Assembly: GCA_027490225.1 (NCBI GenBank)
Contig: JAIXYK010000038.1
Span: forward strand, 1-36,847
DNA from: Bacteroidota bacterium
GTDB taxonomy: Bacteria; Bacteroidota; Bacteroidia; M30B66
Reading direction: 5' to 3'
DNA length: 36,847 bases
Of the stretch, positions 1 through 36,847 are shown in pieces (position 1 is the stretch's first letter; the number at the start of each line of letters is the position of its first letter). The notes beneath the pieces are model-generated. The model made no database searches and had not been told where the DNA came from. It saw only the letters and a program-made list of their open reading frames with translations. Made by a program: the position numbers and the translations under genes.

Positions 1-716
1 GCAACAGCGATTTACATATTAAGGGCGGAAATAAAGAAGATTTTACCGTTTATAATGTTACTGCCAAAGACCGACCCACAAAATTTACAATCAAAAATTA
101 TTTTGGCATTCAACACATTTGGATTCCTCAGTATAACTATAGATTTGGTTACAGAATTAATAAAAATTGGGCAATATCTTTAGGCCTAGATCACATGAAA
201 TACGTAATGGATAACGACCAATACGCGCAAGTTTCAGGGGTTATCTCACAAGAAGCATCTCCAAAATATGCAGGTTCTTACCTTGATACACGCATGCTAA
301 TTTCTCAAGATTTTTTAAAATTTGAACACACGGATGGTTTGAATTTGTTAAGTTTTGATGCTGAATATTATATTCAATTATTCGTAAATAAGAAAAATAC
401 ATTAGGAGTTTATCTTCAAAGTGGGGTAGGAGGAATTTTTGTAATTCCTCGCTCCGATGTGCGGATTTTTGAAAAAGGACTCAATAACAGATTTCATTTG
501 GCTGGATATTCTATCAGCGCTAAATCGGGTCCTGAATTTAGGTTTTACAAAAGATATTTTTTAAGGTCGCAAGTGAGATTTGGTGGAATTTATTTACCAG
601 ATGTGCTCACCGCAAATGATGACCCCATAAGAATTGAACATGGTTTCACATTTTTACAATGGAATGTAACAGCAGGATTGTATTTTGGGTTTAAAAAGAA
701 AACTACCGCACCCTAA
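1..716 (+). CDS. Outer-membrane beta-barrel protein, C-terminal part (5' end outside window)
   Basis: The reading frame is open from the left edge (first full codon at base 3) to TAA at 714-716, so the Met at 195 is internal. About 237 residues are visible. They show alternating hydrophobic/polar strands rich in Tyr, Phe and Gly, such as YNYRFGYRINKNWAISLGLD and the terminal strand FLQWNVTAGLYFGF, as in bacterial outer-membrane barrels. No enzyme motif is seen. The stop overlaps the stop of the convergent peptidase gene by 14 bases. The family cannot be named without the N-terminus. The barrel call is an inference from composition and strand pattern. Confidence 0.7.
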   Translation, partial: NSDLHIKGGNKEDFTVYNVTAKDRPTKFTIKNYFGIQHIWIPQYNYRFGYRINKNWAISLGLDHMKYVMDNDQYAQVSGVISQEASPKYAGSYLDTRMLISQDFLKFEHTDGLNLLSFDAEYYIQLFVNKKNTLGVYLQSGVGGIFVIPRSDVRIFEKGLNNRFHLAGYSISAKSGPEFRFYKRYFLRSQVRFGGIYLPDVLTANDDPIRIEHGFTFLQWNVTAGLYFGFKKKTTAP

Positions 717-1644
717 GTCTTCTTCCTGTTCGCAATTTCGTTTTCTTTTTAATCTTATTGAGTTTGCAAAGTTTAGATACAGTAGTTCTGTTTTTCTTGG
801 CAATTTTACTCAACGTATCACCTTTTCTTACTTTATAATATTTACGTGCAGAAAGTTCGGCTTTGTGTTTTGCTGCAACATGCAAGTAATCAAAGCTTTT
901 ACTCGTAATCTGTATTTCAGGATTGGTACAAGCATATTCTTCAAAAGATATAATATCTCTAGGATTTATTTGTTGACCTAAAAAACGCACTTCGAAATGT
1001 AAATGCGAACCCCTAGAATGCCCTGTATTTCCACCTAAACCAACTGCGTCGCCCGCCTGAACATAGTCTCCAGCAACAACTTTTATCTGGGATAAATGTG
1101 CATAAAGCGTTTCTAAACCGTTTAAATGTCTGATAATCACATAATAGCCATATGAAGGGCTGTATCTTGCTACACGAATGGTTCCCTCAAAAGCAGCCAA
1201 TACCAAATCCCCTGTTTCAAGATTTATATCAATTCCATAGTGATAACGGTATTTTCTCCATCCAAATTCTGAAGTTATTTCTCCACATGCAGGATGAGAG
1301 TAATCGCAAACAGGATCATGTACCAATTGAAGTAAAGTAGTATCTTTCTTCAACTTCAAATCGACCATATAAGGATTTATCCTGGTTGTGTCCCAAATTG
1401 CATTGTACAAGTCACAATTTAATATGGCACACAAACCTTCGTCTTCTATCAATTCAAATGCTTCCTGATTTATATCAACTGCAATAGAATCGTCTTCTTC
1501 GCCTTCTTCTATTCCGTTTTCTGTGGAGCTGGAATCTGCAGCAATAATGCCTTCTCCAGTTTGAGCCCTTAAATTATTGCCTCCGGAAAATGAAATAAAA
1601 ATCAGGAAAATAATTATTGAAATCTGTTTAATAAATAATCGCAT
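703..1644 (-). CDS. M23 family metallopeptidase with C-terminal LysM
   Basis: Predicted exported cell-wall hydrolase of 313 residues. I start it at the ATG at 1644 because it gives a clean signal peptide (MRLFIKQISIIIFLIF, then ...NNLRAQ). The longer frame would begin with TTG at 1656. After an acidic Glu/Asp/Ser linker (about residues 35-60) comes an M23 (LytM) domain at about 120-235. Its zinc ligands are visible: HYGID (H135, D139), YAH (H183) and HLHFE (H214, H216). A LysM module follows at about 267-313 (KVRKGDTLSKIAKKN). M23 enzymes cut peptide cross-links in peptidoglycan and LysM binds the glycan. All catalytic residues are present, so it is probably active rather than an EnvC-like activator. 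It is divergent from the gene at 1746 and tail-to-tail with the barrel gene. Confidence 0.93.
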   Translation of the reverse strand: MRLFIKQISIIIFLIFISFSGGNNLRAQTGEGIIAADSSSTENGIEEGEEDDSIAVDINQEAFELIEDEGLCAILNCDLYNAIWDTTRINPYMVDLKLKKDTTLLQLVHDPVCDYSHPACGEITSEFGWRKYRYHYGIDINLETGDLVLAAFEGTIRVARYSPSYGYYVIIRHLNGLETLYAHLSQIKVVAGDYVQAGDAVGLGGNTGHSRGSHLHFEVRFLGQQINPRDIISFEEYACTNPEIQITSKSFDYLHVAAKHKAELSARKYYKVRKGDTLSKIAKKNRTTVSKLCKLNKIKKKTKLRTGRRLRVR

Positions 1645-1663
1645 TACACCTACCAACGTTCTT

Positions 1664-1730
1664 TTTATTCAATTATTTTAGACGGCGAAATTAGCAAGTA
1701 ATAATTGGTCAATGATTATTAGCCGAAATA
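1664..1730 (-). promoter_or_regulatory. Possible promoter and short inverted repeat between divergent genes
   Basis: On the minus strand TAATTTCG (one mismatch to TAnnTTTG) lies 16 bases downstream of TTG, about 45 bases before the peptidase ATG at 1644. The same interval contains the 7-base inverted repeat TAATAAT/ATTATTA (1699-1705 and 1715-1721). Spacing is short and the match imperfect. Confidence 0.3.
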
Positions 1731-1745
1731 ATTGTCAACAAAATT

Positions 1746-2237
1746 ATGCAATACCAAACAGAGGAAATTTTTTTACAAGGGAAAAAAGTTGAAAAAGAGA
1801 ACAAACAATTGGTTGAAAAACTAATTAGAAAAAAGCCAAAAGATTTAGACGAGGTTACAGAAAAGCTGCATAATGAGGCTTTTGAGCAGATAGATTGCAT
1901 GTCTTGCGGCAATTGTTGTAAAACAACAAGTCCAATATTTTACCAAAAAGATATTGATAGACTTTCTAAACATTTTAAAATGAAACCTGGAACTTTTGTA
2001 GAAAAATATTTACATATTGATTCCGACCAAGATTATGTTTTGAATACTGCCCCTTGTGCATTTTTAAATCCCGACAATTCTTGTTCTGTTTATGATATTC
2101 GGCCATTAGCTTGTCAAACATATCCACATACAAACCGAAAAAAGTTTTTCCAGTTGCTGAGATTGAGTTTTAACAATACACTCATTTGTCCCGCTGTGCA
2201 AAAAGTATTTGAAGGATTAAAAAAATCATACGTTTGA
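1746..2237 (+). CDS. YkgJ family cysteine cluster protein (zinc/iron-chelating domain)
   Basis: Cytoplasmic protein of 163 residues. Residues 1-50 are a charged, Lys-rich helix. Then comes the cysteine cluster of the YkgJ/CxxCxxCC family: CMSCGNCC, then APCAFL, NSCSVYDIRPLACQTYP and a late LICPA. The pattern of about eight cysteines plus RP...C..YP defines the family, which is thought to bind iron, zinc or an Fe-S cluster. No enzymatic activity is established. The gene starts 100 bases from the divergent peptidase. The ABC gene begins 57 bases downstream on the same strand, so the two could be co-transcribed. Confidence 0.88.
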   Translation: MQYQTEEIFLQGKKVEKENKQLVEKLIRKKPKDLDEVTEKLHNEAFEQIDCMSCGNCCKTTSPIFYQKDIDRLSKHFKMKPGTFVEKYLHIDSDQDYVLNTAPCAFLNPDNSCSVYDIRPLACQTYPHTNRKKFFQLLRLSFNNTLICPAVQKVFEGLKKSYV

Positions 2238-2294
2238 TATTAATAAAAGACATTTAATAAACTTTAATTGCTAATTTGCTGCTTCTATTAGAAT

Positions 2295-5200
2295 ATGAAC
2301 CGGAAAATACTCAAAGCTCTTTTACAGTTATTTGCGCTGGTTGCAAGGGCCGATAGCAATAATGAAAGAGGTCGTTCGGTTGTAGAAAATTTTTTTAAAA
2401 GACAAATTAGTAATGAAGAGGTAGATGAATATATGCAAGAGTTTGATGCATTAATTCAAACCAATCACCAAAGTGGAGATGAGACAAAAGACCGCAAACG
2501 AGCTGCTTTATCTTCAGTTAAAGTATTGGTAATATGCACCAAAATAAACGGAGAGCTTACCCATTCTCAAAAGTGCTTTGTTTTTATAAGGCTCGTTGAG
2601 TTTCTCTCAGCAAGTGGCGAATTAAATCATAGAGATAACGATTTCGCTTTAACCGTTGCTTCTACCTTTAATATTGAAGAAACTGAAATTAGTGATGTTT
2701 TAACCTTTGCAGGACCACATGGAGGACCGCCGGATTCTGAAAATTGGCTTGTAATACATGGCGAAAATATACCTGCTCCAAATAAAGGTCACCATTTTGT
2801 TTGCAATGGACTTGAAAAAAAATTAAAAGTACTTCAACTAAAGAGTTCAGGTATTTATTTTTTGAGAAAATTTGGAAATGATGAGGTTTATTTAAACGGA
2901 CAACAGCTGTTTCATGGTCATGTATATGTATTTTCTCAAGGTTCAGTAATTCGTGGACAGAAGATTTTACCAATATATTACAGTGATGTAATTGGACATT
3001 TTCTTAAAAAAAATACAGAGCAGAAATTATTGTTTGAAGTAAAAAACATTCAGTATCAATTTCACAATGGTAAAGTTGGCCTTCATAAATTTAGTTTTAG
3101 TGAAGAAAGTGGTAGACTCATTGGTATAATGGGTTCAAGTGGTGCAGGTAAATCTACTTTGCTCAATATTCTCAATGGAAATATAAGACCCACTGCAGGA
3201 AATGTACTTATAAATAAAATTGATTTACACCAATTTAAATCAGTAAGTCAAGGTCTTATAGGTTACATTTCTCAAGACGATTTGTTAATTGAAGAGCTAA
3301 CAGTGTTTCAGAATTTATGGTTCAATGCTAAACTTTGTTTTGCAGACCTAAATGACAATGAACGCTTGATTAAAGTGAATAGAACTTTAGAAGAGCTAGG
3401 ATTGCATGAAATTCGTGACCTGAAAGTTGGAAGTTCACTTAAGAAAACAATCTCTGGAGGGCAAAGAAAAAGAGTAAATATAGCTTTGGAGCTCATAAGA
3501 GAACCTTCCATTTTATTTGTTGATGAACCTACTTCAGGACTTTCATCACGAGATTCTGAGAATATTATGGACCTTTTAAAAGAACTGGCTTTAAAAGGGA
3601 AACTAATTTTTGTGGTAATTCATCAGCCATCTTCTAATATATTTAAAATGTTTGATAGGTTACTGCTAATGGACATTGGTGGTTATCCTGTTTACTATGG
3701 TAATCCTGTAGAGTCTGTTATATACTTTAAAACGATAGTAGATCACAATAAGGCAAATGAAAGTGAATGTGCAGAATGCGGAAACGTAAATCCAGAGCAA
3801 ATTTTTGATATCCTTGAATCTCGTCTTGTTGATGAACATGGTTTAGCTACATCAAAAAGAAAGATAAATCCAAAAGAATGGAATTTATTTTTTAAAAGAA
3901 GTATTGTTCCAGCGGTCGAAACAGCTGATGACAATTATATTTTTCCGCAAAGTTCCTTCAAAAGGCCTGGGCGTTTTGCACAGTTTAAAGTCTTTTTTAA
4001 AAGAGATTTCTTATCTAAGTTGAGCAATGCTCAGTACATGGCTATTAATCTTTTAGAAGCCCCGCTATTGGCATTATTAATGGGGTATTTTTTGAGATAT
4101 AGTCCAGAAAAAAACTACACTTATTTTTCAAACTTAAATATTCCTGCTTATTTCCTCATTTGTGTAATCGCTTCTTTGTTTTTTGGATTAACTGTAAGTG
4201 CTGAAGAGATTATCAAAGACAAGAAAATCCGTAAAAGAGAGAAATTCCTGAATTTAAGTGAACACAGTTATTTGTTTTCCAAAATAGCATTGTTATTTAT
4301 TTTATCAGCAATTCAATCTGCTAGCTTTGTAATAGTTGGACATTTAATGATGGGAATTTCAGGGCTTTACCTGCAAGATTGGTTTATCTTATTTAGTGTC
4401 TCCTGTTTTGCGAACTTATTGGGATTAAACATTTCTGCAACATTTAATTCTGCAATTACTATTTATATTTTAATACCTATTTTAATAATTCCACAGTTGT
4501 TACTCAGCGGGGTTTTGGTGCGTTTCGACCAATTAAATAAATCTATAAAAACTACTATCGACGAGGTTCCTGTAGTAGCAAATATAATGACTTCCAGGTG
4601 GGCTTATGAGGCTTTAGTAGTAAACAGATTTTCGAACAATGAAGCAGAAGCACCAGTATTTGAATTGAATATTGGTATTTCAGAAGCAAATTACACTGTT
4701 AATTATTGGATCCCCAGAATGGAAGCTTTGGTTGATAGATTGAATGATGGGAAATGGAAAGCTGAATACAATGAAAATCTTACGCTTTTAACCAATGAAA
4801 TTGAATTTAAAAATGCTTCTAAAACCTATGTTACTTTTCCAGATCCTTTAAGATTTTCGAAAAGTGAAATCAAACAAACCGACTTAGAAGAAGTACAAAT
4901 TTGGCTGGCAAAGATTAAAAAAATATGCAACCAGCGCGAAATAAAATGGAGAAATGAAAAAGATAAGATAATTCAGAAATGGGGACAAAACGTAAATTTA
5001 ATTAACAATAATTATTTAAATAATCAGCTCAATAAGTTGTTATTAAAGAGCGATCAATTCGATAAGATTATTCTTGACACCGATAATAAACGTTACATCC
5101 GGAATTTTGAACCAATTTATCAATTACCCAACAAAGGGAATTTGGTTTCAGGGCATTTTTATGCGCCTTATAAAAACATTTGGCAAGTAAAAATTACAAC

Positions 5201-5345
5201 CCTTTGGGCAAACTTATCAATTATTTGGATGATGACTTTTTTACTTTACATCACCCTAAGAAATAAAACACTAAAAAGAATAATGAAACTGGATAAATCT
5301 ATAATAAAACTTAAAAATATTATCCAGAAGAAAAACCAGATTTAA
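2295..5345 (+). CDS. ABCG-like ATP-binding/permease fusion with TerB-like and FHA-like N-terminal regions
   Basis: Single-chain half transporter of 1016 residues. Residues 1-140 are helical and acidic and resemble TerB-type domains. Residues about 150-235 are beta-rich and look like a degenerate FHA domain (VYLNGQQLFHGHVYVF). The ATPase spans about 245-480: Walker A GSSGAGKST (280-288), signature ISGGQ (386-390), Walker B ILFVDEPT (406-413) and switch His in VIHQPSS. A CxxCGNVNPEQ segment precedes the membrane part. Several ABC2-type membrane segments lie between about 570 and 770, followed by a polar stretch of about 200 residues, probably periplasmic, and a last helix near 975-995. ABCG proteins work as dimers, so this one probably homodimerises. 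The substrate is unknown. Its stop lies 8 bases from the convergent siaC-like gene. Confidence 0.88.
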   Translation: MNRKILKALLQLFALVARADSNNERGRSVVENFFKRQISNEEVDEYMQEFDALIQTNHQSGDETKDRKRAALSSVKVLVICTKINGELTHSQKCFVFIRLVEFLSASGELNHRDNDFALTVASTFNIEETEISDVLTFAGPHGGPPDSENWLVIHGENIPAPNKGHHFVCNGLEKKLKVLQLKSSGIYFLRKFGNDEVYLNGQQLFHGHVYVFSQGSVIRGQKILPIYYSDVIGHFLKKNTEQKLLFEVKNIQYQFHNGKVGLHKFSFSEESGRLIGIMGSSGAGKSTLLNILNGNIRPTAGNVLINKIDLHQFKSVSQGLIGYISQDDLLIEELTVFQNLWFNAKLCFADLNDNERLIKVNRTLEELGLHEIRDLKVGSSLKKTISGGQRKRVNIALELIREPSILFVDEPTSGLSSRDSENIMDLLKELALKGKLIFVVIHQPSSNIFKMFDRLLLMDIGGYPVYYGNPVESVIYFKTIVDHNKANESECAECGNVNPEQIFDILESRLVDEHGLATSKRKINPKEWNLFFKRSIVPAVETADDNYIFPQSSFKRPGRFAQFKVFFKRDFLSKLSNAQYMAINLLEAPLLALLMGYFLRYSPEKNYTYFSNLNIPAYFLICVIASLFFGLTVSAEEIIKDKKIRKREKFLNLSEHSYLFSKIALLFILSAIQSASFVIVGHLMMGISGLYLQDWFILFSVSCFANLLGLNISATFNSAITIYILIPILIIPQLLLSGVLVRFDQLNKSIKTTIDEVPVVANIMTSRWAYEALVVNRFSNNEAEAPVFELNIGISEANYTVNYWIPRMEALVDRLNDGKWKAEYNENLTLLTNEIEFKNASKTYVTFPDPLRFSKSEIKQTDLEEVQIWLAKIKKICNQREIKWRNEKDKIIQKWGQNVNLINNNYLNNQLNKLLLKSDQFDKIILDTDNKRYIRNFEPIYQLPNKGNLVSGHFYAPYKNIWQVKITTLWANLSIIWMMTFLLYITLRNKTLKRIMKLDKSIIKLKNIIQKKNQI

Positions 5346-5353
5346 ATTTAAAA

Positions 5354-5731
5354 CTAGATTTTGCTCATTACAAAAGGCACTTTTATAATTGCCTGATAAT
5401 CTTCACCCGCTTCTAACATATCCTCATCATCTTCTTCATAATACCAAGTTACAGTAACTTTACTTTTGCTGCTGATGTGCAAACTTTGCAGTTTTTTGAA
5501 AATATCTAAAAGACACTTTGAAGAACTGGTATTAAAATATTCCAGTTGAATATTCACATTCGTTTCACCCTTTGGTTGAATTGAATATTTGTCAATCCAT
5601 TCAAAAATTGGCGTGTAAAATTCAATAGAGTTTTCTGGAATTGAACGACCTCTAAATTCAAGTTTACCATCTTGTGCATTGAATTTTACAAATGGTGTTT
5701 TGGGAGATATATCAATTGAAAGAATTTCCAT
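5354..5731 (-). CDS. SiaC family regulatory phosphoprotein (DUF1987)
   Basis: Small cytoplasmic protein of 125 residues spanning the whole DUF1987/SiaC family. The family signature region reads LEYFNTSSSKCLLDIF. Its threonine is residue 68, the same number as the Thr68 of Pseudomonas aeruginosa SiaC reported to be phosphorylated by SiaB. The C-terminal part has WYYEEDDEDMLEAGEDY, typical of the family. In Pseudomonas, unphosphorylated SiaC activates the diguanylate cyclase SiaD. No such cyclase is visible here, so the output must differ or lie elsewhere. It is the last gene of the operon, starting 2 bases after the kinase stop. Confidence 0.9.
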   Translation of the reverse strand: MEILSIDISPKTPFVKFNAQDGKLEFRGRSIPENSIEFYTPIFEWIDKYSIQPKGETNVNIQLEYFNTSSSKCLLDIFKKLQSLHISSKSKVTVTWYYEEDDEDMLEAGEDYQAIIKVPFVMSKI

Positions 5732-5733
5732 AT

Positions 5734-6288
5734 TTATTGTGTTACTTTAATGATCAAACTGAAAAAGGAATAAATATTATTGATTGGTGTAAAGTTATAC
5801 TCAAACTTTTGCCCGGATTTACGCGCAATATCAATCATTCCAAGTCCTCCTCCTCCCTTATCAGAAAAAGACTCATTACTTAGTGTATTTATGTAATATT
5901 CTTTTAATTCATCTTTATTCATGCTATTGATTCTTTCTAATTTAGATTCGAAATCAGTTACATTTTCTTTCAGAATATAATTACCAGTAATTATTTTGTA
6001 GGTGCTGTTATCGCTTCTGCCTATTAAAAACAAAGCAGAATTTTGATTATCTGATTTTACTAGATTTTGATTTCCAGTGCCATCATTGTGGTGATATAGG
6101 TTTTGAAGACATTCCACCAATACGTTGTAAACTTTTTTCTTTAACTTAGGTTCTTCACCAATGTTATCTAACTTCGATTCCATAATATGTAAAATGGAAG
6201 TGAGCAAATCTGAAGTGATTTCACCTTTGAAGGAAAGCATGATCTTTCCATCTTCCATTTTTTCATAAAAATCGTAGATGTCAAACAT
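5734..6288 (-). CDS. SiaB family protein kinase (GHKL-type ATPase fold, DUF6272)
   Basis: Cytoplasmic protein of 184 residues. It has an N-box-like helix, NVLVECLQNLYHH (about 55-67, with E59 and N63), and a glycine-rich ATP-lid loop, DKGGGGLGMIDIARKSG (143-159). Both are features of GHKL ATPases and of the SiaB family, which phosphorylates SiaC on threonine. There is no histidine-kinase dimerisation domain. The immediately following gene encodes the matching SiaC-like substrate, which strongly supports the call. A dephosphorylating PP2C partner (SiaA type) is not found in this window. The gene starts 10 bases after the end of the exported-protein gene. Confidence 0.9.
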   Translation of the reverse strand: MFDIYDFYEKMEDGKIMLSFKGEITSDLLTSILHIMESKLDNIGEEPKLKKKVYNVLVECLQNLYHHNDGTGNQNLVKSDNQNSALFLIGRSDNSTYKIITGNYILKENVTDFESKLERINSMNKDELKEYYINTLSNESFSDKGGGGLGMIDIARKSGQKFEYNFTPINNIYSFFSLIIKVTQ

Positions 6289-6298
6289 TTATAGTGGA

Positions 6299-6805
6299 TT
6301 ATTTAAAACCAGTTTGTAAACTCTTTCTACTTTGTAGCAAAAAACCAACACAACCATAAGTATTTTTTTCAGAACCTTCAGCAGCTGGGAGTGTCATTTC
6401 AACTCTTAAATTCAAGCTATTATCACAAGAAAACTCAAATTCTTTTGCATTGTCAGATGCATTACTGTCAAACAAAACAGCCTTGGTTTTTGCATCAGTT
6501 ATCTTAAAAGCAATGGGCGCTCCCTTTGTTAAAACATCTTCACCGCAGAATGTTAATCTGTAATCATAGCCTTTAAAAGAAGTGAAAGAAAATTCTGACA
6601 CTTGCCCCGGTCTAAACAATGCGCTTCTTGATTGAGAATTATATTTAAACTCTAAATCCTTTTTAGAAAATTTACATGCTTTTTTATGGTAATCTGTGCA
6701 ATAAACAGTCTTTTCAATAGCAGTGCTGCCTTTTTGTGCTTTGGCTTGAATTGAAAATATATAACCCGCAAATATTATGGTAATGAGCATTAAGATTCTT
6801 GACAT
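6299..6805 (-). CDS. Small exported protein of unknown function in the siaBC operon
   Basis: I do not recognise a family. The ATG at 6805 (168 residues) is preferred to the TTG at 6814. It gives a signal peptide, MSRILMLITIIFAGYIFS, followed by IQAKAQ. The mature part of about 140 residues is beta-rich with several cysteines (VYCTDYHKKAC, TFCGEDV, FSCDN, GCVGF). Pairing into disulfides would suit the periplasm. The segment YDYRLTFCGEDV...AFKITDA resembles a sandwich-like ligand- or lipid-facing fold, but this is only an impression. It lies between the lipoprotein and the kinase gene with gaps of 13 and 10 bases, so co-transcription is very likely. Confidence 0.75.
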   Translation of the reverse strand: MSRILMLITIIFAGYIFSIQAKAQKGSTAIEKTVYCTDYHKKACKFSKKDLEFKYNSQSRSALFRPGQVSEFSFTSFKGYDYRLTFCGEDVLTKGAPIAFKITDAKTKAVLFDSNASDNAKEFEFSCDNSLNLRVEMTLPAAEGSEKNTYGCVGFLLQSRKSLQTGFK

Positions 6806-6818
6806 GGTTTTCAAATAA

Positions 6819-7718
6819 TTATTTTGATGTTGAATTGTTTAACGTTAATTCGTTTCTCACACTAAGTGCAATTGCTGAAATTTTATTGTAGTCTTCTTCA
6901 GTTATCGAAAGCTTTGTGCTTCCGCCAATTACATTTTTGCCTTCAATAACCTGACGCTCGCTTGCATCTTCTTTAATGCTATCGAATGCTTCTTTCAGCG
7001 GTTTGATAGTGTTTTTGGTTTGTGCCACTCTTTCATCTGCAGCATTTTTTTCTAAATATTGGAATAAATTTTCTAAGGGGTATTTTTGATCAGCAATGTA
7101 TTGAATGCTTTTATCATTGGCTTTAAAAGCACCAACAGATTGGATACTTAAATAAATACTTTCAGATAATCCACCCGCAACAACTAATGCCAATGTTGCA
7201 CCTTGTCCGTTGCTTTCTAAATTTGCAGAAGCATCAAAGAAAACTTCATTTGTAATTTTATTTAATGAATCTTTATTGCTTAAATTCTTTTCAATTCTTT
7301 TTAATGTTTCATCATTTATTACACTTGAAATACCTAGCTCATCGGCAAGTTTTTTCATGTTGTCAAAATATTTTAAAACATCCGCCTTTTGGTCAAAAGT
7401 TGAACAATAAAATAAATCGCTGCTATATGCACCAAAATTAATTGCTTTCGTTTTTTGATCAGTATATTTATTAATATTTTCAACAGGATTTAACAAATTA
7501 CTTTTTGCTTTTACTCCATATTCCTTTAGCTGTAAAAATAAATCTCCAGGTAATGGAACTTGAAAAAATGCTTCAGGTGAAATATTTGTGTCATTTACCA
7601 CACTTGTATCTGAATTTTTTCCTTCTTCACTTTTGTTTCCTCCACAGCTGGTTAAAACTACTGCATGAAATGCAATGACAATAAAAACCGGAAAAACTCT
7701 TTTTAATATTAGATTCAT
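6819..7718 (-). CDS. Lipoprotein of unknown function, first gene of the siaBC operon
   Basis: The ATG at 7718 (299 residues) is chosen over the GTG at 7745. The GTG lies inside the -7 promoter box, and the shorter form starts with an ideal lipoprotein signal: MNLILKR, a hydrophobic core, then lipobox LTSC followed by GGNKSEEGKN. After the acidic/Asn-rich tether the mature part (about 60-299) is mostly helical. The segment INFGAYSSDLFYCSTFDQ is followed by long helices such as ADVLKYFDNMKKLADELGIS. The pattern of a helical periplasmic sensor or scaffold fits but is inference. It is the promoter-proximal gene of four. Confidence 0.8.
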   Translation of the reverse strand: MNLILKRVFPVFIVIAFHAVVLTSCGGNKSEEGKNSDTSVVNDTNISPEAFFQVPLPGDLFLQLKEYGVKAKSNLLNPVENINKYTDQKTKAINFGAYSSDLFYCSTFDQKADVLKYFDNMKKLADELGISSVINDETLKRIEKNLSNKDSLNKITNEVFFDASANLESNGQGATLALVVAGGLSESIYLSIQSVGAFKANDKSIQYIADQKYPLENLFQYLEKNAADERVAQTKNTIKPLKEAFDSIKEDASERQVIEGKNVIGGSTKLSITEEDYNKISAIALSVRNELTLNNSTSK

Positions 7719-7744
7719 ATCAAATTTTGAAATTTCATTTTGCA

Positions 7745-7775
7745 CAAACCTAAATTAAAATAAGCAAACTACAAA
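7745..7775 (-). promoter_or_regulatory. Bacteroidota-type promoter of the lipoprotein-siaBC operon
   Basis: On the minus strand a TTTG -33 element (complement at 7772-7775) is followed by exactly 19 bases and TAGGTTTG (complement 7745-7752). This matches the TTTG-N19-TAnnTTTG consensus of Bacteroidota. The transcription start is expected near 7738, about 20 bases before the ATG at 7718. Confidence 0.7.
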
Positions 7776-7889
7776 AAATGAATTTAAAATCACTTAACAA
7801 TACCTGCTGAAAACTTGTTCAAAATTAATAAGCATAAGTGTTTCAGGCTGTTTTTGATTGTATAATTTTATCCCGTTTCAATTACTTTT

Positions 7890-10800
7890 ATGTCATCAAT
7901 TAGAATAATTTTTATAGGTATTATTACCCTTTTTTGCATTGGCAAAATCGCAGCTCAGCCAATTAAGTCATTTAACGTGAGTCCAGAAGTATTCATTAAA
8001 GAACTGGAACAGTACATAGAAACTGCCGATAAAAAAGTTGCAAAAGAGCTCATCAATGTTTTTGAACCAATTTGGAAAACAAAACTATCGGCAACACAGC
8101 AACAGACCATCATTGTTACATCTAATGCCATGTTGAAGAAAAGATTTTCAGCAATTCCTAATTTTAAAGAATATGTAGATTGTATCATTGCTTTTGCAAA
8201 TAGTGATAAAACAACCCAGCAATTTATTGATTGGCATGTGACCTTAGATAAATACATGGTTAAAGCCAATGCAGGTAAATTTGCGCAATACGTTAAAACC
8301 TCAGAAAACCTTTTTAAAATTAATGCTCTTTATGCTTCTGATGCAGTAAAATGGGCAGTAAAAACATCGGAATTCTCGTTTCAATACGATTCTATTCCCA
8401 AAATAATCATTCCAAATACAGATTTATCTGGAACAACAAGAGCTGATAGTACAATAATTTACAATACTTCTGGCGTTTTTTACCCTACAAGCTATACCTT
8501 TTACGGAAAAGACGGAAAATTACTTTGGTCAAGAGTTAACCTGAAAGAAAACGAGGCTTATGCAAAACTAAATAAATACCAACTCACAGTTAAAACAACC
8601 AAATTTGTAGCAGATTCAGCAATTTTCTCTTTTCCAAAATACTTCAAAGAGCCTTTGCTCGGAATTGTAACTGATAAATTAACAGATAATTCAGATAAAA
8701 GAGAAGCTACTTATCCTCGTTTTACATCTTACAACGCTGAATTTTTAATACCAGGAATATTCAAAGACATTGATTATGAAGGTGGATTAACTATTCAAGG
8801 AAGCTCATTATTAGGTTCAGGTAATGAATTAAGACCTGCAAAGTTTACATTTAAAAGAGAAGGTAAAACATTTATAGAAGCTACTTCCAAATCATTTTTA
8901 ATTGAACAAAATAGTTTGCAAACCGCTGAAGCAGCTGTAACATTTAGATTAGATACTGATTCTATAGTTCATCCAGGATTGGTATTTAGATATTTCGACG
9001 ATAAAAAAGAATTATATTTACTTAGAAACAATGAAGGAACTTCCAAAACTCCTTTTTTCAATTCTTTTCATCAAATTGATATGGATTTTGAGGTGCTTTC
9101 TTGGAAACTCGAAGAACCCACAATTAGATTTAAAGCCATTGCCGGAGCAGTAGAAAGCAAAGGGCTTTTCGAATCAGCAGATTACTTTAGACAAGAAAGG
9201 TACATAGAAATTCAAGGAATCGATGAACAAAGTCCATTATTGGTACTGAGAAATTTAGCCGATAAATTAAAAAGAGAGGAGTTTTCTGCCTCTGAAGCCG
9301 CCTCATATTACAAATCTGAAATAACCCAAATTCGGCATATCTTAAGAAGACTTTCCAACATGGGCTTTATTTTATATAACGAGGAAACTGAAATGGTTAC
9401 TGTGAAACCACGTCTCCGCAAATATATTCTTGCAGTAAATGGAAGAGCCGATTATGATGTAATACAATTTTATTCAAATGTTGGAGGTTCAGAAAACAAT
9501 GGTGAATTAAGCCTTTTGAACTACGATTTAAGACTACATGGTGTTGAAAGAATATTTTTAAGTGATTCTCAAAACGTGGTTATTTTTCCTAAAAATCAGG
9601 AATTGGTATTGCACAAAAACAGGAATTTTGACTTTGCTGGTCGCATCATGGCTGGTCGTTTTGAGTTTTTTGGTAAGAAATTCGATTTCGATTATGATAG
9701 GTTTAAACTCAATCTCGATAACGTAGATTCACTCAGATTGAGAGTAGAAACAAGCGAAAAAGATGAGTTTGGAAAAGTGCAACTCAAAAAAGTAAAAACT
9801 GTAATTGAAAATGTAATTGGAGACATATTAATTGACCATCCTTACAACAAAAGCGGGGTAAAGTCCTTGGCCAAATACCCCATATTTAATTCAGCCAAAA
9901 ATTCCTACGCATATTATGAAAAAGGTTCTATTCTAGGTGGAGTTTACAAAAGGAGCAATTTCTACTTTCAGTTAGACCCTTATCAAGTTGATAGTTTGGA
10001 TAATTTCTCTAACGAAGGGCTAATATTTAAGGGCAATTTCGCTTCTGCGGGTATTTTTCCTGATTTAAGAGAAGAATTAAAGTTGCAGGAAGATTATTCT
10101 TTAGGTTTTAAAAGAAATACTGGAGATGTTGGTTTGCCAATTTATCAAGAAAAAGGTAAGTTTATAAATGCTTTGCAGCTTAGCCACAAAGGTTTGCGAG
10201 GTGATGGTGAGATTCAATACATCACAGCCTCTGCTAAATCTAATGATTTTGTGTTTTTTCCTGACTCAGTGAATGCCTTTTGTAAGAATTTAAATGTTAA
10301 AGCTGCCACGCAAGGCAACGTAGAATATCCAGACGTAGAAGCCGCAGAAGTAAAATTACATTGGGAACCATACAAACCTAACAAGTTTGAAGTAGCACAA
10401 ACAAAAGAAGCTCTCTCACTTTACGCAGGAGAGTCTAAATTAAAAGGGAAAATAAATATTGGTGAGAATGGTATGACGGGAAGTGGTTTGCTCGAATTTG
10501 CCAGCGCTGAAGTAGCATCCAAAGAATTCAGGTTTAAACGGGAAGATTTTAAGTCAGATACCGCCTCATTTGCCTTTACTGCACGTAACGAGGTAAATCC
10601 CGATGGTACAAAAGAAGTGGCCATTAAGACCGATAACGTAAAAGCGGATGTTAGTTTCAAAAACCGACAAGGGCAGTTTAAATCGAATTCAGCCGATTCA
10701 TACATTGAATTTCCTGTAAATAAATACATCGCTTACATGGACGAATTGCGCTGGTATATGGATAAAGATGAGGTTGATATGAATTCTTCTATGAACGAGA

Positions 10801-12326
10801 TTGACTTAATTGGTTCCCGATTCGTTTCCGTTCGGCCCGACCAAGATTCCATTACTTTCGTTGCGCCAAGAGCTAAGTATGCTTTGGCCGACCGAACAAT
10901 TAGAACCGAAGGTGTAAAATTGATTCGTGTTGCTGATGCAACAATTTATCCTAATGAAGAGAAAATTAACGTAGAGAGGAATGCCGTAATGACGCCATTT
11001 ACCAACTCAAGATTAACTGCTAACAACGATTTGAAATATCACGATATTTACAATGCAACTATTGAAGTAACTGCTAAAAGAAAATACAAGGCCTCTGGTG
11101 ATTATGATTTTGAAGATGCATTGGGAAAAATTCAAAAAATTACCTTTAAATCAATCACACAAGATACCGCTGGTAATACAATCGGAACTGGCGATATAGA
11201 TGAAAGCTTGAAGTTCACTTTTAGTCCAGAATTTGAGTTTCAAGGAAAAGTTAATTTATATGCACCCAGTAAATTTTTGATTTTTGATGGAGGTGTTCGT
11301 ATTTCTCACACTTGCGAAAGCATTGCCCGAAATTGGTTAAAATTCAAGTATGAAATTGACCCGGGAAACATCATGATACCTGTTGATTCGTTTCCTAAAA
11401 GTATTGATAATGAAAAGTTAATGGCAGGTTTAGTATTAATAAAAGATTCAACTCACGTATATCCTGTGTTTATGTCGAAGAAACAGAAAACCGGAGATCA
11501 AGAGATTCTAAATGCAAGAGGTTTTTTAAAGTTCGATAAAGCCAAACAGGAGTTCCAGATAACTTCGAAAGAAAAATTTGCTAATCCTGAATTACCAGAC
11601 GATTTTGTTGCTATGAAACAAGCCAATTGCGATGTCTCGGGCGAAGGAAGACTTAATTTTGGATTAGATCTGGGGCAGGTAAAACTTCAAACATTTGGAA
11701 AGGCCTCGCATAGTATTGTTTCTGACCAAACCAGTTTTAAAGCAATGATAGCCATGGATTTTTTCATGACGCCAGAATTATGGAAAATGATTGAAGAAAC
11801 CATCGCAGGAACCACAGGTTTGCAAGCTGCTGATGTAACTTCTGCGGATTATAAAAAGGCACTTACAGGATTAATTGGTAAAGAGCCTGCCGACAAAGTG
11901 TTAAAAGATTTAAGTGCAACCGGAACTATCAAGAAATTTCCTGATGAATTAAACAAGGCAATTGTTTTTTCAAACATAGAAATGAAATGGAATACAGAAA
12001 CGCGTTCTTACATTTCTGAAGGTTGGATACCTATTTCGAATATAGGTAAAACGCCTATAAACAAAGTAATTAAAGGTAAAATAGAAATGGTAAAGAAAAG
12101 GGGAGGAGACATTTTGAATGTTTACATTGAATTAGAATCTCAAAAATGGTTCTTCTTTAATTACACCAGAAACATAATGAACATCATTGCAGGCGATGAA
12201 AACTTTAATAAAACCATTCGCGAACTTGATGGCAAAAAACGATCAATAGATGTTCCGAGCGGACAACCTCCTTACCAGTTTATGATAGGAATCGAAAAAC
12301 GAAAAAGAGACTTTTTAGAGAAATAG
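7890..12326 (+). CDS. Very large exported protein of unknown function (1478 aa)
   Basis: I do not recognise a named family, although proteins of this size and style occur in Bacteroidota. A signal peptide (MSSIRIIFIGIITLFCIG, then KIAAQ) directs export. Residues about 50-170 are helical. The bulk is beta-rich with repeated strands of the type FxGxxxFASAGIFPD and KLKGKINIGENGMTGSG, reminiscent of extended beta proteins such as OstA/AsmA-like envelope proteins. A helical island at about 450-510 (SASEAASYYKSEITQIRHIL, then RRLSNMGFILYNEETEMV) resembles a winged helix. No transmembrane helix or sorting domain is seen at the C-terminus, which ends FMIGIEKRKRDFLEK. It is divergent from the siaBC operon with about 170 bases between starts. 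Confidence 0.8.
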   Translation: MSSIRIIFIGIITLFCIGKIAAQPIKSFNVSPEVFIKELEQYIETADKKVAKELINVFEPIWKTKLSATQQQTIIVTSNAMLKKRFSAIPNFKEYVDCIIAFANSDKTTQQFIDWHVTLDKYMVKANAGKFAQYVKTSENLFKINALYASDAVKWAVKTSEFSFQYDSIPKIIIPNTDLSGTTRADSTIIYNTSGVFYPTSYTFYGKDGKLLWSRVNLKENEAYAKLNKYQLTVKTTKFVADSAIFSFPKYFKEPLLGIVTDKLTDNSDKREATYPRFTSYNAEFLIPGIFKDIDYEGGLTIQGSSLLGSGNELRPAKFTFKREGKTFIEATSKSFLIEQNSLQTAEAAVTFRLDTDSIVHPGLVFRYFDDKKELYLLRNNEGTSKTPFFNSFHQIDMDFEVLSWKLEEPTIRFKAIAGAVESKGLFESADYFRQERYIEIQGIDEQSPLLVLRNLADKLKREEFSASEAASYYKSEITQIRHILRRLSNMGFILYNEETEMVTVKPRLRKYILAVNGRADYDVIQFYSNVGGSENNGELSLLNYDLRLHGVERIFLSDSQNVVIFPKNQELVLHKNRNFDFAGRIMAGRFEFFGKKFDFDYDRFKLNLDNVDSLRLRVETSEKDEFGKVQLKKVKTVIENVIGDILIDHPYNKSGVKSLAKYPIFNSAKNSYAYYEKGSILGGVYKRSNFYFQLDPYQVDSLDNFSNEGLIFKGNFASAGIFPDLREELKLQEDYSLGFKRNTGDVGLPIYQEKGKFINALQLSHKGLRGDGEIQYITASAKSNDFVFFPDSVNAFCKNLNVKAATQGNVEYPDVEAAEVKLHWEPYKPNKFEVAQTKEALSLYAGESKLKGKINIGENGMTGSGLLEFASAEVASKEFRFKREDFKSDTASFAFTARNEVNPDGTKEVAIKTDNVKADVSFKNRQGQFKSNSADSYIEFPVNKYIAYMDELRWYMDKDEVDMNSSMNEIDLIGSRFVSVRPDQDSITFVAPRAKYALADRTIRTEGVKLIRVADATIYPNEEKINVERNAVMTPFTNSRLTANNDLKYHDIYNATIEVTAKRKYKASGDYDFEDALGKIQKITFKSITQDTAGNTIGTGDIDESLKFTFSPEFEFQGKVNLYAPSKFLIFDGGVRISHTCESIARNWLKFKYEIDPGNIMIPVDSFPKSIDNEKLMAGLVLIKDSTHVYPVFMSKKQKTGDQEILNARGFLKFDKAKQEFQITSKEKFANPELPDDFVAMKQANCDVSGEGRLNFGLDLGQVKLQTFGKASHSIVSDQTSFKAMIAMDFFMTPELWKMIEETIAGTTGLQAADVTSADYKKALTGLIGKEPADKVLKDLSATGTIKKFPDELNKAIVFSNIEMKWNTETRSYISEGWIPISNIGKTPINKVIKGKIEMVKKRGGDILNVYIELESQKWFFFNYTRNIMNIIAGDENFNKTIRELDGKKRSIDVPSGQPPYQFMIGIEKRKRDFLEK

Positions 12327-12451
12327 AAAGATGCGAAAACGCTGCATGAATTGGTAGGACTGAATTTATAGAGTAAATGCACAGGTGATTTTTTCAACAT
12401 TTTATAGTTGAATATCAATAAACTTCTGGTATGTTATCTTAACATTAATGC

Positions 12452-12459
12452 TATATTTG
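12452..12459 (+). promoter_or_regulatory. -7 promoter box just before plsY
   Basis: TATATTTG matches TAnnTTTG exactly and ends 4 bases before the plsY ATG. No clear -33 TTTG is found at the right distance. If the box is used, the transcript would start at or within a base or two of the ATG. Confidence 0.45.
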
Positions 12460-12463
12460 CAAT

Positions 12464-13099
12464 ATGTTAATTACGGGTTTGGCTTTATTGGTAATAGCTT
12501 ATTTGTTAGGCTCAATTCCATCTGCTGTGTGGATTGGAAAGGCTTTTTACAATACAGATGTTCGTGAATTCGGCAGTGGAAATGCTGGTGCTACCAATAC
12601 ATTTAGGGTTTTGGGTAAAACAGCGGGCATTCCTGTTTTAGCCATCGATGCATTAAAAGGTTGGTTCGCCGTGATGCTGCCCGTTTGGAATTTAAGTGCA
12701 CCAGATTCACCAGTTTTATTCGAGAATTTCAGAGTTTTATGCGGTGCTGCTGCTGTTTTTGGACATATTTTTCCCCTTTTTGCAGGATTTAGAGGAGGCA
12801 AAGGAATTGCAACACTTTTAGGTGTAGCTGTTGGTATGCAGCCCATTGCAGCATTATTTTGTATTGCATTGTTTACGCTTGTCTTGTTGTTAACCCATTA
12901 TGTTTCTTTGGGTTCTATTTTAGCTTCCTTGTTTTATGCCACTTTTATTATCTGGATAGAAAGAGCCCACCATGACGCTACTATCATATTTGCTGTAACA
13001 ATTCCATTACTGGTAATTCTTACGCATGTTAAAAACATACAGCGCATGATTAAAGGAAAAGAAAGTCGCACATATCTCATAAATAAACGACAGAAATAG
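12464..13099 (+). CDS. plsY: Glycerol-3-phosphate acyltransferase PlsY
   Basis: Integral membrane enzyme of 211 residues. It transfers the acyl group of acyl-phosphate to glycerol-3-phosphate to make lysophosphatidic acid, the first step of phospholipid synthesis. The family motifs are all present. GSIPSAVWIGK starts the first loop, GSGNAGATNTFRVLGK is the glycerol-phosphate motif, DALKGW follows, and GHIFPLFAGFRGGKGIAT is the glycine-rich phosphate-binding motif. About five membrane segments and normal length fit PlsY. The tail (MIKGKESRTY) is cytoplasmic and basic. It is followed by clpS, which has its own promoter. Confidence 0.96.
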   Translation: MLITGLALLVIAYLLGSIPSAVWIGKAFYNTDVREFGSGNAGATNTFRVLGKTAGIPVLAIDALKGWFAVMLPVWNLSAPDSPVLFENFRVLCGAAAVFGHIFPLFAGFRGGKGIATLLGVAVGMQPIAALFCIALFTLVLLLTHYVSLGSILASLFYATFIIWIERAHHDATIIFAVTIPLLVILTHVKNIQRMIKGKESRTYLINKRQK

Positions 13100-13112
13100 A
13101 TTTCAAAATCTT

Positions 13113-13145
13113 TTTGGAAACCAGCCTTTAAATTCGTTACTTTTG
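13113..13145 (+). promoter_or_regulatory. Promoter of clpS
   Basis: TTTG (13113-13116) is followed after 21 bases by TACTTTTG (13138-13145), a full match to the -7 box TAnnTTTG. The clpS ATG lies 20 bases further on. Confidence 0.65.
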
Positions 13146-13165
13146 CATAAAATTTTAAAATCGGC

Positions 13166-13447
13166 ATGAGAAACGCTACTCATTTTTTAGAAGAAGAAGA
13201 TTCAGACACATTATTGCTCGAAGTAGATCAAAGACATTTGGTTGTTTTTAACGATGATGTAAATACATTTGATGACGTAATCCGTTGGTTAATTGAAATA
13301 TGTAACCACGAAACTTTACAGGCTGAACAATGCGCACTTATTGTACATCACAATGGTAAATGCAGTGTAAAAACAGGAAGTTTCGACGAGTTACAACCAA
13401 GAGCTGTTGCTTTATTAGACCGAGGACTTTCTGTTGAAATCATGTAA
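13166..13447 (+). CDS. clpS: ATP-dependent Clp protease adaptor ClpS
   Basis: Protein of 93 residues, the usual size for ClpS, which binds ClpA/ClpC-type unfoldases and presents N-degron substrates. After a short acidic N-terminus (FLEEEDSDTLL) comes the ClpS core: LVVFNDDVNTFDDVIRWL, with the conserved NDD of the binding pocket, then the IVHHNGKCSV strand. The helix DELQPRAVALLDRGLSVEI closes the fold. The clpA/clpC partner gene is not in the window. The gene has its own promoter upstream. Confidence 0.92.
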   Translation: MRNATHFLEEEDSDTLLLEVDQRHLVVFNDDVNTFDDVIRWLIEICNHETLQAEQCALIVHHNGKCSVKTGSFDELQPRAVALLDRGLSVEIM

Positions 13448-13520
13448 ATACTTAATAATAAAGAATTTACTTTAAAAATAAAATTTATTCAAACTTTATT
13501 CTACGCATTAGATAAAAAAT

Positions 13521-13528
13521 TATCTTTG
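13521..13528 (+). promoter_or_regulatory. -7 promoter box of tRNA-Arg
   Basis: TATCTTTG is a perfect TAnnTTTG box 12 bases before the tRNA 5' end, placing the start about 6 bases upstream of the mature tRNA. The -33 element is not clear (CTTTATT is near the expected place). Confidence 0.5.
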
Positions 13529-13540
13529 CGCCTCTCAAAA

Positions 13541-13614
13541 GGTTCTGTAGCTTAATTGGATAGAGCACCTGACTACGGATCAGGAGGTTCGGGGTTCGAC
13601 TCCCTGCAGGACCA
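13541..13614 (+). tRNA. tRNA-Arg (anticodon ACG)
   Basis: A full cloverleaf can be drawn. The acceptor stem is GGTTCTG/CAGGACC with one G-T pair, and the D arm GCTTAATTGGATAGAGC. The anticodon stem CCTGA/TCAGG encloses loop CTACGGA with anticodon ACG, and the T arm is CGGGG-TTCGACT-CCCTG. The discriminator base is A at 13614. The 3' CCA is not encoded. The anticodon A34 would be edited to inosine by TadA to read CGN codons. Confidence 0.97.
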
Positions 13615-13615
13615 C

Positions 13616-13657
13616 AAAAGGGACAAATTCAGCAATGCGTTTGTCCCTTTTTATTTT
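13616..13657 (+). terminator. Rho-independent terminator after tRNA-Arg
   Basis: AAAAGGGACAAA (13616-13627) and TTTGTCCCTTTT (13640-13651) form a perfect 12-bp stem around a 12-base loop, followed by TTATTTT. It begins two bases after the tRNA. The A-tract on the 5' side allows function in the other direction too. Confidence 0.9.
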
Positions 13658-13707
13658 AGGAATGTTCTTATTACCGTCTAGCTGTTAATTTAAAGAGAAA
13701 CAAACCC

Positions 13708-13965
13708 ATGAAAAATGTATTTAGAATTCGGCTATATTGTTTTTTTACAACCAGCATTTTTATGCTAATGTCAGCTTGTAATAGTAGCAGTGATTCTGAA
13801 ACAGTTAAAAAAGCGGTGTATGTAAAACCCTACATAGACTACAAAGGGAAATATCATAAAGGGCATTTGCGCCAGCCTGTGAGCACTAATAAGAACGCAA
13901 TCAAGAACCAAAATCGCTCAAAGTATTATTATAAAACAAAAGGCAAGTATAGAAGGAAGAAATAG
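13708..13965 (+). CDS. Small basic lipoprotein of unknown function
   Basis: An 85-residue protein with a lipoprotein signal: MKNVFRIRLYCFFTT, a hydrophobic stretch, then lipobox LMSAC (Cys at 24). The mature part of about 60 residues is Ser/Asp-rich at first and then strongly basic and Tyr/Lys-rich (YIDYKGKYHKGHLRQ, ending KGKYRRKK). Such a tail could touch anionic lipid, DNA or peptidoglycan, but there is no family evidence. It stands alone between the tRNA terminator and the convergent DUF2130 gene. Confidence 0.6.
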   Translation: MKNVFRIRLYCFFTTSIFMLMSACNSSSDSETVKKAVYVKPYIDYKGKYHKGHLRQPVSTNKNAIKNQNRSKYYYKTKGKYRRKK

Positions 13966-14015
13966 CAATTCTGAAAATGTTGTAAGTTTCAAAACTATTG
14001 AATTAACCTTTCAAA

Positions 14016-14031
14016 CCGCTCATCCGCTGCC
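14016..14031. repeat. Dispersed 16-base repeat, copy 1
   Basis: CCGCTCATCCGCTGCC occurs here and, with one base changed (CCGCTCAACCGCTGCC), at 17145-17160. Both copies are intergenic, GC-rich against the AT-rich background, and preceded by CAAA/CAGG. They look like parts of a dispersed intergenic element. Confidence 0.6.
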
Positions 14032-14084
14032 ACGTCATTATTGAAGGTATTATACATTCATTTTTGTTATTTATTAGTTTAACT

Positions 14085-15362
14085 CTAATCGATTTTTTTC
14101 GATAAATCTTCAAACTTTGCTGTCATAGTTGGATTGTCGCGCGTTAACTTTTTAATTGTTAACTCATCTGCCTTATTGTTGGCAAGTCGCAGGTTGTTTT
14201 CAGATGACAATAAAGCGTCTTTCGTTTTTTGAAGATGATCTATGGTCTTATCAATTTCTTCGATTGCGGTTTTAAATTTCCGGCTGGCTAACTCGTAATT
14301 CCTGGCAAATCCTTCCTTAAAATTATTTATGTTTTCTTCAAAATTGGTAATGTCTATATTTTGATTTTTTACCAAGGCTAATTCAGCTTTGTATTTCATG
14401 GAATTCATTGCTGCATTTCTTAGCAGCGTGATGATTGGAATAAAAAACTGTGGGCGAATTACATACATTTTCGGGTATTTGTAAGACATGTCTACAATTC
14501 CACCATTGTAAAATTCGTTTTCAGCTTCCAGCAAAGAAACAAGAATGGCATATTCGCATTTCTTTTCAGTGCGGTCTTTATCTAGCTCTTTTAAAAAATC
14601 CTCGTTTCTTTTTTTAGTCGCAGTTTCCTCTCCTTCATTTTTCATTTCAAACATTATTGAGATGATTTCATTTCCTGCATCGTCTGTTTCTCTGTAAATA
14701 TAGTCACCTTTGCTGCCAGCTCTGGCATCGTTATCTTTCTCAAAATATGCTTTTTGAAATCCTGTTGCGCGTAGTTTATTGAATTCAGTTTCACAATGTA
14801 GTTCCAAGGTTTCCCCAAGCATTTTTGTTGAAAGCTTTTGCTTGAGGTCCTTTCGTAAAGCAATTTCCTCATCTTTCAGTTTTATAATATCATCTTTCGT
14901 TTTAAGTTCCGAGGAGAATTTTTCGATTAACGATTTTTCAAACAATTGCTTTTCAATTTCCTTGTTTTTTAAACTATTGGCCAGCTCGTCTCTTTCTTTT
15001 TCTATTTTTTGAACAGCTACATTTACTGTTAGCTTCGTTTCAATTTCAGCCTTTTCTATCTTTGATTTCATCTCAGCAATTTCGGCTTCTTTCTTCGCCA
15101 GCTGTGCAGATAAGTTGCGGTCGTTTAATGCCTTTAATTCTATAATTTCTTGATCTTTTTTGGCCAAGTTTTCCTGCAAAGTGTTTTTGAGAGTTGCTTC
15201 TGCCAGTTTCACAGCATTTACCTTTTCTTTTTCGGCAAGAAATAGTCTATTCTTCAATTCTTCTTCAAACTGGTGATCTCTAACTTGCTTCAAAATATCA
15301 GCAAAACCAGCCTCATCAACTTTAAAAACCTTTTTACAATTTGGGCAAATTATGTCATTCAT
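14085..15362 (-). CDS. DUF2130 domain-containing protein
   Basis: Cytoplasmic protein of 425 residues. It starts with a small zinc-ribbon-like half site, [18 protein letters not shown] long Glu/Lys-rich coiled coil follows at about 25-195 ([20 protein letters not shown] and similar heptads). The DUF2130 domain covers about 195-380, with [26 protein letters not shown] and [15 protein letters not shown]-type core segments. A second helical tail follows. The function of the family is not established. The acidic/Lys pattern in [18 protein letters not shown] resembles nuclease-type cores, which is only a suggestion. It is a lone gene with no operon partner. Confidence 0.9.
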
Positions 15363-15460
15363 ACTATTTAATTATTTCGATTATTTTATGCAAGCTAATA
15401 GTCCATTTATCATTAAACAATAAGATAAATCAACAATTCCTATTTGGTAATTCTTGTCAA

Positions 15461-15489
15461 ATATAACTGTAAAGCAAATACAGTTATAT
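15461..15489. repeat. Perfect 10-bp inverted repeat
   Basis: ATATAACTGT (15461-15470) and ACAGTTATAT (15480-15489) face each other across 9 bases between two minus-strand genes. There is no T-run directly after it, so a terminator role is uncertain. An operator or a weak hairpin is possible. Confidence 0.45.
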
Positions 15490-15600
15490 ATTTAACATTT
15501 CTAAATACAACTAGCTTTATATTGTGCGATTTAAATTTACTATAATAGCTTTTATAATTTTTAATTTACAAAATACAAGCTGTTTAAGCAGACTGCTAGC

Positions 15601-16002
15601 TTATTGATTCGTTGTCTTTTTTTTCTTTAAAATAATCAACAATAAAATAGAAAAAGCTCCAGTTAAAAATGCAAATTGTTTCTCAAAAAATGTCTTTGCA
15701 AAAATATTTCCTATTGTATTTAATACGAAAATAACAAAGAAAATCCACAAAATTACATTTACTACTTTGTTCGGAAATCTGTATTTAACAAGGTTACTTT
15801 TCATAAGTATTATCCAACATAAAAACAGATTTATTAATACTGAAATAGTCTCAAAAACGTACATTTCATTATCGTTCTGAAGTCTTCCTCCCCAAGTAAT
15901 ATTGTAGGGAATAATTTTAGCAATAATGCAGAGATGAAATAATATAATTGCAATTTGAAATCCTAAGAATATCTTAATTGCATTGTTGTAAATTGAATTC
16001 AT
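15601..16002 (-). CDS. Small four-helix integral membrane protein of unknown function
   Basis: Protein of 133 residues with about four hydrophobic helices: residues 8-30 (IKIFLGFQIAIILFHLCII), 48-68 (FETISVLINLFLCWIILM), 80-102 (VVNVILWIFFVIFVL) and 108-127 (AFLTGAFSILLLIIL). It ends in a Lys-rich cytoplasmic tail (KKKKTTNQ). No signature residues are seen and I cannot assign a family. It precedes a structured repeat and the metallo-beta-lactamase gene, all on the minus strand, but the gap of over 200 bases argues against one operon. Confidence 0.65.
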   Translation of the reverse strand: MNSIYNNAIKIFLGFQIAIILFHLCIIAKIIPYNITWGGRLQNDNEMYVFETISVLINLFLCWIILMKSNLVKYRFPNKVVNVILWIFFVIFVLNTIGNIFAKTFFEKQFAFLTGAFSILLLIILKKKKTTNQ

Positions 16003-16054
16003 TTTTATTGTTTGAGATTATTTTGGGTTAATGCGAAAAGGTTTCAATCAAAAA

Positions 16055-16148
16055 GTCAGAAATGCGGTGGATGTGAGGCACAGACATTGAAGATGTATAG
16101 GTAATACTTCGAAATGGATGTAACGAAGCAGACACCGTATTTCTGGCT
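16055..16148. repeat. MITE-like element: 16-bp imperfect terminal inverted repeats with internal hairpin
   Basis: AGTCAGAAATGCGGTG at about 16055-16069 pairs with CACCGTATTTCTGGCT at 16133-16148. The two mismatches become G-U pairs in plus-strand RNA. Inside, CTTCG/CGAAG (16107-16111, 16124-16128) forms a second hairpin. The 94-base unit is GC-richer than its surroundings. No clear target-site duplication was found. Confidence 0.5.
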
Positions 16149-16215
16149 AGCTTAAAAAAAGCAAAATTTTAAAATTAAGTTAAAAACCACATTTATTTTT
16201 TTTAAGCGTTTTTGA

Positions 16216-16971
16216 CTAAACCTTAAATAGATTAATGGTGTAATCCAGCAGCTTTTTATTTCCATGCGCACCGTGCCCGGGAACTACAATTTTCACAGCC
16301 GGATATTTCTTTTTAATTTTCTCAACTGTATTTGACCATTCGTTCACATTCGCATCTCCTAAATAGCCTTTGTTTGCATTTAGTTCTTTTATTAAACATC
16401 CTCCAAACATAACCTCTTCACTTTTAAAATACCCAATTATATTGTCTTTAGTGTGGCCTTCACCGAAATATTTTGCAATTATATTTTCACTGCCAACTTT
16501 TAAAACCAGTGAATCTTCGAAACCGTTTTGTGGAACTTCAAATTCATTTTCCTTGGCTAGTTCAATAGTTTTGTAATTCGCATAAGATGGAATACTATTT
16601 TCATGAAAAGCCTTTAATCCACCTAAGCAATCATTGTGAAAATGAGTCGGAATTATTGCATTTATTTTGCAGTGAAGTGAATCTTTTATCCATTTTATTA
16701 ATTCTTCGGAACCCTCATCTTTTGTGGGCGTGTCGAAAATAATTGTTTCAGTTTTATTTCTCACAATGAGTCCATTACAAGGAACATTTCCGAATTCATC
16801 CGTTTGCAAATAAGAAGTGTGCTTAAATGAATTTTGTGAAATTTGGGTAATAATTAAATCCTTTGATTTGTAAATTTCATGAGGTTTGAATCCTTTTTTA
16901 TTTTCCGCACTCCAGTTAATATTTACAATGGATACTACAATAATTATTAAAGTACCTATTTTGAATTTCAT
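16216..16971 (-). CDS. Subclass B1 metallo-beta-lactamase (BlaB/IND-like)
   Basis: Periplasmic zinc hydrolase of 251 residues with a signal-like N-terminus (MKFKIGTLIIIVVSIVNINW). All B1 ligands are visible. THFHND gives H110, H112 and D114 (standard 116/118/120), GEGHTKDN gives H173 (196), GGCLIK gives C192 (221) with K195 (224), and PGHG gives H233 (263). The segment LGDANVNEW matches the B1 region carrying the conserved Asn. The Cys at site 2 excludes B3 enzymes and other MBL-fold hydrolases. B1 enzymes open penicillins, cephalosporins and carbapenems. Related chromosomal enzymes are common in Flavobacteriia. It is monocistronic and flanked by repeat elements. Activity has not been shown, so the substrate range is inference. 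Confidence 0.92.
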   Translation of the reverse strand: MKFKIGTLIIIVVSIVNINWSAENKKGFKPHEIYKSKDLIITQISQNSFKHTSYLQTDEFGNVPCNGLIVRNKTETIIFDTPTKDEGSEELIKWIKDSLHCKINAIIPTHFHNDCLGGLKAFHENSIPSYANYKTIELAKENEFEVPQNGFEDSLVLKVGSENIIAKYFGEGHTKDNIIGYFKSEEVMFGGCLIKELNANKGYLGDANVNEWSNTVEKIKKKYPAVKIVVPGHGAHGNKKLLDYTINLFKV

Positions 16972-17001
16972 ATATTTTATTGCTCGTTTATAAAATCAGC
17001 C

Positions 17002-17028
17002 ATCATTACGAATGATTCTCCAAATGTA
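17002..17028 (-). promoter_or_regulatory. -7 box with overlapping palindrome upstream of the metallo-beta-lactamase
   Basis: On the minus strand TACATTTG (complement 17021-17028) is a perfect -7 box, placing the start near 17015. The palindrome ATCATT-CGT-AATGAT (17002-17016) sits over that start, a place where a repressor could act. No good -33 element is at the normal distance. The 5' leader would be about 44 bases. Confidence 0.45.
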
Positions 17029-17054
17029 ATAAAATAGCCTTCAAAAGTATTTTT

Positions 17055-17165
17055 TGGGCGGCCCCTAAAGGTCGCGTTTTCGCTACTCGCTCTTTTAAAT
17101 TGTCAATGCTAAACGCTTTGACAATTTAAAAGAGCTCAAACAGGCCGCTCAACCGCTGCCGCTGG
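17055..17165. repeat. GC-rich intergenic element with a perfect 18-bp hairpin
   Basis: The element begins with GGGCGGCCCCTAAAGGTCGC. It contains GCTCTTTTAAATTGTCAA (17089-17106) facing its exact complement TTGACAATTTAAAAGAGC (17118-17135) across 11 bases, and ends with CCGCTCAACCGCTGCC (17145-17160), shared with 14016-14031. Structure and flanking GC-rich blocks suggest a REP- or MITE-like dispersed unit. The hairpin has no T-tract, so it is not a typical terminator. Confidence 0.6.
17145..17160. repeat. Dispersed 16-base repeat, copy 2
   Basis: CCGCTCAACCGCTGCC differs by one base from the copy at 14016-14031. It forms the right end of the hairpin element at 17055-17165. Confidence 0.6.
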
Positions 17166-17221
17166 CATTTAGGTAATTAGCATGTTTATGAAAAACAGAA
17201 GTTTCACTTAAATAGTAAGCA

Positions 17222-17806
17222 TTATCCTAGCATTATTTTCGTTATTATTATTTCGCAATTTTCTAATGCATTTAGTTCTATATAATTGATTCTATTATTT
17301 AACAATAAAAAATCTCCATCTTCCAAATTAATTATTTCATTCTCAGTTTTTATATTTAGCATTCCTGCAAATAAGTAAATTCCTAAGTATGTAAGCTTAT
17401 TTTCTAAAGTTATCGCATGTTTCGAATCGGTAGCTATTACAAGCGTTTCCACTTCTCCCTTTGTATTTCCACGGGTCATTAAATTAAAATCGGTTACTTG
17501 TCCTTTTGCAGTGGTGGGCCATTCTCCATTAAAAACATCTGTATCAAATTTACTTAAGTGTTTTTCGTATCTGTCAATATGATTTATGTTTAAATCGCCT
17601 TTTAGAATCGTTAAATGCCTTGTAACTCCTGGCATGAAAGTAAAAGTAGATGCAGGGATTTCTACTGTTGCATAGCTTATTCTAAAATCGAAATTAAATT
17701 TTGTATATTCAGCTTCTAATGGAAAAATAGCTAATTGCGTAGTAGTTCCGCCTGCCCATTTATTAGTATTAAGTGATGCTTTTTTTGTGAGTATATAATT
17801 TTCCAT
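17222..17806 (-). CDS. HutD/Ves family protein
   Basis: Cytoplasmic bicupin-like protein of 194 residues. The HutD signatures are clear: KWAGGTTTQLAIFP near the start, FDFRISYATVEIPAS, FMPGVTRHLTILKGDLNI, and GQVTDFNLMTRGN in the second half. HutD is linked to histidine utilisation in Pseudomonas, where it is thought to bind a small ligand. The E. coli homologue Ves is cold- and stress-related. No hut genes lie near, so the local role is open. The gene stands alone, its 3' end facing the repeat element. Confidence 0.88.
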   Translation of the reverse strand: MENYILTKKASLNTNKWAGGTTTQLAIFPLEAEYTKFNFDFRISYATVEIPASTFTFMPGVTRHLTILKGDLNINHIDRYEKHLSKFDTDVFNGEWPTTAKGQVTDFNLMTRGNTKGEVETLVIATDSKHAITLENKLTYLGIYLFAGMLNIKTENEIINLEDGDFLLLNNRINYIELNALENCEIIITKIMLG

Positions 17807-17932
17807 ATTTATTTTGATAAATATTCAAAAACAAAGTTCGGTATTATAATGAAACACAGCTAAGTTGTTTTTAATTAGAATGATAAACTTGTTACATTGC
17901 AGCATTATTGTAATCAATTGATTAACCATAAC

Positions 17933-18361
17933 ATGAAGAAGTACCTCATTTATAGCTGCTTATTTATTTCTTTTCCTGTATTTTCTCAATGTGTAAAATG
18001 CAGGTCATTAGAAGAAGCTGCAAAGAAACCAGAAATGGTTAAGTCTATTCAAATTAATCCTGTTTTTGGTGGAGAATTAAAAGAAGTTCCCTTATCAATT
18101 GCTGTATTTGTCAATTTAGAAGAATTGTATTTGTCTGATCTTGAGTTGAAAACAATACCAAAAGAAATAGGAAGTTTAACTAAATTGAAGAGATTAAGTT
18201 TAGCAGGAAATACATTAAAGGAATTACCCGAGGAAATTTTTAAGTTAAAGAAATTAGAAGAACTAATTTTATTAGACAATCAATTCTCTGAAGCCTACAA
18301 GAAAAAGATTCAAAAATTGGTAACTGCGCAACTACCCAGAACTAAGTTGTTTATAGATTAA
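17933..18361 (+). CDS. Exported small leucine-rich-repeat protein
   Basis: The ATG at 17933 (142 residues) replaces the TTG at 17897 because it yields a proper signal peptide (MKKYLIYSCLFISFPVFSQ). The mature protein begins with a short Cys motif (CVKC) and then has about three and a half LRR units of 23 residues: LEELYLSDLELKTIPKEIGS, then TKLKRLSLAGNTLKELPEEI, then KKLEELILLDNQF. The spacing fits bacterial LRR proteins with LP-x-E-I caps. LRRs bind proteins and no catalytic part is present. It lies 122 bases before the DUF4349 gene on the same strand. Confidence 0.85.
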   Translation: MKKYLIYSCLFISFPVFSQCVKCRSLEEAAKKPEMVKSIQINPVFGGELKEVPLSIAVFVNLEELYLSDLELKTIPKEIGSLTKLKRLSLAGNTLKELPEEIFKLKKLEELILLDNQFSEAYKKKIQKLVTAQLPRTKLFID

Positions 18362-18483
18362 TAATAGAATTATTTATTGGTTAAGATTTTTCTCATACTT
18401 GATTGAAATTAATTGCGTTTTCTCTGAACATGGAATTTCTGTGTGCATACTAAATCTTATTGTTTCACTTAAATAATTTGAAA

Positions 18484-19425
18484 ATGAGAGCAAATGTTTT
18501 AATGATTTTTATTGTTGCACTAACTACGCTATTATCTTGCAACAATAGTAAAGAGGACGTAAATGCAATTCTTGAAATTGGAACAGGAGGTGGGGGTGGA
18601 GGTGGAGAACGTCAAAGTGCTAATTTGGATAAGGTGAGATATGAAGATGCACTAATTAGTGCAAAAGCAGCATCTGCATCAATTTCCATTCCTGATGAAG
18701 TTATGCCAACAGAAGAGGATGTTAAAAGACAAGAACCAGCTTCTGATAAATCAAAAAATATTCAAAAGAAGATTATAAAAGATGGAGAAATTTCACTTAA
18801 AACGAAAGATATTGTTAGCAGTAAAAAGGCTCTTGATAACGAATTAAAAAAACTAAATGCTTATTATGAGGTTGAAGATTTGCAAAACCGTACTATTAAA
18901 ATTTCTTATGATTTAAAAATTCGTGTTCCTGCGGTAAATTTCGAAAAATTGATCGCTAATATTGAAAATGGAAAAGATGAAATTCAATCTAAATCTATTG
19001 AAGCAAGAGATGTAACCGAAGAGTATTATGACATTGAAACAAGGTTGAAGAATAAACTTGAATATCTAAAACGCTACAAAGAATTACTTGCAAAAGCCAA
19101 CTCAGTAAAAGATATCCTGGAAATTGAAGAAAACATTAGAAACTTGCAAGAAGAAATCGAAAGCAAAGAAGGAAGATTAAAATATTTGAGTGACCAAGTT
19201 TCTTTTAGCACGCTAGATCTTAATTTGTTTCAAGAAAAAGAATACATCTACAAACCAACAACTCAGGATAACTTTTTAGAAAGGGTTAAAAAATCATTTA
19301 GTAATGGCTGGTCATCTGTTATAGATTTTGTTTTGGGAGTTTTTGCAATTTGGCCTTTAATTTTAATTGGCACAGTTGTATTTTTATTTGTGAGAAGAAT
19401 CATTAAAAAGAGAAGAAAAAAGTAA
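18484..19425 (+). CDS. DUF4349 lipoprotein
   Basis: The ATG at 18484 (313 residues) gives a lipoprotein signal (MRANVLMIFIVALTTLLSC). The TTG at 18460 would add eight residues that spoil it. A Gly run (GTGGGGGGG) follows. The DUF4349 region covers about 100-270. It includes IIKDGEISLKTKDI, the strand ISYDLKIRVPAVNFEKLI, then a coiled coil (RNLQEEIESKEGRLKYLSDQ) and VSFSTLDLNL. A membrane helix (about 275-297, FAIWPLILIGTVVFLFV) and a Lys/Arg-rich cytoplasmic tail end it. This order is typical of DUF4349 proteins, whose role is unknown. The lipid anchor and C-terminal helix would both sit at the inner membrane. Confidence 0.88.
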   Translation: MRANVLMIFIVALTTLLSCNNSKEDVNAILEIGTGGGGGGGERQSANLDKVRYEDALISAKAASASISIPDEVMPTEEDVKRQEPASDKSKNIQKKIIKDGEISLKTKDIVSSKKALDNELKKLNAYYEVEDLQNRTIKISYDLKIRVPAVNFEKLIANIENGKDEIQSKSIEARDVTEEYYDIETRLKNKLEYLKRYKELLAKANSVKDILEIEENIRNLQEEIESKEGRLKYLSDQVSFSTLDLNLFQEKEYIYKPTTQDNFLERVKKSFSNGWSSVIDFVLGVFAIWPLILIGTVVFLFVRRIIKKRRKK

Positions 19426-19465
19426 TTTAAATAAATTTGTATTCTTTTATTTAAATCAAAGTAAT

Positions 19466-20029
19466 TTAAAGTTTCTGGATTTTATTTTTGAATTTTATTT
19501 CATTCCATTCTTCATTTGTAATCCTAAGCCAATCGCAGTAAATTGTGTTCCAATAGAATTTCTCAATAAATTTTAAGCCACATTTTTCAAGGGTATTTCT
19601 GGAAGCTTTGTTTTCGACATTGGCAGTACCAATTATTTCCGAAATGTTTAAATTATTAAATCCATATGCTAAGGCGGCCATTGCAGATTCAGTAGCATAA
19701 CCTTTTTGCCAATATTTGGGATTTAATCGATAACCTATATCATAAAAATTAATGTGATTATTCCAGTTTTCTTTTATCAATTTTAATCCGCTCCAACCTA
19801 TAAATTCACCTGTAGATTTTTCAATTACTGCCCAACGGCCAATTTTATTATCAATGTATTGTTGCTGAACATTTGCAATCAGTTCAAATGCTTGGTCAAG
19901 CGTTTTAATAGGGTTATTTCCCAAGTATTTATGGACTTCTGCATTAGAATCCATTTCAAAAAACGCTTCTACATCTTTTGCTAAAATTTCTCTTAAAATC
20001 AATCGTTCTGTTTCTGCAAATATTTTCAT
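19466..20029 (-). CDS. GNAT family N-acetyltransferase (RimJ/RimL-like)
   Basis: Protein of 187 residues starting TERLILREILAKDVEAFFEM, the typical opening of RimJ/RimL-type GNATs. The acetyl-CoA pyrophosphate loop is WQKGYATESAM (Q/R-x-x-G-x-A), preceded by the IGYRLNPKY strand. The B-motif region is NKASRNTLEKCGLKFIEKF. The fold transfers acetyl to an amino group, often a protein N-terminus or small amine. The substrate cannot be told from sequence. It is a single gene, tail-to-tail with DUF4349 and upstream of nothing obvious. Confidence 0.93.
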   Translation of the reverse strand: MKIFAETERLILREILAKDVEAFFEMDSNAEVHKYLGNNPIKTLDQAFELIANVQQQYIDNKIGRWAVIEKSTGEFIGWSGLKLIKENWNNHINFYDIGYRLNPKYWQKGYATESAMAALAYGFNNLNISEIIGTANVENKASRNTLEKCGLKFIEKFYWNTIYCDWLRITNEEWNEIKFKNKIQKL

Positions 20030-20210
20030 GTTAGCTTGTTTATTCTTTAGCTTTTAGTTAATTATATAGCAGAATATCAATCTTTTATCAAATTACATCT
20101 TCTTGCCAACAAACAGATATTAGCTTCACTTATGAGCTATTTTATCTTTTTATAGAAGAATTTAATATTTATGAATTACTAAATTATTTGCATTAATAAA
20201 ATATGCGCAA

Positions 20211-21233
20211 TTATTTAAGTATATTCTCTTGTTGCAACGGTAATATAAGATTACTTTCATCTATTTGTTTCTCGAATAAAGACCGCGACTCTCGGTAAAA
20301 CAGACTTAAAAAGACATTGAAAAGATTTAGCGATAAACTAAGTTTCATAAAATATTTTGCTAATCCACCCGCAGCATTTTGAGCATATTTTTCCATAATT
20401 CCTTTGGCTAACTTAATTTCACCTGTGGGATTTAAATCTTCAAAAAGCGATTTACTATGTTTTATTATTTGAATTTTTTGCTCAGTGGTAAGCGGAATTC
20501 CCATTTCATAAACGCAATCAATTAATACGAATAGTTGTTTACGAAAGCCATAAGTCGAAGAGTTCGAGTGAAATCTATATAAAAATAATTTTTCCTCAAT
20601 TCCAACTAGTTTGTAGCCATTATTCGTAAGTTTTAACCATAGCATATAATCTTCGTGCAATAAAAATTGGGTATCAAACAAGCCAACATTTTCTATAACA
20701 CTTTTTTTACAGAGCACGGATGAAGTTGGTATTCTATTTTTAAGATGTAAAAGTTTTACTCCATTTTTACCATAAATAATTCCTTTTAAAGAGCCTATTT
20801 CTGTTGCTTGATTGGTTGTTTTAAATATTTCTGCAAGGGCCTTATTTGAATCAGTGACAAATAAATATCCATCAGAAAATACTAAATCTGCATTGAGTTT
20901 AAATAAATGTTTAAGTTGAATTTCGATTTTATCTTGCAACCACTCATCATCAGCATCTAAAAATGCAATGTATTCTCCAGATGAATTTTTAATGCCAAAA
21001 TTTCTTGCTTTTCCTTGTCTCCCATTAATTTGGGTATATGCTTTAACATTATTGTATTTAATCGATAGATTTTTTGCTACTTTAAATGTATCATCAGTTG
21101 AACCATCATCGATAATAATAATTTCAATGTTTTTATACGTTTGCGCTATTGCGCTATTTACGGCACTTTCTATATAAGCGCTAGCATTAAATGCAGGGAT
21201 TATAACGCTAACTAAAGGGGTAGATTCAACCAT
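20211..21233 (-). CDS. Glycosyltransferase family 2 protein
   Basis: Protein of 340 residues with a GT-A fold. PLVSVIIPAFNASAYIESAV opens the nucleotide-binding half. IIIIDDGSTDDT contacts the sugar nucleotide, and FLDADDEW holds the D-x-D metal site. A basic helix with QGKARNFGI lies between them. The rest (about 180-340) is variable and probably binds the acceptor. GT2 enzymes of this kind build O-antigen, capsule or glycoprotein sugars. The SAM methyltransferase upstream on the same strand could methylate the same glycan, but the 200-base gap means they are not obviously one operon. Confidence 0.93.
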   Translation of the reverse strand: MVESTPLVSVIIPAFNASAYIESAVNSAIAQTYKNIEIIIIDDGSTDDTFKVAKNLSIKYNNVKAYTQINGRQGKARNFGIKNSSGEYIAFLDADDEWLQDKIEIQLKHLFKLNADLVFSDGYLFVTDSNKALAEIFKTTNQATEIGSLKGIIYGKNGVKLLHLKNRIPTSSVLCKKSVIENVGLFDTQFLLHEDYMLWLKLTNNGYKLVGIEEKLFLYRFHSNSSTYGFRKQLFVLIDCVYEMGIPLTTEQKIQIIKHSKSLFEDLNPTGEIKLAKGIMEKYAQNAAGGLAKYFMKLSLSLNLFNVFLSLFYRESRSLFEKQIDESNLILPLQQENILK

Positions 21234-21244
21234 TGTAAGAGAAA

Positions 21245-21252
21245 CAAATGTA
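21245..21252 (-). promoter_or_regulatory. -7 box for the GT2 gene
   Basis: On the minus strand TACATTTG matches TAnnTTTG exactly and would start transcription about 6 bases before the ATG at 21233. The nearest upstream TTG is only 15 bases away, shorter than usual. Confidence 0.4.
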
Positions 21253-21441
21253 ATATTTTCTTTTAATCAACATAAGTACAAGTTTTTTGGAGTCCTTATA
21301 ATATTAAAAACCACTGATTTAATAATTTATAAAGTAACTTATTTTGTAAATTAATTAAATGAAATAAATTAGATTATTATTTCAATAAAAAACAGTTTGG
21401 TTTGAGCCACGCCAATTTACTGTAAAAGAAAATCGTTATTA

Positions 21442-22272
21442 CTACTTAATCAAAACAAACATGCCTCTGTCAAATTTTTCGATATAATCTTCACCAGTAT
21501 TTTTATCGACAAAGTCGTATTGCTCATAGATTACTTTGAAATTATTTTTTCTAGCACATTTAATCAATTCTGATTTAACAAACCAGAATGATTTGTAATT
21601 AGAATAAGATGCTGCAAAATTTTTCTCAATGGATTGTTTGGTCGCGTTTTCATCAAATTCATAGAACCAACGTCCTTGATAACCTTCGTTTTCTACAACT
21701 TCCGATAACCAGAAATCATTTTTTGCTGGATAATGATAATTAGGAAGGTTAAACAATTTTTTAACTGACCTTTGAATTACATTTAAGTTTCTGCGGTTAT
21801 CATAAAAAGAATCAGGATTCAATGCAAAATGGGTATGAATAATTGTGCAAGTGGTGCATTGTTTTGCCATTATTTCAATAAACTTTGCAGGCTCATCTAA
21901 GTGGTAAAGTAAACCTGCACAAAATATGAGGTCAAACATACCGTGGTTTGCCAAATTCTTAACATCATCTAAAATATATGTTAAGTTAGGAACATTATGT
22001 TGTGTTTTAACCCATTCACATTTATCCAAGTTATCTTGTCTGGCATCTATCCCAATTACTTGAAAACCTAATTGAGCAAATGCAAGCGAATAACCACCTT
22101 CTAAACAACCTAAATCAACAACACGTTTGTTTTTTATTTCATCTTTGGTAAATAGAATGTTAACAGTTCTTTCAATTGATTTCCAACGTTCTGTTTCTAC
22201 TAACAAAACTTCAGAATCAGAGATTGTTCTTTTACCGTTTCCTAAGTCAATATTGTGAGAGTTAAATACCAT
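21442..22272 (-). CDS. Class I SAM-dependent methyltransferase
   Basis: The ATG at 22272 (276 residues) is chosen over the TTG at 22311 because the putative promoter lies between 22290 and 22320. Residues 1-60 are a leader with a helix. SAM-binding motif I is VVDLGCLEGGYSLAFAQLG, followed by the acidic ribose-binding strand IGIDARQDNLDKC. ILDDVKNL and FDLIFCAGLLYHLDEP follow as motifs II-III. The C-terminal third holds a Trp/Tyr-rich segment (WFYEFDENATKQ) that may bind the substrate. The type is found in glycan and small-molecule methylation. The neighbour GT2 suggests surface sugar modification. Confidence 0.9.
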   Translation of the reverse strand: MVFNSHNIDLGNGKRTISDSEVLLVETERWKSIERTVNILFTKDEIKNKRVVDLGCLEGGYSLAFAQLGFQVIGIDARQDNLDKCEWVKTQHNVPNLTYILDDVKNLANHGMFDLIFCAGLLYHLDEPAKFIEIMAKQCTTCTIIHTHFALNPDSFYDNRRNLNVIQRSVKKLFNLPNYHYPAKNDFWLSEVVENEGYQGRWFYEFDENATKQSIEKNFAASYSNYKSFWFVKSELIKCARKNNFKVIYEQYDFVDKNTGEDYIEKFDRGMFVLIK

Positions 22273-22289
22273 TCCTTTTAATTTAGCGG

Positions 22290-22320
22290 CGAATATAGCT
22301 AGATTTTTCAACTTTCAAAA
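22290..22320 (-). promoter_or_regulatory. Promoter of the methyltransferase gene
   Basis: On the minus strand TTTTG (complement 22316-22320) precedes TATATTCG (complement 22290-22297) by 18 bases. The -7 box has one mismatch to TAnnTTTG. AAAAGGA just before the ATG at 22272 could serve as a weak ribosome site. Confidence 0.5.
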
Positions 22321-22414
22321 TATTTTGAGATTTTCTGCAGATACGCGCTTGTTGATAGCATGTTGAATTATAATTCTTTATTGGAATTAAACATCAATTA
22401 TTAGGGAGGATATT

Positions 22415-22507
22415 ATGGAATTAAATATAGCTAATTGTGAAAAAAATATCCGGACGAATGTATCACTAGTTATAGGTTTTGCTGTCATTGATTGCAGGTA
22501 TTCTTGA
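22415..22507 (+). CDS. Possible 30-residue small ORF with strong Shine-Dalgarno
   Basis: ATG at 22415 is preceded by AGGGAGGA at 4 bases distance, a much stronger ribosome site than at other genes here. The 30-residue product (MELNIANCEKNIRTN, then VSLVIGFAVIDCRYS) has no recognisable motif. It could be a chance ORF in an AT-rich gap. No promoter box is evident. Confidence 0.2.
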   Translation: MELNIANCEKNIRTNVSLVIGFAVIDCRYS

Positions 22508-22715
22508 CTTTTATAAATGTATTAACTTGTTTTTCTTGCAAAAAATACTTTAAGAAATTATAACAAAATTTATATTAAATAATAATTAGTCATAAATAGC
22601 AGAAAGAGAATTGTCTTAAGTTTACTTCTTTTCTGTATTGTTTGATTATTTATAATGCTTATATTTAATTAATTAGCGACACTTTAATGTCCTTCGATTT
22701 GTTGTCAATGTAACC

Positions 22716-23098
22716 TATTAAAAGTACTTCTTTATAAATCTATTTGTTATGTCTTCTAATGAGCGATATTGTAGATCTTTTTCAAATAATTAATCAATAA
22801 ATTGTTCAGATATTCTATCAATAAACAGCTTTAATTTTCTTCTTCTTGGGTTAAGTTTTGATATTTCTAGAATTTTATCGATTTTAAAAAAGGGAAATTA
22901 GTTTTAGAAATTTAAAAATCTTAAGTAATTCCTAGGCCTTCAGAAGTGTAAAGTCAATTAAACCAATCTTTGTTTCAAAGGTTTTTGATGGACTTTTATA
23001 ACTTTAATAATAGCAATATTTCATACTATCTGCAGCATAAACATTTACTAGTAATTGTTTAAAATTTGGTTATATTAACGAATAGGTTGCATAATTAA
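22716..23098 (-). pseudogene. Possible decayed coding sequence, several stops and a frameshift
   Basis: On the minus strand one frame (about 23098 to 22896) gives peptide-like stretches such as PNFKQLLVNVYAADSMKYCY and KTFETKIGLIDFTLLKA, separated by three stop codons. A second frame (about 22885-22716) then gives KIDKILEISKLNPRRRKLKL, FIDRISEQFID, a stop, and LFEKDLQYRSLEDITNRFIK before a final TAA. The composition looks protein-like and the neighbours are glycan genes or accessory. No family is recognised. Chance cannot be excluded in DNA this AT-rich. Confidence 0.25.
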
Positions 23099-23308
23099 AT
23101 TTGTGTGAAAATTATACAATTAGTTGTTTTTCAGTGTGTTGAAAAGTGTTAATTTGTTATCATTCTTATCCATAGTAAGCCTCATGATCTTTATTGTTAA
23201 AAAATAAATTTCAGTTTAAATTTGGAAATTTAAAATTAATTCTTCAGGAAACCCAACTCCCCTTCCCAACGAAGCAAAATTAATTAAAAGAAAATAGATT
23301 GTCGTATT

Positions 23309-23328
23309 TAAACGTTTATAAACGTTTA
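23309..23328. promoter_or_regulatory. Perfect 20-base palindrome (possible operator)
   Basis: TAAACGTTTATAAACGTTTA equals its own reverse complement and is made of two AAACGTTTA half units, each itself palindromic around ACGT. It lies 116 bases upstream of the T9SS protein gene. Symmetry suits a dimeric or tetrameric DNA-binding protein. Confidence 0.45.
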
Positions 23329-23444
23329 TTTTACTGACTTTCTAATTGAATTGTTTTTTAGATTCCATTTTGAAAGAGATTTATAAATAGTAATTTAACT
23401 TATATTTTACTATAAATGCGCCCACATTTTTATATTATTGCAAA

Positions 23445-25274
23445 ATGAATAAGTTATTGTTAATGTTGTTTTGCTTCTTAGGACATTTGTCTTTAGCGCA
23501 ATACATTTCTCGTTCTGAACCAGTTCCTTACGATTGTCCTGTGGTATGTGCTGGAGCTGGCTTGATTTTAAAAGTGCCTCAAATTGAGAATTTTCCAAAT
23601 GGAACAGTAATTCAGGCTTTGCTTTCTAATGCTGCAGGTTCATTTGCTAATGGAACACAAACATTGGTTGCTTTAAGATATAGCTTTAATCAGGGGGCAA
23701 ATTGGCAAAATGGACCTTTTGCGTTTAACGGAAATATAAATGATATTTATATTGAGTATTTAATTCCTGCAACAACTCCAATAGGAACTAATTATACCAT
23801 TAAGATGAAATCATCTAGTGGATATACCGCCAATGATTTGTTTCAGTGCAATAGCACCAATAAAATCACTATTACTAATCCTGGAGTTTTACTTCCTGCA
23901 GTACCACAAGATTCTGCTGGTGATGGAGCTTGGAATGCGCATGTCTACACTTGGGTTCCAACAACTTCAGCAATCATAAATACTCCAACACTTGTGAATG
24001 CACAGGGCTTTTTTCTTTCTGCTAACTACAAAGGATATAATAAATACAATTCTTTAAATTTAGACATCAATTTATCATCAACAGGTGGAGTGCCAGGCTC
24101 TGTAAATGACGGTACAAGTTTACCATGCGGCACTACTTACACAAGTAATTTCAGTATGCGATTATTGCGCAAAGAAGTTTTTGCACCTGGGTTCTATTCA
24201 TTTAGTATTCAAGGAGATGATGGCATTCGTTTGAGTTTGGATGGTGGAATAACTTGGATTTTGGATAGTTTTATTGAGCAGTCATATCCCAATAGTTTCA
24301 AATCAACTGTAACAGCTTTTCCTAATGGAATCTGTTTGTCGGGAAATGTAGATATGGTAATTGAGTATTTTCAAAGACCTGCAGATGCAAGATTAACGTT
24401 GAATGTAGTTTCAATCTCAGGCGGCTCATTTTCTCAACCAGATACATTGAAATTATGTACAGGAGATGATGGAAGTTTTACAGTTGGAAATAGCGTTGCA
24501 GGTTATACTTACCAATGGTATGGAAGTCAGGATAATGGAGATAATTTTGTTACCATTTTCAATTCCCCAATATATGGAAATGTGAGTACTAATGAACTTA
24601 CTTTAACAAATGTTCCATTAAGCGAAAATGGAAATTTATTTTATTGTAAGATTAGTGGTCCTTGCGGAAATCCTTTATATACTGATACGCTGCCTTTAAT
24701 TGTTGCCCCACCAAATCTTTCTATTACAGGTGATCCTCAGAATCAAAATGTTTGTACAGGTGAGGAAGTGATCTTTACATTTCCTTACAGCGGAGTTGGC
24801 ATATTCCAGTGGCAAGTTGATACAGGAAATGGATTTGAAGATATTCAAAATAGCGGAAATATTTCTGGCAGTGGAAGTGGAACTTTGACCTTAAAATCGG
24901 TTGAAGATATTTATAATGAAGCAATATTCAGGTGTGTAATTTCAGGGGGCTGTCAAGGTGAGGTTATAACCAAGGAAGCACAACTAAAGGTTAAGCCATT
25001 TGTATTGCCTGATGCGCCTAACGCGTTTTCTCCCAATGGTGATGGTATTAACGATACATTCTTTCCTGTAACCAGTTGCAATGATGAAATTTTTAAATTG
25101 GTAATTTATAATAGGTGGGGGACTTTGGTATTTGAATCAGAAAGTATTGATAAAGTGTGGGATGGAACGTCTTCAGGAAATAAACTTTCTGACGGAATTT
25201 ATTTTTTTATTGCAGATTATACTTCAAAAGCTGGCGAATTAAGAAAGCAAGGTAGTGTAACATTGTTGCGTTAA
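23445..25274 (+). CDS. T9SS-secreted protein with PA14-like and Ig-like domains and type B sorting domain
   Basis: Exported protein of 609 residues. Signal peptide: MNKLLLMLFCFLGHLSLAQ. Residues about 165-325 look like a PA14-type beta barrel (YSFSIQGDDGIRLSLDGG, near 250-265). Two Ig-like domains with paired cysteines follow (about 330-420 with YQWYGSQDNG, and 425-515 with FQWQVDTGNG). The C-terminus (about 520-609) is the gliding-motility-associated type B domain: PNAFSPNGDGINDTF, then LVIYNRWGTLVFES, VWDGTSSGNKLSDGIYFF. This domain directs export through the type IX system and attachment outside. PA14 and Ig modules usually bind sugars or proteins, so a surface adhesin is plausible. Its stop is one base from the lysA stop. 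Confidence 0.92.
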   Translation: MNKLLLMLFCFLGHLSLAQYISRSEPVPYDCPVVCAGAGLILKVPQIENFPNGTVIQALLSNAAGSFANGTQTLVALRYSFNQGANWQNGPFAFNGNINDIYIEYLIPATTPIGTNYTIKMKSSSGYTANDLFQCNSTNKITITNPGVLLPAVPQDSAGDGAWNAHVYTWVPTTSAIINTPTLVNAQGFFLSANYKGYNKYNSLNLDINLSSTGGVPGSVNDGTSLPCGTTYTSNFSMRLLRKEVFAPGFYSFSIQGDDGIRLSLDGGITWILDSFIEQSYPNSFKSTVTAFPNGICLSGNVDMVIEYFQRPADARLTLNVVSISGGSFSQPDTLKLCTGDDGSFTVGNSVAGYTYQWYGSQDNGDNFVTIFNSPIYGNVSTNELTLTNVPLSENGNLFYCKISGPCGNPLYTDTLPLIVAPPNLSITGDPQNQNVCTGEEVIFTFPYSGVGIFQWQVDTGNGFEDIQNSGNISGSGSGTLTLKSVEDIYNEAIFRCVISGGCQGEVITKEAQLKVKPFVLPDAPNAFSPNGDGINDTFFPVTSCNDEIFKLVIYNRWGTLVFESESIDKVWDGTSSGNKLSDGIYFFIADYTSKAGELRKQGSVTLLR

Positions 25275-25275
25275 A

Positions 25276-26430
25276 CTAAGCAGTAAGTTCCTTTATTTCA
25301 TCTCTTAGGTTATATCTATTGCTCATTACCTTGCCATAAGCGCCGGCGCTGCGTATCGCGATAATATCTCCTCTGAATGTTTCGGGAAAGATTACTGCTT
25401 TTCCAAAACAATCGCTGCTTTCACAAATTGGCCCTACAATATCATATATCGACTGCTGTTTTCTTTCCAAACTAATGGCTGTAAGGTTTTCAATTTTGTG
25501 ATAAGCTTGATACAATGCTGGCCTTATTAACTCTGTCATTCCTGCGTCTAAAATGGCAAAATTCGTATTTGTTCCATTTTTAATATACAGCACCCTGCTA
25601 ATTAAACTTCCACATTGAGCAACTATACAGCGGCCTAACTCAAAGTGAATTTGCTGCAGTGGTAATAATTCTAGATAGTTTTGAAATACATCAAAATAAG
25701 CTTTGAAATCTACAATAGCTTCTTTGTCAGGTTCTTGATAATTTATTCCAAGACCTCCACCTAAGTTAATATGTGGTAATAAATAACCTTTAGAAATAAA
25801 CCATTTATTTATTTCATTTACACGGAGGCATAAATTTTTGAAAGGATTTAAATCTTCTATTTGCGAACCAATATGAAAATGTAATCCAATTAAATCAATG
25901 TTTTTATATTTTTTAATTTCTTCTAAAAAAGCATCTAATTCATAAGGGTTTATTCCGAATTTATTTTCTTCTAAACCTGTAGTAATGTATTTATGTGTAA
26001 ATGCATCTACATTTGGATTGATACGCAAAGCAATACAAGCAATTTTGTTTTTAATAGAAGCTAATTCGTTAATTACTTGTAATTCATGAATACTTTCTAC
26101 GTTAAAGCAAAATATATTATTATCCAGTGCAAAATTAATTTCTTTGTCACTTTTACCAACACCCGCAAAAACGATGTCTTGAGTTTTAAATCCTACTTCT
26201 ATAGCTCTTTTGATTTCATTACCACTTACGCAATCAGCGCCAAAACCTGTTTCTTTAATCGTGCTCAAAATGGTTTTGTTATTATTGGCTTTTAAAGCAT
26301 AATGAATTTTGTACTTAGTAGGAGCAGCTTTTATTATTTGATTTAAAGTGTTTTTTAAAAGATTTAAATCGTAATAATAAAATGGGGTTTCCAGTTTATT
26401 AAATGTGTTTAATAGATTTTGTTCAAACAT
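25276..26430 (-). CDS. lysA: Diaminopimelate decarboxylase LysA
   Basis: PLP enzyme of 384 residues that decarboxylates meso-diaminopimelate to L-lysine, the last step of lysine synthesis. The Schiff-base lysine is K47 in HYALKANNN. Family motifs follow: GLHFHIGSQ, INLGGGLGINY (phosphate-binding glycines), ELGR in place of the usual EPGR, the catalytic Cys in GPICESSD, and RSAGAYGKVMSNRYN near the end. The E-L-G-R substitution is a mild departure from consensus. The protein is a little shorter than many LysA enzymes but complete. It is convergent with the T9SS gene and lies downstream of dnaE on the same strand. Confidence 0.93.
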   Translation of the reverse strand: MFEQNLLNTFNKLETPFYYYDLNLLKNTLNQIIKAAPTKYKIHYALKANNNKTILSTIKETGFGADCVSGNEIKRAIEVGFKTQDIVFAGVGKSDKEINFALDNNIFCFNVESIHELQVINELASIKNKIACIALRINPNVDAFTHKYITTGLEENKFGINPYELDAFLEEIKKYKNIDLIGLHFHIGSQIEDLNPFKNLCLRVNEINKWFISKGYLLPHINLGGGLGINYQEPDKEAIVDFKAYFDVFQNYLELLPLQQIHFELGRCIVAQCGSLISRVLYIKNGTNTNFAILDAGMTELIRPALYQAYHKIENLTAISLERKQQSIYDIVGPICESSDCFGKAVIFPETFRGDIIAIRSAGAYGKVMSNRYNLRDEIKELTA

Positions 26431-26477
26431 TTTTTCGTAATAATTAAATCAAAAACCTAATTAGTGTTAACTTATTT

Positions 26478-26552
26478 ATCTTCCATCTTCCATCTTCCAC
26501 ATATCACCTTTTACCTTTTCACTTTTTACTTTCAACTTTTTACTTTTAACCT
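26478..26552. repeat. Pyrimidine-rich imperfect tandem repeat between lysA and dnaE
   Basis: Three copies of ATCTTCC in a row (26478-26499) are followed by a run of degenerate TTTTAC/TTTTCAC/TTTTTAC units up to about 26545. The plus strand is almost purine-free apart from A. It lies just past the dnaE stop and could stall replication or act as a weak terminator on the minus strand's transcripts. Confidence 0.5.
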
Positions 26553-29500
26553 TTAATTTAAAAAATACTCAATACCACTCATTTTCTCAATTGCTTTTAA
26601 TAACTCAGGATTTGCATCTACTTTTAAATGCGTTGATTTAAACTCAACATTTAATGCCGGATCTTTTGATTTTAAATTAACTCTAACCACGCATTTTCCT
26701 GGATGACCATTTAGCAGTATAGATAAATCTTCAATTGTTTTTTCGCTTAAAACCGTTTCAGAAATCGTCAATGAAATTTTTGAATACTTGTCTTTTAAAT
26801 CGGCAAGCACGCCCATTTTAAGGATTTCAACACTTAATTCGTTGGGGTTTCTGTAGTCTTTACTGGCTTTCCAGTTTAAATAAACAATTCTTCCGGTTTC
26901 TAAAAAATGTTTGTGTAAGAGGAATTTTTCAGAAAATAAAACAAATTCTTTTTTACCTGAAAAATCTTCAATAACAAAACTTCCAAAAGGCTTTCCATTC
27001 TTTGTAAATCTTTCGCTAAAAGCGGTAATTATTCCACCACTTCTTAATTCTGATTTGCCATTATAATCTTTTAAATCTTCTAAATTTTTAAATGGAATAA
27101 AACTGCGCATTTCATTTTTATAGTCATCCAAAGGGTGGCCACTTAAATATATGCCAACCAATTCTTTTTCTTTTTCCAACATTTCCAAAACATGCCATGG
27201 TTCTGCTATTGGAAATTTAGGTTCGGGAACTGAAATTTCTTCTGAACTATCGCCAAACAAACTATTTGAGGCGCTATTTTTACCTTCTTGCACATTTTGT
27301 CCATAACGCACTAGAGTATCAAGGAAATTAGGTTTTCCGAATGCTTCTGTATGGAAAAATTGAGCCCTGTTTGGTCCGCATAATCCATCAAATGCACCAG
27401 AAATAGCTAAACTTTCCATAGTTTTTTTGTTTACTGAACGCAAATTTGCTCTTCGCACAAAATCGTAAATTGTTAAAAATGGGCCGCTTTTTTCTCTTTC
27501 TGTTACCAAACTTTCAACGGCAGATTCGCCTACACCTTTCACAGCTCCTAAACCAAACCGAATGATGCTTTTACCTTCTTTTCTGTTTACGGCAAATTTT
27601 AATTTACTCTCATTTAAATCTGGTCCTAATACGTTTAAATCCATACGTTTACATTCATCCATATAGAATGAAATTTTATCCATTGATGCCAAATTGTTGG
27701 TTAAGTTGGCTGCCATAAATTCTGCAGGATAATTTGCTTTTAAATATGCTGTTTGATAAGCAACAAATGCATAACAAGTTGAATGCGATTTGTTAAAAGC
27801 ATAAGACGCAAATGCTTCCCAATCGGTCCAGATTTTTTCTAATTTTTCGGCATTTAAGTTATTTTTAATGGCGCCTTCCAAAAACAATGGTTTTAGCTCA
27901 TCCAGCGTTTTTCTATCTTTTTTACCCATTGCTTTTCTCAACATATCTGCTTGTCCTTTGGAGAAGCCCGCCAAACGCTGAGAAAGCAACATTACCTGTT
28001 CCTGATATACGGTAATACCATATGTTTCTTGCAGGATTTCTTCCATTTCTGGCAAGTCATATTGTACCTTTTCTACACCATGTTTTCTTTTGATGTAGTT
28101 AGGAATGTATTCCATAGGACCTGGTCTGTACAAGGCATTCATGGCAATTAAATCTTCAAATTTATCAGGAACTAAATCGCGCAAATGCTTTTTCATTCCC
28201 TCAGATTCGAACTGAAAAGTTCCATTTGTTTCTCCTTTTTGATAAAGTTCGAAGGTTTTTTTATCGTCTAAAGGAATGCCATCAATATCTATTTCCAACC
28301 CGAAATTTTCTTTAATCAATTGGAGCGCATCACGAATAATGGTCAGGGTTTTTAAACCAAGAAAGTCCATTTTTAACATTCCTGCTGATTCAATTACGCC
28401 ACCATCAAATTGGGTAACTAATAAATCAGAATCTTTTGCTACTGCAGCTGGAATGTAATTGGTAATGTCTTCTGGAGCTATGATCAATGCTGAAGCATGA
28501 ACACCAGTATTTCTAACCGAACCTTCTAAAATTAATGCTTCATTTAATACTTCACTTGTAAGTGTGCCAACTTCAGCAAATTTCGCTCTTAATAATTTTA
28601 CATTTTCTAAATCATCACCTTGTAAGCCCTCTTTTTCTTTTAAACTTCCAGGGCCCGATAACTCAGCTTTTAAAACCCTATTCAATTTTATTCCTGGTTT
28701 TTCGGGAACTAATTTAGCAAGCGCATTCGATTCATTGAGCGGTAAATCCATTACCCTGGCTACATCTTTGATGCTCATTTTTGCAGCCATAGAGCCGTAA
28801 GTAACGATTTGAGCTACCTGATTTTTACCATATTTTTCAACGACATAATCAATCACTTTTTGGCGACCTTCATCATCGAAATCCGTATCAATATCGGGCA
28901 TTGATTTACGTTCTGGATTTAAGAAACGCTCAAATAGTAAGTTGTATTTAATCGGGTCTATATTGGTGATGCCAATACAATATGCAACTGCAGAACCTGC
29001 CGCAGAACCACGACCTGGACCAATAAAAACACCTAAATCTCGTCCTGCTTTTATAAAATCTGCTACAATTAAGAAATAACCGGCAAATCCCATTCTTTCA
29101 ATTACACTCAATTCGAAATTGATGCGTTCTTCAGCCTCTGGAGAGATAGTTCCATATCTGTTTGCGGCGCCTTGAAATGTTAAATGCCTGAGGTATTTTT
29201 CCTGATTATCAAACTCATTTGGAAAAGGAAAAAAAGGTAACATGATTTCCTTTTTTAAATCGAGTAAATCTATTTTTCCAACTATTTCATTTGTATTATC
29301 GATAGCTTCAGGTAAATGTTTAAATAATTGACTCATTTCACTTTGTTTTTTAAAGTAAAACTGGTCATTATAAAATGCGAATCTTTTTCCCTTTATCGAG
29401 TCATCACTATCTCCAAAATCTTTGTTTGTTGGTGTGCTTTTTTTCTCCCCTGTATTGATGCAAAGTAAGATATCGTGGGCGTTGGCATCTTGTTGATCGA

Positions 29501-30152
29501 CGTAGTGAGAATCGTTACTTGCAATAATTTTTACATTGTATTTTTCTGCAAATTTAATGAGCGTTTCATTTACAATTTGTTGTTCGGGAATGCTGTGGTT
29601 TTGAAGTTCCACATAATAATCTTCCCCAAAAATATCCAGCCACCATTTAAAGATTTTTTCACCCGCTTCTTCTCCTTTTTTTAGAATAGTTCTAGGCACT
29701 TCGGCACCCAAACAACAGGTAGTTGCAATCAGACCTTTGTGATGTTTTACAATTAAATCCTTATCAATTCTTGGGTATTTTCCATACAATCCTTCAATGT
29801 ATCCTAAAGAGCAGAGCTTTACTAAATTTTTGTAGCCTTCTTCATTTTTTGCCAACAACAATTGATGAAAACGCACATCTTTATCATCACGGGAAAATGC
29901 TTTTTTAAATCTGTCCTCCACTAAATAAAACTCGCATCCTACAATAGGTTTTACTTTTAAAGTGCCATCGTCGTTTTTGTGCTTGTAAGCTTCTGCAACA
30001 AAAGCAAAAGCTCCAAACATGTTTCCATGATCGGTAATTGCCATTGCAGGCATATTATCATCTATGGCTTTTTTGTATAGTTTTTTAATATCGGCAGCCC
30101 CATCTAAAAGAGAGAATTGGGTATGAACGTGCAGGTGAGAGAATGTTGGCAT
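26553..30152 (-). CDS. dnaE: DNA polymerase III subunit alpha DnaE
   Basis: Replicative polymerase of 1199 residues, complete and of normal size. The PHP domain opens FSHLHVHTQFSLLDGA. Its metal ligands look intact: H8, H10, D17, H42 (TDHG), E74 (GCEF), a later His (FHQLL), Cys (TTCCLG) and D/H in SNDSHY. The polymerase core carries GPGRGSAAGS and PDIDTDFDDEGR (about 415), with the third catalytic Asp in LKMDFLGLKTL (about 592). Fingers, HhH (about 830-900) and an OB fold (GGIITAFSERFTKNGKPFGS) follow. An intact PHP suggests built-in 3'-5' proofreading, as shown for Mycobacterium DnaE1. The gene is followed by lysA after 122 bases. Confidence 0.97.
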   Translation of the reverse strand: MPTFSHLHVHTQFSLLDGAADIKKLYKKAIDDNMPAMAITDHGNMFGAFAFVAEAYKHKNDDGTLKVKPIVGCEFYLVEDRFKKAFSRDDKDVRFHQLLLAKNEEGYKNLVKLCSLGYIEGLYGKYPRIDKDLIVKHHKGLIATTCCLGAEVPRTILKKGEEAGEKIFKWWLDIFGEDYYVELQNHSIPEQQIVNETLIKFAEKYNVKIIASNDSHYVDQQDANAHDILLCINTGEKKSTPTNKDFGDSDDSIKGKRFAFYNDQFYFKKQSEMSQLFKHLPEAIDNTNEIVGKIDLLDLKKEIMLPFFPFPNEFDNQEKYLRHLTFQGAANRYGTISPEAEERINFELSVIERMGFAGYFLIVADFIKAGRDLGVFIGPGRGSAAGSAVAYCIGITNIDPIKYNLLFERFLNPERKSMPDIDTDFDDEGRQKVIDYVVEKYGKNQVAQIVTYGSMAAKMSIKDVARVMDLPLNESNALAKLVPEKPGIKLNRVLKAELSGPGSLKEKEGLQGDDLENVKLLRAKFAEVGTLTSEVLNEALILEGSVRNTGVHASALIIAPEDITNYIPAAVAKDSDLLVTQFDGGVIESAGMLKMDFLGLKTLTIIRDALQLIKENFGLEIDIDGIPLDDKKTFELYQKGETNGTFQFESEGMKKHLRDLVPDKFEDLIAMNALYRPGPMEYIPNYIKRKHGVEKVQYDLPEMEEILQETYGITVYQEQVMLLSQRLAGFSKGQADMLRKAMGKKDRKTLDELKPLFLEGAIKNNLNAEKLEKIWTDWEAFASYAFNKSHSTCYAFVAYQTAYLKANYPAEFMAANLTNNLASMDKISFYMDECKRMDLNVLGPDLNESKLKFAVNRKEGKSIIRFGLGAVKGVGESAVESLVTEREKSGPFLTIYDFVRRANLRSVNKKTMESLAISGAFDGLCGPNRAQFFHTEAFGKPNFLDTLVRYGQNVQEGKNSASNSLFGDSSEEISVPEPKFPIAEPWHVLEMLEKEKELVGIYLSGHPLDDYKNEMRSFIPFKNLEDLKDYNGKSELRSGGIITAFSERFTKNGKPFGSFVIEDFSGKKEFVLFSEKFLLHKHFLETGRIVYLNWKASKDYRNPNELSVEILKMGVLADLKDKYSKISLTISETVLSEKTIEDLSILLNGHPGKCVVRVNLKSKDPALNVEFKSTHLKVDANPELLKAIEKMSGIEYFLN

Positions 30153-30401
30153 TGTAGATTGTAGTTTACAAATATCTTCTAAATTTTAGTGGATTTCTTT
30201 CGTATTTATTCACAGTCTTGTTGATAAGTTGGAATGCATTGATTTTTAACTTTATTAACCGACTATCTTATTTTCAATGTTAAATGAATGTAAAATTTTT
30301 GATGTCATAATGTTAACTTACCTCCAAGTTAAAGTTGTTTTATACTAATTGCATCAGGGGTAATAGGTATTAGTAACTATAGTTTTATTTAAGTTGTAAT
30401 T

Positions 30402-33400
30402 ATGAAAAAAAAGTACACAGAAAGAACAGATATAAATTTCTATAATTGGAAAAATGTCATTGCGTTTTTATTGTTTTTAAGCATATCTGGAGTAAAGTCC
30501 TTTGCGCAATATAATACACCCACAGTTAATGGAACTGTGGCTGCAGGAGAATATGGTACCCATACCGATGGCCAAAATCAGCAAACTAATGGTGGTCAGG
30601 TTTGGTACATGACATGGAATGCTACCAATTTATATATTGGAGTTACGGGAGCCAATCTTGCTGAAGGTGCAGTTGCTTATTTTGATATTGACGTTTTAGC
30701 TCCAATTGACGGTGGTACAACTGCTGCAAATGGAACCTCTATTGGTAATGCTTATGATGGAACTAATTTCGCAAATTTACCATTCAAGGCAGATTTAGTT
30801 GTTTACTTTAAATCTGGATACAGGGAAATTAGAACCCGCACCGGCTCCAACACTTGGAGTGCACCCATTACTACTTTTGGTACTTACAGCGAAAGTGGTA
30901 CTTCAAGAGAGCTTTCAATTCCATGGACTTCATTTCCTGGTGGAGCAGTTCCTCCTACAGTGAGATTTTCATGGTTTGGCTATTTAACGTCTGCAGGTGG
31001 TTCTGTTTATGGAACTGTTCCTACAGCAAATGCAGGAGGTTCTATTGGAACAGGTGCACGATACGAAAGATATTTTAAAGTAGACAATACTACCAACGGA
31101 GCTGCTGTTAAGCCATTTAATAGAGATTGTTATGTATTTAATTCTACTGTCAGTAATAATGCTTTTGGAACTATTAATGTTTGGGATTTTACAATGAATA
31201 CTGCCGGACTTCAAATTTCAAGAGGAACGACAGGAGGAAATTGGACAATAAATGGAACACTACTAATAAATGCCGGTACCGTCTTTTTTGGTTCCCCAGC
31301 TGTAGGACCTTTTGGAACATCTACAGTGGCTAATGTTACTGTAAATTCAGGTGCAGCGCTCGATATGGACCAAACCAATCAAGCGCTTACAGTAACGGGT
31401 AATTTCTTCACAAGTGGTATTTTTAGCATGTCGCAACAAATTGGTGGAGATTTAAATATAGCAGGAAACTTTACCCATAGCACTGGAGGTAACGTAAATG
31501 CAACTGGAACTAGAGCTCGATTGATTAATTTTAATGGTACCACTGCACAAACAATTTCAAATTTGCCGGCAGGAACAAATCTAAGTTTTGTAACGATTTC
31601 CAATACTACTTCAACGGTTACGCATAACTTAGGAGCTACGACAATTGCTAATACTTTAACATTAAATCAAGGAGCAAAATTAGCACTAACAACTGCAGGC
31701 TCTTTAACAGTGAATGCAGGGGCCAACTTTGATATAAATGGAACCACAGCGGCAACTACATTTACAGCAACGGCACCAGCTACTTGCACCGTTACAGGAA
31801 CCATGACTCGCAATAATGCAGCTGCTGTTATTACCTCAACTGCGGCAACGCTTTCATTTTCGGCTACAACAGGTACATATAATCATGCTGTAAATGGTTC
31901 TGTTATTCCAACAGCAACCTGGAATGCTACATCAACTTGTAACATTACTGGAGTTACAACAACAAATCCAACAGGTGTAACTGGTATATTTGGCAACTTT
32001 TTATGGAATAATGTAGGCCAAACAAGCGCTACAGGTGCAATATCTGGCGCAATGACAGTGGCAGGAAATTTATCTGTTTTGGCAGGTACTTTATTGATGC
32101 CAACTTTTCAAATTACAGGAAATGCCTCGGGTACCGTTAATATTTCTAATGGAGCAACTTTACAAGTTGGAAATGGCGCAACTGCATTAACTTTTCCAAC
32201 TTTATTTCCTTTTGCAAACATTACTCTTGGTGCAAGCAGCAATGTAATTTATGGATGCACAGTTGCACAAAATGTTTTAGGAGGAATTTCTTATGGGAAT
32301 TTAACTGTTCAAGGCGCTTCCATAAAAACAGCAACCGCAGCTATTACAGTGAACGGTAATTTAACAGTAAGTGCAGGAACACTTGCAGATGGCGGATTTC
32401 AAATTACAGGAAATGCAACAGGTACGCTTAGTTTAGCTGCAGCTACTACTTTAAATTTAGGTTCCACTGTTGCAGCAACAACATTCCCCTCCAACTTTCT
32501 TTATGCAAACATCTCTCTGAATATAACCAGCACTGTGGTATATAATTCAAATGTTGCACAAACTATCTCTGGATTACCAGATTATGGAAATTTAAGTACC
32601 TCTGCAACCGCTGCAGTAACAAAATCTTTTGGTGCTAATGTTACTGTACTCGGTAACTTTGTGAATGGTGTTAATAATACAACAGCCTTTGGATTGTTTA
32701 GAATCAATCTTTCAGGAACTTGGACAAATAGTGGTACCATCAACGCTAATTCTAGTCCCACAAATACAGGTATCAACCTTGTGGGCGCAACTCCAATAAC
32801 TTTTACTATCGGAACTTATACAGGACCCTCTGTTTCTAATTTTACTGTAGCAAAAAATGCTGGAGTAGCGGTTACACTTGGTGCAATTTTAACAACCTTC
32901 AATTTAAATGTGAATTCAGGAGTTTTGATTGATAACGTGTCTCAAATTACTGGAAATGCTGCTGGTTCGCTAAATGTTTTAAATGGTGCAACACTTCAAA
33001 TAGGTAACGGCGCAACTGCAACTCAGTTTCCTTTGAACTATACCACAGCTAATATTAACCTTGCCGCTGGAAGTACAGTAATTTATGGCGCTAATGTGGC
33101 ACAAAACATATCATCTGCTCCTAGTTCTTACCATCATTTAACTACACAAGCCAATTCAGTAAAAACCGCATTAGGAGCATTAACAATAAACGGTAATATA
33201 AATATTGTTACAGGAACACTCGCTGATGGAGGTTTTCAGATAACCGGTAATGCCACTGGAACGCTTACTGTGAGTGGTGGAGCAAATGGTTTTTTAAGTT
33301 TGGGCTCAGCTTCAAGCGCTACAGTTTTTCCTACTGGATTTGTGAATGCCAATATCATTCTCAATTCAGGCTCTACTGTTCGATACAATTCTAACCTAGC

Positions 33401-36400
33401 ACAAGACATTTCAAACATCCCAAATTATGCAATCTTAAGGCTTACTTCAGGCGCAGCAGTAACAAAAAATCTTCTGGGAAATACAGTAGCTAACTTATTG
33501 ACAATAGATCTTAACAATACCCTAAATCTAGCAACATATACATTAGATTTGAACTCAGCGGTAGGAGGTTCTTGTATAACTAATTCTGGTACAATTAATA
33601 GCGCAACTTATGGTTCAGGTACAATAAGATTGATTGGTTCGTCAGTGCTTTCTTCATTTGTAACTGGCGGCATTGGAGCGAATAGGTTTAATATGGTAGT
33701 TGCTACTACAGGAGGTGTTACAATGTCTGGTAGCACTAGTGTAGCTGGCTTAACAATTAATGCTTCAACGTCTTTGGCCTTAGGAAATCAAACAATACAA
33801 ATAGGTACTACATATACCAATAACGGAGCAATCAATGGTGGAACTGGAACCGGCAGATTATTATTTGACGGAACGAGTGCTCAAAATCTAACAATAGGCA
33901 CCATTCTTACAAATAATCTCAATCGATTGGAGGTAAGCAATTCAGCAGGATTGACTATTGATGCGCCGATTTCTCTAACTGCAACAACTGGTGCATTAAC
34001 TTTGACCAATGGTATTGTTACGACAACTTCAGCTAATATTATTACAATTACAAATGTAGCCACAACAGCTGTTTCTGGAGGTTCTTCATCATCTTATGTT
34101 AGTGGACCTATGAGAATAACACTTCAAACAAGTTTATCTTCAGGTTCAACTTATAGATTTCCAATTGGAAAAAGTAGTTTTAATATGTTTGAGTTGGTTA
34201 ATCCAATTACAAATGCAGGACTCTCGGCTGTTATTCAGGCAGAAGTATTTGATGGAAACACAGGCGGTTCAGCCGGGGCTGGTTTTTCTGCAATTAATTC
34301 CGATAATTATTGGTCATCTTCTGTAATAAGTAATAGTGCATCTATCACAACTGTAGGACAGGTTAGAATAACCGAAAGTGGATTGTCTGCTTCAAACGCT
34401 ATTGGTAACGCAACTACGTTATCAGGTATTTATAATTTTCTTGGAGGGGCAAGTATTTCAACAACTATTACTTCCTCAGTAAATAGTCCAAATGCATTAG
34501 GTTTTTATGTTATTGGAACTGTTGGAAACCTTTGTGGAAATTACACTGTTGGGACTGGAGAAAATTTCCCTTCTATAACTAATGTATTTGCTGCTTTAAA
34601 TTCTATTTCAGTTACATGTGATGTTATTTTTGAAATGACCACAAATTATAACGGAACAAGTGGTGAATCCTTCCCTCTAACTTTAAATACCATAAATTAT
34701 GTTGGAGGGCCCTGGACTTCTACTGTCAGACCAGCTTTAGGTGTAACTAATAGAATCACAAGTGGAGATCCGGGTGGAGGGGCTGTATTAATAACTTTTA
34801 ATGGAGCCTCAAGAGTTACATTTGATGGAAGACCTGGTGGTTTGGGGACTTCAAGACAATGGACAATCAGAAATACCAGGACAACAAGTGTAATTGGTGG
34901 AACTATTATATATCAAAACGAATCATCAAATAATAACTTACAATGGTGTATAGTAGAAGGGGGGGCAGCATCCTCTTCCACAGGAATGATAGCAATTTCA
35001 AGCACAACTTTAGGTCCTAATGGAAATGATTTTATTTCTATCAACAACAATCAGTTGCGGAATATATCTGGTGCTAATCCAGCCAATATTATTTATGCAG
35101 CAGGCTCAGGCATAGCTGGAAGAGAAAATAATGATAACAGTATTTTAAACAATGAGATAAGTAATTTTACAAATTATGGAGTTTTTACCTCAGCCACTGG
35201 AAATGGAAATAATTGGCTAATTAATAACAACAGTTTCTTCTGCACTTTCACGGGTACAACAGGTCAAACTGCAGTATGGTTAAATTCACCAAACTTTGGT
35301 AATCATCAAATCAGCAATAATTTTGTTGGAGGAACTGCTGCAAATTGCGGAGGAACAGCTTGGACAAATTCAAACGGGGGAATTGCTGGATTAATTCTTA
35401 ACAATGGAAATGCACTTTCTTCGGTAAACAATAATACTATACAAAACTTAAGTTTAACTTCGATTAGCTCTACAAATTTTTGGATATCATTAGCTCAAGG
35501 AAATACCGAAGCCATTGGAAATATAGTTGGTCATCCTACTACAACAAATAGTATAAATTCCAACGAACAAACAATTATTGGAATTAGAGTTGCTTCTTCT
35601 GGAACCACTAATGTGGAAGATAATGTAATAGCTAACATAACAAGCACAAATACAACAACTACAGCTACATTCTTTGGAATTAACTGTGGAACAGCAGGTT
35701 CTTTCAATATTGATAACAACCAAATCTACAATCTGAGTTCGGTTAGCACGAATACTGCAAATCCAAGAATTGTTGCTATTGGTCCAGGGGCAACAGGCTC
35801 TACAACTCAAACAATTACAAGGAACATAATTTATAACTTAAGTTCATCTGCAAATGCCGCTGTAAGTTTAATTGGTATTCAGTTTACAGGTTCTTCCACT
35901 TTATCAAATAATAATGTTAACCGAAATTTTATTCATAGTTTCAACCTAACTGGCGGAAACGTGGGAGCTTCAATAAATGGAATTCAAGTGAATGGTGGTT
36001 CTTCATTAATAGCAAATAATGTAATTCGACTTGGGTTAAATATCGCTGGAACATCTGTAAACAATACCAACGGTTGTATTATTAATGGACTAGACCAAAC
36101 CAGCACCACAGCCGGAAATTTATTTTACCATAATACCGTATTTATTGGAGGTTCCGTTGCATCAACTGCAAATACTTTTGCATTTAGGCGCTCTGCTGCT
36201 TCGGGAGTTTTAACAGTTAAAAATAACATATTTGCAAATATTAGAGCTAATTCAAGTACAGGAAGAAACTTTGCCATTAGTTACAATACCACAACTGGGG
36301 TTAATTCGGATTACAACATTTTATGGACAAATAGCGCTACCGGCTCAGCTATTGGCTCTGTTAACAATGGAACAACAGCATTAAATACTTATCAAGCATA

Positions 36401-36847
36401 TCGTTTTAGTTTGACTGGACAAGAGTTGAATTCTGGTGCTGGAACTCCAAATTTTAGTGCAGCTTCAAGCGACATTACTGCAACTCCATTATTAGCGAGT
36501 ATTTTAAATGTTGTTACTCCTTCGCCTGCAGAATCTAATGGCGATGCTAGCGTAATTTCATCTGTTGCGAATGATTATTCAGGAGCTGCTCGGGCAGGGT
36601 TATCACCTAGCGATATTGGAGCCTTTGCAAATAATATATCAACAGTTGATATTGTTCCACCATCAATTGTTTACACACCTCTAATAAATACTTCTTCAAA
36701 TGTTAATTATCCTTTAAATTCGGTAATAATTACCGATAATGGTTCGGGAATGCCAACAACCGGAGCTTTGGTACCAAGAATATGGTATAGACGTTCTGCA
36801 CCAACAGCCGGAACTTGGGCAAGTACAGAAGGAACATGGAATGGAAC
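30402..36847 (+). CDS. Giant repetitive surface protein, N-terminal 2148 codons (3' end outside window)
   Basis: The frame is open from the ATG at 30402 to the window edge without a stop. A signal peptide lies near residues 16-37 (FLLFLSISGVKSFAQ). Residues about 38-220 look like a DOMON/CBM9-type sandwich (VNGTVAAGEYGTHTDG, then YMTWNATNLYIGVTGA). From about 240 on the protein is Thr/Ala/Gly/Asn-rich with repeated strands such as GNLTVSAGTLADGGFQITGN. This points to a right-handed beta-helix. Later parts contain YVSGPMRITL...YRFPIGKS, a piece common in Bacteroidota surface proteins, and parallel-beta-helix-like Asn ladders (WLINNNSFF, NIDNNQIYNLSS). A T9SS sorting domain is expected beyond the window. 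Probable role: adhesin or S-layer-like surface fibre, by inference. Confidence 0.85.
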   Translation, partial: MKKKYTERTDINFYNWKNVIAFLLFLSISGVKSFAQYNTPTVNGTVAAGEYGTHTDGQNQQTNGGQVWYMTWNATNLYIGVTGANLAEGAVAYFDIDVLAPIDGGTTAANGTSIGNAYDGTNFANLPFKADLVVYFKSGYREIRTRTGSNTWSAPITTFGTYSESGTSRELSIPWTSFPGGAVPPTVRFSWFGYLTSAGGSVYGTVPTANAGGSIGTGARYERYFKVDNTTNGAAVKPFNRDCYVFNSTVSNNAFGTINVWDFTMNTAGLQISRGTTGGNWTINGTLLINAGTVFFGSPAVGPFGTSTVANVTVNSGAALDMDQTNQALTVTGNFFTSGIFSMSQQIGGDLNIAGNFTHSTGGNVNATGTRARLINFNGTTAQTISNLPAGTNLSFVTISNTTSTVTHNLGATTIANTLTLNQGAKLALTTAGSLTVNAGANFDINGTTAATTFTATAPATCTVTGTMTRNNAAAVITSTAATLSFSATTGTYNHAVNGSVIPTATWNATSTCNITGVTTTNPTGVTGIFGNFLWNNVGQTSATGAISGAMTVAGNLSVLAGTLLMPTFQITGNASGTVNISNGATLQVGNGATALTFPTLFPFANITLGASSNVIYGCTVAQNVLGGISYGNLTVQGASIKTATAAITVNGNLTVSAGTLADGGFQITGNATGTLSLAAATTLNLGSTVAATTFPSNFLYANISLNITSTVVYNSNVAQTISGLPDYGNLSTSATAAVTKSFGANVTVLGNFVNGVNNTTAFGLFRINLSGTWTNSGTINANSSPTNTGINLVGATPITFTIGTYTGPSVSNFTVAKNAGVAVTLGAILTTFNLNVNSGVLIDNVSQITGNAAGSLNVLNGATLQIGNGATATQFPLNYTTANINLAAGSTVIYGANVAQNISSAPSSYHHLTTQANSVKTALGALTINGNINIVTGTLADGGFQITGNATGTLTVSGGANGFLSLGSASSATVFPTGFVNANIILNSGSTVRYNSNLAQDISNIPNYAILRLTSGAAVTKNLLGNTVANLLTIDLNNTLNLATYTLDLNSAVGGSCITNSGTINSATYGSGTIRLIGSSVLSSFVTGGIGANRFNMVVATTGGVTMSGSTSVAGLTINASTSLALGNQTIQIGTTYTNNGAINGGTGTGRLLFDGTSAQNLTIGTILTNNLNRLEVSNSAGLTIDAPISLTATTGALTLTNGIVTTTSANIITITNVATTAVSGGSSSSYVSGPMRITLQTSLSSGSTYRFPIGKSSFNMFELVNPITNAGLSAVIQAEVFDGNTGGSAGAGFSAINSDNYWSSSVISNSASITTVGQVRITESGLSASNAIGNATTLSGIYNFLGGASISTTITSSVNSPNALGFYVIGTVGNLCGNYTVGTGENFPSITNVFAALNSISVTCDVIFEMTTNYNGTSGESFPLTLNTINYVGGPWTSTVRPALGVTNRITSGDPGGGAVLITFNGASRVTFDGRPGGLGTSRQWTIRNTRTTSVIGGTIIYQNESSNNNLQWCIVEGGAASSSTGMIAISSTTLGPNGNDFISINNNQLRNISGANPANIIYAAGSGIAGRENNDNSILNNEISNFTNYGVFTSATGNGNNWLINNNSFFCTFTGTTGQTAVWLNSPNFGNHQISNNFVGGTAANCGGTAWTNSNGGIAGLILNNGNALSSVNNNTIQNLSLTSISSTNFWISLAQGNTEAIGNIVGHPTTTNSINSNEQTIIGIRVASSGTTNVEDNVIANITSTNTTTTATFFGINCGTAGSFNIDNNQIYNLSSVSTNTANPRIVAIGPGATGSTTQTITRNIIYNLSSSANAAVSLIGIQFTGSSTLSNNNVNRNFIHSFNLTGGNVGASINGIQVNGGSSLIANNVIRLGLNIAGTSVNNTNGCIINGLDQTSTTAGNLFYHNTVFIGGSVASTANTFAFRRSAASGVLTVKNNIFANIRANSSTGRNFAISYNTTTGVNSDYNILWTNSATGSAIGSVNNGTTALNTYQAYRFSLTGQELNSGAGTPNFSAASSDITATPLLASILNVVTPSPAESNGDASVISSVANDYSGAARAGLSPSDIGAFANNISTVDIVPPSIVYTPLINTSSNVNYPLNSVIITDNGSGMPTTGALVPRIWYRRSAPTAGTWASTEGTWNG
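32046..32640 (+). repeat. Internal repeat block 1 (A1+B1) of the giant surface protein
   Basis: Two related units of about 97 residues start at FQITGNASGT (32106) and FQITGNATGT (32397), each preceded by AxTVxGNLxVxAGTL. Unit A carries GATLQVGNGATA and VIYGCTVAQN. Unit B carries VVYNSNVAQTISGLPDYGNL and AAVTKSFGAN. Confidence 0.75.
32880..33477 (+). repeat. Internal repeat block 2 (A2+B2), copy of block 1
   Basis: SQITGNAAGS (32940) and FQITGNATGT (33234) repeat block 1 in the same order at offsets of 834 and 837 bases. A2 has GATLQIGNGATA and VIYGANVAQN. B2 has VRYNSNLAQDISNIPNYAIL and AAVTKNLLGN. The two blocks are separated by about 240 bases of different sequence. Confidence 0.75.

Follow-up and report, generated by a model that had tools for sequence, protein, structure and literature searches.

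Results

The window examined here is the whole 36,847-nt stretch of contig JAIXYK010000038.1 (assembly GCA_027490225.1) from a Bacteroidota bacterium of the class Bacteroidia. On its minus strand, an ORF check recovered, as first described, four genes encoding a lipoprotein, a small exported protein, SiaB, and SiaC, with intergenic gaps of 13, 10, and 2 nt (Table 1). A −7 motif of the TAnnTTTG type, TAGGTTTG, was located 26 nt 5′ of the lipoprotein ATG, with a TTG 19 nt upstream of the motif (TTG-N19-TAGGTTTG), and a search for TAnnTTTG in the 120 nt before each of the three inner genes found none. These data confirm that the four-gene operon behind a Bacteroidota-type promoter is real, as a sequence-only reading of this DNA had claimed from one promoter and gaps of 2 to 13 nt. 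The exported-protein ORF starts with ATG (its 6805 end), and a TTG is present at 6814. Only 8 nt separate the siaC stop codon from that of a convergent gene encoding an ABC exporter subunit. The sequence-only reading had found no candidate target for the SiaB–SiaC pair and had left this strong candidate unconnected.

Table 1. Features of the siaBC locus and of the convergent exporter gene (window positions; residue numbers for protein domains)
Feature	Position	Strand	Basis
Exporter subunit, 1016 aa	2295..5345	+	Pfam ABC_tran 1e-31, ABC2_membrane 3e-17
Exporter, TerB-like domain	residues 1-138		Pfam TerB in 22/23 homologues
Exporter, FHA-like domain	residues about 148-234		structure match only, Z about 7, Foldseek E 7e-3
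Exporter, ABC ATPase	residues about 245-470		Pfam ABC_tran
Exporter, ABC2 membrane domain with large extracytoplasmic loop	C-terminal to ATPase		Pfam ABC2_membrane; loop read from sequence
siaC, STAS-like regulatory phosphoprotein, predicted phosphosite Thr68 in EYFNTSSSK	5354..5731	-	Pfam PF09345 1.5e-42
siaB, SiaB-family protein kinase (DUF6272, GHKL-like), ECLQN and GGGGLG motifs	5734..6288	-	PF19788 4e-39
Small exported protein, signal peptide ending ...QAKA before Q, by eye	6299..6805	-	no Pfam match
Lipoprotein, lipobox LTSC, all-helical domain	6819..7718	-	no Pfam match over cut-off; homologue family
-7 promoter motif TAGGTTTG	7745..7752	-	sequence; consensus match only

Two flanking genes are syntenic in relatives of the same family. 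The one preceding the exporter gene (1746 to 2237; L093 and L094) encodes a small, cysteine-rich protein that looks YkgJ-like by eye, and the one past the operon (7890 to 12326; L092, L093, and L094) encodes an exported protein of 1478 aa. In the relative G155 (L093, 3085 to 6700), the lipoprotein–exported protein–siaB–siaC block and the exporter C terminus are full of frameshifts. Because the ends of the two flanking genes carry frameshifts as well, a poor assembly is no less likely an explanation than real decay, and the apparent decay of all five genes was dropped as evidence.

SiaB and SiaC

Judged by profile and alignment, the assignments of the predicted proteins to the SiaC and SiaB families are secure. 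SiaC aligns to the P. aeruginosa SiaC chains 6kko/6k4f with an E value of 2e-16, and in this sequence-based alignment Thr68 of its NTSS motif coincides with Thr68 of the P. aeruginosa protein, the residue that is phosphorylated by SiaB and dephosphorylated by SiaA (PMC7647112). Of 85 Bacteroidota homologues, more than 90% retain the Thr68 motif. SiaB scores 152 bits against the NCBIfam SiaB family NF038262 (cut-off 85) and matches 6kko_A with an E value of 1e-11. Thus, the Pfam and NCBIfam matches, together with the alignment to 6kko/6k4f, bear out the earlier description of a SiaB-type kinase and a SiaC with Thr68. Neither protein reaches the equivalog cut-off, with 91.9 of 150 bits for SiaC (NF038265) and 83 of 225 bits for SiaB (NF038264).

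The SiaC family is present in about half of the sampled Bacteroidia genomes (193 of 396), and several paralogues are common, up to 10 per genome in this class sample. Exporter-linked copies cluster in a SiaC tree and do not form one clade; the alignment has too few columns for deep forks, and the tree does not show how often the exporter link arose. A specific helix-3 signature for the exporter-linked copies was sought and rejected, since L100, where neither an exporter nor a GGDEF gene was seen nearby, has the acidic DDED motif as well.

The Exporter Subunit and the Envelope Proteins

The N-terminal 245 residues of the exporter were modelled with a mean pLDDT of 87, and the TerB-like domain of this model matches the structure of PG1108 (Z 9.0). 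The FHA-like domain keeps the NG turn, and the GR and SxxH phosphopeptide-binding set is not evident at the level of the sequence consensus of 23 homologues. Upstream of the exporter gene at L019, L037, and L045, a PepSY-like membrane protein, a lipoprotein, a STAS-like protein, and an HPt-like protein (names read from sequence) stand in a row that replaces the lipoprotein/exported protein pair.

The lipoprotein belongs to a homologue family in which Cys25 is invariant. Its predicted model has a mean pLDDT of 77, with most of the helical body at about 90, and comparison with the PDB gave no confident match (best E 0.29, EfeM/Algp7-like). Homologues of the small exported protein are encoded next to the exporter gene or next to siaB in other members of the class Bacteroidia, and the genes for the lipoprotein and the exported protein accompany the exporter gene or siaBC in several arrangements. 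This conservation, the absence of which might have counted against a link of the envelope proteins to the pair, agrees with the earlier proposal. In many lineages neither envelope gene lies near siaBC and the exporter gene, indicating that the lipoprotein and exported protein are accessory.

Co-occurrence and Gene Order

A phylum-wide sample of 148 genomes contained only 8 with SiaC, and class and order samples were therefore used. One set of 396 Bacteroidia genomes was screened for both the exporter head (profile A1) and the SiaC family: 177 contain the two together and 193 neither, with SiaC alone in 16 and the exporter alone in 10. Fisher's test on these counts gives 7e-79, a value inflated by shared ancestry and also by lifestyle. 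Within the window's order, the identical 4 of 10 genomes hold SiaC and the exporter, and the two genes are always adjacent. Among the best matches listed, no more than about 500 nt separates siaC from the exporter gene in at least 30 genomes of the class, from 15 families, and the same holds for 19 of 76 loci in an independent contig collection. By our estimate, with one to two exporter genes among some 3,000, such adjacency would arise by chance in about 1 case in 1,000. Adjacency is a stronger argument than genome co-occurrence. The convergent exporter gene is a conserved partner of siaBC and part of the same system. At most siaBC loci, no exporter gene lies within 500 nt. Together with the many SiaC paralogues and the 16 SiaC-only genomes, this makes it likely that SiaC has other partners besides the exporter.

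The order of the window, with lipoprotein–exported protein–siaB–siaC convergent with the exporter gene, recurs at L092 and L094; the four genes thus appear elsewhere in the same order, and other relatives use different ones. At L016, L038, L048, L068, and L095, siaB–siaC converges on exporter–exported protein–lipoprotein, an order also found at L030 and L046 but with about 3 to 3.5 kb between the two groups. L096 and L097 contain a codirectional six-gene run, PP2C–siaB–siaC–exporter–lipoprotein–exported protein, in which the phosphatase is a HAMP/GAF/PAS-SpoIIE receptor-phosphatase by Pfam. The window's genome itself has a second copy, siaC2–lipoprotein2–exporter2 (L011 = G000:C9, 4627 to 10608), with which the gene for a 531-aa membrane-type SpoIIE phosphatase is convergent; the window siaB is the only SiaB gene in the genome, the second module having none.

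A four-gene run of SpoIIE phosphatase, lipoprotein (about 270 to 290 aa), siaB, and siaC recurs at L026, L029, L031, L032, L040, L046, L063, L064, L066, L067, L076, L081, and L087. This run is likely a SiaA-type input module of Bacteroidota. Its SpoIIE protein carries a Reg_prop/Y_Y_Y beta-propeller sensor where tested (L066), and its lipoprotein gave no Pfam match for the L030 member. At L066, a lipoprotein and a weak exported-protein homologue (1528 to 2902) directly precede the run, and no full-length exporter of this family was found within 8 kb of it.

Diguanylate Cyclases and Phosphatases

Searches for GGDEF domains found none in the window's genome, which is 100% complete, none in nine relatives of its order, and none in the seven Bacteroidia genomes with SiaC and exporter that were examined, including other class members of the phylum sample. 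The earlier statement that the operon lacks a cyclase therefore extends to the genome and its relatives, and no distant diguanylate cyclase co-occurs with the pair. In another class of the phylum (L098 and L101), siaB–siaC is followed by a GGDEF gene and preceded by a large gene, which in L098 encodes a beta-propeller SpoIIE phosphatase. This layout is the one expected of SiaABCD, and the exporter thus occupies the place held by the cyclase elsewhere.

No SiaA-type PP2C gene was found on the window contig. The genome, by contrast, encodes eight SpoIIE/PP2C domains (Pfam), one of them near the second siaC locus (L011). Thus, of the sequence-only reading, the operon without a cyclase and the conserved envelope proteins stand; the absence of a PP2C phosphatase holds for the window and not for the genome, and its view of the target is not supported.

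Discussion

siaBC, the exporter gene, and the envelope genes are inherited together in genomes that seemingly lack a cyclase, which argues that the switch probably controls export. We therefore favor, as the probable reading by analogy with known systems, a SiaABC-type Ser/Thr partner switch that has an envelope exporter, and not a diguanylate cyclase, as its output, with SiaC docking on the exporter head. The phosphorylation of SiaC Thr68 would be set by the SiaB kinase and a PP2C/SpoIIE receptor phosphatase, whose gene lies elsewhere in the window's genome and joins the run in some relatives. In Pseudomonas, the kinase and SiaC are known to activate SiaD, an enzyme that produces c-di-GMP. 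SiaC without phosphate there binds the helical stalk of this enzyme through Thr68 and adjacent residues, and its phosphorylation blocks the binding (PMC8457831). By analogy with SiaC–SiaD, SiaC would dock on the cytoplasmic TerB/FHA-like head in one of its phosphorylation states, most likely without the phosphate, and docked SiaC would switch the exporter ATPase or its assembly. SiaB and the SpoIIE phosphatase would in this way set the fraction of SiaC able to bind the head. The lipoprotein and the small exported protein may be envelope parts of the exporter, as accessory or sensor subunits. The direct SiaC–exporter contact, the active form, the acting phosphatase, the direction of control, the substrate, and phosphorylation in this organism are elements that we infer.

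An unlikely alternative is that the association is indirect: siaBC, the exporter, and the envelope proteins would be coinherited for one task, and SiaC would target a different protein, such as an unlinked regulator, without contacting the exporter. In most lineages the genes converge instead of forming an operon; this, the many SiaC paralogues per genome, and the 16 SiaC-only and 10 exporter-only genomes are all consistent with an indirect association. However, siaC and the exporter gene share a strand in the runs of L096/L097, as do siaC, lipoprotein, and exporter genes in L011, and in L098 and L101 a GGDEF gene, which encodes the direct SiaC target in Pseudomonas, is swapped in at the same position.

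It is also conceivable, though quite improbable, that phospho-SiaC is the active form and that pThr68 is recognized by the exporter's FHA-like domain, much as the Rv1747 FHA domain recognizes a phospho-threonine protein in mycobacteria. An FHA-like fold in the exporter head, encoded beside a member of a threonine-phosphorylated family, and the Rv1747–Rv2623 precedent (PMC5549992) fit such a mechanism. The canonical FHA Arg/Ser/His positions, however, are not evident in the family consensus, which makes the pThr68 reading the less likely version, and phosphorylation abolishes SiaC–SiaD binding (PMC8457831).

The model first proposed for this DNA, in which the two envelope proteins form a surface sensor that feeds SiaB/SiaC and the pair switches an unknown target, here taken as unlinked, appears very improbable: the envelope genes do come first in the siaBC operon in the window and two relatives (L092 and L094), but in other families they lie with the exporter gene, on the opposite strand from siaBC (L016, L030, L038, L048, L068, and L095). 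A distant diguanylate cyclase as the target, as in the known SiaABCD pathway (PMC7647112, PMC8457831), is ruled out by the GGDEF-free complete genome and its nine order relatives unless the domain is unrecognizable.

In the classical partner switches SpoIIAB/SpoIIAA/SpoIIE and RsbWVU, a GHKL-type kinase, a STAS-like phosphoprotein, and a PP2C phosphatase act with a sigma factor as the output. The system described here has the same three kinds of component, but no sigma factor gene is present in the window operon. It resembles SiaABCD of P. aeruginosa (PMC7647112, PMC8457831) in its adjacent SiaB-family kinase and SiaC, in Thr68 within NTSS, and in the PP2C phosphatases of the genome. It differs in having no SiaD/GGDEF protein anywhere and no PP2C gene in the operon, with an ABC exporter and two envelope proteins instead, and in the scores of SiaC and SiaB, which do not reach the equivalog thresholds set for the Pseudomonas proteins. 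Rv1747/PknF of M. tuberculosis provides a case of an FHA-ABC exporter under Ser/Thr phosphorylation control in mycobacteria (PMC3908365, PMC5549992). As in Rv1747, an FHA-type domain, an ABC ATPase, and an ABC2 membrane domain are joined in one chain encoded beside a kinase gene. The neighbour kinase of Rv1747, however, is the Ser/Thr protein kinase PknF, whereas here a GHKL-like DUF6272 SiaB would act on a separate adaptor, SiaC, and the window exporter adds a TerB-like domain and has an FHA-like domain that looks degenerate.

More broadly, SiaB/SiaC may be a general Thr-phosphorylation adaptor whose output was exchanged during evolution and which, across Bacteroidia, acts as the direct gate of an ABC exporter that has a TerB/FHA head and partners in the envelope; we put this forward tentatively. 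As part of the same adaptor reading, it is possible that the PP2C–GHKL–STAS partner switch here serves membrane transport and not a sigma factor or a diguanylate cyclase. Our search of a library of open-access papers retrieved none linking SiaC to a transporter. Because no cyclase was found in any of the seven genomes with SiaC and exporter, the question of what SiaB/SiaC does there has so far had no answer, and the exporter partner offers one testable target for the pair in Bacteroidia. If the proposal is true, partner switching would extend from gene expression and second messengers to the direct control of envelope export.
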